Positions 1 to 64,000 of a DNA stretch of 64,000 nucleotides are shown here, in pieces. The notes beneath the pieces are model-generated. The model was given only the letters and a program-made list of their open reading frames with translations, searched no databases and was not told the DNA's origin. Each line of letters opens with the position of its first letter. Position 1 is the first letter of the stretch. Origin of the DNA: Amycolatopsis jiangsuensis (GTDB lineage: Bacteria; Actinomycetota; Actinomycetes; Mycobacteriales; Pseudonocardiaceae); assembly GCF_014204865.1 (NCBI RefSeq), contig NZ_JACHMG010000001.1:1240001-1304000 (forward strand), written 5' to 3'. Position numbers and translations under genes: made by a program.

Positions 1-562
1 GCCGGCCGTGGAACGGCACCGCGAGCAGCGCCCCGGAGACGGCGAGTGCGGCGAGGTAGCCCAGCACGACCTCGGCCAAGCCGCCCCGGTCGAGCAGCAC
101 TCCCCCGGCCCAGCCACCGGCGAGCCGGGCGACGTTGCCGTTGACGCTCATCAGGCCGTTCGCCGTGGTCACGTCCTCGACGCCGACCAGCTCCGGCACC
201 AGAGCGTTCCGCGCCGGCTCGAACACCGAGGCGAGCCCCGCCTGCACGGCCATCACCAGGTAGATCCCCGCGACCGGCAAGCCCCGCGCCAGCAGCGGCA
301 GAACTGTCACGACCTGTCCCAGGCACACCACGGCCAGCAGCAACCGCCTGTCCCAGCGGTCGGCCGCCACACCGGCGAGCGGGCTGAGCAGCACCGCCGG
401 AAGCAGCCCGAGGACGATGCTCAGCGCTGTGGTGACCGCGGAACCCGTGCTGGTGAACAAGTACACCGGCAACGCGACCTGGAGCATCCACTCCGCGGTC
501 TCACCGAAGAACGCCGCCACCCACAGCCGCGAGAAGGCCGGAATCGCGAGAAGCCGTCTCAC
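1..562 (-). CDS. MFS transporter, N-terminal part (runs off left edge)
   Basis: Translating the minus strand from a GTG at 560-562 gives 187 codons that continue past base 1. The product begins VRRLLAIPAFSRLW and has long hydrophobic stretches plus the loop DRWDRR after the second helix, typical of major facilitator superfamily permeases of the macrolide-efflux/enterobactin-exporter type. The GTG overlaps the stop codon of the ArsR-type gene by four bases (GTGA), so the two are translationally coupled and the regulator very likely controls the transporter. Substrate cannot be told from the N-terminal half. The C-terminal half is not in the window. Confidence 0.85.
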   Translation of the reverse strand, partial: MRRLLAIPAFSRLWVAAFFGETAEWMLQVALPVYLFTSTGSAVTTALSIVLGLLPAVLLSPLAGVAADRWDRRLLLAVVCLGQVVTVLPLLARGLPVAGIYLVMAVQAGLASVFEPARNALVPELVGVEDVTTANGLMSVNGNVARLAGGWAGGVLLDRGGLAEVVLGYLAALAVSGALLAVPFHGR

Positions 563-1146
563 GACGCCGGCTTCCCGTCGTGCCTGATCCGGCGGAACGC
601 ACGCAACCCCAGGTACACCGGGCGCGCGTCGGCGGGGGCGTCCGTCCGGATCGTGCTGACGTACGGACGCACCAGCTCGTCGATCTTCCGCTGCAACTCC
701 GCCAGCTCCGCCGCCGACACGCGCATCGAATACGACGCGAGGCCGCTTGCCGCCTGCCACTCCGGATCGAGTTCTTCGACGGTGTCCAGATAACGCTGGG
801 TCAGTTCCTGTTCCTCGCCCAGCTGCGTGCCCACCACGGCCAGGTGCGCCGCGGTGAGCGCCGGATCGGCGCCCGGTTCGCCGAGTTCGAGTCCGACCTG
901 CAGCGCACGCCACGGACGTTCCCGGCCGTCGCCGGCGTCGGCCCGTTCGACGAGCCCGTGCCCCGCGAGCTGACGCAGGTGCCAGCTGCAGTTGGACGCC
1001 GTGGACCCGACCGCCTCGGCGCATTCGCTCGCGGTGGCCGCACCGGTGGCCATCAAGTACTGCAGCAGCGCCGAGCGCAGCGGATGTGCCAGCGCACGCA
1101 GCAGCTCAGCGTCGTCGACCCGCTTGCGCGGTGGCAGTCCGGCCAT
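559..1146 (-). CDS. ArsR-family winged-helix regulator
   Basis: A 195-residue protein with an N-terminal winged helix-turn-helix at about residues 10-85. It contains the LLRALAHPLRSALLQYL and SNCSWHLRQLAGHGLV stretches usual for ArsR-like HTH_20 proteins. A helical C-terminal half of unknown role follows. There is no cysteine pair of the metal-sensing type, so metal sensing is not supported. ATG start at 1144-1146 with an AAGGGG-type ribosome binding site. It is the first gene of a two-gene unit with the MFS transporter, which suggests a drug- or metabolite-responsive repressor of efflux. Confidence 0.85.
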   Translation of the reverse strand: MAGLPPRKRVDDAELLRALAHPLRSALLQYLMATGAATASECAEAVGSTASNCSWHLRQLAGHGLVERADAGDGRERPWRALQVGLELGEPGADPALTAAHLAVVGTQLGEEQELTQRYLDTVEELDPEWQAASGLASYSMRVSAAELAELQRKIDELVRPYVSTIRTDAPADARPVYLGLRAFRRIRHDGKPAS

Positions 1147-1159
1147 CGTCCACCCCTTT

Positions 1160-1190
1160 TTGAAGTAAATCTTTCGAAATGTTCCTTTCA
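1160..1190. promoter_or_regulatory. Divergent promoter/operator region with TTTCGAAA palindrome
   Basis: Between the ArsR-type gene (minus) and the MarR gene (plus) is an AT-richer patch centred on the 8-bp palindrome TTTCGAAA at 1172-1179, in otherwise GC-rich DNA. A palindrome directly in front of an ArsR-type gene is a reasonable candidate autoregulatory operator. No binding motif for this family member is known to me, so this is inference. Confidence 0.35.
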
Positions 1191-1302
1191 GATTGATGGA
1201 CCGCCTGGTACGACGTCAAGGCACTTCGCTAACCTCACGGGCAGTCACTGCTTCAGGCAGCGACTGCGCTCATCAGCCACTCTCCTGTCGAGGAATCCGC
1301 CC

Positions 1303-1782
1303 GTGCCGCACCAGCGAGAACTCGCCACCACCGCCGCGCTGACGCTGCCGCGGTTCGTCAGTTCCGTGGTGCGGTTTCATGCCGGGGTGGCCGACCGGCT
1401 CGGCGTGACCGCCACCGAACTGCACTGCCTGCAGCTGGTGCACAGCGGCGTCACCGACTCCCCCACCGAGCTCGCCCGGCAGCTCGGGCTGACCACCGGC
1501 GCGTTCACCCGCATGCTCGACCGGATGGAGCGGGCCCGGCTCGTGGAGCGCGTTCCCGATCCGGCCGACCGGCGCAGGTTGCGGGTCCGCGCGCGGCCCG
1601 AGCGGATGGCCGAGCTGACCGACCTGTACGCCCCGCTGGCCCACCGGCTCGGCGAGAAGCTGGCGAAGTTCGACCGGCGGCAACTGGCCGCGCTCGTCTC
1701 GTTCCTCACCGACGGCGAAGCGGCGGCCGACCGCGCCGCGGCCGGACTGCGCGACGGCGAGGCCGGCGAAATAACCGGTTGA
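1303..1782 (+). CDS. MarR-family transcriptional regulator
   Basis: The GTG at 1303, preceded by a GAGGAAT ribosome binding site, opens a 159-residue protein. It has a MarR winged helix: recognition region SPTELARQLGLTTGAFTRMLDRMERARLVERVPDPADRRRLRV at roughly residues 50-90, with the DRR wing motif. Length matches the family. The next gene is an ABC-F ATPase 150 bases downstream with its own likely promoter. The MarR protein may respond to an antibiotic or aromatic compound, but the ligand is not inferable. An earlier in-frame start is unlikely because it would run through the ArsR promoter. Confidence 0.85.
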   Translation: MPHQRELATTAALTLPRFVSSVVRFHAGVADRLGVTATELHCLQLVHSGVTDSPTELARQLGLTTGAFTRMLDRMERARLVERVPDPADRRRLRVRARPERMAELTDLYAPLAHRLGEKLAKFDRRQLAALVSFLTDGEAAADRAAAGLRDGEAGEITG

Positions 1783-1809
1783 CCGATCGCGGGGTGCCCC
1801 GGCTACCGT
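1779..1809 (+). promoter_or_regulatory. Candidate promoter of the ABC-F gene
   Basis: TTGACC at 1779-1784 and TACCGT at 1804-1809 are separated by 19 bases and overlap the MarR stop codon. The predicted transcription start falls near 1816, a few bases before a three-codon ORF. The spacing is slightly long for a housekeeping promoter. Confidence 0.5.
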
Positions 1810-1819
1810 GGGCGCCATC

Positions 1820-1932
1820 ATGAACAGCTGAGCCGAGCCCTCCCCGTACCGAGGCCTCGCGCGGTCGAGCCCCGCTCCCGCGCGGCAGTGCCCGTCGGGG
1901 CCAGCATGTCCGTTCAGGCCCGGTGATCACGT
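1820..1932 (+). promoter_or_regulatory. Leader with 3-codon ORF and GC stem before ABC-F gene
   Basis: ATG AAC AGC TGA at 1820-1831 encodes the tripeptide MNS, almost at the predicted transcript 5' end. Downstream the arms 1858-1864 and 1878-1884 can form a 7-bp GC stem. Known: antibiotic-responsive ABC-F genes are often controlled by ribosome-mediated attenuation with a very short leader peptide. Seen here: tiny ORF, stem and a 120-base untranslated leader. Whether the stem acts as a terminator is not shown, as there is no U-tract. Confidence 0.35.
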
Positions 1933-3558
1933 ATGCATACCTTCCTCCAAGCCACCGACCTCGTTTTCGGCTACGGCGCCCGTACCGTGCTCGACGGCGT
2001 CTCGCTCACCGCACCTCCCGGCCGCCGGATCGGTTTGGTCGGCGAAAACGGCGCCGGCAAGTCCACGCTGCTGCGTCTGCTGGCCGGGCTCGAAGTGCCC
2101 CGCTCCGGGGAGATCGTGCGCGGCGACGACGTCGGATTCCTGTTCCAGGAACTGCCGTTCGCCGGGACCGCCACGGTGGCCGACGTCCTCGACGACGCGC
2201 TGACCGAGATCCGCACCGCCGCGGCCCGGCTCGACGTGCTGGCCGGCGTGCTCGCCACCGATCCCGGCGAGCCCGCGGCGCTGAGTGAATACGGCCGGGT
2301 CCTCGAATGGGCGCAGGCACACGACCTGTGGGACGCGGACCGGCGCGCGGACCTCGTGCTCACCGGTCTCGGGCTCGGGGGCGTCCGCCGCGACCGCACG
2401 CTGGAGACGCTGTCCGGCGGCCAGCGTTCCCGGCTCGGGCTCGCCGCACTGCTGGTCCGCCGTCCGGGGACGCTGCTGCTCGACGAACCGACCAACCATC
2501 TGGACGACCCGGCGATGGAGTTCCTCGAACGGCACCTCGGCGACCTGGCCGGGGTCGTCGTGCTCGCCTCACACGACCGGGTCTTCCTCGACGCCGTCTG
2601 CACGGACATCGTCGACCTGGAGCCGGTCCCCGCCGACCGCCGCGTCGGTGGCGCCACCCGCTACGGCGGCGGCTACACCGGCTACCTCGGGCAGAAACGC
2701 GCCGAGCGGGCCCGATGGGAGCAGCGCTACACCGAGGAGCAGGACGAGCTGAAACAGCTGAAGGAGTCGGTCGACGTCACCGCACGGCGGGTCGCGCACA
2801 ACCGCCCGGCCCGGGACCCGGCGAAGACGCTCTACGACCGCAAGGGCGGGCGGGTCCAGAAGCAGGTTTCCCGGCGAGTGCGCAACGCCCAGGCGCGGCT
2901 GGACGCGCTGGAGCGCGAGCAGGTCCGCAAGCCACCCACTCCGCTGCGGTTCCGGGCCACGCTGACCGCGAGCACGTCCGGCGAAGGGCCGGCGGTCTCA
3001 CTTCGCGGCGTGCGGGTGCCGGGCCGGGTCGCGCTCGACCGGCTCGACGTGGACCGTGCCGCCCGGCTCCTGGTGACCGGCGGCAACGGCGCGGGCAAGT
3101 CCACCCTGCTGTCCGTGCTCGCCGGACGGCTCGACCCGGCCGCCGGGACCGTCCACTTCGGACCCGGTGTCCGGGTGGGGCTGCTGGAACAGGATGTCAC
3201 GTTCGCACGGCCCCGCCGCAGCGCGCACGAGGTGTACCGCGAGGCGGCCGGCGACGCGGCACCCCCGCTGTCCGCACTCGGCCTGCTTCCGCCTCGCGAG
3301 CAGGGCCGGCCGGTAGGTGAGCTGTCCGCAGGGCAGCGCCGGCGGCTCGCGCTGGCCGTACTCCTCGCCGAACCGCCGGACGTGCTGTTGCTGGACGAGC
3401 CGACCAACCACCTTTCCCTGACGCTGGCCGACGAACTCTCCGAAGCCTTGGACAGCGCGCCGGGCGCGGTCGTCGTGGCGTCTCATGATCGGTGGCTGCG
3501 CCAGCGCTGGGTTGGTGACCAGCTGGAACTGACAGTGGGCCACAACCTGGCCGTATAG
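1933..3558 (+). CDS. ABC-F subfamily ATPase (ribosome-protection type)
   Basis: A 541-residue soluble protein with two ABC domains and no membrane segments. Domain 1 has Walker A GENGAGKST near residue 37, signature LSGGQ and Walker B LLLDEPTNHLD. Domain 2 has GGNGAGKST, LSAGQ and LLLDEPTNHLS. The domains are joined by a charged linker (about residues 255-330) of the length that inserts into the ribosome in antibiotic-resistance ABC-F proteins. Known family role: displacement of macrolides, lincosamides, streptogramins or pleuromutilins from the 50S subunit. The drug class here is undetermined. A housekeeping translation-factor role is the alternative, but the leader sequence favours resistance. 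Followed by a strong terminator. Confidence 0.9.
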   Translation: MHTFLQATDLVFGYGARTVLDGVSLTAPPGRRIGLVGENGAGKSTLLRLLAGLEVPRSGEIVRGDDVGFLFQELPFAGTATVADVLDDALTEIRTAAARLDVLAGVLATDPGEPAALSEYGRVLEWAQAHDLWDADRRADLVLTGLGLGGVRRDRTLETLSGGQRSRLGLAALLVRRPGTLLLDEPTNHLDDPAMEFLERHLGDLAGVVVLASHDRVFLDAVCTDIVDLEPVPADRRVGGATRYGGGYTGYLGQKRAERARWEQRYTEEQDELKQLKESVDVTARRVAHNRPARDPAKTLYDRKGGRVQKQVSRRVRNAQARLDALEREQVRKPPTPLRFRATLTASTSGEGPAVSLRGVRVPGRVALDRLDVDRAARLLVTGGNGAGKSTLLSVLAGRLDPAAGTVHFGPGVRVGLLEQDVTFARPRRSAHEVYREAAGDAAPPLSALGLLPPREQGRPVGELSAGQRRRLALAVLLAEPPDVLLLDEPTNHLSLTLADELSEALDSAPGAVVVASHDRWLRQRWVGDQLELTVGHNLAV

Positions 3559-3575
3559 GCTGTTATACGGCCAGG
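3546..3575. terminator. Perfect bidirectional terminator between ABC-F and mshC
   Basis: Arms 3546-3557 (CCTGGCCGTATA) and 3564-3575 are perfectly complementary over 12 bp with a 6-base loop. The ABC-F stop codon TAG lies in the left arm and loop. The convergent mshC stop is 12 bases downstream, so the hairpin can end both transcripts. Confidence 0.85.
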
Positions 3576-3586
3576 CTGGCCTGCCG

Positions 3587-4825
3587 TCAGAGCGTGATGC
3601 CGAGGAGCGCGTCCACCGCGTCGCGGATGAGAGCCGGCGCCGCGGCGTCGGTCCCGTCGCGGCGCAGTGCGGCGGTCGCCCAGGCGTCGACGGCCGCGAG
3701 CGCCTTGGGTGTGTCCAGGTCGTCGGAAAGGTGGTCGCGCAGCCGGGTCACGGTGTCGGCTGCGTCCGGCCCCGCGGGCAGTGCGGCCGCCTCACGCCAG
3801 CGCGCCAGCCGCTCCTGCGCCTCGGCGAGCACCGTGTCACTCCACGGCCGGTCCTCGCGGTAGTGCCCGGCGAAAAGGCCCAGCCGGATGGCGGCGGTGT
3901 CGACGCCGTCGGCGCGCAGGCGCGAGACGAAGACCAGGTTCCCGCGCGACTTCGACATCTTCTCCCCGTCGAGCCCGATCATTCCGGCATGTGTGTAGTG
4001 CCGGGCGAACGGGTGGTCTCCCGCGGCCGCCTCCGCGTGCGCCGCGCTGAACTCGTGGTGCGGGAACCGCAGGTCCGAACCGCCGCCCTGCAGATCGAAC
4101 CCGAAGCCCAGCCGGTTGACCGAAATCGCACTGCACTCGATGTGCCAGCCTGGACGTCCGGCGCCGAGCTCGGACTCCCACGAGGGCTCGCCCTCGCGCG
4201 CGGCACGCCACAGCAGCGCGTCGAGCGGGTGGCGCTTGCCCGGGCGGTCGGGATCGCCGCCGCGCTCGGCGAAGAACTTCGCCATCGTCGCCTCGTCGTA
4301 GTTCGACTCGTAGCCGAACCGGCCGGTCGCCGCGTGGTCGAAGTAGATGTCCGGATGCTCGGCATCGTCCACGCGATAGGCGCTGCCGTTGGCCAGCAGC
4401 TTCGCGACGACCTCGACGATCTCCGGGATCGCCGCCACCACGCTCACGAACTGGCGCGGCGGCAGCACGCGCAGCGCCTCCATATCCTCGCGGAACAGCG
4501 CGGTCTCCCGCATGCCCAGCACGACCCAGTCGTCGGAGTCGCGCTCGGCACGCTCCAGCAGCGGATCGTCGATGTCGGTCACGTTCTGCACGTAGTGCAC
4601 CTCGTGCCCGTTGTCCCGCCACACCCGGTTGACCAGGTCGAAGGCGAGGTAGGTGGCCGCGTGCCCGAGGTGCGTCGCGTCGTAGGGGGTGATGCCGCAG
4701 ACGTACATCCGGGCGATCGGGCCCGGCGCTGTCGGGCGCACCTGCCCGGTCGCGGAGTCGTGGAGCCGAAGAGGGCGGGGCGTGCCGGGCAGCCGCGGCA
4801 CGGCCACCGATGACCAAGTCTGCAT
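3587..4825 (-). CDS. mshC: Cysteine:1D-myo-inosityl 2-amino-2-deoxy-alpha-D-glucopyranoside ligase (mycothiol synthesis)
   Basis: A 412-residue class I aminoacyl-tRNA-synthetase-like enzyme that joins cysteine to GlcN-Ins in mycothiol synthesis. The N-terminal metal-binding Cys43 lies in [16 protein letters not shown], with the HIGH-type motif HLGH at 52-55. WHIECS carries another zinc ligand, and KMSKS lies near residue 290. Starting at MQTWSS (ATG 4823-4825) matches the family. Upstream in-frame sequence would run through a terminator. It differs from cysteinyl-tRNA synthetase by its shorter C-terminus and the MQTWS N-terminus. A leaderless promoter sits in front. Confidence 0.95.
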
Positions 4826-4832
4826 ACCCCCG

Positions 4833-4838
4833 ACTGTA
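4833..4838 (-). promoter_or_regulatory. -10 box for leaderless mshC transcript
   Basis: On the minus strand TACAGT is followed by seven bases and then the mshC ATG. This places the transcription start on or next to the start codon. No clear -35 box is visible. Confidence 0.5.
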
Positions 4839-4909
4839 TGCGTGACGTCCGTTCGCTTTCCCACCCGGTGAGAGGTATGCCGCCGTTCGAGCGGCCCGGG
4901 AACAGCCGT

Positions 4910-4948
4910 AAGGCCGCCCTCGGGGAACTGGTCCTCGAGGGCGGCCTT
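4910..4948. terminator. Terminator after VWA gene
   Basis: Arms 4910-4922 and 4936-4948 (AAGGCCGCCCTCG and its complement) pair perfectly over 13 bp with a 13-base loop. It lies 19 bases downstream of the VWA stop codon and separates that unit from mshC. Confidence 0.75.
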
Positions 4949-4967
4949 CACGGCCCGGGTGCCGCGC

Positions 4968-6926
4968 TCAGCGCCTCCGGGTGCGCAGGTAGTCGCCGAC
5001 CACGGCGGCGCCGAGGCCGTCCAGGTCCGGCGCCACCACACGGCCGCCGGCGCGACGCGCGATCAGGTCCACGAACGCCTCCAAGCGGGGATCGTCGCCG
5101 AGGCGGAACACCGTGACCGCCGCGCCCAGCTTCGCCACGCGGTCCACTTCGGACAGTGTCTTGTGGAGGGTCCGCGGCTCGGGCGGATACGAGAACTCCG
5201 CCTCACCGTCGGGTTCCAGGTGCGCGGTGGGCTCGCCGTCGGTGACCAACAGCACGACCGGTTGGGCGTCCGGATGGCGGCGCAGGTGCCGGCCGGCCAG
5301 CAACAGGGCGTGGTGGGCGTTCGTGCCCTGTTCCCAGGTGCCCTCCAGACCCACCAGCTCCGGCAGCTCCACCGGCATCGCATAGCGGCCGAAGGTGATC
5401 AGCTGCAGCGCATCGTTGCGGAACCGGGTGCTGATCAGCTGGTGCAACGCCAGCGCGGTGCGCTTCATCGGCAGCCAGCGGCCCTCCTGGACCATCGACC
5501 AGGACGTGTCCACCAGCAGCGCCACCGCCGCCCGCGACCGGTGCTCGGTCTCGACCACCTCGACGTCTTCGACATCGAGGCGCACCGCCGGCGAACCGAC
5601 CGCGGCCGAGCGCAGCACCGCGTTGCGCACCGTGCGTGGCACGTCCCAGGGCTGCATGTCCCCGAACCGCCACAGCCGGGTGGCTCCGGTCGGCTCCCCT
5701 GCCGCGCCGGCCGACTCGGTCTCCCGATCACCGGTCTTGCCCCGCAGCGCGTTGACCACGTCCGACAACGCGGTCTCACCGAGCCGGCGCAACGCCTTGG
5801 GCGACAACCGGAGCGTGCCGTCCGCGGCCCGTTCGAACAGCCCCTGCCGGCGCAGCTCACGCTCCAGCTCCGAAAGCCGCCGGGCGTCCACCCCGGCATC
5901 CGGGCCGAGCTGCCGTTCCAGCGCCTCGAGGTCGATGTCCTCCAGCCGGGCCCCGGGATAGGACTGGCCCAGCTGCTCGGCCAGTGCGTCCAGCTCCGCC
6001 AGGTCGGCCATCGCCTGTGCGCCCTCCCCGAGGCCGAGCGGATCCTGGCCGCGGAAGCGCTCGGAGGAGGTCCAGTCCTCCCCCGGCCGCAACGAGCGCA
6101 GCTGCGAATCCAGTGCCGACAGCTGCTGGGCGAGGCGTGGATCGCCGAACGCCTGCTGTGCCAGCTCCGCCAGCTCGGCGCGCTGCTGCTCGGACATCGA
6201 GTTCAGCATCCGCTGCGCGGCCGCCGACCGGGCGGCCAGCACATCGATCAGTTCCTCGACGTCACGCGGATTCTCCGGGAAGAACTCGCCGTGGCGGCGC
6301 ATGAACTCGGCGAACCGCTCGTCGATGTCACTCGCGCCGTCGGCGTGCGCGGACAGCAGCGCGTTGAGGTCACCCAGCATCCGGTTGATCGCCTCGACGT
6401 CCTGCGGCCCGGCGTTTTCCATCGCCTGCTTCATGCCCTGGAACCGGGCATCGAGCATTTCGCGGCCCAGCAGGTCCCGGATCTGCCCGTACTTCTCGCG
6501 CGCCTCGGCCGAACGCCAGTCGTACTCGCCCAGCTCGCGCACGGCGGCAGCGGTACCGGGCGGCAACGCGTCCAGCTGCGCCTCACGGAAACGTGCCTCG
6601 TCGTCCGGATCCGGGAACAGTTCCCGGCGCTCGGCCTCGACCGCCTCCCCCAGCAGCCGCTGCACCTCCTCCAGCGTGCCGTCGAGCCGGTGCCGGCGGC
6701 GGATCTCCGACCGGCGCTGCCACATCCGGCGGGTCAGGTCGTCGAGCCCCGAAGTGCGCTCGGTACCGCGGCGCAGCAACTCCTCCAGCGCCGACCGCGG
6801 CGACGCGCCATCCATCACATCGCGCCCGATCTCGTCGAGCGCGTCCCGCAGATCCGCCGGCGGCGCCAGCGGATCCGGCCCGTCGTGCCACGGACCGTAG
6901 GAATACCCCTCGGGCAGGAGCGGCAT
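4968..6926 (-). CDS. VWA-domain protein, partner of adjacent AAA ATPase
   Basis: A 652-residue protein. The first 400 residues are charged and mostly helical, rich in Glu, Arg and Leu. The C-terminal 220 residues form a von Willebrand A domain with a full MIDAS: DTSWSM near residue 480, a Thr in EQGTNAHH and the Asp of VTDGEP. No signal peptide or membrane segment. Its ATG overlaps the stop of the upstream AAA gene by one base (TAATG). Known: MoxR-type ATPases pair with VWA proteins as chaperone-like complexes, and this pair resembles mycobacterial Rv0958/Rv0959. Substrate unknown. Confidence 0.85.
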
Positions 6927-8323
6927 TATTCGCCGTACACCGTGGTCGTGTCGTCGGAGTCCTTCGCCAGCCGGCGGGCGAGGAACAGCGACTCCAGCGC
7001 CAGCTCGATCGCCGCGGCGATCCGGCCCGCGGGCTCGTCGGAGGACACCCCGGCACGCTGGGCGACCTCGTGCAGCACCGGCAGCTCGGGCAACGCGGCC
7101 AGCACGTCCCGGCCCGGCACGCGCTCGCCGGTGGCCACCAGGTGCCCGTCGGCCACCGCTTCCGACAGCGGGCGCAGATCGAGGCCCGCGAACCGCTCCC
7201 GAGCGGTTTCCGCGACCGCCCGGCGCAGCAGGTGCACCAGGTGCTCGACCTCGCGGCCCTCCTCCCCCGGCTCGAACTCGATCTTGCCGCGCAGCACCGC
7301 GGGCACCGCATCGAGGTCCACCGGCCGGGCGACGGCCGGCTCCTCACCGGTCAGCGCGGAACGCCGCAACGCCGCCGCGGCCACGGTTTCCGCCGCCGCC
7401 ACGGCGAACCGCGCGGACACGCCGGAACGCTGGTCGATCACCGTCGACTCACGCAGATTGCGGACGAACCGGGCCAACACCTCCAGCAGCGGCTCTCCGA
7501 CCTCCGCGACGAGCTCCGCCTCCTGCCGCACGACGGCCATCTCGGCCGCCACATCGAGCGGGTAGTGCGTGCGGATCTCCGCGCCGAAGCGGTCCTTCAG
7601 CGGCGTGATGATCCGGCCACGGTTGGTGTAGTCCTCGGGGTTCGCGGTGGCCACCAGCAGCACGTCCAGCGGCAGCCGCAGCGTGTAGCCGCGAACCTGG
7701 ATGTCGCGCTCCTCCATCACGTTCAGCAGCGCGACCTGGATCCGCTCGGCCAGGTCGGGCAGCTCGTTGATCGCGACGATGCCGCGGTGCGCCCGGGGCA
7801 CGAGCCCGAAGTGGATGGTCTCCGGATCGCCCAGGCTGCGGCCTTCGGCCACCTTCACCGGGTCGACGTCACCGATCAGGTCACCGACGCTGGTGTCCGG
7901 GGTGGCCAGCTTTTCGGTGTAGCGCTCGCTGCGGTGCCGCCACGCGACCGGCAGCTCGTCGCCCAGCTCGGCGGCGCGGCGGATCGAGGCCGGCGTGATC
8001 GGGTCGAGCGGGTGCTCCCCCAGCTCGGAACCCTCGATCACCGGCGTCCACTCGTCCAGCAGCCCGGCCAGGGTGCGCAACAGGCGGGTCTTGCCCTGGC
8101 CGCGCTCGCCGAGCAGGACGACGTCGTGCCCGGCCAGCAGCGCGCGTTCGAGCTGCGGCAGCACGGTGCGGGAGAACCCGACGATGCCGGGCCAGGCGTC
8201 GCGACCGTCTCGCAGGGCGGCGAGCAGGTTTTCGTGGATCTCACGGGCGATCGGGCGCGGGGTGTACCCGGCGGCGCGGAGCTCGCCCGCGGTACGGGGA
8301 AGTGCCTCGGGAACTGCGTTCAC
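6926..8323 (-). CDS. AAA ATPase, magnesium-chelatase ChlI/MoxR-like
   Basis: A 465-residue protein. Walker A is GERGQGKTRLL at about residues 68-78, Walker B is in GIVAINELPDL, and a sensor region is in VLLVATANPEDYTNRGRIITPLKDRFG. This combination places it with ChlI/MoxR-like AAA+ proteins. The start is the GTG at 8321-8323 behind a GAAGGG ribosome binding site; upstream in-frame codons lack a site. It is co-transcribed with the VWA gene. A cobalt or magnesium chelatase role is less likely because no large chelatase subunit gene is nearby. Confidence 0.85.
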   Translation of the reverse strand: MNAVPEALPRTAGELRAAGYTPRPIAREIHENLLAALRDGRDAWPGIVGFSRTVLPQLERALLAGHDVVLLGERGQGKTRLLRTLAGLLDEWTPVIEGSELGEHPLDPITPASIRRAAELGDELPVAWRHRSERYTEKLATPDTSVGDLIGDVDPVKVAEGRSLGDPETIHFGLVPRAHRGIVAINELPDLAERIQVALLNVMEERDIQVRGYTLRLPLDVLLVATANPEDYTNRGRIITPLKDRFGAEIRTHYPLDVAAEMAVVRQEAELVAEVGEPLLEVLARFVRNLRESTVIDQRSGVSARFAVAAAETVAAAALRRSALTGEEPAVARPVDLDAVPAVLRGKIEFEPGEEGREVEHLVHLLRRAVAETARERFAGLDLRPLSEAVADGHLVATGERVPGRDVLAALPELPVLHEVAQRAGVSSDEPAGRIAAAIELALESLFLARRLAKDSDDTTTVYGE

Positions 8324-8452
8324 CCCTTCGACGCTACTGACCGTTCCGGCATCCGTCGACGTGGAGCAGCTCCAGCGTGGGCGTCCGCCGCGAATGCACG
8401 GGTCTCGTTCCCTTTTCACCGCCCTCTGCCGAGCGGCTTCGCGGTGCGGGCC

Positions 8453-8458
8453 TAAAAT
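8453..8458 (+). promoter_or_regulatory. -10 box for a leaderless transcript
   Basis: TAAAAT, an AT-rich hexamer in very GC-rich DNA, ends eight bases before the GTG of the following gene. Transcription would start at or next to the start codon. Confidence 0.55.
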
Positions 8459-8466
8459 AGGGCGTC

Positions 8467-9264
8467 GTGTGCCGACCCAGTGCGACTCTCGCCGTCTGGT
8501 CCTCCGCGTGGCTGAACGGGACCGCGGCTTCCGACGACGTCCTCGACGCCTTGCAGGCCTGGGCCGAGGCCCACGACGTGGTGGCCGCGGACCCGGCCGC
8601 CGCCGACGCGTTCGACCTTCCGCTCGCCTTCCACCGCGCGGCGACGCCCGTGCAGCTGCTGCTCGCGTTGCGCACCCAGGGCGCGGCCAGCGCCCAGCTC
8701 GTGCTTCCGGTGCCCGGTGACGTCCGCGGCCTCGGCGGCGGTGGCCCGTTCACCGAAGCGGCGCTGCGCTGCGGCGAAGCAGTGGTCCTGACCGCGCTCG
8801 GGTTCGGCTTGGTGCCCGAACCGATCGCGGAGGGCCTGATGCGCTGGACGGTCTACTCGCTCGGCACCACGGTCCCGTTGGAGTACCAGCCGCTGCCGGA
8901 CGCCGAGCACGGCCTCACCGACGCCATCCGCGCGAGCGCCGGTGCGCTGCAAGCACTGGACGTGGCCCGCGACCGCCCGGGAGTGCGGGCGGAGCTGTCC
9001 GCTCACCTGCGCGCCCGCCCCCAGGTCGAGTGGCCTGCCGGAATGCCCAGCCGGTCCCTGCGCGTCCTGCAGCGTGCGGAGGAGATCTCGGCGATCCTCG
9101 CGATCGCGCACAGCGACGACCCGGGCGGCGCCGTGTCCGCCTCGGCCGCGACCCGGCGCGCGGAGGCCCTGCGCCCGCTTTCCGACGCAGTGCGGACCGC
9201 CCGCACCGCCTCGGTGAACGAGGCCGTCCGGATCTTCTCCGACCAGGGCGACCTGCACCCCTGA
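8467..9264 (+). CDS. Conserved actinobacterial hypothetical protein
   Basis: A 265-residue protein starting at GTG 8467. It is alanine- and leucine-rich with no signal peptide, membrane segment or recognisable catalytic motif. A glycine-rich stretch occurs near residues 88-95 and a helical C-terminus with many Arg and Ala. Codon use is like its neighbours, so it is a resident gene. It is divergent from the AAA/VWA unit and convergent with ferrochelatase. I do not recognise a function. Confidence 0.7.
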   Translation: MCRPSATLAVWSSAWLNGTAASDDVLDALQAWAEAHDVVAADPAAADAFDLPLAFHRAATPVQLLLALRTQGAASAQLVLPVPGDVRGLGGGGPFTEAALRCGEAVVLTALGFGLVPEPIAEGLMRWTVYSLGTTVPLEYQPLPDAEHGLTDAIRASAGALQALDVARDRPGVRAELSAHLRARPQVEWPAGMPSRSLRVLQRAEEISAILAIAHSDDPGGAVSASAATRRAEALRPLSDAVRTARTASVNEAVRIFSDQGDLHP

Positions 9265-9306
9265 CCGGGCGGCTCCTGCCGTTCGCAGCGTCAGTGCACT
9301 ACGGCG

Positions 9307-10347
9307 TCAGCCGGCCGGGCGCTTCGCCGGCTCGCAGCAGCCCACCGCACACGGCGCGCCGTTGACCGTGCATCCCGCCACCGGGAACTCCGACAGCTTC
9401 CGCACCGGGGCATCGGCCACGTGCTCCCGGATCAGCTCGACCACCAGCTCCGCGAAACGCGGGTCGGCGTCGGGGGTCGCGGCGCGGGCGAAGTCCATGC
9501 CGTGTTCCGCGGCGCGTTCGGCCGCCTCGTTGTCCAGGTCCCAGATCACCTCGAGGTGGTCGGACACGAAACCGATCGGGCTCACGACGACGGCTTCGAC
9601 CCCCTGCTCGTGCAGGGCGTCGAGGTGGTCGACGATGTCCGGCTCCAGCCACGGCACCTGCGGCGGGCCCGACCGGGACTGCCACACCACGTCGTACTCC
9701 CCGATGCCCGCCTCGGCGGCCACCAGGCGGGCGGCCTCGGCGATCTGGCGGGAGTACAGCCGCCCGCCCTCGGCGGGCGGCCCGGCGGCCCGGTCGGCAC
9801 TCTCCGGGATCGAGTGCGCAGTGAACACAGTGCGGATGCCCGGCCGGTCGCCGAGTTCAGCGTGCGCGGCGACGACCGCGTCGGCGACCGCGGACACGAA
9901 CAGCGGGTGGTCGAAGAAGTGGCGCAGCTTGACCAGTTCCGGCGCGTCTTCGACCGCCGCACGAGCACGCTCGATGTCCTCGTCGTACTGACGGCACGCC
10001 GAGTAGCCGCCGTACGCGCTCGTGGGGAACACCAGCGCGCGCCGCACGCCTTCGCTCTTCATCCGGGCGACGGTGTCCTCGACCATCGGCTGCCAGTTGC
10101 GGTTGCCGAAACGCACCGGCAGGTTCAGGCCTTCCGCGACCAGCTGCTTCTCGACCGCTTCGATGGCCGCACGGTTGAGCCGGTTGATCGGCGAGACGCC
10201 ACCGAAGTGCTGGTAGTGCTCCGCGACCTCGAGCAGCCGTTCCCGCGGCACACCCCGGCCGCGCGTGACGTTCTCCAGGAACGGCATCACCTCGTCGGGT
10301 CCTTCCGGACCGCCGAACGAAAGCCATAACAACGCGTCGTAACCCAC
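9307..10347 (-). CDS. hemH: Coproporphyrin III ferrochelatase
   Basis: A 346-residue enzyme that inserts Fe2+ into the porphyrin in haem synthesis; actinobacteria use the coproporphyrin-dependent route (CpfC). The N-terminus [15 protein letters not shown] and the motifs [17 protein letters not shown] and [10 protein letters not shown] are family signatures, the last carrying the catalytic His. The C-terminal segment has clustered cysteines ([15 protein letters not shown]), matching the [2Fe-2S] ligands of actinobacterial ferrochelatases. Start chosen at GTG 10345-10347 by alignment with the family; the ribosome binding site is weak. It lies beside fabG/inhA, as in mycobacteria. Confidence 0.93.
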
Positions 10348-10420
10348 CCGGCCATTTTGCCGCTGTGGCGGTGCGCACGCCGAGGCGGCCTTGTTGTGTA
10401 CTGGTCGATCCAAAACGTGC

Positions 10421-10426
10421 TACCGT
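10421..10426 (+). promoter_or_regulatory. -10 box in front of TetR gene
   Basis: TACCGT is followed by seven bases and the ATG of the TetR gene, implying a leaderless transcript. Just upstream (10402-10412) TGG-n5-CCA is a weak dyad that might be an autoregulatory site. Confidence 0.45.
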
Positions 10427-10433
10427 CCCCGGC

Positions 10434-11018
10434 ATGCCACGACCGCGCGAGTTCGACGAGACCCAGGCCGTCGAGGGTGCGATGAACGCGTTCTGGGCCC
10501 GCGGCTTCGAAGCGACCTCGACCGACGACCTGTGCGCTGCCACCGGTCTCGGCCGCAGCAGCATCTACAACACGTTCTCCAGCAAACGCACGCTGTTCCG
10601 GCGCGCGCTCGACCACTACCGGCAGCTCGGCATCGAGAGCCGGGCGGCAACACTGGAGCGCGCCACCGACGGTCTCGACGCGATTCGGCGACTGCTGGCC
10701 GACCTCGTGGCCGACGAGATGGACAACGGCCGGCGCGGCTGCCTGGTCGTCAACACCATCGCCGAATTCGGGACCACCGACGCGGAAATCTCCGCACAGC
10801 TCGACGCCGACACCGAGGCCTACCTTTCGGCGCTCCGGCATTTCGCCCGGGCGGGCCAGGCCGACGGCAGCATCACGCGCGACCGCGACGCGCTCGACAT
10901 CGCGCAATTCGTGCACAGCACGGTTTCCGGCCTGCGGGTGATGTCGCGACGTGGCGCCGCGCAGTCCGCACTGGAAGCAGTGGTGGACATCGCCGTGGCA
11001 GCGGTCGCGCGCCGCTGA
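10434..11018 (+). CDS. TetR/AcrR-family regulator
   Basis: A 194-residue protein. The N-terminal HTH (residues about 10-55, ending SSIYNTFSSKRTLFRRAL) is typical of TetR proteins, and the C-terminal ligand domain carries a GCLVVNTIAE stretch shared by a large TetR subgroup. ATG start at 10434 with a leaderless promoter. The next gene, 69 bases downstream on the same strand, is a Cmx-like efflux pump, so this protein probably represses it. The ligand is unknown. Confidence 0.88.
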   Translation: MPRPREFDETQAVEGAMNAFWARGFEATSTDDLCAATGLGRSSIYNTFSSKRTLFRRALDHYRQLGIESRAATLERATDGLDAIRRLLADLVADEMDNGRRGCLVVNTIAEFGTTDAEISAQLDADTEAYLSALRHFARAGQADGSITRDRDALDIAQFVHSTVSGLRVMSRRGAAQSALEAVVDIAVAAVARR

Positions 11019-11087
11019 ACCTTCCGATGAGCAGCGCGGCTCGTCGCCATCCGAGTTTTGCACTAGACGTTTCATAAGGAGAGATCC

Positions 11088-12266
11088 GTGCCCCTCGCCG
11101 TCTTCGTGCTCGGGCTCAGCATTTTCGCGCTGGGCACCTCCGAGTTCATGATCACCGGGCTGTTGCCCGGCATGGCCGCCGATCTGGGCGTGAGCATCCC
11201 GGACGCCGGGTTGCTGATCTCCGCGTTCGCCGTCGGCATGGTGGTCGGCGCGCCACTGCTGGCCGTGGGCACCCTGCGCCTCCCCCGCCGGGTCACGCTG
11301 CTGGCCCTGCTGGTGGTGTTCGGGCTGGCACACGTGGTGGGCGCGGTGGCCGGAAACTACGGCCTGCTGTTCGCCACCCGCGTGGTGAGCGCGCTCGCCT
11401 GCGCCGGTTTCTGGGCGGTCGCCGCGTCCACGACGGTTTCGCTCGTGCCGACGGCTCGGCGCGGCCGCGCGCTCGCCGTCCTCGTCGGCGGGCTCACGGT
11501 GGCGAACATCGCCGGCGTTCCCGCCGGCACGGTCCTCGGCCAGCACGCGGGCTGGCGAAGCGCGTTCTGGGCGGTCGCCGCGCTGACCGTCGTGGCAGCA
11601 GCGGGCGTACTGGCTCTCGTCCCACGCACGACCAGCACCGCGCCGGCGCGGGTACGTGCCGAGCTCCGGGTCTTCCGCAACGGCCGGTTGTGGCTCGCGC
11701 TCGGCGTCATCGCACTGCTGCAGGCCATGGTCTTCGCGACGTTCAGCTACCTCGCGCCGCTGCTGGTGTCCGTCGACGGGCTTTCGGAGTCCGGAGTCCC
11801 GGTCGTGCTCGCGCTCTTCGGCGGCGGCGCGCTGGTGGGCATCGTCGCCGGCGGCAAACTGGCCGACGCACACCCCTTCGCCACCCTGTACGGCAGCCTG
11901 GCCCTCGCCGTGGCGGCACTGGTCACGCTCGCCGCCACTGACAACGCTGTGGTGGCGGTCATCGCGGTCCTCGTGCTGGGCGCCGCGGGCTTCGCCGCGA
12001 ACCCGGCGTTGAACATCCGCGCGTACACGATCGCCGGTGGTACGCCGACGCTCGTCGGCGCCAGCACGACGTCCGCGTTCAACGTGGGCAACACCGTCGG
12101 CCCGTGGCTCGGCGGCACGACCATCGCCGCCGGGCTCGGCTTCGCCAGCGTCGCGTGGGTCAGCGTCGTCCTCGGTGCGCTCGCGGTCGCCGCGCTCACT
12201 GTGTCACTGCACCTGCACCGGCGAACCGAGGTTCCGGCGCAGGTGCCCGAATCACAGCCCGTGTGA
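11088..12266 (+). CDS. MFS efflux transporter, Cmx/CmlA (chloramphenicol) type
   Basis: A 392-residue, 12-helix permease. The N-terminus PLAVFVLGLSIFALGTSEFMITGLLP closely follows the pattern of Cmx/Cml chloramphenicol exporters, and the arginine-rich loop RLPRR follows helix 2. GTG start at 11088 with a GGAGAGA ribosome binding site. It is paired with the upstream TetR gene and ends at a strong terminator. Chloramphenicol export is a family assignment; related proteins move arabinose or other drugs, so the substrate is not certain. Confidence 0.85.
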   Translation: MPLAVFVLGLSIFALGTSEFMITGLLPGMAADLGVSIPDAGLLISAFAVGMVVGAPLLAVGTLRLPRRVTLLALLVVFGLAHVVGAVAGNYGLLFATRVVSALACAGFWAVAASTTVSLVPTARRGRALAVLVGGLTVANIAGVPAGTVLGQHAGWRSAFWAVAALTVVAAAGVLALVPRTTSTAPARVRAELRVFRNGRLWLALGVIALLQAMVFATFSYLAPLLVSVDGLSESGVPVVLALFGGGALVGIVAGGKLADAHPFATLYGSLALAVAALVTLAATDNAVVAVIAVLVLGAAGFAANPALNIRAYTIAGGTPTLVGASTTSAFNVGNTVGPWLGGTTIAAGLGFASVAWVSVVLGALAVAALTVSLHLHRRTEVPAQVPESQPV

Positions 12267-12271
12267 CGAGT

Positions 12272-12315
12272 CGGCGCCCAACCCGGCCGGCCGTCGCTGA
12301 CCGGGCTGGGCGCCG
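12272..12315. terminator. Bidirectional terminator between MFS gene and inhA
   Basis: Arms 12272-12286 and 12301-12315 pair over 15 bp with one G-U/mismatch position and a 14-base loop, between two convergent genes. Confidence 0.75.
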
Positions 12316-12326
12316 CTTGGCAGGGC

Positions 12327-13094
12327 TCAGATGCCCAGCGCGTGCACTCCGCCGTCGACCATGATCATCGAGCCGGTGGTGGCGGGCAGCCAGTCGGACA
12401 GCAGCGCGCACACGGACTTCGCGGTGGCCGTCGGGTCGGAGCTGTCCCAGCCCAGCGGCGCGCGGTCGTTCCAGCCGTCCTCCAGCTCGTTGAAGCCCGG
12501 GATCGACTTGGCCGCCATGGTCTTCATCGGGCCCGCGCTCACCAGGTTCACGCGGATGCCGCGCGGGCCCAGTTCCTTGGCCAGGTACCGGTTCACCGAC
12601 TCGAGCGCCGCCTTCGCCACACCCATCCAGTTGTAGGCCGGCCACGCCACCCGCGCGTCGAAGTCCATCCCGACGATCGAGCCGCCCCGCGACAGCAGCG
12701 GCAGCGTCGCCACCGCGAGCGACTTGTAGGAGAAGGCCGACACGTCCACCGCGACCTTCACGTCGTCACTCGGCGCGTCCAGGAACGGCGCGCCCAGGCA
12801 GCTCGGCGGCGCGAACCCGATCGAGTGCAGCACGCCGTCGAGTCCGTCGACGTGCTCACGCACCCGGTCGGCCAGCGAGCCGAGGTGCTCGGGGTCGGTC
12901 ACGTCCAGCTCCAGCACCGGCGCCGGCTTCGGCAGGCGCTTGGCGATGCGCTCCACGAGCGACATCCGGCCGAAGCCGGTCAGCACCAGCTCGGCGCCTT
13001 CCTCCTGGGCGATGCGGGCGGCGTGGAAAGCGAGCGAGGCGTCGGTGATGATGCCGGTGATCAGCAGCCGCTTGCCTTCGAGCAGTCCGGGCAA
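12327..13094 (-). CDS. inhA: Enoyl-[acyl-carrier-protein] reductase, InhA type
   Basis: A 255-residue NADH-dependent reductase for the last step of the FAS-II elongation cycle. It aligns along its length with mycobacterial Inh[21 protein letters not shown] at the dinucleotide site, Ser91 in LHSIGF, Tyr154 in AYNWM and Lys161. The substrate-binding loop is shorter than in M. tuberculosis InhA. The start is TTG at 13092-13094, seven bases after GGAGGA. It follows fabG by 135 bp on the same strand, so the two form the fabG-inhA unit. The organism may use it for ordinary rather than mycolic acid synthesis. Confidence 0.93.
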
Positions 13095-13229
13095 CGGGTC
13101 CTCCAGTCGGGGTTCAGCGGGAACTACAGCGGTCGAACTCGGGGAACAGCTCGGGCGGCCGGGGGAATCCCAGTAATCCAGGGGATCCGGGCAACTCGGG
13201 CGGCTCGGGCACGTCGGGACTCGGGAGCC

Positions 13230-14066
<837 letters not shown>

Positions 14067-14112
14067 TTACCGGCCGGTTGGTCACCGTGAGTCGCGACAC
14101 AGGAGGTCAACG

Positions 14113-15426
14113 ATGACTACCCGGATCCAGGGTGCCGGCACCGAACGGCGTGTGGTCGGCAACGTGCTGCGCGGCTCGGTGGGCAACCTCGTCGAGTGGT
14201 ACGACTGGTACGCCTACTCGGCATTCACCATCTACTTCGCCAAGTCGTTCTTCCCCGGCGGCGACGCCACGGCCCAGTTCCTCAACACCGCGGCGGTGTT
14301 CGCCGTGGGATTTCTCATGCGCCCGCTCGGCGGCTGGCTGCTCGGCCGTTTCGCCGACCGGTTCGGCCGCCGGTCGGCGCTCGTGCTGTCGGTCACGATG
14401 ATGGCCTGCGGCTCACTGCTGATCGCGGCCACGCCGGCGTATTCGGCGATCGGCGTCGCAGCACCGATCCTGCTCGTGCTCGCCCGGCTGCTGCAGGGGC
14501 TGTCAGTCGGCGGCGAGTACTCCACCTCGGCGACGTATCTGTCCGAAGTGGCCACTCCGGGGCGCCGCGGGTTCTACTCGAGCTTCCAGTACGTGACGCT
14601 CGTCGGCGGGCAGCTGCTCGCGCTCGGACTGCAGCTGATCCTGCAGAGCGTGCTCACCGAGAAGCAGATGGGCGAGTGGGGCTGGCGAATCGCGTTCGTG
14701 GTCGGCGCGCTCGCCGCCGTGATCGTGATGCTGCTGCGGCGGAGCATGGACGAATCCGAGAGCTACCGGCGAGTCGCGGAGGACGCCGGGCGCGACGCCG
14801 GTGAACGGGGGACGCTGCGTCAGCTCGTGAAGTACCCGCGGGAGATCGCGCTCGTCGTCGGCCTGACGCTCGGCGGCACCGTCGCGTTCTACACCTACGC
14901 CACCTACACGCAGAAGTTCCTGGAGAACACCGCGGGCATCCCCCGGCGCACGGTCACCGTCATCCTGTTCGTCGCACTGCTGCTGTTCGCGATCCTGCAG
15001 CCGCTCGCCGGGCGGCTGTCGGACCGCATCGGCCGGCGCAAGCTCCTGCTGTTCTTCGGTATCGCGGGCACTGTGCTGACCGTGCCGATCATGACCACGA
15101 TGGCGCACACCACGCAGCCGTTGCTCGCGTTCCTGTTGCTGCTGGGCGCGCTGGTGATCGTCACCGGGTACACGTCGATCAACGCGATCGTGAAGGCGGA
15201 ACTGTTCCCGACCCGGATCCGCGCGATCGGTGTCGGGCTGCCCTACGCACTCACCGTCGCCATCTTCGGCGGTACCGCGGAGCTGATCGCCCAGGCGCTC
15301 AAGAAGGCGGGGCACGAGTCACTCTTCTTCTGGTATGTCGCGGGATGCATCCTGGTCTCCGTGGTCGTGTACGCGACAATGCGGGAAACGTCGCGTTCGT
15401 CCGCTCTCGAACGCACGGAGAACTGA
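14113..15426 (+). CDS. MHS-family metabolite:proton symporter (alpha-ketoglutarate permease-like)
   Basis: A 437-residue permease with about 12 helices. NLVEWYDWYAYSAFTIYFAKSFFP near the N-terminus and RPLGGWLLGRFADRFGRR in the first cytoplasmic loop are hallmarks of the metabolite:H+ symporter family (KgtP, ProP, ShiA). ATG at 14113 with AGGAGG. It begins a run with a response regulator (15-base gap), histidine kinase and TAXI-like lipoprotein, which suggests dicarboxylate or tricarboxylate uptake controlled by that sensor. The exact substrate is inferred only from context. Confidence 0.88.
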   Translation: MTTRIQGAGTERRVVGNVLRGSVGNLVEWYDWYAYSAFTIYFAKSFFPGGDATAQFLNTAAVFAVGFLMRPLGGWLLGRFADRFGRRSALVLSVTMMACGSLLIAATPAYSAIGVAAPILLVLARLLQGLSVGGEYSTSATYLSEVATPGRRGFYSSFQYVTLVGGQLLALGLQLILQSVLTEKQMGEWGWRIAFVVGALAAVIVMLLRRSMDESESYRRVAEDAGRDAGERGTLRQLVKYPREIALVVGLTLGGTVAFYTYATYTQKFLENTAGIPRRTVTVILFVALLLFAILQPLAGRLSDRIGRRKLLLFFGIAGTVLTVPIMTTMAHTTQPLLAFLLLLGALVIVTGYTSINAIVKAELFPTRIRAIGVGLPYALTVAIFGGTAELIAQALKKAGHESLFFWYVAGCILVSVVVYATMRETSRSSALERTEN

Positions 15427-15440
15427 CGGGGAGGACGGCC

Positions 15441-16106
15441 GTGCGCGTGCTGCTGGTCGAGGACGACACCGGGGTCGCCCTGGCGCTCGCCGAGACACTG
15501 CAGGCGCACGGCCACACCGTCGCCGCCGTCGGCCGTGGCGCCGACGCGCTCGGGCGGCACCGCGAAGCCGACCTGCTGCTGCTCGACCTCGGGCTGCCCG
15601 ACCTCGGCGGGCTCGACGTGCTGCGCAAGATCCGCCAGGTGTCGCCGGTGCCGGTCATCGTGCTCACTGCCCGCGACGACGAACGTTCGGTCGTGCGCGC
15701 GCTCCGTCTCGGCGCGGACGACTACCTCGCCAAACCCGTACGGCTGGCCGAACTGCTGGCACGGATGGACGCCGTGATACGTCGTGCGGGCAGCCGTGCC
15801 GACGCGGCCGGGGATCGGGTCGTGCGGATCGAGGACGTCGAGATCGACCTCGGCGGCCGCCGGGTGCTCGTCGGGGACCGGGACGCCGGCCTGACCACGA
15901 AAGAGTTCGCCGTGCTCGCGGTCCTCGCCACGCGGCCGGGCACCGCGGTCAGCCGCCAGCAGCTGATGGACGAGGTGTGGGGCGACGCCTACCTCGCCGT
16001 CTCTCGGTCCCTCGACGTGCACATGACCCAGCTGCGCGCGAAACTCGACCGGCCCGGGCTGCTGACGACGATCCGCGGCTTCGGGTACCGCCTGGGCCGG
16101 GGCTGA
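15441..16106 (+). CDS. OmpR/TctD-type response regulator
   Basis: A 221-residue protein. The receiver domain has the acidic pair D8-D9, phosphoacceptor D49 in LLLDLGLPD and the conserved Lys of AKP near residue 100. It is followed by a winged-helix DNA-binding domain (residues about 130-218, ending RGFGYRL). GTG start at 15441 behind GGGGAGG. It lies four bases upstream of its kinase. The order permease-regulator-kinase-solute-binding protein recalls tctD/tctE systems that sense tricarboxylates. Confidence 0.92.
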   Translation: MRVLLVEDDTGVALALAETLQAHGHTVAAVGRGADALGRHREADLLLLDLGLPDLGGLDVLRKIRQVSPVPVIVLTARDDERSVVRALRLGADDYLAKPVRLAELLARMDAVIRRAGSRADAAGDRVVRIEDVEIDLGGRRVLVGDRDAGLTTKEFAVLAVLATRPGTAVSRQQLMDEVWGDAYLAVSRSLDVHMTQLRAKLDRPGLLTTIRGFGYRLGRG

Positions 16107-16110
16107 ACCG

Positions 16111-17511
16111 GTGCGGACCCGCCTGCTGGCCGTGCTCGTCACGTTCGCGCTCGCCGGAGTGGCGGCGTTCGCCGTGCCTCTGCTGTCCACGACGGCGGAT
16201 CAGCGCACCGCGGAGCTGGTCATCTCGCGCAGCAGTGACGTCGAACGCTTCGTCGTGCTCGCGCAACGGGCGGTGGACTCCGGTGACGCGACCGTTCTCG
16301 CCGCCGAAGCCGAGCAGTATTCGTCGTTATACAGCGAGGCGGTCGTGGTCGTGGACGCGCAGCGGGTCCCGCTGGTGCAGACCGGCGGCCTCACCGCGGC
16401 CGACCCGGCCGTCCGGACGCTGGTCGAGGCGACCCTGCGCAACCAGCCCGGGCCGCCGGTCGAGCAGGTCACACCGTGGACGGCCGAGCCGGTGCTGGTC
16501 ACGCGTCCGGTCGGCACCGGCACGCGGGTGTCCGGGGTGGTCGTGCTGCGGGCGTCCGCGGCGCGTGCCGCCTCCGACGTCGCCATGCGCTGGAGCGCGG
16601 TCGCCGCCGGCGCGCTCGTGGTGGCCGCGTTGTTCGTGCTGCTGTCGGTCCTGCTGGCGCGGTGGATGGTGCGGCCGCTGGTGGAGCTGGAGACCGGGGT
16701 ACTCGCCGTGTCCCGGGGACGGCGGGCACAGGTTCCGGAGCGGTCGGGACCGCGGGAGCTGCGCTCGCTGGCCGCCTCGGTGAACCGGATGTCCGATGCC
16801 GTGGTCGAAGCCGCGAACCAGCAGCGCCGGCTCGTCGCCGACACCTCGCACCAGCTCCGCAATCCGATGGCCGCGCTGCGCCTGCGGCTGGATTCCCTCG
16901 CCGCCGAGGTCGGTGCCCACCCGGCGCATGAGGCGGCCACCGCCGAGGTCGAACGGCTGGAACGCATCCTCGACGGCCTGCTCACCCTGGCCACCGCGGA
17001 GAGCACCGCCACCCGGCTCGCCGCGCGGGAGGACACCGGTGAGGACACCGAACCGGCCGATCTGGCCTCGGTCACCGCCGAACGAGTCGACGCCTGGCGT
17101 CTTTCCGCCGACGAAGCGGGCGCGACGCTCGTGCCCCGCGCGGGGCATCTCGAACCGGTTCTGGTGCGGATGCCGGAAACCGAACTGGCGCAGATTCTCG
17201 ACGTGCTGCTCGACAACGCCGTCCACCACGGCGGCCGCGGCGCCACCATCACCGCCGGCTGGGAGACCGGCCCGGGCACCGTCACGCTGCTGGTCACCGA
17301 CGACGGTCCGGGGATCCCCGAAGCGGACCTTTCCCGTGCCACCGAACGGTTCTGGCGCGCCGGCGGCGAAGGCGCGCCCCGCGGGACCGGGCTCGGGCTG
17401 GCGATCGCCCGGGAGCAGACCCGCGCCCGCGGCGGGCACCTGGAACTGCGCGCGGTGCGACCCCACGGACTCGATGTCCGCATCACGCTGCCCGCGGTGG
17501 TGACGTCATGA
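16111..17511 (+). CDS. Sensor histidine kinase (TctE-like)
   Basis: A 466-residue membrane kinase. Helix 1 is at residues 5-25 and an extracytoplasmic domain of about 140 residues follows. Helix 2 is near 165-190, then HAMP. HisKA carries the phospho-acceptor His247 in DTSHQLRNPM. The HATPase domain has N-box DNAVHHG, G1 DDGPGIP and G2 GTGLGLAIA. GTG start four bases after the response regulator stop. Its stop overlaps the ATG of the TAXI-like lipoprotein (ATGA), so the binding protein is made with the kinase and may present the ligand to its sensor domain. Confidence 0.92.
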   Translation: MRTRLLAVLVTFALAGVAAFAVPLLSTTADQRTAELVISRSSDVERFVVLAQRAVDSGDATVLAAEAEQYSSLYSEAVVVVDAQRVPLVQTGGLTAADPAVRTLVEATLRNQPGPPVEQVTPWTAEPVLVTRPVGTGTRVSGVVVLRASAARAASDVAMRWSAVAAGALVVAALFVLLSVLLARWMVRPLVELETGVLAVSRGRRAQVPERSGPRELRSLAASVNRMSDAVVEAANQQRRLVADTSHQLRNPMAALRLRLDSLAAEVGAHPAHEAATAEVERLERILDGLLTLATAESTATRLAAREDTGEDTEPADLASVTAERVDAWRLSADEAGATLVPRAGHLEPVLVRMPETELAQILDVLLDNAVHHGGRGATITAGWETGPGTVTLLVTDDGPGIPEADLSRATERFWRAGGEGAPRGTGLGLAIAREQTRARGGHLELRAVRPHGLDVRITLPAVVTS

Positions 17512-18449
17512 GGCCCACCCGGCGTGCCGCGCTGCTGGGCGGACTCGGCTTCGCCCTCGCAGGCTGCGAGAACGGCTACCGCGGTCCCGACCGGGCGGTG
17601 ACCATCGCAGCAGGGGAAGCAGGCGGCTTCTATCTCGCCTTCGCGGACGTGCTCGCCACCGAGCTGAACCGCGCGGAACCCCGGCTGCGCTGTGTCGCGT
17701 TGGCCACCGAGGCCAGCGTCGAAAACGTCGGTCGCGTCCGCGACGGCACTGCGGACCTCGGACTCGTGCTCGCCGATGTCGCGCAGTCCGCGCTCGCCGG
17801 TACCGCGCCGTTTCCCGAAGCGGTTCCGCTGCGGGCACTGGGCCGCGTGTACGAGAACTATCTCCAGCTCGTCGTCCGCGCCGCCGACCAGCACAGCGAA
17901 CTGACCGCGCTCGCCGGACGGCCGGTGTCCTTCGGCGCCGCCGGTTCCGGCGCCGCACAGCTGGCGGAACGGGTCTTCGCGACCGCCGGCGTACCGGTGC
18001 GGGCAGTGCACCTCCGGCTGGCCGACGCGCTCGCCGCGCTGCGCGATCGGCGGATCGACGCGCTCGTGTGGTCCGGCGGGGTGCCCACGCCGGCGCTGGC
18101 CGATCTCAACCGCACCACCCCGCTCGCGTTGCTCCCGCTCGCCTCGGCGCTGCCTCGCCTGCGGCAGGCACACGGCCCGCTGTACGAACAAGTCCAGGTG
18201 CCCGCCGACGCGTACCGCGGGGTCGGCGCGCTCGCCACGATCGGCGTCGCGAACCTCCTGGTCTGCTCCCCCGGGCTGCCCGCCGACGTCGCCGCCGCGG
18301 TGGTCCGCGTCCTCACCCGCCGCGCCGCCGAACTCGTGCCCGCGCAGGCGGTCGGCACGCAGTTCCTCGACGTGCGCACGCTCATCGGCACCCGGCCGGT
18401 CCCGCTGCACCCCGGGGCGGCCGGCACCTACCGCAGCCTGCACGGGTGA
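17508..18449 (+). CDS. TAXI-family solute-binding lipoprotein without TRAP permease
   Basis: A 313-residue protein. The signal sequence ends in a lipobox LAGC (Cys20) and has an Arg pair at 5-6. The mature part has the TRAP-associated extracytoplasmic immunogenic (TAXI) pattern: TIAAGEAGGFYLAFADVLATEL, a DLGLVLADVA segment, and VSFGAAGSGA at the ligand cleft. No TRAP membrane subunit gene is present in the surrounding DNA. Coupling to the kinase by a four-base overlap suggests a sensory co-receptor role rather than, or in addition to, transport. Confidence 0.88.
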   Translation: MRPTRRAALLGGLGFALAGCENGYRGPDRAVTIAAGEAGGFYLAFADVLATELNRAEPRLRCVALATEASVENVGRVRDGTADLGLVLADVAQSALAGTAPFPEAVPLRALGRVYENYLQLVVRAADQHSELTALAGRPVSFGAAGSGAAQLAERVFATAGVPVRAVHLRLADALAALRDRRIDALVWSGGVPTPALADLNRTTPLALLPLASALPRLRQAHGPLYEQVQVPADAYRGVGALATIGVANLLVCSPGLPADVAAAVVRVLTRRAAELVPAQAVGTQFLDVRTLIGTRPVPLHPGAAGTYRSLHG

Positions 18450-18472
18450 CCGGCGATGGCAAGATTGGCCGG

Positions 18473-18904
18473 GTGACCGATCGCCGCGCCATCGCCGAAA
18501 TGCCCCTGCGGGTGCGCTACCACGAATGCGACGGGCAGGGCGTCGTGTTCAACGCGCACTACCTCGCGTACGTGGACATGGCCGCGTTCGAGGTCGAGAA
18601 GGCGCTGTTCGGCTCGCACCGGGACTTCCTCGCCACCGGACTGGACCTCGTGGTCGCCGAGTCGAATCTGCGCTACCACGCACCCTGCCGCTTCGACGAC
18701 GAACTGGTCGTCTCCGCGTTCCTCACCCACCTCGGCTCGACCTCGCTGATCTTCGACCACGAGATCCGGCGCGGTGCGCTGCTCACCACCGAGGCCCGCG
18801 TGCGCTACGTGTTCGTCGACCAGAAGACGTTCCGCCCGCGGCAGCCACCGGACGAGGTCCGCGACCGCTACCTGCCGTTCCTGCCCACGCCCGAGCACGC
18901 CTGA
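18473..18904 (+). CDS. Acyl-CoA thioesterase, hotdog fold (4HBT/YbgC type)
   Basis: A 143-residue protein. RVRYHECDGQGVVFNAHYLAYVDMAAFE contains the hotdog-fold active-site loop, with the acidic residue and the long helix characteristic of YbgC/4-hydroxybenzoyl-CoA thioesterases. GTG at 18473 chosen as the first start after the TAXI gene; an internal ATG at 18500 is possible. Followed nine bases downstream by trmL. Substrate, presumably a short or aromatic acyl-CoA, is unknown. Confidence 0.85.
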   Translation: MTDRRAIAEMPLRVRYHECDGQGVVFNAHYLAYVDMAAFEVEKALFGSHRDFLATGLDLVVAESNLRYHAPCRFDDELVVSAFLTHLGSTSLIFDHEIRRGALLTTEARVRYVFVDQKTFRPRQPPDEVRDRYLPFLPTPEHA

Positions 18905-18912
18905 GGCCGCCC

Positions 18913-19374
18913 GTGTTCCGCATCCTGTTCTACCGTCCCGAAATCCCGCCGAACACCGGTAACGCGATCCGGCTCGCCGCGAACACCGGCTGCGAACTGC
19001 ACCTCGTCGAACCACTCGGGTTCACGCTCGAGGACAAGCAGCTGCGCCGCGCCGGCCTCGACTACCACGACCTCGCCCGGGTCCGCGTCCACGCCGACCT
19101 CCCGTCCGCCTGGCAGGCCCTGCTGCCCGCCAAGGTGTACGCGTTCAGCGCCTCGGCGACCCGGCGCTACACCGACGTCGCCTACGAACCGGGCGACGTG
19201 CTGCTGTTCGGCCCGGAATCCGCCGGCCTACCCGCGGACGTCCAGCACGCCCCGGAGATCACCGACCGGCTACGGCTGCCGATGCTGCCCACCAGCCGTT
19301 CGCTGAACCTGGCCAACACCGCCGCGATCACCCTGTACGAAGCCTGGCGCCAGAACGGCTTCGCCACCGCCTGA
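18913..19374 (+). CDS. trmL: tRNA (cytidine(34)-2'-O)-methyltransferase
   Basis: A 153-residue SPOUT methyltransferase that 2'-O-methylates the wobble base of tRNA-Leu. It starts FRILFYRPEIPPNTGNAIRLAANTG, carries LLFGPESAGLP in the middle, and ends with the knotted motif LPMLPTSRSLNLANTAAITLYEAWRQ. Length is normal for TrmL and too short for the larger SpoU enzymes. GTG start at 18913. It ends 56 bases from the convergent VWA gene. Confidence 0.92.
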   Translation: MFRILFYRPEIPPNTGNAIRLAANTGCELHLVEPLGFTLEDKQLRRAGLDYHDLARVRVHADLPSAWQALLPAKVYAFSASATRRYTDVAYEPGDVLLFGPESAGLPADVQHAPEITDRLRLPMLPTSRSLNLANTAAITLYEAWRQNGFATA

Positions 19375-19430
19375 CCCCGGACGCCTCGAGGCTGTGAAGG
19401 CCCCTCCACGGTCCGGAACGGCCACCGGCG

Positions 19431-20411
19431 TCAGGGCAGCCGCTGCCCGATCAGCAGCGCCGCACCCGCGCCGATCATCAGGATCAACGTGCCGGCCACC
19501 AGCCACGGTTTGCTCGCGTCCGCGTCCTTGAGCTCGTAGCCGATCTGCTCGCCCAGATCCCCGTAGACCCGTTTCAGCTGATCCGCGCTCGCCGCCTTGT
19601 AGAACTCGCCGTCGGACAGGTGCGCGATCTCCTGCAGCGAATCGTCGTCCACCCGCACGTCCTGCGCCTTGCCTTCGATGTCCACCGAACCGTGGGTGGT
19701 GCCGAAGGAGATCGACGAAATCGGCATCTGCGCCTGCTTCGCCTCCTGCGCCGCGGTGTAGGCGCCGCGCGGCGCGTACAGATCCTGCGGGACGGTCTGC
19801 TTGCCGTCACTCATCAGCACGATCCGCGCCGGCGGCGGCCCCTCGGCCCCGCCCACCACCGAGGAGAAGTTCTGGATCGACTGGATCGCCGCGTAAATGC
19901 CCTCACCGGTGGCAGTGGACTCCGACAGCTTCAGATTGTCGATCGCCTTGCTCACACCCGCCCGATCGGTGGTCGGATTGACCAGCACGGTCGCCGTACC
20001 GGCAAACGAGATCAGGCCCAGATTGACCCCCGGCGTCATGTTCTGCGCGAACTGCTTGGCCGCGTCCTGCGCCGCTTTCAACCGCGTCGGCGCCACATCG
20101 GTGGCCTTCATCGACAACGACACGTCGATCACCAGCATCACCGTCGCCCGGTTCCGCGGCACCCGCTGCTCGGCAGTCGGCCCCGCCATCGCCACCGTGA
20201 GCACCAGCATCGACAACACCAGCAGCAGCGCCGGCACATGCCGGATCCAGCCCTGCGCCCTCGGCGCCACCCGATCCAGCAACTCCAGGTTCGCGAACCG
20301 GAACACCCGCCTGCGCCGCGCCCGCTGCACCAGCACATAGGCGACGACGACCCCCGCCACCGCGATCAGCAACAGGAACCACCACGGCGCGGTGAATCCG
20401 CTCAAACTCAT
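19431..20411 (-). CDS. Membrane-anchored VWA protein (BatA/Rv1481-like)
   Basis: A 326-residue protein. TM helices at about residues 8-28 and 58-77 precede the VWA domain, which has the MIDAS VIDVSLSM, the Thr of GEGIYAA and VLMSDGKQT. A last helix lies at about 303-322. This is the third gene of a moxR-DUF58-VWA operon equivalent to mycobacterial Rv1479-Rv1481. ATG 20409-20411 is preceded by a GGAGGCGGT site. That site is the last copy of a 39-bp repeat filling the gap to the DUF58 gene, an unusual arrangement that could alter its translation. Confidence 0.9.
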   Translation of the reverse strand: MSLSGFTAPWWFLLLIAVAGVVVAYVLVQRARRRRVFRFANLELLDRVAPRAQGWIRHVPALLLVLSMLVLTVAMAGPTAEQRVPRNRATVMLVIDVSLSMKATDVAPTRLKAAQDAAKQFAQNMTPGVNLGLISFAGTATVLVNPTTDRAGVSKAIDNLKLSESTATGEGIYAAIQSIQNFSSVVGGAEGPPPARIVLMSDGKQTVPQDLYAPRGAYTAAQEAKQAQMPISSISFGTTHGSVDIEGKAQDVRVDDDSLQEIAHLSDGEFYKAASADQLKRVYGDLGEQIGYELKDADASKPWLVAGTLILMIGAGAALLIGQRLP

Positions 20412-20412
20412 A

Positions 20413-20562
20413 CCGCCTCCGCGGGAAAAAACACGTCGACGGTGTCATCCGCCGCCTCCGCGGGAAAAAACACGTCGGCGGTGTCATCCGCCGCCTCCGC
20501 GGGAAAAAACACGTCGGCGGTGTCATCCGCCGCCTCCGCGGAACAAAACACGTCGGCGGGCC
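20413..20562 (-). repeat. 39-bp tandem repeat, four copies, in moxR operon
   Basis: Units begin at 20413, 20452, 20491 and 20530; the last is degenerate and truncated. On the transcribed (minus) strand each full unit reads through a GGAGGCGG site and an ATG. The ATG sits in a short hairpin (GGCGG loop CCGCC), and ACGTG and six T residues follow. The array exactly fills the space from the DUF58 stop to the VWA start. The unit is 3 x 13 bases, so an extra copy keeps frame. Confidence 0.9.
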
Positions 20563-21510
20563 TCACGCGGCACCCCCGGACCAGCGCCGCTTGCGGGCCA
20601 CCGCGAAACGCACCAGGTCGGCGATCCAGTCGGAATCCGTGCGCAGCACCAGATGCGCCGCCCCTGCCCGGCGCAGCCCGGCCGCGACCTGCTGCCGGTG
20701 TGCCTGCGCGGCCGCGCCGAACTCCTTGCGCAGCAACGCCGACGCGTGCACCTCACGCTGACGGCCGGTCTCCGGATCGGCCAGCACCACGGTGCCCACC
20801 TCGGGCAGATCCACGTCCCGCGGGTCGAGGATCTCCACCGCGATCAGCTCGTGCCGCGCGCCGAGCGCCCGCAGCGGACGCTCCCAGTCGCCGGGCCCGA
20901 GGAAGTCCGAGATCACCACGGCGAGCCCGCGCCGCCGCGGCGGACGGCGCAGCTGCTCCAGCGCCCCGGCGAAGTCCCCGCGCACGCCTTCGGGCGCTCG
21001 CGGCGTCTCGGCCAGCCGGCGCACCAGGCCGCGTGCGTGCGCGAGCCCCCCGCGCGCCGGGATCCGGACGCTGTCCTGGCCGTTGGAGATCAGCGCGCCG
21101 ATCCGGTTGCCACCACCGCCGGTCAGATGGGCGACCGCGGCTGTCGCGCACACGACGAGATCACGCTTCTCGCACAGCGCGGTGCCGAAGTCCAGGCTCG
21201 CCGACAGGTCCGCGACCACCCAGGTCTCCAGCTCACGGTCGGCCACCGTCTCCCGGATGTGCGGCGTGGTGGTACGGGCGGTGACCGCCCAGTCCATCCG
21301 GCGCACGTCGTCGCCCGGCTGGTAGGGCCGGGCCTCGCCGGGCTCCGAACCGGGCCCCGGCACGAGACCGAGGTGGTTGCCCTGCAGCAGCCCGTCCAGC
21401 CGGCGGCGCACGTCGAGCTCGAGGGTGCGCAGCCCGGCCTCCATCCGGTCGCCGCGCAGCACCGGCGGCGCCCACGACGGACGCTGGTCGCTCTGGTTCT
21501 TCCCGGCCAC
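20563..21510 (-). CDS. DUF58-domain protein of moxR operon
   Basis: A 315-residue cytoplasmic protein. YQPGDDVRRMDWAVTARTTTPHIRE is the core of the DUF58 domain. A VWA-like fold follows, with DLSASLDFG in place of a full MIDAS. GTG at 21508-21510 lies four bases after the moxR stop, so they are translationally linked. Resembles Rv1480. Together with MoxR and the VWA membrane protein it forms a presumed chaperone-like complex at the membrane; the client is not known. Confidence 0.9.
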   Translation of the reverse strand: MAGKNQSDQRPSWAPPVLRGDRMEAGLRTLELDVRRRLDGLLQGNHLGLVPGPGSEPGEARPYQPGDDVRRMDWAVTARTTTPHIRETVADRELETWVVADLSASLDFGTALCEKRDLVVCATAAVAHLTGGGGNRIGALISNGQDSVRIPARGGLAHARGLVRRLAETPRAPEGVRGDFAGALEQLRRPPRRRGLAVVISDFLGPGDWERPLRALGARHELIAVEILDPRDVDLPEVGTVVLADPETGRQREVHASALLRKEFGAAAQAHRQQVAAGLRRAGAAHLVLRTDSDWIADLVRFAVARKRRWSGGAA

Positions 21511-21514
21511 GCGG

Positions 21515-22579
21515 CTACCTGACGGGAGCGCCTGCGGCCACCGGGCCGGCCCCGCCCTGCGGACGGGCCGAAACCTGCGGCAACGGCACGGTCTGCAGCA
21601 CGCGGGTGATGATGTGGTCCACCGGCACGCCGTCGGCGAGCGCGTCGTAGGACAGCACGAGCCGGTGCCGCAGCACGTCCGGGACCACGTCCACCACGTC
21701 CTGCGGCAGCACGTAGTCGCGGCCGCGCACCAGCGCCAGCGCACGCGCCGCGGCGATGATGCCGAGGCTCGCACGCGGCGAGGCGCCGTAGGACACCCAG
21801 CCCGCGACGTCGGAGAGCCCGTGGTCGTTCGGCGTGCGCGTGGTGAGCACCAGCCGCACCACGTAGTCCACCAGCGCGTGGTGCACGAAGACCTGGGCGG
21901 CCACGCCCTGCAGCCGCACCAGCTCGGCCGGGCTGAGCACCTCGTGCGGGGCCGGCGGGGTGACGCCCATCCGGTAGACGATCTCGCGCTCCTCCTCCGC
22001 GGAGGGGTACTCGACCACGATCTTGAACAGGAACCGGTCCCGCTGCGCTTCCGGCAGCGGGTACACGCCCTCGTTCTCGATCGGGTTCTGCGTGGCCAGC
22101 ACGAGGAACGGGTCCGGCATCGGGAAGGTCTTGCCGCCGATGGACACGTGCCGCTCGGCCATCACCTCGAGCATCGCCGACTGCACCTTCGCCGGCGCGC
22201 GGTTGATCTCGTCGGCCAGCACGAAGTTCGCCACCACCGGACCGAGCTCCACGTCGAAGCGCTCCGCACCCTGCCGGTAGATGCGGGTGCCGAGGATGTC
22301 GGCGGGCACCAGGTCCGGGGTGAACTGCACGCGGGAGAACGAGCCGCCGACCACCCGCGCGAAGGTTTCCACGGCCAGCGTCTTGGCGACGCCGGGAACG
22401 CCTTCCAGCAGCAGGTGGCCCTTGGCCAGCAGCCCGACGAGCATCCGCTCCACCAACCGGTCCTGGCCGACGATGACGCGCTTGACCTCGAAAACGGTCC
22501 GTTCCAGCAGCTGGGCGTCCCGCGCCGGGGTGCCGGGCTGCTGCCCGTTGCCGCCCTCGGCGTAGCCGGGCTCGGTCAC
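21515..22579 (-). CDS. moxR: MoxR-family AAA+ ATPase
   Basis: A 354-residue AAA+ protein. Walker A is GVPGVAKT, Walker B is FVLADEINRAPAKVQSAMLEVM, sensor 1 is VLATQNPIENEG, and the lid domain reads SPRASLGIIAAARALALVRGRDYV. GTG start at 22577-22579 follows GGAGGAAGA. First gene of moxR-DUF58-VWA, the equivalent of mycobacterial moxR1. It likely drives assembly or metal loading of envelope proteins; the neighbouring RipA-like hydrolase is a possible client, by context only. Confidence 0.93.
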   Translation of the reverse strand: MTEPGYAEGGNGQQPGTPARDAQLLERTVFEVKRVIVGQDRLVERMLVGLLAKGHLLLEGVPGVAKTLAVETFARVVGGSFSRVQFTPDLVPADILGTRIYRQGAERFDVELGPVVANFVLADEINRAPAKVQSAMLEVMAERHVSIGGKTFPMPDPFLVLATQNPIENEGVYPLPEAQRDRFLFKIVVEYPSAEEEREIVYRMGVTPPAPHEVLSPAELVRLQGVAAQVFVHHALVDYVVRLVLTTRTPNDHGLSDVAGWVSYGASPRASLGIIAAARALALVRGRDYVLPQDVVDVVPDVLRHRLVLSYDALADGVPVDHIITRVLQTVPLPQVSARPQGGAGPVAAGAPVR

Positions 22580-22714
22580 TCTTCCTCCAGTGGTTGCGCT
22601 CCTGCGGGCTCGCCCGCGACCGTACTGCCTGGCGGCGGCCACCGTCCGCGCGGCACGCTGATCCCGCAACGGTAGCCAACCCCATCACCGGTGTGACAGC
22701 TGTGAAGCTGTGCT

Positions 22715-23302
22715 TCAGCGGTACCGTGCCCAGTCCTCAGGAGTGTCGATGTCGTCGGCCTCCCCCGGCTCCGCGGGCACCTCCGCGATCCGCAGCGTGC
22801 CGAGCGTCCGGCGCAGCGACCGGTTCTCCGGCTGGACCGGCAGCGCCGCGCGCAGTGCCGCGGTGCGCCAGGCCCCGGTCAGCCACTGCCGCTCCCCCGC
22901 CGCGTCGACCAGCACAGCCCCGTCGACGTCCGCTCCGAGCGCGCCCCGTAGCCGGTCCACTGTGGACGTGCCGACGCCGGGAAGATCCCCGGCGAGCAGC
23001 ACGGTGACCCGGCTGTCCCGCACGGACTCGAGGCCCGTCGCGAGCGCGGCCACCGGACCGGTCCCGGGCACCGGCTCGCGTGCCCAGACCACACCGGCGT
23101 ACCCGGCGCGGCGCGGCCCGACCACCACCAGCGGCCGGCCCCCGGCCAGAGCGGCGAGCGCCCGCCCCAGCAGGGAGGTGCCACGCACGACCAGCTCCGG
23201 TTTGTCCACTCCGGACATCCGCCGGGCCGCCCCACCGGCGAGCACGATGCCCGCGAAGGTCGCGCCTGCGGCACGGCCTCGTCCGGCGATCAGCTCTGTC
23301 AC
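22715..23302 (-). CDS. MobA-like nucleotidyltransferase
   Basis: A 195-residue protein with the NTP-transferase signature LAGGAARRMSGVDKPEL near residue 20 and VLLAGDLPGVG as metal-binding loop. This is the MobA/molybdenum cofactor guanylyltransferase family. GTG at 23300-23302 after GGAG, with a divergent GNAT gene 66 bases away. No other molybdopterin genes are in the window, so the substrate (Mo-cofactor or another nucleotide acceptor) stays open. Confidence 0.8.
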   Translation of the reverse strand: MTELIAGRGRAAGATFAGIVLAGGAARRMSGVDKPELVVRGTSLLGRALAALAGGRPLVVVGPRRAGYAGVVWAREPVPGTGPVAALATGLESVRDSRVTVLLAGDLPGVGTSTVDRLRGALGADVDGAVLVDAAGERQWLTGAWRTAALRAALPVQPENRSLRRTLGTLRIAEVPAEPGEADDIDTPEDWARYR

Positions 23303-23368
23303 CGCTCCAGGGTGGCCCCGGCGGGAAACCACCGCGCGTCCGGGGGCGGCACGGGTTAGGTTGCCGAC

Positions 23369-24202
23369 GTGCCCGAGGCAGCGCGGCTGCTCGCCGCCTA
23401 CGACAACGAGCTGCGTCCCGCGGAGCTCACCCGTCCCGAGCCGGGGCTGCGGCTCACCACCGACGGGCCGCTGACCCGGATCACCGGCGGGCGGCGCGGC
23501 TTCGTCGCCGGGCCGCCGGATCTCGGCGTGCACGGCGAGGCACTGGCCTCGCTGATCGCCCGGCAGTGCGCGTTCTTCGCCGCCCGCGGGGAAGAGTTCG
23601 AGTGGAAGACCCGCGGCCACGACAGTCCCGCCGAGCTGCCGGAGCGGCTGCTGGCCGCCGGCTTCACCGCCGAGCCCACCGAAACGGTGCTGGTCGCGCC
23701 GGCCGGCGCGGTCGCCACCTCCGCGCCACCCGGCGACGGGGTGCTCGTCCGCGAAGCCCACGGTGCCGGCGACCTGCTTCGCATCGCGACGCTCAGCGCG
23801 CACGTGTTCGGCCACGACGAGGCAGCCGTGGCCGCGGACCTGCTCGCCCGCGCCCGTGCGGACACCGGCACCACCACGCACGTGGTCGCCGAGGCCGGCG
23901 GCCGGTTCGTGTCCGCGGCCCGGCTGGAACTCGTCCCCGGCACCGGATTCGCCGGACTCTGGGGAGGCGCGACGCTGCCCGCGTGGCGGGGCCGCGGGCT
24001 CTACCGCGCACTGGTGGCCCACCGGGTCGGCGTCGCGCGCGCCCGCGGGGCCCGCCACCTGCTGGTCGACGCGCTCCCGACGAGCCGTCCGATCCTCGAA
24101 CGGCTCGGCTTCCTCGCGATCACCACGACCACGCCCTATTCGCGGCGCCCCGCACCCTCCGGCCGCGGCCCGCGCGGCCGTGGCGAACCGTCGCCCGCAT
24201 AG
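23369..24202 (+). CDS. GNAT-family N-acetyltransferase
   Basis: A 277-residue protein. The C-terminal half (about residues 125-255) is a GNAT fold. The acetyl-CoA loop is in WGGATLPAWRGRGLYRALVAHRV, matching the R/Q-x-x-G-x-G/A pattern, and the later strand is HLLVDALPTSRPILERLGF. The N-terminal 120 residues resemble the variable arm of actinobacterial two-domain GNATs. TAGGTT at 23357-23362 is six bases from the GTG, so the transcript is probably leaderless. Its 3' end overlaps a decayed glycosyltransferase on the other strand. Confidence 0.82.
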   Translation: MPEAARLLAAYDNELRPAELTRPEPGLRLTTDGPLTRITGGRRGFVAGPPDLGVHGEALASLIARQCAFFAARGEEFEWKTRGHDSPAELPERLLAAGFTAEPTETVLVAPAGAVATSAPPGDGVLVREAHGAGDLLRIATLSAHVFGHDEAAVAADLLARARADTGTTTHVVAEAGGRFVSAARLELVPGTGFAGLWGGATLPAWRGRGLYRALVAHRVGVARARGARHLLVDALPTSRPILERLGFLAITTTTPYSRRPAPSGRGPRGRGEPSPA

Positions 24203-25106
24203 GACTCGACGAACGGCACGATCCCGTCGATCGGCTCCAGGTCGTCGCACTCCTTGCCGACCACTTCGGACCTCGCGCGGAGCACCGGGTCCCGCAACGC
24301 CCGCGCCGTGATGGCGGCGATCCGGTCCGCGTCGGCTTCGGCCTGGTCAACGGGAGCGCCAGCCCGGCTTCTTCGGCGCTCGCCGCGTTGATCGGATGTT
24401 CGGCACCGAGCACGAGGGGCACCATCGGCACCCTGTGGTAGATCGCGCCGAGCATCGTGCCCAGTCCTGCGTGGCTGACCACCGGCGACGCTCGCGCCAT
24501 GGCCAGGCTCTGCGGCAGGAAGCGTTCCACCCGCAGGTTGCCCGGGACCGGCCCGACCGTGTCCGGGTCGACGTTGCCTCCCACGGTCAGGAGCACGTCC
24601 GCGTCGAGGCCGGAGAGCCCGTCGATCACCGCCTGGCGCAGCTTCCGCTGCCGGTTGAAGACCGTTCCGAGCGTCGCGTAGACGAACGGGCGCTCCCGGC
24701 CCAGTGGCGCCGGCGAACCAGGCAGGCGGCAGCCCGGTGAGGGTCGCCTGGCGGTTCCACGCCGTCTCGGCGTCATCGTCGACGAGCCCGACGCTGCGCG
24801 CGGCGCTGCGAGCAGGTCCCCTGCCGCGGCCAGATTCCACTGTGTCCAGGTCAGTTCGGCGGAGTACCGGAATTCCTTGCCCCGGCGCGCCGCGGCCACG
24901 ATCCCGGGGAACTTCTCCTCCACGTTCGCCCAGCTCAAGTCCGGCCCGACCGGCACGAGCGCGAAACCGGCCGGTTCCACGGCGGGGGTGAACGCCGCGC
25001 TGCTCGCGACCCGGACCTCGTGCTCGGCCGCCCGCAGGACCGCCGCGTACGGAATCATCGGATCAAAGTGCCCGTGGCCGGGCTGGGTGGCCAGGAGAAC
25101 CCGCGC
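24136..25106 (-). pseudogene. Decayed UGT/MGT-like glycosyltransferase
   Basis: Pieces of a family-1 glycosyltransferase are spread over two frames. The N-terminal pattern RVLLATQPGHGHFDPMIPYA is present, but the codon where Met is expected is GCG and no ATG, GTG or TTG follows the in-frame stop. Frame changes occur near 24,820 and 24,730, with a third near 24,330. The donor-site stretch HAGLGTMLGAIYHRVPMVPLV is intact, and the C-terminal LRARSEVVGKE lies in the other frame. Total coding potential is about 320 residues against about 400 for the family, so part of the acceptor domain is missing. Confidence 0.8.
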
Positions 25107-25127
25107 CGGCCCGAGAGTACCGGCCGA

Positions 25128-26483
25128 TCAGCCGATCAACCGGGTCGCGTAGGGCATGATGCCGCCGTAGCGCACCGAGGTGACGCGCACGCGGGAGCCC
25201 GACTGCGGCGCCTCGACCATCTGCCCGTTGCCCAGGTACAGCGCCACGTGGTGGATGCCGCCCGAGCCGCCCCAGAAGAGCATGTCGCCGCGGCGCATCT
25301 GGGAGAGTCGGACATGCCGGCCGGCGGTGTACTGGTACCCGCTGTAGTGCGGCAGCGCGCGCACTCCGGCGAAGGCGTAGATCATCAGGCCCGAACAGTC
25401 GAACCCGATTTTGCGGTAGTCGCCGTAGCTGTCCGCGACGCCACCGTCGCGGATACCGCGGGTCGGGCCGCTGCCGTTGCCGCCGCCCCACGCGTACGGG
25501 AGGCCGAGCTTCGACAACGCCCGCGCGACGACGGCCTCGATGGAGCTGCCCGCCGCCGGAGACGGCCGTCCGCCCCCACCGCTGCTCGAGTGCCCGCCGC
25601 CGGACTTCAGCGCCGCCTGGCGGGCGCGTTCCTCGTCCTCGCGCTGCTTCTGCGCGACCCAGTCCTGGTAGCGCTGGCGCTGGCCCTGCAGCCCGTTGAC
25701 CTTCGACTGTGCCGTGTAGAGCTGCTGCTCGACGGCGGACTTGTCCGACTCCAGCTGGGTGTTCTGCGCGGCCTGCGCCTGCTGCGCGGACACCGCGGCG
25801 GCCTGTGCGGCGTCCGCCCCGCTCTTCGCCCGGGTAGCCGCTTGCTGCTTCTCCTGCGCGACCTCGAGTGCCTTGCGTGCCGCGGAGTCCTTGTTGGACT
25901 TGTCGGTCTGCGCCTGCTCGAGCCGGTCCAGCGCGTTCAGCCGCGATCCGCCGATCGAATCGAGCAGCTGCGCGCGGGCGAGCAGATCCTTCGGGCTGTC
26001 CGAGGTGAGGTAGGCGGAGATCGAGCCGACCGTGCTGCCCTGCTCGAAACTGGCCGCGGCGAACTTCTTGAGGTCCTCGCGGGCCTTCTCGATCGCCCCG
26101 GCCGCGGCGTCGGACTCCCGGCGCGCGGACTGCGCGTCCTGGTCGGCCTGGCTCGCCGCGTCCTGCGCGGTCTGCAGGTCGACCAGGGCCTTCATGGCCT
26201 GTTCCTGCTTCAGCTCGACGTCGTCCTGCAGCGAGCCGAGCTTCTGCTCGGCCTGTGCGAGCTGGTTGGTCAGCCGGCCGACCTCCCCGGCCTTCGCGCT
26301 CGCCGCCGCCTTCGACGAATCGAGCTCCGAGTCGCTCGGATTCGGCGGCGGGGGCGGCACGGCCAGCCCGGTCCCGGCCACCCCGTAGAGCGCGACGACC
26401 GCGAACGTCCCGACCACCAGGCCACGCCGCGCCCCGGTCGCGGCCCGCCGAGCCCCGGACGCACTGCCTCGCCGGATCCGCAC
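25128..26483 (-). CDS. NlpC/P60 peptidoglycan endopeptidase (RipA-like)
   Basis: A 451-residue secreted protein. A signal/anchor helix lies at about residues 20-41. A long coiled coil of Ala, Gln, Glu and Asp at 55-300 follows, then a Ser/Gly/Pro linker and an NlpC/P60 domain at 320-451. The catalytic Cys is in KIGFDCSGLM (near 363) and the His in GIHHVALYLG. Architecture matches mycobacterial RipA, which cleaves the D-Glu-mDAP bond during cell division. GTG start. Divergent from acn as in mycobacteria. The coiled coil probably keeps the catalytic domain inactive until activated. Confidence 0.92.
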   Translation of the reverse strand: MRIRRGSASGARRAATGARRGLVVGTFAVVALYGVAGTGLAVPPPPPNPSDSELDSSKAAASAKAGEVGRLTNQLAQAEQKLGSLQDDVELKQEQAMKALVDLQTAQDAASQADQDAQSARRESDAAAGAIEKAREDLKKFAAASFEQGSTVGSISAYLTSDSPKDLLARAQLLDSIGGSRLNALDRLEQAQTDKSNKDSAARKALEVAQEKQQAATRAKSGADAAQAAAVSAQQAQAAQNTQLESDKSAVEQQLYTAQSKVNGLQGQRQRYQDWVAQKQREDEERARQAALKSGGGHSSSGGGGRPSPAAGSSIEAVVARALSKLGLPYAWGGGNGSGPTRGIRDGGVADSYGDYRKIGFDCSGLMIYAFAGVRALPHYSGYQYTAGRHVRLSQMRRGDMLFWGGSGGIHHVALYLGNGQMVEAPQSGSRVRVTSVRYGGIMPYATRLIG

Positions 26484-26657
26484 GACCCGCCACCTCCGCT
26501 TCCGAGCGCCACCGCACCGGGCACACCCGGCGTCACCGTAGTCACACCACTATCACAAGCCTCACCAGGAACTCCCACACCGTAAACCCCATTTCCCCAC
26601 ATCGGGGGACCCGCGACGGGCGCGTCCGGCATGGCGGGCGTCACGCCGCGTGTCGGC

Positions 26658-26686
26658 TTGAACGAAATACAGGACACGCGTACTGT
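26658..26686 (+). promoter_or_regulatory. acn promoter
   Basis: TTGAAC at 26658-26663 and TACTGT at 26681-26686 with the ideal 17-base spacing. Predicted start is near 26693, leaving a leader of about 145 bases before acn. Confidence 0.7.
26670..26685. promoter_or_regulatory. AcnR operator over the acn -10 box
   Basis: CAGGACACGCGTACTG fits every fixed position of the AcnR site described in Corynebacterium glutamicum (CAGNACnnncGTACTG). It covers the spacer and all but the last base of the -10 hexamer, where a bound repressor blocks RNA polymerase. An AcnR-like gene lies at 49734-50360. Confidence 0.75.
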
Positions 26687-26788
26687 TTGGGTCGACGACG
26701 AGGTGTGCCCTCCCGCTTCCGGCCCTACCGTGGGGGTGCGCAAGACTCGGTCGAGGCCGGCCCGACGGCCGCGACACCACCGAACTGA

Positions 26789-29650
<2,862 letters not shown>

Positions 29651-29664
29651 CGCGCACCACCAGC

Positions 29665-29698
29665 TGTGGCCCGCCCCGACAGTCCGGGGCGGGCCACA
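29665..29698. terminator. acn terminator
   Basis: Arms 29665-29678 and 29685-29698 are perfectly complementary over 14 bp with a 6-base loop, 14 bases after the acn stop codon. The 230 bases after it hold a short direct repeat (CTTTCCGGA at two places near 29702 and 29719) and no supported gene. Confidence 0.85.
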
Positions 29699-29930
29699 GT
29701 GCTTTCCGGACAAGGCGCTTTCCGGAGAAGGCTTTTCGGGTCGCCGCCCTGCCAGCAGCCGTAATCCAACGAAACCTCACACCAGAACGAACCAACCCGT
29801 GTCCGCCAGGAGATGCCGTTGGGAAGCTGACGTTCGCTCCACATTCATGGACGGCCAGCCTTCTCGCCGACGGGCAGCAGCACCGTTCTGACGTTCAACG
29901 GCTTCACTGGTCAACGCATTGGAACAGGCA

Positions 29931-30815
29931 TCAGTGCCTGCCTGCCGGGAGGTTGGCGGCCGCTGTCGGGCTGAAGCGGGGCCGGATTCCGGTCGACCGC
30001 AGGGTGTCTGCGGTCGCTTCGTCGGCGGGCACCAGGAAGGTTGCGCGGATACCTGTGCCGTCCTGGGTCCGCATGGGCACGTACTGGAGCACGAGGGGCC
30101 CCAGCTCGGGATGGTCGAGCGTGGTGGTGCCCTCACCGCGGGTCTGCGCCGGGTATTCCTGCCACCACTGGCGGAACTCGGGACTCGCCTGGCCGACCCG
30201 GTCCACCATGGCGCTGAGCACGGGATCACCCGAATGCAGCGCCGTGCTCAGCCGGAACTCCGCGAGCAGCCGCCGGGCCTGGGTACGCCAGTCCCGGAAC
30301 AGCGTCCGGATGAACGGATCGGTGAACATCAGCGTCAGCAGGCCCCGGTCGGCGACGTCCAGCCGGGTCCAGTCGCCGAACAGCAGCCGCGCGCTCTCGT
30401 TCTGGCCGAAGCCTTCCCAGCGCGGCCCGATCAGCCAGGCCGGGGCCGGGTCGTGGTGCGCCACCAAGCGGACCAGCCCTTCGGGTGCGCCCTCCGCGCC
30501 GTCGTGCGCCGGTGCGGCCGGTCCGCGGCCGCTGAGCAGCGTGAGCACCAGTTGTGTTTCCTCGTCGGTGCAAGCCAGTGCCGCGGCGACACGGGTGAGC
30601 GCGGCGGCGGAAACCGGCACCGGGCGTGCTTGTTCGAGCCAGGTGTACAACGTGGTGCTGATCTCGGCCAGTGCTGCCACTTCTTCCCTGCGCAACCCGG
30701 CCGTCCGCCGACGGCCGGTCACCGGGAAGCCCGCGGCCGCCGGATCGATCGCGGTGCGCCGTGCCCGCAGGAAAGCGGCAAGTTCCCGCCTGCGTTCAGG
30801 ATTGTCGATAGCCAC
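29931..30815 (-). CDS. XRE-type regulator with MmyB-like ligand domain
   Basis: A 294-residue protein. The N-terminal helix-turn-helix (about residues 10-80) includes RRTAGLRREEVAALAEISTTLYTWLEQAR, the signature of the MmyB/XRE group. The C-terminal domain (about 105-270) is the MmyB-like ligand-binding domain that binds fatty acids in characterised members. It contains NESARLLF, FTDP and WWQEYP. GTG start at 30813-30815. Divergent from the hydrolase-MBL fusion gene 158 bases away. In this family the regulator commonly controls the adjacent oxidoreductase or hydrolase, so the fusion gene is its likely target. Confidence 0.88.
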   Translation of the reverse strand: MAIDNPERRRELAAFLRARRTAIDPAAAGFPVTGRRRTAGLRREEVAALAEISTTLYTWLEQARPVPVSAAALTRVAAALACTDEETQLVLTLLSGRGPAAPAHDGAEGAPEGLVRLVAHHDPAPAWLIGPRWEGFGQNESARLLFGDWTRLDVADRGLLTLMFTDPFIRTLFRDWRTQARRLLAEFRLSTALHSGDPVLSAMVDRVGQASPEFRQWWQEYPAQTRGEGTTTLDHPELGPLVLQYVPMRTQDGTGIRATFLVPADEATADTLRSTGIRPRFSPTAAANLPAGRH

Positions 30816-30973
30816 AGAACACTCCGCCCGAGCCGGGTAATCGCAGATACCAGGAAGGTCCGGCAACTGGTGACCCGCCGCCGGATCGCACACACTACTC
30901 AGGATCCGCCGGACCCGGTCGATGCCGCCGCGAGGGGAAGACCGGGCCGGGTAAGCCGGTGAGGAGTTCTGCT

Positions 30974-32638
30974 GTGCACGCCACCCATCATCCCCTGTCC
31001 GAGAGCGACGCCTTGCGGATGGCGAAAGTCCGGGCGAGCGCACAGGGCGCCGTCGACACCGGAGAGGTCCTCGTGAGCATTGCCGCCGGCGAGGACACTT
31101 CACCGACCATCGCGACCGGACCGTTTCGCACCGGCAGTCTGACCGGCGAATGGGTCGCCGCGCCGGGCACCGCTGTCGACGGAGTCGTCCTGTACTTGCA
31201 CGGCCGCCGTTTCCAGTTCGAGGAGCCGGCCGACGTGCTCGCCGGCAAGCTCTCCGCGGCCACCGGGTGGCCGGTGCTGATGCCCCGCTACCGGCTCGCC
31301 CCCGCGCATCCCCACCCGGCCGCGCTCGAGGACGCCCTCGATGCCTACCGGGCGTTGCTGGAACAGGGTTTTCCCGCCGGCCGCATCGTGCTCGTCGGCC
31401 ACTCCGCCGGGGCGACGCTGGCGTTGCAGGCGTTGCTGCGGCTCCGCGCGGCCGGTGCGCCGCTGCCGGCCGCGGCGGTCACTGTCTCACCGATCACCGA
31501 CTTCACCTTCAGCGGTGCGAGCATCGCGATCGGCGATGATGACGTGGTCACGAACCAGGAGCTTTACCAGGTACGGGGAGCGCTTCTCGGGGACGCCGAC
31601 CCGGCCGGTGCGGTTTCGCCGCTGAGCGGGGTGTGCCCGGATCTGCCCCCGCTCATGATGGCCTGCGGCAGCGTCGAGCGGCTGCTGGACGACACGGTGC
31701 GGTTTGCCGAGCGGGCCGTGGCCGCCGGCACCGAGGTCACCCTCGAACTGTACGACGGCATGCCGCACGGCTTCCCGGTCCTCGGTACAGATGCGGCGAG
31801 CCTGTTGCTGAACAGGATCGCCGAGTTCACCACCGAGCACCTCGCCCGTCGTCCGGCAGATGCGGTACGCGCTCCGCTGACCATCCGGCGGGTCGGCTGG
31901 GCGAGCTACGTGGTCACCACTGAACGCGGGACCAGAATCCTGGTGGATCCCTACCTTTCGGGCAGCGAGGGCATCCACCACGGGCTCCCGGAAAGTCCGA
32001 TCCGGCCGGCCGAGCTGACCGACGTCGACGTGGTGGTGGTGACCCACGCAGGCTTCGACCACCGCGGCCAGGCGCTGGAAATCGTCACCTCCGGACACGC
32101 CGTCCTGGTGTGCGGAACGGCATTGGGCGCGTCCGCCCGCGCGGCAGGTGTCCCCGGGGAACGGATTGCGGTGACCGTCTCCGGCGTCGAGGTGCGGCAC
32201 CGGGACGTGACGCTGCGCTCCCTGCCCGCCCGGCACGAGTCGAGCATGAGCGCCGAAGGAGCATTCGTCGCCGACCAGCCGCAGTCGTTTCTGCTCACCA
32301 CAGCCGAGGGCGCACGGGTGTTCTGCGGCGGTGACACCTCGCTGTCCCAGGATCTGCGGACCTGGGGCGAGCTCTACCGTCCGGAGACGGCCGTACTCGG
32401 CATCGGCGGAATCTGGCTGGGCGCGACCCGCGTCGTCGAACTGCCGCCCGCGGACGCCGCGGTGGCAGCCCGTTGGCTCGGGGTCTCGACCGTGCTCCCC
32501 GTCCACCACGTCCCCGGCGACGCCATGCCGGCACAACTCGCCGCGAACCTTGCCGACGACCCGATCGAGGTCGTCCCCCTGGCATTCGGCGAGAGCTGGA
32601 CCGCGGCCGGGACCGGGCGGCCGGTCCGGCGAACCTAG
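30974..32638 (+). CDS. Fusion of alpha/beta hydrolase (HSL type) and metallo-beta-lactamase-fold domain
   Basis: A 554-residue two-domain protein. Residues 1-285 are an alpha/beta hydrolase-3 domain. The oxyanion motif is HGR instead of the usual HGG, the nucleophile elbow is GHSAGA (Ser near 143), and the His is in DGMPHGFPVL. Residues 290-554 are an UlaG-like MBL fold. Its metal motif reads HAGFDH where HxHxDH is expected, so the second His is Gly. GGDTSLS and PVHHVPGD follow. GTG 30974 chosen because GAGGAG lies seven bases upstream. No signal peptide. Possibly an esterase/lactonase acting in sequence on one substrate; function unknown. Confidence 0.85.
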   Translation: MHATHHPLSESDALRMAKVRASAQGAVDTGEVLVSIAAGEDTSPTIATGPFRTGSLTGEWVAAPGTAVDGVVLYLHGRRFQFEEPADVLAGKLSAATGWPVLMPRYRLAPAHPHPAALEDALDAYRALLEQGFPAGRIVLVGHSAGATLALQALLRLRAAGAPLPAAAVTVSPITDFTFSGASIAIGDDDVVTNQELYQVRGALLGDADPAGAVSPLSGVCPDLPPLMMACGSVERLLDDTVRFAERAVAAGTEVTLELYDGMPHGFPVLGTDAASLLLNRIAEFTTEHLARRPADAVRAPLTIRRVGWASYVVTTERGTRILVDPYLSGSEGIHHGLPESPIRPAELTDVDVVVVTHAGFDHRGQALEIVTSGHAVLVCGTALGASARAAGVPGERIAVTVSGVEVRHRDVTLRSLPARHESSMSAEGAFVADQPQSFLLTTAEGARVFCGGDTSLSQDLRTWGELYRPETAVLGIGGIWLGATRVVELPPADAAVAARWLGVSTVLPVHHVPGDAMPAQLAANLADDPIEVVPLAFGESWTAAGTGRPVRRT

Positions 32639-32640
32639 GA

Positions 32641-32694
32641 GCGGTCCGGCACGTGGCCGGGGCGGCGGTCCGGCTCGACCGCGTGCCGGACCGC
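32641..32694. terminator. Candidate bidirectional terminator
   Basis: Arms 32641-32653 and 32682-32694 (GCGGTCCGGCACG and its complement) pair perfectly over 13 bp around a 28-base, itself GC-rich, loop, between two convergent genes. Confidence 0.6.
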
Positions 32695-32696
32695 CG

Positions 32697-34304
32697 CTAG
32701 CCGACCACCGCCCCGGTCTTCGGGTCCAGTTTCAGTGGTTTCGCCTGGGGATGGGCGAAGTCGAACATGCCGTTCAGCGGGGCGGCGAGCGCGTCGTAGG
32801 AGCCGCCGCCGATCCGGCCCAGCCGCCAGTTGTCCTCGATGAACCGCAGCACCGAGGTCTGGTCGGTCATCGTGTGGTCGACGTGGTTGACCCGGCTGTA
32901 GGGCGAGAGCACCAGCAGCGGCAGCCGGGGTCCGTATCCGCAGCGGTCGGCGGCCCCGCCGAGGCGCACCGGATGCGACGTGCACACCGGCGAATCCTGG
33001 TCGCTGTCGTGCGAACCGTTGACGATCTTCGAGGGCACGTGGTCGTACCAGCCGTCGGAATCGTCGTAGGCGAGCACGATCGCGGTCGAGTCCCACTTCG
33101 GGGACGCCTGGATACGGTTCACCTCGTCGACGACGAAAGCCTGTTCGTCCAGCGGATCGGAGTAGCCCGCGTGGCCGTCCTGATAGGACGGTGCCTTCAG
33201 GAAGCTCACCGCGGGCATGGTGCCCGCCTTCAGCGCGTCGTTGAAGTCCGCGACGTCGTACTGGTGGTTAGCCTGGTCCGTCTGCCCCACCGCGTGCAGC
33301 GACGACGGTGGCAGGTGCTTCTGATTCGCCGTCGAGCGGTAGTACTGGAACGGCTCGTGGTGCGGGCTGTAGTCCACCACCGCCTGGTCGCCGACGTTCG
33401 GATGCTGAGTGCCGCAGACCGCGTAGCCGTTCTCCTCACCGGTGGGGCGGAACCCGCCCTCGAACCAGCCCCACGTGACCCCGCGCCGGTTGAGCAGGTC
33501 GCCGACGTTGCGGCCCTGGAAGGCCCCGAGGTTGTCGGTCGCGGTGTGGTTCTTGTCCGAGCAGTCGTCGAACGCCGGGTCCGGGTCGGTGATCATGGTG
33601 CCGACGCCGTGGGAGTCCGGGGACGCGGCGGTGTTCGGGTCGACCTTCGGCTCGCCGCTGACCGAGTCCACCGGCTGCAGGCCATGCGTCTGCCCGGAGA
33701 TCAGGTTGATCGCGCCGGGGCTGGACGGGCCGAACACCGCGTCGAAGGAATTGTCGTTCAGCGAATAGTGCTGCGCGTAGTTCCACATCGCGGTCACGGT
33801 GTTGCCGTCGAAGTAGTCCATCACCAGACCGGGCTCGCCGAACAGCACCGGCTGCCCGGTGCACTTGTCCTTCTCGGTGTGCTCGACGAACTTGTCCATC
33901 TTCCCGCCGTTGAACGCGGCCTGTTCCTTGTTGTAGTCGTGCGCCTGGTCGCAGGTCAGCGCCTGGTCCGGGCTGAGCCGCTTCGGGTTGTAGGCGTTCG
34001 GGTTGTGCTCGAGCAGCTCCGGGGTCAGGCCGTTGACCGCGGGGGTGCCCGGCGCGGCCTGGAACGGTGTGCCGTTCTCGTTGGTGGCCTTCGGATACGT
34101 GCCGAAGTAGTGGTCGAAGGAGATGTTCTCGCCGAAGATCACCACCACGTGCTTGATCGGTGTGGCGGTGCCGAAGCTCTCCGCCGCCACCGCGTGCGCG
34201 GGCGCTGCCGGTTCGGCCGCACTGCTCGCGCACGCCGCCGCCAGTGCCGCGGTCGCGGCCAGCGCCGCCGCGGCGATGGTCCGCCGTCGCCTGGTCCGAT
34301 CCAC
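32697..34304 (-). CDS. Secreted phosphoesterase, phospholipase C/acid phosphatase superfamily
   Basis: A 535-residue protein. The signal sequence has an Arg-rich start and a marginal lipobox LAAAC (Cys25). The motif GENISFDHYFGTYP at 58-71 carries the metal and nucleophile residues (Glu59, Asn60, Ser62, Asp64) of the AcpA/PlcC phosphoesterase family. A late DDSDGWYDHVPSK supplies further metal ligands. The gene starts 17 bases from efeB, so it is likely the last gene of the efe operon. It may release phosphate from lipids or organophosphates outside the cell. The link to iron uptake is only positional. Confidence 0.87.
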   Translation of the reverse strand: MDRTRRRRTIAAAALAATAALAAACASSAAEPAAPAHAVAAESFGTATPIKHVVVIFGENISFDHYFGTYPKATNENGTPFQAAPGTPAVNGLTPELLEHNPNAYNPKRLSPDQALTCDQAHDYNKEQAAFNGGKMDKFVEHTEKDKCTGQPVLFGEPGLVMDYFDGNTVTAMWNYAQHYSLNDNSFDAVFGPSSPGAINLISGQTHGLQPVDSVSGEPKVDPNTAASPDSHGVGTMITDPDPAFDDCSDKNHTATDNLGAFQGRNVGDLLNRRGVTWGWFEGGFRPTGEENGYAVCGTQHPNVGDQAVVDYSPHHEPFQYYRSTANQKHLPPSSLHAVGQTDQANHQYDVADFNDALKAGTMPAVSFLKAPSYQDGHAGYSDPLDEQAFVVDEVNRIQASPKWDSTAIVLAYDDSDGWYDHVPSKIVNGSHDSDQDSPVCTSHPVRLGGAADRCGYGPRLPLLVLSPYSRVNHVDHTMTDQTSVLRFIEDNWRLGRIGGGSYDALAAPLNGMFDFAHPQAKPLKLDPKTGAVVG

Positions 34305-34320
34305 TCGGTACCCCTTCCGC

Positions 34321-35487
34321 TCAGCTCAGCAAGGCCCGGCCGTAGTGGTCGGCCGGATCCGTCACGCCGGGGAACAGGTGGAAGTACCCACCCCCGAACG
34401 GCGAGACGTAGTCGGTGAGCGGCTCGCCGGCGAGCCGCCCCTGCACGGCCTCGAACTGCCGCTCGAGATCGCGCTGATAGCAGGTGAAGACGAGCCCCAT
34501 GTCGAGGTTCCCGTTCGCGTCCACCCCGCGGTCGTAGTTGACCGACCGGCGCAGGATGCGTTCGCCGTCGGTGCGCGCGGTCCGCGGGTTCGCCAGCCGG
34601 ATGTGGCTGGTCAGCGGCACCACGGTGCCGATCGGGTCCTCCCCGTACCGCGGCGCGTCCTGTTCGGCCGCGCCGTCGAGCGGGGCCCCGGTGTCCCGCC
34701 GCCGCCCGATCATGTTCTCCTGCTCGGACAGTGACACCCGGTCCCAGAACTCCACGAGCATCCGGATCAGCCGGATCACCTGGTAGCTTCCGCCGTCCTC
34801 GGTCCACACCAGACGGTCCAGTTCGGACTGTTGCGGGTTCGCCGTGCCGTCCTTGAACCCGAGGAGGTTGCGCGGGGTGCCGGAGGGCCGTGGAGGCGAG
34901 CTGAAGCCGTCGATCTTCCACCGCAGCTGCATCCCACCCCGGGTCGCGCGGGTGAGATCCCGCAACGCGTGCAGTACGGTGTCCGGCTCGGCGGCGTTCA
35001 GCACCAGGCTGAGATCGCCGTGGCACCACTGCGGGTCGAGCGCGTCGTCCGGGAAGGTGGGCATCGTCTTGAGCTTCGGCGGTTTCCGTGCGGCGAGCCC
35101 GAACCGGTCGTCGAACAGCGACGCCCCGGCACCCACGAGCACCGACAACGCGCCACCGGGGACCTGCGGGCCGAGCACCCCGGAATCCGCGGGAGGACCG
35201 GTGATCCCGAGCGCCGCGGGCGCACCGCCGGCGGTCAGGAACCGGGCCCGGTCGGTCAGCTCCCGCAGCAGAGCGGTCAGCTCGGCGCGGTCCTCGGCGA
35301 TCACGTCGAACGCGGCCACCACCGAATGCCGCGCCGGTTCGGCGAGCACCGCCGCCTGCCGCGGACCGTGGAACGACGCGTTCTGCCCGTTCTGCCCCGC
35401 CGCGGCACTGCCGGTGAGCCCGGCCAGTCCCGCCCCGGCCCCCGCGCCCGCCGCACCACGCAGGAACGCGCGCCTCGCCAGCGTCAC
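34321..35487 (-). CDS. efeB: Dyp-type haem peroxidase EfeB (Tat-exported)
   Basis: A 388-residue protein. The N-terminus has the twin-arginine motif ARRAFLRG and a long Ala/Gly hydrophobic core. The Dyp fold shows GFKDGTANP (catalytic Asp of GxxDG), the haem-ligand His in [10 protein letters not shown] and an Arg downstream. Known role: EfeB oxidises Fe2+ (or frees iron from haem) for the EfeUOB importer. Its ATG overlaps the efeO stop by four bases (ATGA). No efeU permease gene is next to it. Confidence 0.92.
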
Positions 35488-36653
35488 GAGATCCTCCTCG
35501 GTTCGACGATCGCCGCGATCGGCGCGAGGCGTTCGGTCAGCTCCGCCACGTCGCCGTTGAGCCGCTCACGCTGCCGGCGGTCCAGTGCGGACAGCGACGT
35601 CCCCGCCGCGGCGTGCAGATCGTGCTCGGTGCGGTCGAGCCAGGCGTCGAGGTCCTTCAGCGCCGGGAAGCGGGTGTTGAGCAACGGACGCAGCACGTCG
35701 AGCACCGCGCGCGTACCGGCGAGGTTGGCGCCCGCGGTCGCCAGGTTCGACCCGCTGCCGTAGTCGGTCCGCCCGGTCAGCTCGAACTGGAGGGTGTTCT
35801 CCATGATCTCGTGTGCGCGCAGGCCGAGGTCGTTCTGGTCGATCTGGGCGTCGCCGAACGAACTGCGCAGCTCCCGCACGTCCGCGTCGAGCCGATCCGC
35901 GACCGGGACCAGCGCCGCGGCGGACTCGCCGTGCCACAAGCCGTTCTCCAGCCGGTGGAATCCGGTGAATCCGGGGTCACCGGCCCCGCCGGGCAGCCCG
36001 TCGGTGGTGCCGTTGATCGCACCGTCCGAATCACCGAACGCGTCGTAGGCGGCGCCGAGGCGCTCGTAGGTCAGGTGCGCGGTGAGCCACGCACGCTGGG
36101 CGGCGCCGCGGTCACCCGTGCGCACCGCCTGTTTCACGCTCTCGGTCTGGCCGGCGAGCGTGGCGAGACCGTCCGCCACGTAGGCGTGGTAGCGCCTGAG
36201 CGGCTCGAGCAGATCCGCGTAGGTCACCGGGACCACGGCCGGCCCCGGACGGTCGGTGCCGCCGCTGACCGTCACTGCCGGGCCGACGAACGGCGTGCCG
36301 TCCTCGGGCGCGCACCGCAGCGCGTACGCGCCGTTGCCGAGGTTGACCGGCAACGACCGGGTCGTGCCGGTCCCGACGCCCTCCAGCTCCCCGAACACCG
36401 TGCCGGTCGCCGGGTCGACGAGCTCGACCTCCATGGTGACCGCGGCGTTGTTGCGGACCCGCAAGGTCTGCGGACCCGGCGGCGGCGCGGTCCAGCCCGC
36501 ACCGCACGCCGCTCGCGTCACCTCGATCGGACCGTCCTGCGCGGGTTCGTCCGCGCAGCCGGCCAGAACCGCAGCCAGACTCACAGCCAGGACCGGGGCC
36601 AGGACGACGGCAGGGACACCGGCACCGCCGTGGCGCACCGCGCACCGCCGCAC
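35484..36653 (-). CDS. efeO: Iron-uptake lipoprotein EfeO (cupredoxin plus M75 imelysin domain)
   Basis: A 389-residue lipoprotein. The signal ends at Cys33 in VLAGC. A cupredoxin-like domain (about 40-130) with candidate metal residues is followed by the imelysin/M75 domain (about 145-380) with HLTYE in place of the HxxE motif and [11 protein letters not shown]. Known role: periplasmic iron capture for EfeU. It is the first gene of efeO-efeB-phosphoesterase, 118 bases after a peptidase-like gene on the same strand. The usual first gene, efeU, is missing here. Confidence 0.9.
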
Positions 36654-36771
36654 GTCGACTCCCCTCAGGTGAACTTCTGGCGGACACTTTCACGCGTCCG
36701 TCGGCACCTGACAAGAGGGTTGTGCCGTTATGCCCGTTTTTCCGTCCGAAGGTCGCTCGGGTCAGCTCGGG

Positions 36772-38412
36772 TCAGCTCTGCCCGGGTGTGCTGAACGGCT
36801 GGACGTCCGGCTGGAACACCTGGCCGTCCGCGGGCACCTTCAGATCGATCAGGTACGCCGCTGCCGCCTCGTCCACGCCCTTCGAGTCGCCCAGGATGCA
36901 GTGGCCGAACGCGTCCACCGACAACAGCCGTGAGTTGCCCAGCTCGGCGGCCATCTGCTTGCCGAACCGGTACTGGGTGGCCGGATCATAGTAGTTGCTG
37001 ACCACCAGCACCGGCGTCTCGGTGTGCGCCTGCCACGGCCCGCGGTACGGGTCGGAGGTCTTCGCGGCGGGCCAGGCCGGGCAGGCCGCGATGTCGGAGA
37101 ACACCTGGTAGCGCCCGAAGGTCGGGGACTCCCGGTCGGCGCCGGCGGCGATGCCCGGCACCTCGTCCTGCGCGATGTCGATCGGCTTGTCCGCGCAGTT
37201 CACGCCGAAGTACGAATCGTCGGTGGTGTACGGGCTGTCCGGGCGCACGTCGGCGTGACCGTTGCGGACCGGGAGCTTGGCGAAGGCGGATTTCCCGCCG
37301 GCCTGGCTCTGGTTCTGCGCACTCGGGTGCAGCACGTCGTAGGCCTGCTGCAGCGCCTCGCCCAGCTCGGGGAAGCCCGCCGGTGAGTACAACGCGCCGG
37401 ACACGGCACTGGTCAAGGCATCGAGATCCATCTCGGTGCCGTCCGGGAGGGTGATCGGCTCGGTGCGCACGTGCTCGCGCAGCTCGTCGAACTTCGCGCG
37501 CGGATCGCCGGGGCTGAACGCGCACGCGTCACCGGCCTGGTCGCAGCGCTTCAGGAATCCGTCGAGCGCGATCTCGAAGCCCTGGGCGCGTGCCAGGTCG
37601 TAGGTCACGCCGTCGTTCGTGCGCAGCTCGGGGTCGACGTTGCCGTCGATCACGATGGCTCGCGTCTGCTGCGGGAACATCGCGGCGTAGGTGGAGCCGA
37701 TGAGGGTGCCGTAGGAGAACCCGGCGTAGGTCAGCCGCTGGTCGCCGACCGCGGCGCGCAGGGTGTCGAGGTCGCGGACCACGTCGCGGGTGGACATGTG
37801 CTCCAGCAGGGCGCCCGCGTTGCGCTCGCAGAACCGGCCGTAGTCGCGGTAGGCCGCCAGCGTGCCGGAGATGTCGTTGCGGGACACCGGGACGGGGACC
37901 ATCGCACCCATGACGTCCTGGGAGTCCTCCGCGGTGGTGAAGCAGCGCAGCGGATTGCTGTCGCCGACGCCGCGCGGATCGAACCCGATCAGGTCGAAGC
38001 GATCCATCACCTGCGGCTGGAAGTAGCTGTCCCCGGAGATCGGCATCCGCAGCCCGGAGCCGCCCGGCCCGCCGGGGTTGAGAAACAGCGACCCGACCCG
38101 CTGCCCGGGCACCTTCGCCGCCCGTTTCATCAGTGCGAGGTCGATGGTGCCGAGCGAGGCGTCGTCGTGGTCGATCGGCACGCGGTAGCGCGCGCAGCTG
38201 TACAGCCCGGTCTGATCGTCCGGGACCCCGCTGAGCTGTTCGGCGGTGCACTCACCCCAGTCGACCCCGGCAGTGCTGCCGACCCGGGCCGCGACCGGCA
38301 CGCCCGGCGCCTCCGCCGCCGCGGTCCCGGTGCCGGCCGCGGTCACCGCACCCGTCACCACCGCCACCGCCGCGACCAGCGTGCCCGCCCGCACCGCCCT
38401 GGATCCCCGCAC
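36772..38412 (-). CDS. Secreted alpha/beta hydrolase with TAP-like C-terminus (tripeptidyl aminopeptidase type)
   Basis: A 546-residue exported protein. The signal is at residues 1-35 and an alpha/beta hydrolase-1 domain follows. The oxyanion region is LNPGGPGGSG, nucleophile Ser lies in AGFSYGTLIG, and the TAP C-terminal domain holds catalytic Asp in NYYDPATQY and His in DAFGHCI. Start at GTG 38410-38412 after AGGGGAGG; an earlier GTG adds 12 residues without a site. Similar Streptomyces SlpD/SlpE enzymes clip tripeptides from secreted proteins. Cysteines occur in pairs, as expected for an extracellular protein. Confidence 0.9.
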   Translation of the reverse strand: MRGSRAVRAGTLVAAVAVVTGAVTAAGTGTAAAEAPGVPVAARVGSTAGVDWGECTAEQLSGVPDDQTGLYSCARYRVPIDHDDASLGTIDLALMKRAAKVPGQRVGSLFLNPGGPGGSGLRMPISGDSYFQPQVMDRFDLIGFDPRGVGDSNPLRCFTTAEDSQDVMGAMVPVPVSRNDISGTLAAYRDYGRFCERNAGALLEHMSTRDVVRDLDTLRAAVGDQRLTYAGFSYGTLIGSTYAAMFPQQTRAIVIDGNVDPELRTNDGVTYDLARAQGFEIALDGFLKRCDQAGDACAFSPGDPRAKFDELREHVRTEPITLPDGTEMDLDALTSAVSGALYSPAGFPELGEALQQAYDVLHPSAQNQSQAGGKSAFAKLPVRNGHADVRPDSPYTTDDSYFGVNCADKPIDIAQDEVPGIAAGADRESPTFGRYQVFSDIAACPAWPAAKTSDPYRGPWQAHTETPVLVVSNYYDPATQYRFGKQMAAELGNSRLLSVDAFGHCILGDSKGVDEAAAAYLIDLKVPADGQVFQPDVQPFSTPGQS

Positions 38413-38791
38413 ATCGACCTCCCCTGCCGGGCGCCGTGCCCCCGGCACGACGCGTCACCGAGCCGAGACTGGCACAAAGCCACCACCCGGACACCGTCCG
38501 AAAGGAGGAGATCATCCGCACGAATGCGTGAAGGCCCGTTTCGGGGAACCGGAAGCCGCAGCGGACTCCATCACTGCCGACCGGCTCACTCGCGGAGCGG
38601 GGGTGGGGTCGGATGGGGTGCGGGTCGGCGGGGTACGGGGCGAATGCGCGGTGCGGTTGCTGGTGCGGACTGCGGGCCCGGGTGCGGACCGCGGTTGCGG
38701 GTTGCGGGTGTGACGTGGGTACCCGGTTCACGCGTGCGGTGCAGTGCGGGCGTATGGCGCTGGTGCGAATGGGAGTCACGCGCGCGGCGCG
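38413..38791. other. Intergenic region upstream of the peptidase-like gene
   Basis: Three hundred and eighty bases between the start of the peptidase-like gene and the GC-rich repeat array. No supported coding region: frames here are short, biased and lack ribosome binding sites. It should hold the promoter of the peptidase-like gene. I see no clear -10/-35 pair. Confidence 0.5.
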
Positions 38792-38990
38792 GGTGCAGGT
38801 CGCGCGCGCGGCGCGCGGGTCGGGTCGCGGGTGCGGGCCGGGTCGCGGGTGCAGGTCACGTGCGGGTGCGGGCCGGGTCGCGGGTGCAGGTCACGTGCGG
38901 GTGCAGGTCACGTGCGGGTGCAGGTCACGTGCGGGTGCGGGCCGGGTCGCGGGTGCAGGCCACGTGCGGGTACGGGTCATGCGCGAGTCC
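38792..38990. repeat. GC-rich 17/18-bp tandem repeat array
   Basis: About nine units alternate between a 17-base form (GGTGCAGGTCACGTGCG) and an 18-base form (GGTGCGGGCCGGGTCGCG), with decayed copies at each end. Three identical 17-base units in a row lie near 38883-38933. Each 17-base unit contains the palindrome CACGTG. Mixed unit lengths break every reading frame, so it is not coding. The gene to its right ends at 39012, so the array sits just past two 3'/5' ends. Confidence 0.85.
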
Positions 38991-39011
38991 GGTTCGCGGA
39001 TGCGGGAACGG

Positions 39012-39482
39012 TTACTGCGGGGTGAGCAGGAAGATCGGCAGCTCGCGGCCGGCGGCGGAGCGTTCCATGGCGTAGCCGGGCCAGAACTCCAGCAGTTCGG
39101 CCCACATCCGGCGGTACTCGGCGTCCTGGAGTTCGCGGGCCTTGACCTCCACTTCGTGGCCGCGCAGGGCGACCGTCGCGCTCGCGTTCGCGCGCAGGTT
39201 GTGGGTCCAGGCCGGGTTCTGCGGGCGGCCCCAGTTCGAGCCGGTCAGCACGATATCCCGGCCGTGCGGGTAGTACAGCAGGTTCGTGCTGCGGGGCAGG
39301 CCGCTGCGGCGGCCGGTGGTGGTCAGGCGCAGCGACGGCAGGCCGGCGATGCCGACCAGGCTCACCCGCCCGCCGAACCACCGGTGCAGCCGCTGGTCGG
39401 TCGCGATGATGGCGCGGGAGGCGGCCATCACCCGGGGCTGGGCGCCGAGCGTGCGGGCGAGGGAGGCGAGAGGGTTACGCAC
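39012..39482 (-). CDS. DDN-like F420H2-dependent nitroreductase-family protein (DUF385)
   Basis: A 156-residue protein of the deazaflavin-dependent nitroreductase family. The flavin/F420-binding core is LRLTTTGRRSGLPRSTNLLYYPHGRDIVLTGSNWGRPQNPAWTHNLRAN, with the family's GxKSG-like turn and the WxxNLxAN motif. Its GTG overlaps the last eight bases of egtD, so it is translated from the ergothioneine operon. It takes the place where egtE sits in mycobacteria. Reaction unknown; reduction or quinone protection would fit a redox-defence operon. Confidence 0.88.
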   Translation of the reverse strand: MRNPLASLARTLGAQPRVMAASRAIIATDQRLHRWFGGRVSLVGIAGLPSLRLTTTGRRSGLPRSTNLLYYPHGRDIVLTGSNWGRPQNPAWTHNLRANASATVALRGHEVEVKARELQDAEYRRMWAELLEFWPGYAMERSAAGRELPIFLLTPQ

Positions 39483-40446
39483 GCACCGATCTTGCCAAAC
39501 TCACCCCGAAGCGGTGCTGGGAGTCGGTCCACCAGCGCTGGACCGCGAACCCGGCGGCGGCCAGCTCCGCGGTGATCCCCTCCCGGCGGAACTTCGCGGA
39601 GACCTCCGTGCGGATGTGCTCCCCCTCGGCGAACTCGACGACGAGATCGGCACCGGGGATGCGCACGGTCGTCGCCCGCCGCGCGCGCAGCCGCATCTCG
39701 ATCCACTCGTGCCCGGCGTCCCAGTGCGCCACGTGGTCGAACGTGTCCGGGTCGAAGTCCGCGCCCAGCTGCGCGTTGATCACCCGCAGCACGTTCCGGT
39801 TGAACGCAGCGGTGACGCCCGCCGCGTCGTCGTAGGCACGCTCCAGGGTTGCGGAGTCCTTCACCAGATCCGTGCCGAGCAGCAGCCACTCCCCCTCGGC
39901 CAGCACCTCCCGCACCGACCGCAGGAACCCGGCCCGCTCGGTGGGCAGGAAATTGCCGATCGTGCCGCCCAGGAACGCGACCACCCGCGGTGCCGTGCCC
40001 GGCAGCAGCCGCAGATCCCGGGTGAAGTCGCCGACGACGCCGCGCACGTCCAGCGCCGGGTACTCCGCCGAGATCGCCGCGGCCGCCGCGGCCAGCGCCG
40101 ATTCCGACACGTCCATCGGCACGAACGCCTCGAGTGTGCCGTGCGCGGTGAGCGCGTCGAGCAGCAGCCGGGTCTTCTCACTCGACCCGGAGCCCAGCTC
40201 CACGAGCGTGTGCGCCCCGGTGAGGCCGGCCACCTCCCCGGCCCGGTCGGCGAGCACCGCACGCTCGCTGCGCGTCGGGTAGTACTCCGGGACCGCGGTG
40301 ATCTTCTCGAACAACTCGCTGCCTTCGGCGTCGTAGAACCACTTGGGCGGCAACCACTTCTGCGCGGCGGTGAGGCCGGTCCGCACGTCCGCGCGCAGTT
40401 CGGCGGCCACGTCGGTGCGGTGGCTCTGCAGGTCCGCTTCGGTCAT
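39475..40446 (-). CDS. egtD: L-histidine N(alpha)-methyltransferase EgtD
   Basis: A 323-residue SAM-dependent enzyme that trimethylates histidine to hercynine, the first step of ergothioneine synthesis. WLPPKWFYDAEGSELFEKITAVPEYYPTR, LVELGSGSSEKTRLLLDAL (SAM site) and VAFLGGTIGNF are diagnostic. ATG at 40444-40446 overlaps the egtC stop (ATGA). Length equals that of mycobacterial EgtD. Last of the four recognised egt genes, followed by the overlapping DDN-like gene. Confidence 0.95.
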   Translation of the reverse strand: MTEADLQSHRTDVAAELRADVRTGLTAAQKWLPPKWFYDAEGSELFEKITAVPEYYPTRSERAVLADRAGEVAGLTGAHTLVELGSGSSEKTRLLLDALTAHGTLEAFVPMDVSESALAAAAAAISAEYPALDVRGVVGDFTRDLRLLPGTAPRVVAFLGGTIGNFLPTERAGFLRSVREVLAEGEWLLLGTDLVKDSATLERAYDDAAGVTAAFNRNVLRVINAQLGADFDPDTFDHVAHWDAGHEWIEMRLRARRATTVRIPGADLVVEFAEGEHIRTEVSAKFRREGITAELAAAGFAVQRWWTDSQHRFGVSLARSVRA

Positions 40447-41309
40447 CGGGCGGGACTCCGTTCCAGAGACGGGGAGGGCGACGATTGCAGGGACGGTGTT
40501 CCCGGAGACAGTGCTGCGTCCGGGGGCGGTGCTTCCGTAGACCGTGCTGCGTCCGGAGACGGTTCTCCGGACAGAGCCGAGATCTCCACGCCGGACGCGG
40601 TGACGCGCACGGCGTGCCGCTCGGGCACCGGCTGCCAGGTCGGGTCCGGATCGCACGGTTCGGACGCGAGCACGACCCCGGTCGCCGTGCGCCGCCAGGA
40701 CAGCGCATGCGTCCACGCCGTGCCGACCAGCGTTTCCCCGTCGGTGAGCAGAAAATTCAGCCGGGACCCGGGTGCGGCCGCCTCGACTTCGGCGACGAGC
40801 GCGGACACTGCGGCCAGCGGCTCCTCGCCCGCACGCAATCGCGCACGCAGCAGCGCCCACAGCAGGACCGAATCCGTGGGTGCTGCCAGGGTCAGCAGCT
40901 CACCCAGATCGAGGCGGCCGGCGAGTCCGGTCATCGACTGCGGCCACCCGCGGACCACTCCGTTGTGGCTGAACAGCCAGCCGTCCTCGGCGAACGGCGC
41001 GGCCGCCGCTTCGGTGACCGGCATTCCGGTGGTGCCGTTGCGCACCGCGGCGACGAACGCCTTCGTACGCACCGAGGCGGCCAGCGCGGACAGCGTGTCG
41101 TCTGTCCACAGTGGCTCCCGGCGCCGGTAAAGCTGCGGCGGCGCACCCGGATCCGGGTACCAGCCGAGACCGAATCCGTCGGCGTTCACCGACCCGCCGC
41201 CCCGCATGTCGCGGGGCGCGTACGACTGCACCAGCAGCGCATGCGGGGCGGTGAACACCAGCTCGGCGGGCGAGCAGGGCTCGCCCAGATACGCGAGGTG
41301 ACGGCACAT
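40443..41309 (-). CDS. egtC: Gamma-glutamyl-hercynylcysteine S-oxide hydrolase EgtC
   Basis: A 288-residue Ntn-type amidohydrolase that removes glutamate from the hercynyl intermediate. Cys2 (MCRHLAYLG) becomes the N-terminal nucleophile after Met removal; VNADGFGLGWY and FSHNGVVRGW are the glutaminase-type motifs. ATG 41307-41309. The last 40 or so residues are a Ser/Pro/Ala-rich low-complexity tail not seen in typical EgtC (about 230-250 residues). It is coupled to egtD by a four-base overlap and to egtB by a five-base gap. Confidence 0.94.
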   Translation of the reverse strand: MCRHLAYLGEPCSPAELVFTAPHALLVQSYAPRDMRGGGSVNADGFGLGWYPDPGAPPQLYRRREPLWTDDTLSALAASVRTKAFVAAVRNGTTGMPVTEAAAAPFAEDGWLFSHNGVVRGWPQSMTGLAGRLDLGELLTLAAPTDSVLLWALLRARLRAGEEPLAAVSALVAEVEAAAPGSRLNFLLTDGETLVGTAWTHALSWRRTATGVVLASEPCDPDPTWQPVPERHAVRVTASGVEISALSGEPSPDAARSTEAPPPDAALSPGTPSLQSSPSPSLERSPAR

Positions 41310-41314
41310 CGCGG

Positions 41315-42664
41315 CTAGCCCACCTCGCCCGGACGCGGATCGCGGGCACAGCGGAAGCCGGCGAAGATCTGCCGCCGGATCGGGTAGTCCCAGTTGCGGA
41401 ACGTGCCGCGCGCGGCCGCCGAGTCGGTGCCGAACGATCCGCCGCGCAGCACCTTGTACTCCGGCCCGAAGAACACCTCCGAGTACTCCCGGTACGGGAA
41501 CGCCGCGAACCCGGGATAGCCGTGGAAGTCGGTGCTCGTCCACTCCCACACGTCCCCGATCAGCTGGGCCACGCCCAGTGGCGACCGCCCGGCGGGGTAC
41601 GCGCCGGCCTCGGCCGGGCGCAGGTGGCGCTGGCCGACATTGGCGTGTTCGGCCGTGGGTTCCTCGTCGCCCCAAGGGAATCGCCGCGAACGGCCGGTGG
41701 CCGGATCGAACCGGGCGGCCTTCTCCCACTCCGCCTCGGTGGGCAGCCGCTTGCCCGCCCACTTCGCGTACGCCTCGGCCTCGTAGTAGGACACGTGCAC
41801 GACCGGTTCCCGCTCCGGAAGCCGTTCCCGCACCCCGAAACGCGTGCGCCACCAGCCGTCCGGCCCGCGGTGCCAGAACCGTGGCGCCGTGATGCCGTGG
41901 TCCTGGAGGTAGGCCCAGCCGGCCGCGCTCCAGAGCCGCTCCCGCTGGTAGCCGCCGCCGTCGAGGAACTCCAGGTACGCCCCGCAGGTGACCGGGGTGG
42001 TGTCGAGTACGAACGCCGGCACGTCGATCTCGTGCGCCGGACGTTCGTTGTCCAGCGCCCAGGGTTCCGCGCTCGTGCCCATCGTGAACCTGCCCCCGGG
42101 GACCAGGACCTCGGCCGGCCGGGGTCCGGACGGCGCGCGCGGCGGCTCCGGCGCGTGCAGCACCGGCTCTCCCTTGCGCAGCTGGTGGGTGGCCAGCATC
42201 GTCTCGTCGTGCTGCTGCTCGTGCTGGGTGATCATCCCGAAGGCGAACGCGCTCTCGGTGAGCCGCCGCCCCTCCATCGGCGCCTTTTCCAGGACGTCGA
42301 AGGCCTTCTCCCGGACTTCACGCACGTACGCCCGGGCCTCGGCCGGGCTGAGCAGCGGCAGCGCCGGCCGGTCCGCCCGCGAATGCCGGAAGGCGTCGTA
42401 CAGGTCGTCGATGTCCGGCCGCAGCGCCTCCCGTCCGCCGACATCGCGGACCAGCCACAGCTCTTCCTGGCTGCCGATGTGCGCGAGATCCCACACCAGC
42501 GGCGACATCAGTTTCGAATGCTGGCGCACGAGGTCTCCGTCGTCGACCGCGTCGGTGAGCGTGACGCTGCGCTCGCGGGCCCGCGTCAACGCCGCTGCCG
42601 CGTGCGCGCGCAGGTCCTGCGGGCTCAGTTCCAGCAGGGGGTTGGGCTCGGGGGTGACGCTCAT
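41315..42664 (-). CDS. egtB: Hercynine oxygenase (sulfoxide synthase) EgtB
   Basis: A 449-residue non-haem iron enzyme joining hercynine and gamma-glutamylcysteine with O2. The N-terminal DinB-like domain has WDLAHIGSQEELWL and the HEQQHDE segment that supplies the three-His iron site. The C-terminal FGE-sulfatase fold shows GGRFTMGT, RLPTEAEWEKAA, GDVWEWTSTDFHGYPGF and LRGGSFGT. ATG 42662-42664 overlaps the egtA stop by four bases. Length and order match mycobacterial egtB, making the whole pathway to ergothioneine sulfoxide intact. Confidence 0.95.
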   Translation of the reverse strand: MSVTPEPNPLLELSPQDLRAHAAAALTRARERSVTLTDAVDDGDLVRQHSKLMSPLVWDLAHIGSQEELWLVRDVGGREALRPDIDDLYDAFRHSRADRPALPLLSPAEARAYVREVREKAFDVLEKAPMEGRRLTESAFAFGMITQHEQQHDETMLATHQLRKGEPVLHAPEPPRAPSGPRPAEVLVPGGRFTMGTSAEPWALDNERPAHEIDVPAFVLDTTPVTCGAYLEFLDGGGYQRERLWSAAGWAYLQDHGITAPRFWHRGPDGWWRTRFGVRERLPEREPVVHVSYYEAEAYAKWAGKRLPTEAEWEKAARFDPATGRSRRFPWGDEEPTAEHANVGQRHLRPAEAGAYPAGRSPLGVAQLIGDVWEWTSTDFHGYPGFAAFPYREYSEVFFGPEYKVLRGGSFGTDSAAARGTFRNWDYPIRRQIFAGFRCARDPRPGEVG

Positions 42665-44154
42665 CGCTCGTGCCTCCTCGATCCGTCGAGCCGGGCACGC
42701 AGCCCGGTGGTGATGTCGGTGATGGTGTCCTCGGGCAGTCCGGTGGCCGGCAGCGCGGCGACGCCGAGCTCGACCAGATCCCGTGCCACGGCGGACATTC
42801 CGGGCGCGGCCAGCCCGTGGCGTGCCGCCTGCTCCCAGCGTCCGGCCACCGGCGCGCAGCGGCGGACCACTTCCTCCACTGTGGACGGATCGGCGAACAG
42901 CGCGGTGACCAGCGCGACCGGCGCCAGCCACTGCCCGGGCGGTTGCGCGTCCAGATACCGCAGTTCGAGATAACCCTGCGGCCGGACGGGCGTGAACATC
43001 GTGCCGAGGTGGTAGTCCAGATCGGCGCCGGTGGGCCGGGGCAGCACCGCGGCCGCGCCACGCCCGGCGATCCAGTCCGCGAACGTGAGCCCCTCCGGGG
43101 CATCCCACGGCTTCCGGTCCCGGGGCAGCACCATGAGCGGGGTGTCCATCATCCGCCGGGCCCACGCTCTTGCCGGGTCCAGGTCGGCGCCAGCCGAGTC
43201 CCGACCAGCACCAGCCGGGTCCACAGCGGTGCCAGCCGGGTCCAGGCCAGCACCAGCCGGGTCCAGAGCGGTGCCAGCCGGGTCCGGGCCAGCACCCGCC
43301 GAATCCCAACCAGCGCCCGCCGAGCCCAGGCCAGCCCCCGTCGAGCCAGGGCCAGCACCCGCCGAGCCCGGACCACCGCCCACCGAATCCAAGCCAGCGC
43401 CCCCCGGATCCAGGTCGGCGTCCGCCGATCGGGTGCGCACCGGTTCGGTCTGCAGCACCGCGAGCCACCGCGCGGAGGCGTGCCCGGTGTCGCGGCCCTG
43501 GTGCACCCGCGAGTTCGCGAACAGGGCCAGCAGCGGCGGCCCCATCGCGTGGGCGGCCGCCCAGCGGGGCGCGATCTGCTCGGCTTCGCCCGCGTCCAGG
43601 CAGATCTGCAGCCCCGCGGTGCTGCACATCATCGTGATGCCGCCCTCGCCGAGTGGCGCGAACCGCCGCTCCATGGCGGCGTAGCGGGGAGTGCGCAACC
43701 GGCGCCGCGGCGGGCGGTGCGCGTCGATGCCCGATTCGCCGAGTTCGAGACCGGCGCGGGCCAGCAGTGCGGTGAGATGCGAGAGATCGGCTTCCACGGC
43801 CGCGTGCAGGGCCGGCAGAGAAGCCTGCGGCAGAGCGGAAATCTCCACCTGGCAACCGGGTTCCAGGCTCACCGGCGAACCGGCCGGGAGCGGGACCGCG
43901 GGACTTTCGGGGCGCAGGGTCCGCGGGGTGTGCGGCCCGAGCGCGGTGGCGAGGACGTCGGGATCGAGGGGGCGGGCCGGGTCCCCGGTGTGGTGCACCG
44001 TGAACTCGAGTTCCACGCCGAGCAGCCGCGGTGGCCCGTGCTTGAAGCACACCGAGGCGACGTACCGCTCCCCGGCCGCGCGGTCCGACAGGACCCGCAC
44101 GGCAAGGTCCGACGCACTCCCGGGACTGTCCGGAAAATTGTGCACCGTAGTCAT
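42661..44154 (-). CDS. egtA: Glutamate-cysteine ligase EgtA with internal repeat insertion
   Basis: A 497-residue ATP-dependent ligase making gamma-glutamylcysteine for EgtB. Family features include RLLGVELEFTVHH, EISALPQASLPALH, MMCSTAGLQICLDAG and GYLELRYLDAQPPGQW. Known EgtA proteins are about 430 residues. The excess is an insertion at about residues 248-325 made of eleven seven-residue repeats (pattern D/G-P/S-A-G-A/T-G-x) just before DPARAWARRM. Frame is kept, so the enzyme may still work. First gene of the egtABCD operon; ATG at 44152-44154. Confidence 0.93.
   Translation of the reverse strand: MTTVHNFPDSPGSASDLAVRVLSDRAAGERYVASVCFKHGPPRLLGVELEFTVHHTGDPARPLDPDVLATALGPHTPRTLRPESPAVPLPAGSPVSLEPGCQVEISALPQASLPALHAAVEADLSHLTALLARAGLELGESGIDAHRPPRRRLRTPRYAAMERRFAPLGEGGITMMCSTAGLQICLDAGEAEQIAPRWAAAHAMGPPLLALFANSRVHQGRDTGHASARWLAVLQTEPVRTRSADADLDPGGAGLDSVGGGPGSAGAGPGSTGAGLGSAGAGWDSAGAGPDPAGTALDPAGAGLDPAGTAVDPAGAGRDSAGADLDPARAWARRMMDTPLMVLPRDRKPWDAPEGLTFADWIAGRGAAAVLPRPTGADLDYHLGTMFTPVRPQGYLELRYLDAQPPGQWLAPVALVTALFADPSTVEEVVRRCAPVAGRWEQAARHGLAAPGMSAVARDLVELGVAALPATGLPEDTITDITTGLRARLDGSRRHER
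43181..43432 (-). repeat. 21-bp tandem repeat inside egtA
   Basis: Eleven clear and one degenerate 21-base units, beginning at 43181 and then every 21 bases. The common core is CCAGCACCAGCCGGGTCC with base changes between units. Each encodes seven residues on the minus strand, so changes in copy number keep the reading frame. Confidence 0.9.
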
Positions 44155-44343
44155 GTGTCGCCGTCCACGTCAGGAGGTCCACGGAGCGGGACCTCGTCCG
44201 TTCCGGACGCTACACGCGGGGTCCGACAAAATCAGGGCCGTACGCCGGGACGGCCCATCGATAAGAACCTCGTAAGCACCGCCGACCTGGCGTTTCCCGA
44301 TTCCCCGTGCGGCCGCGGCGGCTGCTCCGTCCGGGTGGCCGGC

Positions 44344-45270
44344 TCACGGCAGCTCGGGTTCGGTGCCCAGCCCCAGTTCCGCCGCCGCGGTCCGCACCGC
44401 GGCGACCACCAGCTGCAGCGCCGGGCGCCGGGTCTCGGTGCGCCGGTAGGCGATCGACACCGTGCGCAGCAGCGGGGTGGCCAGCGCGACGACGTCGATG
44501 CCGGGCGGACGCAGCAGCCGCAGCCCGAGATCGGACACCAGCGTGACCCCGAGGCCGGCGCCGACCATCACCATCGCGGTGGACTGTTCCTCCACCTCGT
44601 GGTTGATCTTCGGCTGGAACCCGTGCCGGTGACAGGCGATCCGGATCGCGCGGCCGAAATGCGACTTGGCGCTGGCGAGGATCCACGGGTACTCGGCGAG
44701 CGCGTCGAGCGGGACGGTGGCCGAGGGCAGCGCACCCGCCGGCACCGCCGCGTGCAGCCGCTCCACCGCGACCACCGCGCGTTCCAGCCCGGTGTCCCAG
44801 CGCATCGGCGCGTCCGAATAGTCGATCACGAACGACAGGTCCAGCGTCCCGTCGCGGACCGCCTCCGCGGTCGCTTCCGGGGCCAGTTCCCGGGTACGGA
44901 CCTGGATTCCCGGGTAGTCGGCGGCCAGCGCGGTGAGCGCGCCCGGCAGCAGGCCCGAGGCGACCGACGCCCACACCCCGGCGGTCAGCCGCGCGGACAT
45001 CGTGCCCTGCGCCTCCTCGAGCGCGAGCGTCGCGCGCTCGACCGAGCCGAGGATCTCCTCCGCGTGGTCGGTCAGCAGGAAGCCCAGCTCGGTCAGCTGA
45101 ACGCGCCGGCCGAGCCGTTCGAACAGCTTCACCCCGACGTCGCGTTCGAGCTGGGCGAGCTGCTGGGACACCGCGGAAACCGTGTAGTGCAGCGACGCCG
45201 CCGCGGCCGTGATGGTCCCGCGCCGCCGTAGCTCACGAAGCATCCGCAGGCGGTGCAACGAAAGCTCCAT
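44344..45270 (-). CDS. LysR-family regulator
   Basis: A 308-residue protein. The N-terminal winged HTH MELSLHRLRMLRELRRRGTITAAAASLHYTVSAVSQQLAQLERDVGVKLFER is standard LysR, and the remainder is a two-lobed substrate-binding-like effector domain. ATG 45268-45270. It is divergent from an amino-acid dehydrogenase gene 123 bases away, its most likely target; the egt operon 189 bases downstream on the same strand is less likely. Effector unknown, an amino or keto acid being the obvious guess. Confidence 0.88.
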   Translation of the reverse strand: MELSLHRLRMLRELRRRGTITAAAASLHYTVSAVSQQLAQLERDVGVKLFERLGRRVQLTELGFLLTDHAEEILGSVERATLALEEAQGTMSARLTAGVWASVASGLLPGALTALAADYPGIQVRTRELAPEATAEAVRDGTLDLSFVIDYSDAPMRWDTGLERAVVAVERLHAAVPAGALPSATVPLDALAEYPWILASAKSHFGRAIRIACHRHGFQPKINHEVEEQSTAMVMVGAGLGVTLVSDLGLRLLRPPGIDVVALATPLLRTVSIAYRRTETRRPALQLVVAAVRTAAAELGLGTEPELP

Positions 45271-45393
45271 GCACGAACCCTAAACAACTTCCTCCAGCTT
45301 CGGTAACTGGACGCGCCCGGTTCCCCGGCGCCACTCTCGGAAGTACGGCGGCGCACCGGCGCCACCGGCGGACACTTGGAGGTGAAGGGCCCG

Positions 45394-46584
45394 ATGAACG
45401 CCGAACCGCTGATGAGGCTCACGTGGACCGACCCGGTCACCGGCGCCCACGGCTACCTGGTCGTGCACAGCCTGGTCTCCGGCATGGCGACCGGCGGCAC
45501 GCGGATGCGCGCCGGCTGCACCGTGGACGAGGTCGCCGACCTGGCACGGGGCATGGCGAACAAGACGGCAACGTTCAACCTCCCGGTCGGGGGCGCCAAG
45601 GGCGGCCTCGACTTCGATCCGAAGGACCCGCGCGCGTTCGGCGTGCTGACCCGGTTTTGTGAGTTCCTGCGCCCGTGGCTGGACGGCAGCTGGGTGACCG
45701 CGGAGGATCTCGGCGTTCCCCAGCACCTGATCGACGAGGTGTTCGCGAAGCTCGGTCTCGAGCAGTCCTACCACGCGGCGATCCACCGGTCCGCGGATCC
45801 GGCCCGCACGCTGCGGCGGGTCCAGGCCGGGCTCAACGCACCGGTGCCCGGCGGGCTGCTGCTGGGCGACGTCATCGGCGGTTACGGCGTGGCGCAGGCC
45901 TGCCTCGGCGCCGCGAACGCGTGGAGCTGGGAAACGGCCGACACGACGGTGGCGATCCAGGGCATCGGCACGATGGGCGGCGGCGCCGCCTGGTACCTGC
46001 ACGAGGCGGGAATGAAGGTCGTCGCGGTCGCCGATGCCGCGGGCACGTTGTACGACCCGGAAGGCCTCGACGTGCCGGCGCTGCTCGAACTGCGCGACCG
46101 CTTCGGCGAGATCGACCGCACCCGGCTGCCCGATGGCGTGCGCAGCCTGCCGCGCGAGGCCGTGGTCGGCATCGGCGCCGACGTCTTCGTGCCGGCCGCG
46201 ATCTCGTACGCGCTGCGCGTGGACAACGAAAACCTGGTGAAGGCGAAGGTGGTGGTGGAAGCGGCGAACGCGGCCACCACACCGGAGGCGGAGGCCGCGC
46301 TGTCCGCCCGTGGCGTCGCCGTCATTCCGGACTTCGTCGCGAACGCCGGTGCTGCCGCGTGGGCGTGGTGGCTGCTGCTTGGTGAGGTCGGCGCCGACCC
46401 GGCCGACTCGTTCCTGCGGCTGCGCACCGAGATGCAGGCGAAGGTGGCCCTGCTGCTGACCGAGTGGAACCTCGACCGCGTGCCGCCGCGCGTGACCGGG
46501 CTGCGGCTGGTCGAGCACACCCGCGTGGCGCGGGCCGAGGAGTCGCTGACGCCCGGCGGAACGCCGGCACTCACCATCCCCTGA
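45394..46584 (+). CDS. Glu/Leu/Phe/Val dehydrogenase family protein
   Basis: A 396-residue NAD(P)-dependent amino-acid dehydrogenase. The substrate-binding lysines lie in MANKTATFNLPVGGAKGGL, with the catalytic Lys in GGAKGG. The Rossmann motif is IQGIGTMGGGAAWYLH, and VVVEAANAATTPEAE follows the glutamate-dehydrogenase-like pattern. ATG 45394 chosen over the in-frame TTG 18 bases upstream; GAAGGG lies just before it. The residues that set substrate preference do not let me choose between glutamate and branched-chain substrates. Likely under the divergent LysR protein. Confidence 0.85.
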   Translation: MNAEPLMRLTWTDPVTGAHGYLVVHSLVSGMATGGTRMRAGCTVDEVADLARGMANKTATFNLPVGGAKGGLDFDPKDPRAFGVLTRFCEFLRPWLDGSWVTAEDLGVPQHLIDEVFAKLGLEQSYHAAIHRSADPARTLRRVQAGLNAPVPGGLLLGDVIGGYGVAQACLGAANAWSWETADTTVAIQGIGTMGGGAAWYLHEAGMKVVAVADAAGTLYDPEGLDVPALLELRDRFGEIDRTRLPDGVRSLPREAVVGIGADVFVPAAISYALRVDNENLVKAKVVVEAANAATTPEAEAALSARGVAVIPDFVANAGAAAWAWWLLLGEVGADPADSFLRLRTEMQAKVALLLTEWNLDRVPPRVTGLRLVEHTRVARAEESLTPGGTPALTIP

Positions 46585-46599
46585 GCGGGCGCGGGGAAA

Positions 46600-46639
46600 G
46601 GCTCCTTGCCGGAGGCGAAAGAGCGTCCGGCAAGGAGCC
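46600..46639. terminator. Bidirectional terminator between dehydrogenase and pip
   Basis: Arms 46600-46613 and 46626-46639 (GGCTCCTTGCCGGA and complement) pair perfectly over 14 bp with a 12-base loop. The convergent pip stop codon is two bases away. Confidence 0.85.
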
Positions 46640-46641
46640 GC

Positions 46642-47583
46642 TCAGCGTGCGAACCGGTCCGTGGCGCCGATCAGGACGTCTTCCATCGCCGGCGCTGCCG
46701 TGGTGTGCCCGGCGCCGCCGACCAGCACCAGCTCGGCGTCCGGCAGCGCCTGCTGCAGCAGCCACGGCGTACCGGCCAGGCTGCTGAGATCCAGCATCCC
46801 CTGAGCGAGCACGACCGGGATCCCGGCGAGCCGCCCGGCCTGACGCAGGATCGCGCCGTCCTCCAGGAAACAGTTGTGGGCGAAGTAGTGCGTGACGAGA
46901 CGTGCGAAGGCGAGCCGGGGCCGCGGTTGCGCGAGGAGCGGCGAAGGCGGCACGCCGGGAAGCATCGCGTCCTCCCACGCGCACCAGCGCCGCGCGGCTT
47001 CCTCGTGCACGGCGGGATCCGGGTCGAGCAGCAACCGGTGGTAGGCGGCAGCGAGATCGCCGTCGCGTTCGGCTTCGGGGACGCCCTCGCGAAACCGCGC
47101 GAACGCGTCCGGGAGCATGCCGCCGAGATCGCGCGTCAGCAAGGAAATCTCCGCGCGCCGGTCGGTGGCGAGGCCCATCATCACCACTTCGCTCACCCGG
47201 CCGGGATGCCGTACCGCATAGGTCAGTCCGAGCGCGCACCCCCAGGAACCGCCGAACACCAGCCATTTCTCGATCCCGAGCGTGGTGCGCAGCAGTTCCA
47301 GGTCGGCCAGCAGGTGCTCGGCCGTGTTCGCGGTCAGTGCCTCGACGGTGTCGCCGGCGTGCGGGGTGCTGCGGCCACTGCCGCGCTGGTCGAAGAGCAC
47401 GATGCGGTAGCGCTCCGGGTCGAAGAACCGGCGCATCGCGGTGCTGCATCCGGTGCCCGGCCCGCCGTGCAGGACCACCGCGGGTTTGCCGTCCGGGTTC
47501 CCGCAGGTCTCCCAGTACACCCGGTGCCCGTCGCCGACGTCGAGCAGGCCGTGGTCGTACGGCTCGAGTTCCGGATAGCGCAT
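46642..47583 (-). CDS. pip: Proline iminopeptidase (peptidase S33)
   Basis: A 313-residue cytoplasmic alpha/beta hydrolase removing N-terminal proline. It has VLHGGPGTGCSTAMRRFFDPERYRIVLFDQRGSGRSTPHA, the nucleophile in FGGSWGCALGLTYA, the acid in QGMLDLSS and the His in GGAGHTT. Length matches Pip. Its ATG directly abuts the EspG stop (TGAATG), so it is the last gene of the EspG/PPE mini-operon. That placement is unusual and suggests co-expression only. Confidence 0.92.
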   Translation of the reverse strand: MRYPELEPYDHGLLDVGDGHRVYWETCGNPDGKPAVVLHGGPGTGCSTAMRRFFDPERYRIVLFDQRGSGRSTPHAGDTVEALTANTAEHLLADLELLRTTLGIEKWLVFGGSWGCALGLTYAVRHPGRVSEVVMMGLATDRRAEISLLTRDLGGMLPDAFARFREGVPEAERDGDLAAAYHRLLLDPDPAVHEEAARRWCAWEDAMLPGVPPSPLLAQPRPRLAFARLVTHYFAHNCFLEDGAILRQAGRLAGIPVVLAQGMLDLSSLAGTPWLLQQALPDAELVLVGGAGHTTAAPAMEDVLIGATDRFAR

Positions 47584-48333
47584 TCAGGCGAGATTACCGG
47601 CGAGTTCCCGCAGCGCACCACACAGTTCCGCCGGTCCGGCCGGGCCGATCCGGATCATCGCGTCCGGGCCGGCACCGACGGTGTAGCTGAGGTAGCGGCC
47701 CCAGTCGGTATCCGCGTAGTGCAACGGCTCTTCGAGACGGCTGTAGCGGCCGACGTCGTCGCGGCGGCCCGCGTACAGCTCCCCGCTGCCGTGGACCGGA
47801 CGCTGCACGAGGTTCACCACGTCGGCCAGCACCGGATCGAGGGGGTAGGCGTCCGCGCCGCGGCGCGCGGCTTCGGTCAGGTCGCCGACGCGGACGCTGC
47901 GCGGCTGCCCGCCGCCGCGGCCCACGTGCGGCAGCTGCGCGATCAGCGTCTCCAGCACCTGGTCCCGGTCGATCTCCTGGACGCCGACCTGCTCGCCGTC
48001 GGACACCGCGAGCACCGCCTGCAGCCCGCCCGCCGCGGCGAGCACGCCGTAGGTCCGGTCCCCGGTGGCGACCCAGCCGTAGTACTCGACGACCGGGCGC
48101 ACGAGCAGCGGCAGCCAGTCGAGGAAGTCCGCGGTGGCCCGGCCGCGGCCGTCGACGAGGCCGGCCACCGCGAGCGCGTCGTCGACCCGTTTGGCCGCTT
48201 CGTCGCGTTCGGTCTCCGAGAGCCACCGCGGCTCCGGGCGCAGGGTCACGTGCAGCCGGCCGAGGCGTTCCCGTTCGGCCAGCGCGGCGAGGGCTTCGAC
48301 CGGGACGTCGACCCGGTCCGCCGGTCCGGTCAC
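47584..48333 (-). CDS. EspG-family ESX-secretion-associated protein
   Basis: A 249-residue protein related to EspG, the cytosolic chaperone that holds PE/PPE-type substrates before type VII secretion. Recognisable stretches are VDVPVEALAALAERERLGRLHVTLRPEPRWLS at the N-terminus and the C-terminal YTVGAGPDAMIRIGPAGPAELCGALREL. GTG start three bases after the PPE-like stop. The pairing of a PPE-like substrate with its chaperone is as in mycobacterial ESX loci, but no ESX core gene (eccC, mycP, eccD) is present. Confidence 0.85.
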   Translation of the reverse strand: MTGPADRVDVPVEALAALAERERLGRLHVTLRPEPRWLSETERDEAAKRVDDALAVAGLVDGRGRATADFLDWLPLLVRPVVEYYGWVATGDRTYGVLAAAGGLQAVLAVSDGEQVGVQEIDRDQVLETLIAQLPHVGRGGGQPRSVRVGDLTEAARRGADAYPLDPVLADVVNLVQRPVHGSGELYAGRRDDVGRYSRLEEPLHYADTDWGRYLSYTVGAGPDAMIRIGPAGPAELCGALRELAGNLA

Positions 48334-48336
48334 CGG

Positions 48337-49122
48337 TCACTCCTGCCCGAGCACCGGCGGGGTCGCCGGCTCGCCGGTACCGAAGACGGCGTCCGGATCG
48401 TCCTCCACCAGGTAGTCCGGCCGGTAGCGCTCGCTCTCGCCGGTCCGCCGGACGCCCGGCGCGCCGGCGACGCCACCGGCCTGGCCCGTCCCGCGCACCA
48501 CGGGTTCCGCGGGCGCCGGCGCCCAGGTGGCCGGCGCCGGAGCAACGCCGCCGCCCGCACCGGCCGACTGCGTGGTGGTCGTTTCCGATCCCGCCCGGCG
48601 CACGGGCGCCGCGTCCGGGCCGACGAGGCCGTACTGCCGGGGCAGCACGGCCTTCGTGTTCGCGGTGACGCCGTGGTACTGCTCCATGACCCGGACGTTC
48701 GTCTCGTTCGCGGCATGGTTGCCTTCCACACCGGACTGGAACGACGGCGGTACCGCCGCGGCCGGCGACACCACCGCGTGCAGCCCGGCGGCCCACGGCT
48801 GCGGTCGCTGCGGCGCCGGCGGCACGTCGACCACCTCGTGCCCGGATCGTTCGAAGCTGCTCGCTTGCGTGTCGGCCGAGGCGCCGGTCATGTCGAGCGG
48901 ATCGGCCGAGTTCCCAAACGCGGCCGCCAGCGGGCCGGCGCCGGAACGCGCCGCCTCCGCGCCCACCCCGGTCCAGGACCGGGCCATCCGCTCCTGCAGG
49001 TCCTTGATGTTCCGCGCACGCTCGAGGTAGGCCGCGGACAGCTCCCGCACTTTGTCCGCGGTCGACCGCAGACCGGACGTGTCACCGCCGCGGAAGTTGT
49101 CGTAGATCTGCTTGCCGTCCAC
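48337..49122 (-). CDS. PPE-like protein with C-terminal YxxxD secretion motif
   Basis: A 261-residue protein. The helical N-terminal 110 residues contain the W-x-G turn (SWTGVGAEAARSG) of WXG/PPE helical hairpins. A low-complexity Pro/Ala/Gly/Thr region follows. The C-terminus ends with YLVEDDPDAVFGTGEPATPPVLG, whose YLVED fits the YxxxD/E type VII signal in position and in its following acidic residues. GTG start after GAAGGGAAC. It is a probable substrate of the downstream EspG chaperone. The true mycobacterial PPE motif is not present. Confidence 0.82.
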   Translation of the reverse strand: MDGKQIYDNFRGGDTSGLRSTADKVRELSAAYLERARNIKDLQERMARSWTGVGAEAARSGAGPLAAAFGNSADPLDMTGASADTQASSFERSGHEVVDVPPAPQRPQPWAAGLHAVVSPAAAVPPSFQSGVEGNHAANETNVRVMEQYHGVTANTKAVLPRQYGLVGPDAAPVRRAGSETTTTQSAGAGGGVAPAPATWAPAPAEPVVRGTGQAGGVAGAPGVRRTGESERYRPDYLVEDDPDAVFGTGEPATPPVLGQE

Positions 49123-49203
49123 CTGGTTCCCTTCGTGCCCCGGCCCCGGTCGGCCCGCGTCCGATCACCGTGCCCCACTCGGCTGTGCCCCGATCAGCGG
49201 TGG

Positions 49204-49536
49204 TCACCGCGCCCGGCCGAGGTCGGCGTTCGCCCGGTCCACCTCGACGACGCGGTCCCGCGCCGTCCGCAGCCTGCCGAGGTAGTCCTCCACGTACCGG
49301 CGCATCGAATCGTTCTGTTCACGCAGCGTCCGCAGCGAGTCGGCGCCGGCCGCGGCGTACTCCGTGCTCGCCGGGTCGGCGGCGGGCGCGCGGAACACCG
49401 TCAAGATCTCGTCGATGGCGTGGCCGTCCGCGGTCACTTTCCCGAGCTCGTCCTCCCAGAGCCGGATGACCGCGGTGAGTTCGGCCGCGTCCATGGCGAA
49501 GCCGCTGCCGCCGTGCTCCGCTGCGCCGTTGACCAA
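49204..49536 (-). CDS. Small WXG100-like partner protein, upstream of PPE gene
   Basis: A helical protein of about 110 residues with AELTAVIRLWEDELGKVTADGHAIDEIL and a second helix RTLREQNDSMRRYVEDYLGRLRTARDRVVEVDRANADLG. Two amphipathic helices suggest an ESX-type helical hairpin partner of the PPE-like protein. TTG 49534-49536 is preferred because GGGAAGGGAA lies five bases upstream, the same type of site as in the PPE gene. A GTG at 49558 would add eight residues. No WXG tripeptide is visible, so the family call is tentative. Confidence 0.6.
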   Translation of the reverse strand: MVNGAAEHGGSGFAMDAAELTAVIRLWEDELGKVTADGHAIDEILTVFRAPAADPASTEYAAAGADSLRTLREQNDSMRRYVEDYLGRLRTARDRVVEVDRANADLGRAR

Positions 49537-49680
49537 GGCCGTTCCCTTCCCCAGGCTCACGCACCGTGATGGTGCACCAGCGTAGTCGGGTGTCACGTCC
49601 GTGTCAGCCGGACACAGGGCTTTCACAGCCGTGATGAGGAACGCAGACAGGGAATCGGGCGAGGTCACGGACGGAGATCA

Positions 49681-49696
49681 CAGTACGTACGTACGG
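49681..49696. promoter_or_regulatory. Second AcnR-type site, upstream of the AcnR-like gene
   Basis: CAGTACGTACGTACGG matches the AcnR consensus CAGNACnnncGTACTG at every fixed position but one (TG to GG near the end) and is a GTAC-repeat palindrome. It lies 38 bases before the start codon, a position suited to autoregulation. Confidence 0.5.
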
Positions 49697-49733
49697 ATTG
49701 CGAGAACCCGGTCCGGGGTGCCAGGATTCCAGG

Positions 49734-50360
49734 ATGCCACGGGTCAGCCAGGATCACCTCGACGCACGCCGGCGCCAGATCCTCGACGGCTCGCGCGTGT
49801 GTTTCGCCCGGCACGGGTACGAGGGTGCCACGGTACGCCGTCTCGAGGAGGCCACCGGGCTCTCCCGCGGGGCGATCTTCCACCACTTCCGCGACAAGGA
49901 GTCGCTGTTTCTCGCCCTCGCCGAGGACGACGCGGTGCGGATGGCCGACGTGGTCGCCGAACAGGGGCTCGTGCAGGTCATGCGCGATCTGCTTGCCGGG
50001 CGCAGCGAACATCCGGCGGACTGGCTGGGCACCCGGCTGGAGGTGTCCCGGCGGCTGCGCACCGACCCGGAGTTCCGTGGCCGCTGGGCGGAGCGTTCGC
50101 AGCAGCTGACCACCGCGACCCGGGAACGCCTCGAGCGCCAGCGCGAGGCCGGCAACCTGCGTGACGACGTGGACGTCGACGTGCTCACCGCATTCCTGGA
50201 GCTGGTACTGGAGGGCCTGGTCTCCCACCTGGCGATGGGCCTGCCCGGCGACGATCTCGGCCCGGTGCTCGACCTGGTCGAGGAGACCGTGCGCCGGCAC
50301 CGGCCCGGTGCCGGGCACGAGGTCCCCGGTACGGCGCGCACCGTGCGCCCTGGTGAATGA
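49734..50360 (+). CDS. acnR: TetR-family aconitase repressor AcnR
   Basis: A 208-residue TetR protein. The DNA-binding stretch HGYEGATVRRLEEATGLSRGAIFHHFRDKESLFLALAEDDAVRMADVV agrees almost residue for residue, as I remember it, with C. glutamicum AcnR. The C-terminal dimer domain also matches (TRLEVSRRLRTDP). Known role: represses aconitase by binding its promoter, with a citrate-Mg2+ ligand site in the C-domain. ATG 49734 chosen over an upstream GTG because the latter lies in the operator. Unlike in corynebacteria and mycobacteria it is not next to acn. Confidence 0.9.
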   Translation: MPRVSQDHLDARRRQILDGSRVCFARHGYEGATVRRLEEATGLSRGAIFHHFRDKESLFLALAEDDAVRMADVVAEQGLVQVMRDLLAGRSEHPADWLGTRLEVSRRLRTDPEFRGRWAERSQQLTTATRERLERQREAGNLRDDVDVDVLTAFLELVLEGLVSHLAMGLPGDDLGPVLDLVEETVRRHRPGAGHEVPGTARTVRPGE

Positions 50361-50658
50361 ACCCGCCGAACAGCTGTGGGGGCCCCGGCTGCCGGGCGGG
50401 GCACCGGCCTGGCTGATCGCACTGCCCGGCCGGCAGCCACACTGAAGCCCGCGGCACACCCGAGCGCGCGCCATCGCGCATTCCCCGACGCCCGGGGCGG
50501 GCGACCCGGTAGGATTGCCGGCATCGTCGCACTACACACCGTTTTTCCCGAGGAGTGACTCCATTCGTGCGCGCCGCGCCATCGCCCGGTGACAGTACCG
50601 GGCCGGGTCCCGGACCCGGCTTCCCCTCCGCCGCCCGCCGCCTCCCGGACGGTGCGTC
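50361..50658 (+). other. Leader region before first CBS gene
   Basis: Just under 300 bases. A promoter-like TAGGAT at about 50510-50515 precedes a GAGGAG site. A 31-codon frame (GTG 50567 to TGA 50660-50662) ends by overlapping the GTG of the next gene (GTGA). It contains a near-perfect 19-base GC palindrome around 50610 and is Pro/Gly-rich. It may be a coupled leader ORF or chance. Confidence 0.3.
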
Positions 50659-51996
50659 GTGATCCACGCCCTGCTCTCCGTTCTCGGAGTGCTGCTGTTC
50701 CTGCTCCTCACCATCGGCACCGGGCTGGCCGTGGCCGCCGAGTTCTCGCTCACCGCGTTGGAACGCAGCACGGTCGACGCGGACGTCCGCCACGTCGGTG
50801 ACCGCCGCTCGGTGAGCGTGCAGAAGGCGCACCGGACCCTGAGCTTCCAGCTCTCCGGCGCACAGGTCGCGATCACGCTGACCACCCTGATCACCGGTTA
50901 TCTGGCCGAACCGCTGATCGGCGAGCTGGTGCACCCGCTGTTCGCCTCGATGGGCCTGCCCGCCGCCGTCTCGACCGGGATCTCCGTGGTCGTCGCGCTG
51001 CTGCTGGCGACCTTCCTGTCGATGGTGCTCGGCGAGATGGTGCCGAAGAACCTTGCGATCGCCCGGCCGCTGCCGACCGCGCGGGCGGTGACCGGCTACC
51101 ACGCGCGCTTCTCCGCGCTGTTCCGCTGGCTGATCACGCTGATGAACAACAGCGCGAACTTCGTGGTCCGCAAGTTCGGCGTGGAACCGCAGGAGGAACT
51201 GCGGTCGGCAAGGTCCCCGCAGGAGCTCGGCTCGATCGTCCGGTCCAGCGCGGAAAGCGGGAAGCTCGACACCTCCACCGCCGAACTGCTGGACCGGTCG
51301 CTGCGCTTCGGCGAACGCACCGCGGAGGAGCTGATGACGCCCCGCGTCCAGGTCGAATCGCTCACCGTGGACGACACCGTGGACAGCCTGATCGACATCT
51401 CGCGCCGCACCGGGTTCTCCCGTTTTCCCGTCTACACCGAGGATCTCGACGACGTCCAGGGGGCGGTGCACGTCAAGCAGGCGTTCGCGGTCCCCGCCGC
51501 CGAACGCCCGACCACCCGGATCCGCTCCGCGATGCGGCCGGTGCCGACCGTCCCGGAGTCGCTGTCCGGGGACGCGCTGCTCAACCGGCTGCGGGATTCC
51601 CGTTTCCAGCTCGCCATCGTGGTCGACGAGTACGGCGGCACGGCCGGGCTGGTCACCCTCGAGGACGTCGTCGAGGAGATCATCGGCGACGTCCGGGACG
51701 AGCACGACGAGCGCGAGGCACCCGCCTCGCAGCAGGTCGGTGCGGACCGCTGGCTGGTCTCCGGGCAGCTGCGCGCGGACGAGGTCAGCGAGGTCACCGG
51801 GTTCCGGATGCCCGAGGGCGGCTACGAGACCATCGCCGGGCTGATCCTCGAGCGGCTCGGCCGGATCCCGGCCGAGGGCGACGCGGCCGAGGTCGAGGGC
51901 TGGCGGCTCACCGTCACCTCGATGGACCGGCACCGCATCGCCGAGGTGCAGCTGCGGCCGGTCGAGGCGGCGGCCGGAGCCGAGGTGATCGCGTGA
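50659..51996 (+). CDS. CNNM/CBS-pair/CorC_HlyC membrane protein
   Basis: A 445-residue membrane protein of the CNNM (DUF21) family linked to magnesium/cobalt efflux. Four helices occupy residues 1-150, including VLGEMVPKNLAIARP. A CBS pair lies at about 210-340 (MTPRVQVESL; IVVDEYGGTAGLVTLEDVVEEIIG) and a CorC_HlyC domain at about 355-440. GTG start overlaps a possible leader ORF. The stop overlaps the next gene's start, itself a paralogue; the pair resembles mycobacterial Rv1842c/Rv1841c. Confidence 0.9.
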   Translation: MIHALLSVLGVLLFLLLTIGTGLAVAAEFSLTALERSTVDADVRHVGDRRSVSVQKAHRTLSFQLSGAQVAITLTTLITGYLAEPLIGELVHPLFASMGLPAAVSTGISVVVALLLATFLSMVLGEMVPKNLAIARPLPTARAVTGYHARFSALFRWLITLMNNSANFVVRKFGVEPQEELRSARSPQELGSIVRSSAESGKLDTSTAELLDRSLRFGERTAEELMTPRVQVESLTVDDTVDSLIDISRRTGFSRFPVYTEDLDDVQGAVHVKQAFAVPAAERPTTRIRSAMRPVPTVPESLSGDALLNRLRDSRFQLAIVVDEYGGTAGLVTLEDVVEEIIGDVRDEHDEREAPASQQVGADRWLVSGQLRADEVSEVTGFRMPEGGYETIAGLILERLGRIPAEGDAAEVEGWRLTVTSMDRHRIAEVQLRPVEAAAGAEVIA

Positions 51997-53036
51997 GCGA
52001 CTGGCTGAACATCGCACTGGTCGTGGTGCTGCTGCTGGCCAACGCGTTCTTCGTCGGCGCCGAGTTCACCCTGATCTCCTCCCGGCGCGACCGGCTGGAA
52101 GCGCTGCTGGAACAGGGGAAAACCCGCGCGAAGATCGTGATCAACGCGAGCAGGCACGTGTCCCGGATGCTCGCCGGGGCGCAGCTGGGTATCACCATCT
52201 GCTCCCTGCTGCTCGGCCGGCTCGGCGAGCCCGCGGTGGCGCACCGGCTGTCCGGGTTCTTCGATCTGCTCGGGCTGCCCGAGGCGCTGCTGCATCCGAT
52301 CTCGTTCGCGCTCGCGCTCGCGTTCATCACGATGCTGCACGTGCTGGTCGGCGAGATGGTGCCGAAGAACCTCGCCATCGCCGAGCCGGAACGGCTGGCG
52401 CTGTGGCTGGTGCCGGCGCACGTGGGCTGGGTGAAGCTGGCCAGCCCGGTCATCGCGTTCCTCAACTTCGTCGCGAACTCGTTGCTGCGCGCGGTGAAGG
52501 TCGAACCGAAGGACGAGCTGGAGACCGCCTACACCTCCGCCGAGCTGGCCGAGCTGCTGAGTGAGTCCCGTCGCGAGGGGCTGTTGGAGCAGTCCGAGCA
52601 CCAGCGGCTCTCGCAGACGCTGTCCTCGGCGGCGAAAACGGTCGCGGACGTGCTGGTGCCGACCGCGGAGCTGACCACGCTGCCGTGCCGGCCGACCCTG
52701 GGCGAGGTGGAGCGCGCCGTGTCGTCCACCGGGTTCTCCCGGTTCCCGGTGTGCGCCGACGACGGCTCCCTCACCGGCTACATCCACGTGAAGGACATCC
52801 TCGACCTGGCAGGCCAGAGCCCGGAGACGGCGGTACCGGACGGCAAGACCCGGCCGCTGACCGAACTGCGCTCGAACGCCCGGCTGGACGTCGCGTTGTC
52901 GGCGATGCGCAACGAGGGCAGTCACCTCGCCCGCGCGCTCGACGAGTCCGGGCAGGCGCTCGGCGTGGTGGCCCTCGAGGACCTGGTCGAGGAGTACGTC
53001 GGGACCGTGCGCGACGGGACGCACGTGGCGGCATGA
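51993..53036 (+). CDS. CNNM/CBS-pair membrane protein, short paralogue
   Basis: A 347-residue paralogue of the preceding gene. The CNNM domain has four helices (AFFVGAEFTLISSRRDRLE; LVGEMVPKNLAIAEP) and a CBS pair (LVPTAELTTLPC; LGVVALEDLVEEYVG) follows. It lacks the C-terminal CorC_HlyC domain. GTG start overlaps the upstream stop by four bases (GTGA), so the two are probably made in equal amount and may form a heterodimer. Its stop overlaps the ATG of the next gene (ATGA). Confidence 0.9.
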   Translation: MSDWLNIALVVVLLLANAFFVGAEFTLISSRRDRLEALLEQGKTRAKIVINASRHVSRMLAGAQLGITICSLLLGRLGEPAVAHRLSGFFDLLGLPEALLHPISFALALAFITMLHVLVGEMVPKNLAIAEPERLALWLVPAHVGWVKLASPVIAFLNFVANSLLRAVKVEPKDELETAYTSAELAELLSESRREGLLEQSEHQRLSQTLSSAAKTVADVLVPTAELTTLPCRPTLGEVERAVSSTGFSRFPVCADDGSLTGYIHVKDILDLAGQSPETAVPDGKTRPLTELRSNARLDVALSAMRNEGSHLARALDESGQALGVVALEDLVEEYVGTVRDGTHVAA

Positions 53037-53923
53037 GTCCCCCGGTGCTGGCCGAGCCGGAATGGCAGGCACGCGAACAGGCGCATGCGGAGCGGATGCG
53101 CGCGTGGACGGTCCCGCACCAGCGGCGCCGTGCCCGGGGCGAGAAGCATCCGGTGCTGGACTTCCTGTTCACCTACTATTCGTACCGGCCGGGGCACCTG
53201 GAGCGGTGGCAGCCGGGCGCGGGATCGGTGCTGGCCGGTCCGGCCGCCCGCCGGTTCCTGGACCGGCCCGGATTCACCGAGACCGCCGGAGGCGTCGTGC
53301 TCGATCCGGCCGCGTGCACCGGCCGCCGAGCCCGTACCGCGGAGTTCGTGCTGCGACTGCTGTCCGCCACGGCCTCGCGCCCGCCGCGGCTGAGCTGCTT
53401 CGGGCTGCACGAATGGGCCATGGTCTACCGCGAACCCGCGGAATCCGTACGGCACGACCAGGTACCGCTGCGGCTCGGCTCCGCGGGCACCGACGCCGTG
53501 GTCGAGTCGATGGAGATGCGCTGCGGGCATTTCGACGCCTTCCGCTTCTTCACCGCCCCGGCGCGGCCGCGCAACACGCTCGCCCCTACCCGGGAAAGCC
53601 AGGTCGAGCTGGAACAGCCGGGCTGCCTGCACGCGAACATGGACTTGTTCAAATGGGCCTACAAGCTCGATCCGTTCGTGCCGGCCGAGCTGGTCGGTGA
53701 CTGCTTCGCGCTCGCCGCGGACGTCCGGGAGCTGGACATGCGCGCGAGCCCGTACGACCTGAGCGGCTACGGCTATCCGCCGGTGTGTGTGGAGACGCCC
53801 GCGGGCCGGGCTGCCTACGCGCGGGCGCAGGCGGAGTTCACCCGGCGGGCGGCTCCCCTGCGGGCGCGGCTGATCGAGGTGTGCCGCGCACTGCTGGATC
53901 ACCGGATGGTCGAACGCGATTAA
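53033..53923 (+). CDS. Conserved actinobacterial protein, often annotated 3-methyladenine DNA glycosylase
   Basis: A 296-residue soluble protein. Distinctive stretches are HAERMRAWTVPHQRRRARGEKHPVLDFLFTYYSYRPGHLERW, SCFGLHEWAMVYR and GCLHANMDLFKWAYKLDPF. I recognise this as a widespread actinobacterial family usually labelled 3-methyladenine DNA glycosylase. I see no helix-hairpin-helix or other proven glycosylase motif, so the activity is doubtful. ATG overlaps the upstream stop by four bases. Co-transcription with two metal-transport-like genes is unexplained. Confidence 0.6.
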   Translation: MSPPVLAEPEWQAREQAHAERMRAWTVPHQRRRARGEKHPVLDFLFTYYSYRPGHLERWQPGAGSVLAGPAARRFLDRPGFTETAGGVVLDPAACTGRRARTAEFVLRLLSATASRPPRLSCFGLHEWAMVYREPAESVRHDQVPLRLGSAGTDAVVESMEMRCGHFDAFRFFTAPARPRNTLAPTRESQVELEQPGCLHANMDLFKWAYKLDPFVPAELVGDCFALAADVRELDMRASPYDLSGYGYPPVCVETPAGRAAYARAQAEFTRRAAPLRARLIEVCRALLDHRMVERD

Positions 53924-53982
53924 TCCGACAACTCTGCGTCACGATATTCACCTGCGGTTTCTGGCCTGTTAGAGTGACAACG

Positions 53983-54006
53983 ATGCCGTTGCATTACCAC
54001 ACGTAG
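53983..54006 (+). other. Seven-codon ORF upstream of substrate-binding-like gene
   Basis: ATG to TAG encodes MPLHYHT, rich in His, in the 116-base gap. The bases before its ATG (GACAACG) equal those before the next gene's ATG. It may be a leader peptide or chance; no stem-loop was identified. Confidence 0.2.
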
Positions 54007-54039
54007 TATTCAGCGCTGGTGCGTCACGAAAGGACAACG

Positions 54040-54729
54040 ATGGGGCGACACAACCTGGCCGAGGAGCCGGTGCCGCACCCCCTCGATCCGCCCGCGCGGC
54101 CGGCCGGCCGCAGTGAGACGACCGGTTCCCACCGGATCGTCGGGAGGAAGGCCCCCCGCAGGCGGATCGCGAAGTGGCCCATCGCGGTGGCCGGCCTCGT
54201 CGTCCTCGTGGCGCTCGGCATCGTCGGCTGGAACTGGGCCGACGGGCAGCTCACCAACCGCGCCGAGGCACAGGCCGCCAGCTGTTCCGGCGGCCGCACC
54301 GGCATCCGGATCGTGGTGACCCCGCAGGTCGCCGCCCCGGTGCGGACCGCAGCCACCCGGTGGAACCAGGACCTGACCGAGGTACACGGCAGCTGCGTCC
54401 GCGTCGACGTGCAGTCCCGGCCCGCCCCGGACGTGTTCAACGCGCTGACCGGGGCGACCGGCCCGGCGGCGATCGGCGGGGTGCCGGACGGCTGGATCTC
54501 CGAATCGCCGTACTGGGTGACCAAGCTGGGCCAGGCCAAGCCGGACGTGATCGGCTCGCCCGCGATGTCCGTGGGCGACGGTCCGGCCGGGAACGGCTAC
54601 CTGTTCGTGGCACTGAGCTCGCCCTCGACCGACGGGACCCGGCAGCGCGCCACCCAGAGCTTCCGCGCCTTCCTCAAGGAACCCGCCCAGCTGGCCGACC
54701 TGGCCGCCGCCGGGGTGTCCGGCCCCTGA
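54040..54729 (+). CDS. Membrane-anchored protein with truncated solute-binding-like domain
   Basis: A 229-residue protein. A charged, Pro/Arg-rich cytoplasmic N-terminus (1-45) is followed by one TM helix at about 48-66 and an outside domain that starts GIRIVVTPQVAAPVRTAATRWNQDLTEVHGSCVRVDVQSRP, a pattern of extracellular solute-binding proteins. Such domains normally span 250-300 residues; this one has about 160. ATG 54040 follows GAAAGGA. Related actinobacterial genes fuse this domain to a VWA domain, which is absent here. Its stop abuts the convergent AKR stop. Confidence 0.65.
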   Translation: MGRHNLAEEPVPHPLDPPARPAGRSETTGSHRIVGRKAPRRRIAKWPIAVAGLVVLVALGIVGWNWADGQLTNRAEAQAASCSGGRTGIRIVVTPQVAAPVRTAATRWNQDLTEVHGSCVRVDVQSRPAPDVFNALTGATGPAAIGGVPDGWISESPYWVTKLGQAKPDVIGSPAMSVGDGPAGNGYLFVALSSPSTDGTRQRATQSFRAFLKEPAQLADLAAAGVSGP

Positions 54730-55554
54730 TCAGCCCAGCCGGTCCGGATCCGGGCCGGTGCGCGTGCCGTCGTCCAGCTCGGCGAGTGCCGCCAGATCGT
54801 CCTCGGCCAGCTCGAAGTCGAACACCGCCAGGTTCTCCCGCATCCGCGCCGGATGGGCGGACTTCGGGATGGCGATGGTGCCGAGCTGCAGATGCCAGCG
54901 CAGCACCAGCTGCGCCGGGGTCTTGCCGTACTTCGCGGCCAGCGCGGTGAGCACCGGCGCGCCCAGCATCCGCCCCCGGGCCAGCGGGCCCCACGCCTCG
55001 GTGGCGATGCCGTGCGCCGCGTGGAACTCCCGCAGCGGCGCCTGCTGGAGCCACGGATGCAGCTCGACCTGGTTCACCGCGGGCACCACGTCCGTCTCGT
55101 CCAGCAGCCGGCGCAGGTGCGCGACGCCGAAGTTCGACACACCGATGGCCCGCACCCGGCCGTCGCGCAGCAGCTGTTCCAGCGCCCGCCAAGTCTCCAC
55201 GTAGCGGTCCAGACCCGGCTGCGGCCAGTGGATCAAATACAGATCCACGACGCCCAGGCCGAGCGCTTCGGTGCTGCGGTCGAACGCGCGCAGAGCGTTG
55301 TCGTAACCGTGGTCGGAGTTCCACAGCTTCGTGGTCACGAAGAACTCTTCGCGGGGCAGGCCCGACGCGCGGACCGCGGCGCCCACTTCGGCCTCGTTCC
55401 CGTACAGCGTGGCGGTGTCGATGCTGCGATAACCGGCCTCGATCGCTGTCGAGACGACCTTTTCCGCCTCGGCGGCGTGCACCTTGTACACGCCGAACCC
55501 GAGCTGCGGGACGGTGACGGAGTTGTTCAGGGTGAGCAGGGGCGGCACAGCCAT
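54730..55554 (-). CDS. Aldo/keto reductase
   Basis: A 274-residue NADPH-dependent reductase of the AKR5-like group. Catalytic tetrad: Asp46 and Tyr51 in RSIDTATLYGNE, Lys76 in TTKLWN and His109 in YLIHWP. The NADP site includes IPKSAHPARMREN. ATG 55552-55554. It has the short loops of 2,5-diketo-D-gluconate reductase-like enzymes. Physiological substrate unknown. Downstream of the cyclodeaminase-like gene on the same strand with a 65-base gap. Confidence 0.9.
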   Translation of the reverse strand: MAVPPLLTLNNSVTVPQLGFGVYKVHAAEAEKVVSTAIEAGYRSIDTATLYGNEAEVGAAVRASGLPREEFFVTTKLWNSDHGYDNALRAFDRSTEALGLGVVDLYLIHWPQPGLDRYVETWRALEQLLRDGRVRAIGVSNFGVAHLRRLLDETDVVPAVNQVELHPWLQQAPLREFHAAHGIATEAWGPLARGRMLGAPVLTALAAKYGKTPAQLVLRWHLQLGTIAIPKSAHPARMRENLAVFDFELAEDDLAALAELDDGTRTGPDPDRLG

Positions 55555-55619
55555 CCGGCAATCCTCACTGCGACGTCTCGGGGACGCCACCGATCTTGCC
55601 ACTCCCCTGCCCGGCGCGC

Positions 55620-56093
55620 TCACACCCTGCTGCGCGCGGCACCGGCACGGGCTGCCTCCGTCACCCGCGCCACGCGCTCGGCGAGGCCATCGACCTCGGG
55701 TGCGGTGCCATCCCGCGCCTCCACCGCGACTCGCGCGCTGAACGCCGACGAACGCGCCATCTCCACCGCCGCGCACACGTCGGGCAGCGCCGTCGGTTCC
55801 ACAGTGGACACCACCTGTTCGGCGAGAGCCACCACCTCCCCCGCCGCACCGACCACGTCCGCGGCCGGCTCCGCCCAGGACTGTGCCGGATGCGCCACCG
55901 CGTGCGCGTCCTTCTCCGCCAGCCGCAACGCGTGCCGGGTCAGCCGGTCCGCCTCCGCGTGGCCGCCCGCGGCACGGCTCAGCAGCGCCGCGGCCTGCGC
56001 GAGGGCGAGTGCCGCGACGGTCGCCCCGGCCGGCACCGGCACCGCGGGCCGCGCCAGGGAGTTCAAGAATTCACTCACGATCTGGTCCCGCAA
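55620..56093 (-). CDS. Formiminotransferase-cyclodeaminase-like (FTCD-fold) protein
   Basis: A 157-residue helical protein. SEFLNSLARPAVPVPAGATVAALALAQAAALL follows the pattern of cyclodeaminase/cyclohydrolase proteins, whose usual Pro-Gly-Gly-Gly turn is changed to PAGA. A later DVCAAVEMARSSAFSARVAVEA also fits. TTG at 56091-56093 lies six bases after GGAGGAGG, a strong site. It is 60 bases downstream of purU, so a role in C1-folate conversion is likely. The altered glycine turn may mean reduced or changed activity. Confidence 0.65.
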   Translation of the reverse strand: MRDQIVSEFLNSLARPAVPVPAGATVAALALAQAAALLSRAAGGHAEADRLTRHALRLAEKDAHAVAHPAQSWAEPAADVVGAAGEVVALAEQVVSTVEPTALPDVCAAVEMARSSAFSARVAVEARDGTAPEVDGLAERVARVTEAARAGAARSRV

Positions 56094-56153
56094 GGCGGAC
56101 CTCCTCCCGTGCTGCCGCGCACTGCCTCCCGGCAACGGCTGTGCCGAACGAAA

Positions 56154-57002
56154 TCAGCGAAAGACCACAGTGCGCGTGCCGGCCAGCAGGACCCGCCGCT
56201 GGCAGTGCCAGCGCACCGCCCGCGACAGCGCGAGCGCTTCGGCGTCGCGGCCGACCGTGGCCAGTGCCCGCGGCGAGTGGCTGTGGTCCACGCGCTGGAC
56301 CTCTTGTTCGATGATCGGGCCCTCGTCGAGTTCCGGGGTCACGTAGTGCGCGGTCGCGCCCACGTATTTCACCCCGCGGTCGTAGGCCTGCTGGTACGGC
56401 TTCGCGCCCTTGAAACCGGGCAGGAACGAATGGTGGATGTTGATCGCCCGCCCCTGCAGCTTCTGGCACAGCCCGTCCGAGAGCACCTGCATGTAGCGGG
56501 CCAGCACGACCAGGTCGATCCCGTGCTCCCCCACCAGGTCCAGCAGCCGCTGTTCGGCGTCGGGTTTGGTGTCCGGGGTGAGCGGCACGTGTTCGAACGC
56601 CACCCCGGCGGCCTCGGCCATCGGGCGCAGGTCCTCGTGGTTGGACACCACCAGCGCGATCTGCCCGCCGAGCCCGCCCGAGCGCCAGCGGAACAGCAGG
56701 TCGTTGAGGCAGTGGCCGGCCTTCGACACCATGACCAGGATGCGGTCGGTGGCCGGCGCCGCGAACCGGAACCGCATGCCGAAATCTCCGGCGACCGGCG
56801 CGAACTCCCGGGTCAGCTCGTCCTCGGTCAGCTCGGCTCCGCCGGTGAACTCGGTGCGCAGGAACAGCTGCCCGTGCACGTCGTCATCGAACTGCTGGTG
56901 CTCCACGATGTCGCACCCGTGCCCGACGAGGAACGTGGTGACCGCGTGCACGAGACCCGCGCGTTCGGGACAGTGCAGCGTGAGCGTGAAGTGCTGGGTC
57001 AT
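56154..57002 (-). CDS. purU: Formyltetrahydrofolate deformylase
   Basis: A 282-residue enzyme hydrolysing 10-formyl-THF to THF and formate. An N-terminal ACT domain (1-85, HFTLTLHCPERAGLVHAVTTFL) senses methionine/glycine in other PurU proteins. The C-terminal formyltransferase-type domain has INIHHSFLPGFKGAKPY (catalytic Asn and His) and Asp in VTPELDEGPII. ATG 57000-57002. Located next to a Rieske oxygenase system and an FTCD-fold gene, as purU is in betaine demethylation clusters, suggesting disposal of one-carbon units. Confidence 0.94.
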   Translation of the reverse strand: MTQHFTLTLHCPERAGLVHAVTTFLVGHGCDIVEHQQFDDDVHGQLFLRTEFTGGAELTEDELTREFAPVAGDFGMRFRFAAPATDRILVMVSKAGHCLNDLLFRWRSGGLGGQIALVVSNHEDLRPMAEAAGVAFEHVPLTPDTKPDAEQRLLDLVGEHGIDLVVLARYMQVLSDGLCQKLQGRAINIHHSFLPGFKGAKPYQQAYDRGVKYVGATAHYVTPELDEGPIIEQEVQRVDHSHSPRALATVGRDAEALALSRAVRWHCQRRVLLAGTRTVVFR

Positions 57003-57048
57003 GACAGCTCCCGGTCTTCGAGGGCGGCGCCACCGTCTGATCTGCTAC

Positions 57049-57058
57049 TGATATATCA
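57049..57058. promoter_or_regulatory. TGATATATCA palindrome in purU upstream region
   Basis: A perfect 10-bp AT palindrome in the 158 bases between purU and the serine hydrolase, flanked by AT-rich DNA. It resembles sites bound by FadR-type GntR regulators, but no such regulator is present here. Confidence 0.4.
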
Positions 57059-57160
57059 ATTCTCGACTCAGGATATGTGTGCTGCACACCACGGTCAACC
57101 ACGTTCTGCCCGGTGCTCGCAGGGAGCGTTCGCGGGCGCCCGGCAGAAGCCGAAGTCGTT

Positions 57161-58288
57161 TCACCGTCCGGGGAAACGACACTCCAGTGCGTTCGTCGTC
57201 GCGGGATCCTGGACGGCGGCCGTGAGAAAGTCGTTGAAGGCCTGGCTGGACTGGGTCACCTTGGCCGTGTCGTCCGGGGTCATTCCGTGCACGAGCAGCA
57301 CGGCGACACCGACCGTGCCGTCGTCACGGCGGACTTCCGTTCCGCGCGCCAGGATCCCCGTCGTACTCCCGCCCTTGACGCCGATCCCGCGAATTCCCGG
57401 ACGAGGGTGGGGTTTCTGTTCGGAGATACGCCGCGCGACGTCGGCGCCGGGGAAACTGCCGTGGCCGATCGCGGACCAGAGCGAGGCGAGCTGCGCGGCG
57501 GTTCCGCCGGGACCGCCGTCGACGAATGCCGGTTCGTCGGCGCCGGCCGGCACCTGCCGCGAATCCACGTCGGCGCGGAATGCGGCGTCGTGGGCGTACC
57601 GGCGGGCGATTTCCCATTCGGCCTTCCGGCGCGCGGCCCGATCGCCCGAAGCGGGCAGGAGTTCCGGGGTGAAGAACGACGCGAGGAGACCCGTCGTGCT
57701 CGGCAGTTCCGCGTCGTGCCAGCCGACAGTTTCCGCGGCCTCGGCCAGGGCACGGTCGCCGAGGCGGTCCCGGAGGAAGTCGGGCGCGGCGTTGTCACTC
57801 CAGATCATCATCTCGTTGACCAGCTGGTCGAGGCTGACGGTCTGCTCCGGATCCCGCGCGCGTGCGCCGTTCCGCGCCACACCAAGGTGATCCAGGGCGT
57901 GCGCGTGAGCGTCTTCGCCGCCGCCACGGACCGCCCACCGTTCCCAGTCACCGACTCGCACTCGCTCATCCGGAGACACGGCACCCGAGGCGACGGCGCG
58001 CGCGTAGGCGACGAGATTCAGCGCCTTGCTCGCCGAGGCCATCGGCTGCACCTCGTCCGGCCGATGCCGGACCCGGTGACCGCGACCGTCGTCGACCACC
58101 AGAGCGACCTCCGAAGGATGGGCCGCGAGGTAACCCACCCAGCCTTCCACGGAGCCGACGTCCGACGCCACGTCCGCGCACTGGTCGCCGGCACGATCGT
58201 CTTGCCCGCAGGCGGTCAGCAGCAGGGAGAACGCCAGGACGACCGCGCAGAGCGACGCCCGACGCCTCGCCCCGCGCTTCGCCACCAT
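57161..58288 (-). CDS. Lipoprotein serine hydrolase, class A beta-lactamase/PBP fold
   Basis: A 375-residue exported lipoprotein (lipobox LLTAC, Cys27). Motifs are in canonical order: SASK with Ser nucleophile and Lys, SDNAAPDFL for the SxN motif and VKGGSTTG for the K-T/S-G motif. The class A omega-loop Glu cannot be assigned. ATG 58286-58288, with a GTG one codon inside as alternative. Flanked by purU and the Rieske gene on the same strand. It could be a beta-lactamase, a D,D-peptidase or an esterase. Confidence 0.85.
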   Translation of the reverse strand: MVAKRGARRRASLCAVVLAFSLLLTACGQDDRAGDQCADVASDVGSVEGWVGYLAAHPSEVALVVDDGRGHRVRHRPDEVQPMASASKALNLVAYARAVASGAVSPDERVRVGDWERWAVRGGGEDAHAHALDHLGVARNGARARDPEQTVSLDQLVNEMMIWSDNAAPDFLRDRLGDRALAEAAETVGWHDAELPSTTGLLASFFTPELLPASGDRAARRKAEWEIARRYAHDAAFRADVDSRQVPAGADEPAFVDGGPGGTAAQLASLWSAIGHGSFPGADVARRISEQKPHPRPGIRGIGVKGGSTTGILARGTEVRRDDGTVGVAVLLVHGMTPDDTAKVTQSSQAFNDFLTAAVQDPATTNALECRFPGR

Positions 58289-58378
58289 TGCCGCGAGTAT
58301 GGCAGACCGCCCCGCGCCTCGCGCGGTCGTCGCGACGAGATCCGGAAACACCGCTGCCGGCGCGGCTTCCTCCCCCGG

Positions 58379-59515
58379 CTACCGTTGCGGCACCTCGCTT
58401 TCCACCCGCCCGCGCACCCAGTCGTGGAACAGTCCGATGTGGTGCTCACTCGGCACGAGCACACCGCCGCGGGCGTACGCGCGGGAGCCCATGGTGAGCT
58501 GACACCGTTCGCACGCCTCGAAATCCTGCTGGTTCACCCGGTGGAACAGCTCCACCGAACGGGACAGGTCCGCACCGGAGCCGACGACCTCGGGCAGGTA
58601 CAGCCAGTCGCAGCGGACCAACGTGCGATCCGGCGCGAGCGGGAACATCCGGTGCAGGATCACGTGATCGGGCACCAGGTTCACGAACACCTGCGGCCGC
58701 ACGGTGATCGCGTAGTACCGGCGGTCCTGGTGCGCGCCCACCCCGGGCAGCCGCTCCACGCCGGCGCCACCGTCCACAGTGAACCCGGTGACCTCCTCGC
58801 CGAACTCCGCGCCGTGTCCCACGTAGTATTGCGCCGCGTAGCCGTCCGCGAACTCCGGCAGCACCTCGGTGAGTTCCGGGTGGATCGTGGCGCAGTGGTA
58901 GCACTCCATGAAGTTCTCGATGATCTGCTTCCAGTTGGCCCGCACGTCGTACTCGATCCGCCGGCCCAGTTCCAGGTCCTCGATCCGGTAGGCCTCGATC
59001 TCGCCGGGGCCGCCGAGCCGGTCGCTCACGTCCGCCATCACGGTGTCGGCGAAGGACGGCGGCTCCTCGGCGAGGCACACCCACGCGTAGCCGAGCCACT
59101 CGCGCACCGCCAGCCGGGTGAGCCCGTACTCGGTCCGGTCCACGTCGGGCATGCCGGTGAGATTCGGGGCCGCCACGAGCTTGCCGTCCAGCCCGTAGGT
59201 CCAGGCGTGGTACATGCACTGGAACGCGCGCTTGACCGACCCCTTCTCCTCGGCGCAGATCCGGGCGCCGCGGTGGCGGCAGACGTTCAGGAAAGCCCGC
59301 AACCCCCCGTCCCGCCCCCGCGCGACGAGGACGTTCTCCCGTCCGATCTGGACGGTCTCGAACGCACCCGGCGTGGCCAGGTCCGCACTGCGGACCGCGC
59401 AGAACCATTCGGTTTCGAAAATCCGCTCCTGCTCCCGCGTGAAGATCTCCGGGTCGGTGTAATGCCGCCCGGACAACGTCGGCAGCAGGCTCTGCGGGAG
59501 GTCGGTGGTGGTCAC
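58379..59515 (-). CDS. Rieske non-haem iron oxygenase, large subunit
   Basis: A 378-residue oxygenase. The Rieske centre is Cys79-x-His81 and Cys100-x2-His103 (CRHRG, CMYH). The mononuclear iron site is in ENFMECYHCATIHPEL. The overall pattern resembles quaternary-amine demethylases (GbcA, CntA, stachydrine type) more than ring dioxygenases, because no small subunit gene accompanies it. GTG 59513-59515 with GGAG ten bases upstream. Divergent from the genes for its ferredoxin and reductase, 556 bases away. With purU nearby, an N- or O-demethylating role is my inference. Confidence 0.88.
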   Translation of the reverse strand: MTTTDLPQSLLPTLSGRHYTDPEIFTREQERIFETEWFCAVRSADLATPGAFETVQIGRENVLVARGRDGGLRAFLNVCRHRGARICAEEKGSVKRAFQCMYHAWTYGLDGKLVAAPNLTGMPDVDRTEYGLTRLAVREWLGYAWVCLAEEPPSFADTVMADVSDRLGGPGEIEAYRIEDLELGRRIEYDVRANWKQIIENFMECYHCATIHPELTEVLPEFADGYAAQYYVGHGAEFGEEVTGFTVDGGAGVERLPGVGAHQDRRYYAITVRPQVFVNLVPDHVILHRMFPLAPDRTLVRCDWLYLPEVVGSGADLSRSVELFHRVNQQDFEACERCQLTMGSRAYARGGVLVPSEHHIGLFHDWVRGRVESEVPQR

Positions 59516-59804
59516 CGGCGATGCTCCTCTCGGAAAGGACCGGTCGGTCCGCAACGGCCCGGTCCGGGTGTCTCGGGTCGGCTCGGGTGGCTTGGTCGGG
59601 TGGGCGGCTTCGTCGTGCGGGGCACTCGCGTCCGCTCGGGGCTCTGTCGTAGGGGGCCGCGGGCAGGCGCGGCGGGGACGGTCGCGGCAGGGACGTTTCG
59701 GAACCGGCGCCGGAGCTTCGGACCCGCCTACACCCGCCCGGGTGGTCTCGCGCCCGCGACCCGTGCCCCGCCCGGTCTGCCGCCTGGTCGCCACACCGCT
59801 CATT
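59516..59804. other. Left part of Rieske intergenic region
   Basis: The 289 bases upstream of the oxygenase gene. Rich in Arg/Gly/Pro-like codons on both strands with no ribosome binding site, so no gene is supported. It should hold the oxygenase promoter, which I could not place. Confidence 0.4.
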
Positions 59805-59821
59805 TGTTGCGCATCATGCGC
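59805..59821. promoter_or_regulatory. TGTTGCGCAT half-site with partial dyad
   Basis: TGTTGCGCAT (59805-59814) is followed after one base by ATGCGC, giving a 6-bp dyad GCGCAT/ATGCGC. It is the same half-site (T or C at position 8) as at 60009-60018 and 60037-60046. Confidence 0.5.
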
Positions 59822-60008
59822 GTTGTTGCTCTGTCCGGAACACGATGGGACGACTCGGGGGCGCTGTCAAGGCGTGTCCGCCACCGTCACCCGATCACCC
59901 GAACATGCGCTCCGACCACCGGTTTCCCGCGGACCCGGCACCCTGGAATTTTCGTCCGAACTCGTCCCCCGCGAGCTCTTGACGGCGGTTCCCGTGCCGC
60001 CCACACTC

Positions 60009-60046
60009 TGTTGCGTATCACGTTGAGCGTTCCTTAATACGCAACA
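60009..60046. promoter_or_regulatory. TGTTGCGTAT inverted repeat upstream of ferredoxin gene
   Basis: TGTTGCGTAT (60009-60018) and ATACGCAACA (60037-60046) form a perfect 10-bp inverted repeat with an 18-base spacer, ending 25 bases before the ferredoxin ATG. Likely an operator for a regulator not encoded in the window. Confidence 0.6.
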
Positions 60047-60071
60047 AACCCACCCTTCGTCGGAGGACCAA

Positions 60072-60389
60072 ATGCTGCGCGCGTGCACAGTCGACGAACT
60101 GCCCCCGGGTGAGTCCGTCCGGATCGCCGGGCCCGAGCCCATCGCCGTGTTCAACGCCGACGGCGAGCTCTACGCGATCGGCGACACCTGTTCCCACCAG
60201 GACGCCTCACTCGCCGACGGATGGCTGGAGGGCTGCTTCGTCGAATGCCCGTTGCACGCCGCGCTGTTCGACCTGCGCACCGGCATGCCGAGCTGCCTGC
60301 CCGCGAAGCGGCCAGTGCGGACGTATGCGGTGCTCGTCGACGAAGGCGTCATCTACGTGCGTGCCGAAGCTGCCGAGGACGCCGCGTGA
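60072..60389 (+). CDS. Rieske-type ferredoxin
   Basis: A 105-residue soluble ferredoxin. The [2Fe-2S] ligands are Cys40-x-His42 and Cys59-x2-His62 in CSHQDASLADG and CPLHAALFD. ATG 60072 follows GGAGGA. It passes electrons from the following reductase to the Rieske oxygenase divergently encoded upstream. Its stop overlaps the reductase start by three bases, ensuring coupled synthesis. Confidence 0.92.
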   Translation: MLRACTVDELPPGESVRIAGPEPIAVFNADGELYAIGDTCSHQDASLADGWLEGCFVECPLHAALFDLRTGMPSCLPAKRPVRTYAVLVDEGVIYVRAEAAEDAA

Positions 60390-61567
60390 AGACGGTGGCG
60401 ATCGTGGGGGCCTCGCTCGCCGGAGCGCGCGCGGCGCAGGAGCTGCGCGCACAGGGCTTCGACGGGCGGGTGGTGCTCGTCGGCGAGGAGCCGCACCTGC
60501 CCTACGACCGGCCGCCGTTGTCGAAGGCGTTCCTGGCCGGCACGGCGTCACGGGAATCGCTGGACCTTCTCGACAGCGACGATCTCGCCTCCCTGGAGCT
60601 GAGGCTCGGCACGCGCGCCGAACGACTCGACGCGGCGAACGGCAGGCTCGTGCTCTCCGACGGTGAGCTGAAAGCCGACGGGATCGTGCTGGCCACCGGC
60701 GGGCGGGCCCGGACCCTGCCGGACACCGGATCCGTCGCCGGGGTGCATGTCCTGCGCAGCCTCGACGACGCGCTGGCGTTGCGGGCGGAACTGCTGCCCG
60801 GCGCACGGGTGGTCGTGGTCGGCGGCGGGTTCATCGGCGCGGAAGTGGCCTCGACCTGCCGGACGCTCGGACTGGACGTCACCGTCCTGGAAGCACTCGA
60901 AACGCCGCTGACCAGGGTTCTCGGGCCACAGCTGGCGCAGGCCTGCGCCCGGCTGCACGGTCGCCACGGCACCACGCTGCGGTGCGGAGCGGCCGTCGCC
61001 GGCCTCGACACGACCGGGGACGGCGCCCGTCGGCGAGTCACCGCGGTCCGGCTGGAGTCCGGTGAAAGCCTCCCGGCGGACGTCGTCGTGGTCGGCGTCG
61101 GCATGGCGCCCGCCACCGGCTGGCTCGCCGGTTCCGGGCTGGAGACGGCCGGCGGCGTGCACACCACCGCCGGGCTCGTCACGGACCTGCCGAACGTGGT
61201 CGCCGCCGGCGACGTCGCGGCCTACTCCGCGGCCGGCACCGGGCTGCGCCACCGGCACGAGCACTGGACCAACGCGAGCGAACAGGCCCCGGTGGCGGTG
61301 GCGAACCTGCTGGCCGGCCGGCAGGTCCGTGAGTACCGGCCGAGCGGCTACGTGTGGTCCGACCAGTACTCCGGCACCCTTCAGCTGGCCGGGCACCCCG
61401 AGCCCGGCGACGAGATCGTGTTCACCGAGGGAAGCGCCGAAGACGACGCGTTCGCCGCCACCTTCCAGCGCGACGGCCGCACCACCGCGGTCTTCGCGCT
61501 CAACCTCCCCCGTGCCTTCACCCGGTTACGCCGTCAGGCGTTCCGCCGTCCCGCGCCGGTCTCCTGA
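60386..61567 (+). CDS. FAD-dependent ferredoxin reductase
   Basis: A 393-residue pyridine-nucleotide-disulfide oxidoreductase-like reductase. The FAD site is VAIVGASLAGARAAQELR, the NAD(P)H site is VVVVGGGFIGAEVASTCRTLG, and the second FAD motif is VVAAGDVAAY. A C-terminal domain of the rubredoxin/ferredoxin reductase type completes it (WSDQYSGTLQLAG). No redox-active disulfide CxxxxC. GTG 60386 overlaps the ferredoxin stop. With the ferredoxin and oxygenase it forms a full three-component system. Confidence 0.92.
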   Translation: MKTVAIVGASLAGARAAQELRAQGFDGRVVLVGEEPHLPYDRPPLSKAFLAGTASRESLDLLDSDDLASLELRLGTRAERLDAANGRLVLSDGELKADGIVLATGGRARTLPDTGSVAGVHVLRSLDDALALRAELLPGARVVVVGGGFIGAEVASTCRTLGLDVTVLEALETPLTRVLGPQLAQACARLHGRHGTTLRCGAAVAGLDTTGDGARRRVTAVRLESGESLPADVVVVGVGMAPATGWLAGSGLETAGGVHTTAGLVTDLPNVVAAGDVAAYSAAGTGLRHRHEHWTNASEQAPVAVANLLAGRQVREYRPSGYVWSDQYSGTLQLAGHPEPGDEIVFTEGSAEDDAFAATFQRDGRTTAVFALNLPRAFTRLRRQAFRRPAPVS

Positions 61568-61616
61568 CGCACGACTGCGGCGTCCGATGTGGACGGACTG
61601 CCGAAGCACTGCGAAG

Positions 61617-62051
61617 TCACTTGACGACCTGCACGACATCCCCGGGATGCAGCCCGTCGTAGAACGCAACCGCGTCCGCGTGCGAAAGATGCACGCAGCC
61701 GTGCGATTGAGCCTTCAGGCTGCCCTGATGGAAGGCGACACCGGTGTTGGTGAAGAAGACCGAGTACGGCATCGGCCCGTTGAACTCCTTGCTGTAGTGG
61801 TCGATGTCCTTGTACTGCACGTGAAACGTCCCGCGCGGCGTCGGGTACGCCGGCTTCCCGACCGTCACCGGAACCCCGCCACGCACCACCTTGCCCCCGT
61901 CCATCAACCAGGCAGTGTCGGTGGACAACTGCACGCACGCCTTGGCCTGGGCGCCACACGGGGCACCAGCCGCCTGCGCGCTGCCCGCGAACCCGAACGT
62001 CGCCGCCGCCGCGGCCGCCCCCGCCAGTACTGCCGTGATCCTCCGGTACAT
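61617..62051 (-). CDS. Small L,D-transpeptidase (YkuD domain), exported
   Basis: A 144-residue protein. Signal peptide at 1-28 (AGSAQAAGA cleavage region) and a YkuD catalytic domain ending in AFHQGSLKAQSHGCVHLSHADA, with the SHGCVHL motif holding catalytic His and Cys. Start at ATG 62049-62051 after GGGAGG; earlier in-frame starts lack a site. It is much shorter than mycobacterial LdtMt2, having no Ig domains. It may crosslink peptidoglycan or attach proteins. Convergent with the reductase gene. Confidence 0.9.
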   Translation of the reverse strand: MYRRITAVLAGAAAAAATFGFAGSAQAAGAPCGAQAKACVQLSTDTAWLMDGGKVVRGGVPVTVGKPAYPTPRGTFHVQYKDIDHYSKEFNGPMPYSVFFTNTGVAFHQGSLKAQSHGCVHLSHADAVAFYDGLHPGDVVQVVK

Positions 62052-62237
62052 CCCACGCCTCCCGCGCCACCGGCGGCCGCCCCGACCGGCCACCGTCTTG
62101 ATCATGAAATGCCCCACGCGCCCGGCTCCCAATCACCGTGCGCGCATGTGGGTGAACCGGCACCCGGTCCACAGTGGAGATCCGCCGTCGGTCACCAACG
62201 CTCCGCGAGCCGTTGCCGGGGCGCGGCCCGCGGTCGG

Positions 62238-62243
62238 TAACCT
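62238..62243 (+). promoter_or_regulatory. -10 box for leaderless lepB transcript
   Basis: TAACCT is followed by six bases and the GTG of lepB, which would make the mRNA start at the start codon. Confidence 0.5.
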
Positions 62244-62249
62244 GACGCG

Positions 62250-63185
62250 GTGGCCGACCCCTCTCCGCGCGACCCCGTCCCCGGCGAACCCGAGCCAGTA
62301 CCGCCCGACGGGACCGGTCCATCCGGTCCACCCGATCCGTCCGGTTCGGACAGTTCGGGCGGCGCCGAGGATCCGGGCGGCGCCGAGGCCCGTGGCGGCA
62401 AACGGAAGCGGCCGTTCTGGCAGGAGCTGCTGATCCTCATCGGTGCGGCGCTCGTGCTCACCGTGCTGATCCAGCAGTTCGTGGCGAAGGTCTTCCTCAT
62501 CCCGTCCGCGTCGATGGAGACCACGCTGCACGGCTGCGAAGGCTGTTTCGGGGACCGGATCCTGGTCGACCGCATCACCTACGACTTCTCCGACCCCGAG
62601 CCCGGTGACGTCGTGGTGTTCCGCGGTCCGCCGTCGTGGAGTGCGAGCGAGGTCGTGCCGCAGCGGTCGTCCGGCTTCTTCCCCACCGCGATGCGCGAGC
62701 TGGGTTCGCTGGTCGGTTTCGCGCCGTCGGACGAACACGATTTCGTCAAGCGCGTGATCGCGGTCGGCGGGCAGACCGTGCAGTGCTGTGACTCGCAGAG
62801 CCGGGTCCTCGTGGACGGGAAGCCGCTGACCGAGCCGTACGTGCACTGGATGGACCCGGAACATCCAGTGCAGAAGCCGTTCGCGCCGGTCACCGTCCCG
62901 GACGGGAGCCTGTGGGTGATGGGTGACAACCGCGGGAACTCGTGCGACTCCCGCTGCCAGGGCGGCGGCGGGGTACGCGGCACCGTGCCGGTCGACGACG
63001 TCATCGGCAAGGCGCGGCTGATCGTGCTGCCGCCGTCGCGCTGGGGCGTGGTCAGCGGGCAGAACGCGCAGCAGGCCTCGGCCCTCGGCGCACCCGGATG
63101 GCAGCAGGGGCTCCCCCTTGCGGCGGGTACCACGCTCGCCTTTCCGGTGGCGGCCGCGAGCCGCCGGATGCGCCGCCGGGGCTGA
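62250..63185 (+). CDS. lepB: Signal peptidase I
   Basis: A 311-residue membrane peptidase. A Pro/Gly/Asp-rich cytoplasmic tail (1-50) precedes a single TM helix at about 58-78. Catalytic Ser88 is in IPSASMETT and Lys167 in DFVKRVIAVGG. LWVMGDNRGNSCDSR follows, with a Cys pair also at CEGCFGDR. A Trp-rich insert occurs at about 128-160. It removes signal peptides from Sec and Tat substrates. GTG start. The disordered N-terminal tail is longer than usual but common in actinobacteria. Confidence 0.94.
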   Translation: MADPSPRDPVPGEPEPVPPDGTGPSGPPDPSGSDSSGGAEDPGGAEARGGKRKRPFWQELLILIGAALVLTVLIQQFVAKVFLIPSASMETTLHGCEGCFGDRILVDRITYDFSDPEPGDVVVFRGPPSWSASEVVPQRSSGFFPTAMRELGSLVGFAPSDEHDFVKRVIAVGGQTVQCCDSQSRVLVDGKPLTEPYVHWMDPEHPVQKPFAPVTVPDGSLWVMGDNRGNSCDSRCQGGGGVRGTVPVDDVIGKARLIVLPPSRWGVVSGQNAQQASALGAPGWQQGLPLAAGTTLAFPVAAASRRMRRRG

Positions 63186-63293
63186 GCACGAGACGCCGTC
63201 CCGCCCCGCCGTAGCCGGGCGGGCACGCGGTGGCATGATGCCCGCACGGTTCGCGGCCATCCCGGGCCGGGGGCCGGCGAGGAAAGGGGACGC

Positions 63294-63785
63294 TTGAGCA
63301 CGCGCACGACCCAGGTGGACGACCTCCGGCTGGTGGCGCAGCCGAGCGCGGTCTCCTGCACCGAGCTGTTCGTCCGGCTGATCCTCATGGACTGGTCCCT
63401 GCTCCCGATGCTGGAGCAGGTCTCGGCCACCGCGGCCCACCTCGTGGGCGAAGTGGTGGACCAGAGCCACCCGTCCGCGCCGGCGTTCCTCACGGTGCGG
63501 CTGCAACTGCGTGGCGAGATGCTGCTGGTCGAGGTCGAGGACGACCTGCCCGCGCCGAGACCTCCGCGCGACGAGCGGATCGGCGTGCGGCCCGGTGCCG
63601 GCGGCGGCCGGGTGAGCTGGTGCGAGCTGGCGCTGCCCGGCGGCATGTCCGCCGGACAGGTGCAGCTCCCCCGTCGCCAGGGCCGTCGGTCACTGGTTGA
63701 CGAACCGGTCTCCGGCGAGCCCGTGGCCGCCGATCCGCAGGTTCTCGAACGACTGCTCAACCGGCTCAGCGGCTGGTCCGGCTGA
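63294..63785 (+). CDS. ATP-binding (HATPase-like) regulatory protein, tentative
   Basis: A 163-residue protein starting at TTG 63294 after a GGAAAGGGGAC stretch. It has a helix LLPMLEQVSATAAHLVGEVVDQS and strand AFLTVRLQLRGEMLLVEVEDDLPAPRPP, which resemble the N-box region and following strand of anti-sigma-type HATPase proteins. Clear G1/G2 glycine motifs are missing, apart from GVRPGAGGGRVSW. Such degenerate HATPases are common regulators in actinobacteria. Target unknown. Confidence 0.6.
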   Translation: MSTRTTQVDDLRLVAQPSAVSCTELFVRLILMDWSLLPMLEQVSATAAHLVGEVVDQSHPSAPAFLTVRLQLRGEMLLVEVEDDLPAPRPPRDERIGVRPGAGGGRVSWCELALPGGMSAGQVQLPRRQGRRSLVDEPVSGEPVAADPQVLERLLNRLSGWSG

Positions 63786-63806
63786 CCCGGGCGGGTTCCG
63801 CTCCCA

Positions 63807-63855
63807 CTACTTGCCGATTCGGAAAGAAGTCACTACATTCCGAGTAGGCAAGTAG
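63807..63855. promoter_or_regulatory. Promoter enclosed by a long inverted repeat
   Basis: CTACTTGCC (63807-63815) and GGCAAGTAG (63847-63855) are perfect 9-bp arms, with further partial pairing inside (TTCGGAA and TTCCGAG). Between and across them lie TTGCCG (63811-63816) and TACATT (63834-63839) at 17-base spacing, a good housekeeping promoter for the next gene. The dyad covers the -35 and flanks the -10, as expected for an operator. Confidence 0.6.
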
Positions 63856-63870
63856 CAGGAGGTGGATTCC

Positions 63871-64000
63871 GTGGGTGAGCGGGACGAGGCGCGGAGGGCG
63901 GCCGAGGCGCTGGCCGCGGTGCACACGCACCAGGAGCGGGCCGAGAAGGCGGCCCGCCTGCCGTGGTGGGTGTACGCGCTCACGTTCCTCGCGAGCGCCG
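63871..64000 (+). CDS. Membrane protein, N-terminal part (runs off right edge)
   Basis: GTG 63871 after AGGAGG opens a frame of 43 codons to the window end. The first 30 residues are charged and helical (GERDEARRAAEALAAVHTHQERAEKAARL), followed by the start of a hydrophobic segment PWWVYALTFLASA. A cytoplasmic helix then TM helices is the likely topology. The family cannot be told from this part. Strong promoter with a dyad just upstream. Confidence 0.7.
   Translation, partial: MGERDEARRAAEALAAVHTHQERAEKAARLPWWVYALTFLASA

Follow-up and report, generated by a model that had tools for sequence, protein, structure and literature searches.

A predicted esterase joined to a metallo-beta-lactamase domain that lacks one metal-ligand histidine in Amycolatopsis jiangsuensis

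A single gene in the 64,000-nucleotide stretch of A. jiangsuensis DNA analysed here (the window) encodes a 554-residue protein in which an HSL-type alpha/beta hydrolase runs into a UPF0173/UlaG-like metallo-beta-lactamase (MBL) domain, and in which glycine takes the place of the second histidine of HxHxDH, the usual fingerprint for recognising MBL-fold enzymes. Both halves are known folds; what is new is their combination and the ligand-short branch of MBL proteins that the altered motif marks. As had been supposed when only the letters were read, no esterase-MBL fusion was found described in the open-access literature, nor was any description of an HxAxDH or HxGxDH motif found there; the excerpts available of PMC3219644 (on the UlaG family), PMC8115136 (on ThnS) and PMC10318434 hold nothing on the altered motif or the fusion.

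Our preferred reading, in which we place about even confidence, is that of a two-domain ester/lactone hydrolase whose metal centre does without one site-1 histidine, probably works from site 2 and is served by a dedicated regulator. A broader scenario is proposed more tentatively, as one that may well not hold: a large ligand-short MBL branch, in which a second-sphere partner has nearly always been lost too, would have a reorganised and probably mononuclear centre; fusion to an esterase in actinobacteria would have produced a one-chain two-step hydrolase, in some cases with its own ligand-sensing regulator, and several lineages would then have deadened the esterase into a scaffold.

Architecture of the fusion protein

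The fusion gene (30974..32638, + strand) was delimited by its single open frame, by Pfam and by relatives. The frame is uninterrupted from a GTG at 30974, preceded seven bases upstream by AGGAG, to the stop at 32638, and an alternative longer start at 30959 is possible. In the whole protein, Pfam recognised Abhydrolase_3 at residues 72–267 (E 2.5e-38) and Lactamase_B_2 at residues 320–512 (E 1.3e-13), both above their cut-offs, and the same domains were recovered when the hydrolase and MBL halves were scanned separately. When about 5.8 billion proteins were searched, 984 of the 8000 candidates scored matched at E<=1e-3, and the best 120 of these matches were listed. The fused set used throughout consists of 60 of the first 62 matches, each of at least 440 residues and including the window protein (P0042 and P0051 were excluded as short); its 59 relatives are 44–84% identical to the window protein and contain both Pfam domains.

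The alpha/beta hydrolase part (residues 1–289, 30974..31840, + strand) carries the GHSAGA nucleophile motif that had been ascribed to it, at residues 142–147. By alignment, Ser144 (31403–31405, + strand) and His265 (31766–31768, + strand) are the serine and histidine of the catalytic triad, and E235 or D239/D240 are candidates for its acid. In the oxyanion motif (residues 76–79), HGRR stands in place of the HGGG of HSL esterases. The sequence-only reading had singled out HGR as a departure from HGG; the residues are as it described, but they are not exceptional, HGR being the commonest form in this family, with residue 78 occupied by Arg in 33 of the 60 fused rows, by Gly in nine and by a gap in 15. 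Given the arginine at residue 78, esterase activity of this half is only putative. Its fold matched that of HSL esterases, with 34–38% identity to Est8, EstD11, E40 and Aes72, and the Pfam cut-off was exceeded, whereas the NCBIfam cut-offs for HSL subfamilies were not reached (GESAG, 154.3 vs. 430; GTSAG, 125.2 vs. 380). The fusion therefore shares with these bacterial esterases the fold, the GxSxG motif and the Ser and His of the triad, and differs from them in HGRR, in the C-terminal MBL domain and in the absence of Ser and/or His from part of the fused proteins.

For the MBL part (residues 298–554, 31865..32635, + strand), the closest solved structures among the matches listed were UPF0173 proteins (TM1162, Igni18), both by sequence and by fold. 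Fold matches were taken from Foldseek pdb_via, which re-examines the 1000 best Foldseek hits; neither ETHE1 nor B2 enzymes were among the 50 rows shown, an absence that carries no weight against either. Against the UPF0173 model NF001911 (PRK00685), the fusion scored 90.4 bits as a whole and 93.1 bits as a domain, under the cut-off of 144; against the model for the UlaG L-ascorbate-6-phosphate lactonase (NF008688), from which the altered motif also separates it, the score was 16.2 bits, far under the cut-off of 306.

Alignment to TM1162 confirmed the earlier claim that HxHxDH reads HAGFDH here (residues 358–363, 32045..32062, + strand). Gly360 takes the place of the second histidine and is the sole metal ligand that differs; retained are H358, D362 and H363 within the motif, the site-1 ligand H421 (32234..32236, + strand), the bridging ligand D454 (32333..32335, + strand) and the site-2 ligand H511 (32504..32506, + strand). 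The GGDT (452–455) and PVHHVPG (509–515) segments, which had likewise been pointed out, are present. All 60 fused proteins have H358, D362, H363, H421 and D454, 59 have H511 (one gap), and position 360 is Gly in 59 and Ala in one; the altered motif is therefore not due to chance. Compared with the UPF0173 hydrolases, the fusion thus keeps the fold and every ligand position except one, and is set apart by Gly for the second motif His, by Trp for a second-sphere His (see below) and by the attached esterase.

The metal centre and the ligand-short branch

The altered motif extends beyond the fusion. Among 27 stand-alone relatives of about 250 residues, 24 read THAG[FY]DH and the others THAGIDH, THVGFDH and TYAGFDH; a further, shorter relative (P0064), in which the motif ligand Asp is changed too (THAGYHH), was not counted in these rows. 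A wider search was seeded with two HGA-type proteins, and the best 120 of its 1728 matches were examined. At position 360, Ala was found in 116 of them (P0171 counted), Ser in two, Thr and Gly in one each and His in none, and the other six ligand positions were kept in 119 or 120. Among the matches listed, source labels included Chloroflexota, Desulfobacteraceae, Spirochaetota and Actinomycetota. A branch that keeps all ligand positions but the second histidine, in several phyla by label, constitutes a natural experiment on that histidine.

In a sample of the phylum, 41 of 396 genomes had a match at E<=1e-20. Beyond the own genome, a single strong match (genome G414, E 2.6e-64; the next was 3.2e-29) proved to be a stand-alone MBL with the motif HGAWDH, and the other 28 phylum loci fetched had HGHxDH in 28 of 28. 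The G414 gene (9249–9971 of its locus) is surrounded by catabolic genes, which encode a nucleoside hydrolase, a mandelate racemase/muconate lactonizing enzyme and an FAA hydrolase, a linalool dehydratase-like protein and a branched-chain-type ABC transporter.

We also compared the alignment columns of 204 ligand-short rows (59 fused, 27 stand-alone and 118 HGA, two of the 120 HGA rows being dropped for length) with those of 31 HGHxDH rows; 28 of the latter were chosen by that motif and have His at 360 by selection, whereas the 28 of 28 in the survey of loci was obtained without selection. P0044 was left out of these counts, and of the tree described below, as its MBL part is short. The clearest difference lay at position 309, which is Trp in the window protein (31898..31900, + strand) and aligns with His8 of TM1162, a second-sphere residue according to the excerpt of PMC7846560: His was found in 31 of 31 HGHxDH rows and in 3 of the 204 ligand-short rows. 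Columns that were the same in at least 85% of each ligand-short set, and not in the 31 HGHxDH rows, were G337, V356, I370, L378, G381, W501 and P514. There was no obvious substitute ligand among them: no new acid, His or Cys was common to all three ligand-short sets, Trp501 being the only polar or charged exception. From these counts, we read the metal site as reorganised rather than as having one ligand swapped. The solved TM1162 structures include H8A and H48A changes, by their titles and sequences, and show no more than that the fold can withstand losses of this kind. Three of the five other HGA/HAG-type MBLs scanned exceeded the NF001911 cut-off despite the missing second His, so that proteins with complete and with short ligand sets are mixed in this model.

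The common-column test is blind to residues peculiar to one branch, and a recount found D434, D411, E317 and C451 to be conserved within the HAG branch and to differ from the commonest HGHxDH letter. Asp434 (32273..32275, + strand), which lies in the stretch following the third His, is a possible branch-specific substitute ligand: all 59 fused and all 27 stand-alone HAG rows have it, at a position that is Gly in 31 of 31 HGHxDH rows. In the 118 HGA rows, the same position is Gly in 104, Ala in 12, and Ser and Thr in one each, so D434 offers no explanation for the wider branch. At position 451, His is found in 26 of 31 HGHxDH and in 115 of 118 HGA rows, and the change there is therefore not specific to the lost ligand. 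H335 had been suggested by eight fused MBL pieces and was rejected, the position being S, R or other in the stand-alone relatives.

According to the mechanism that we propose, the MBL domain would run mainly from an intact site 2 made of D362, H363, H511 and D454, with H358 and H421 orienting water or substrate, or holding a weak second metal, much like the mono-zinc B2 enzymes. In the window copy, the esterase half would open an ester or lactone of hydrophobic and perhaps aromatic character, a substrate guessed from the HSL half together with a transporter gene neighbouring some relatives, and the MBL domain would hydrolyse that same molecule or the product of the esterase. The B2 metallo-beta-lactamases (CphA) resemble this branch in that one site-1 histidine is naturally replaced and site 2 is kept, and in the excerpt of PMC5018959 they are active only as the single-zinc site-2 form; they differ from it in that B2 replaces the first His, by Asn (Asn116), and this branch the second, by Gly or Ala, and in their site-2 ligands (Cys221 in B2).

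An ordinary dinuclear hydrolase, in which H358, H421 and the bridging D454 would form site 1 together with water or a side chain such as D434, the missing His mattering little, is a competing reading that we consider unlikely, though well worth weighing. In its favour, no other ligand is missing, and the invariance of H358 and H421 would be hard to understand if site 1 were never used; D434 is suitably placed after the third His and invariant in the HAG branch, and TM1162 (3X2Z) binds two Ni (PMC7846560, excerpt). However, the residues found at 434 in HGA-type proteins leave the wider branch unexplained, the loss of the second-sphere His from 201 of 204 rows suggests a remodelled site, and the UlaG structure 2WYM is listed with one Mn in the same excerpt.

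The sequence-only reading had also allowed for a redox enzyme. In the excerpt of PMC4383860, the ETHE1 persulfide dioxygenase has a single site-1 iron, liganded by the first and third His and by an Asp (His79, His135, Asp154), and the second motif His, the one missing from the fusion, is unbound. By alignment position, H358, H421 and D454 occupy the places of these three iron ligands, which makes it possible that they hold Fe(II) and that the substrate is oxidised. We regard such a mononuclear iron oxygenase as improbable: the nearest sequence and fold relatives, among the matches listed, are UPF0173 hydrolases, no redox partner gene is common to the loci examined, and the site-2 ligands are all kept, a pattern no less consistent with a hydrolase than with a redox enzyme. 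As both halves have hydrolases as relatives, we place the site-2 hydrolase first, the dinuclear site second and the iron oxygenase third. The branch bears on whether mononuclear MBL chemistry arose repeatedly, in B2 enzymes, in ETHE1 and perhaps here.

Conservation of the two halves and distribution of the fusion

In 20 of the 60 fused rows, Ser144 and/or His265 are missing and the MBL domain is kept. Joint catalysis by both halves can therefore not be the general rule, and the suggestion of a two-step hydrolase made from the sequence alone fits the window copy but not the fused proteins in general. Fifteen of the rows P0045–P0062 form one clade, in which GRANGA-like motifs replace GHSAGA, the HG motif is gone, Ser is absent throughout and His is absent in 14 of 15; the esterase half of these proteins is still near full length and may have a binding or scaffold role. 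In the proposed mechanism, such degenerate lineages would use it only as a scaffold or binding cap. When the 15 deep-loss rows were compared with the 40 intact rows, the hydrolase halves had a mean identity of 0.34 and the MBL halves one of 0.605. Intact rows compared with one another gave 0.557 and 0.649, respectively; the MBL half is better conserved in intact proteins too, which counts against our preferred reading.

In a quick tree of the MBL half, the starred branches force at least four label changes across 19 triad-less rows, which we read as four losses of the esterase, two of them represented by single rows (P0023, where Thr replaces Ser, and P0033, which is short); P0033 and P0044, each a lone shortened row, may be imperfect sequences. 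On these comparisons, selection appears to hold the MBL domain and to have released the esterase several times, and the fusion would offer a case of one catalytic domain decaying repeatedly with its partner held fixed. Two of the stand-alone rows branch outside all fused rows and 25 fall among them; with open forks and long branches, the tree does not fix the order of fusion and separation. The metagenome contigs that carry most stand-alone rows are short, and a separate gene for the hydrolase may lie nearby. That the MBL half is instead catalytically dead and helps the esterase only in binding or oligomerisation, as one missing ligand might suggest, is very improbable, as the reverse is seen: the esterase loses Ser or His and the six MBL ligand positions stay, and the MBL half also occurs alone.

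The fusion gene is rare and patchy. Within the family, 5 of 390 genomes had a match at E<=1e-30, the own genome counted, and among 394 genomes sampled from the class only the own genome had one at E<=1e-40; a second copy was sought in the own genome and none was found. The fused relatives are labelled Amycolatopsis, Sciscionella, Nocardia, Pseudonocardia or Solirubrobacter, or come from metagenomes. One of the records examined (L005) is titled Nocardia alni, whereas its taxonomy lists Frankia. With one open frame here and both domains in 59 relatives, the join of hydrolase and MBL is genuine; that two genes were united by a sequencing frameshift is refuted by these 59 other protein clusters from several genera and many metagenomes. 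The reverse situation was seen in a single case, Pseudonocardia alaniniphila (L006, about 7063–8753), where the two halves lie in different frames, apparently through a recent break of the fusion or a sequencing error.

Facing regulator, candidate operator and neighbouring genes

A divergent regulator of the XRE/MmyB type, as the sequence-only reading had proposed, faces the fusion gene (29931..30815, − strand; Pfam assignment, with the start at 30815 placed from homologues). Its N-terminal HTH_31 (30 bits, cut-off 27) and its MLTR_LBD ligand-binding domain (136.8 bits, cut-off 26.3; E 9.9e-40) give it the composition of MmyB-like regulators such as MltR (PDB 3pxp), which combine an HTH with an MLTR domain and lie, as here, divergent from an enzyme gene. 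In the excerpt of PMC3406030, these regulators are found divergent from SDR, beta-lactamase and antibiotic-related genes, genes with a beta-lactamase domain being thus among their neighbours, and a solved family member contains myristic acid. Unlike the regulators described there, that of the window is paired with an esterase-MBL fusion and with a locus-specific element. In A. nivea, A. benzoatilytica and both Sciscionella copies, the operon likewise has an orthologous regulator opposite it, and the regulators of the window, A. nivea and Sciscionella are 73–81% identical to the A. benzoatilytica protein; none was found in loci L005–L009 by tblastn with the A. nivea regulator.

When promoter stretches were aligned, a common block emerged. 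In the window, the 158 bp between the two divergent genes include a candidate operator of 24 bp, TACCAGGAAGGTCCGGCAACTGGT (30848..30871, + strand), with the inverted repeat ACCAG-N13-CTGGT. It is an exact match to the pattern TACYAGGAAGGTNCNNNNNCTGGT, of which each regulator-bearing locus has one copy, in five loci of the four genomes examined, with no further occurrence in these genomes at <=1 mismatch; no other place in the own genome comes closer than two mismatches, and the reversed-pattern control gave 0. The pattern is absent from P. alaniniphila, where the stretch examined has no regulator. Within the element, ACYAG-N13-CTGGT is predicted to be a dimer site, which is plausible. The MLTR regulator presumably binds a ligand and DNA; in the proposed mechanism, it would sense a small ligand and control the operon via the inverted repeat.

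Beyond the regulator, the neighbours are only partly common between genera, and no pathway is claimed. In A. nivea, the regulator and fusion genes are separated by one for an MFS protein of the aromatic acid/H+ symport type (264 bits, below the cut-off of 418.55), and its A. benzoatilytica counterpart is 84.7% identical over 450 residues; such a gene is absent from the window's own locus. Crotonase, Rid-like and IclR-like genes near the fusion are common to A. nivea and Sciscionella, and partial sharing also extends to an esterase in Sciscionella and a weak Rid-type match in Nocardia alni. With neighbours that vary and no regulator orthologue in L005–L009, neither a pathway nor this mode of control is general. 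In the loci of A. nivea and Sciscionella (L002, L003), a protein of 471–474 residues, with two Rid-family stretches in the A. nivea copy, adjoins the crotonase and a regulator that we take to be IclR-like. Downstream of the fusion in the window, at 32697–36653 on the − strand, genes for an imelysin-type protein, a Dyp-type peroxidase and a phosphoesterase lie in a row, a set that presumably resembles EfeO/EfeB-like genes with the phosphoesterase added.
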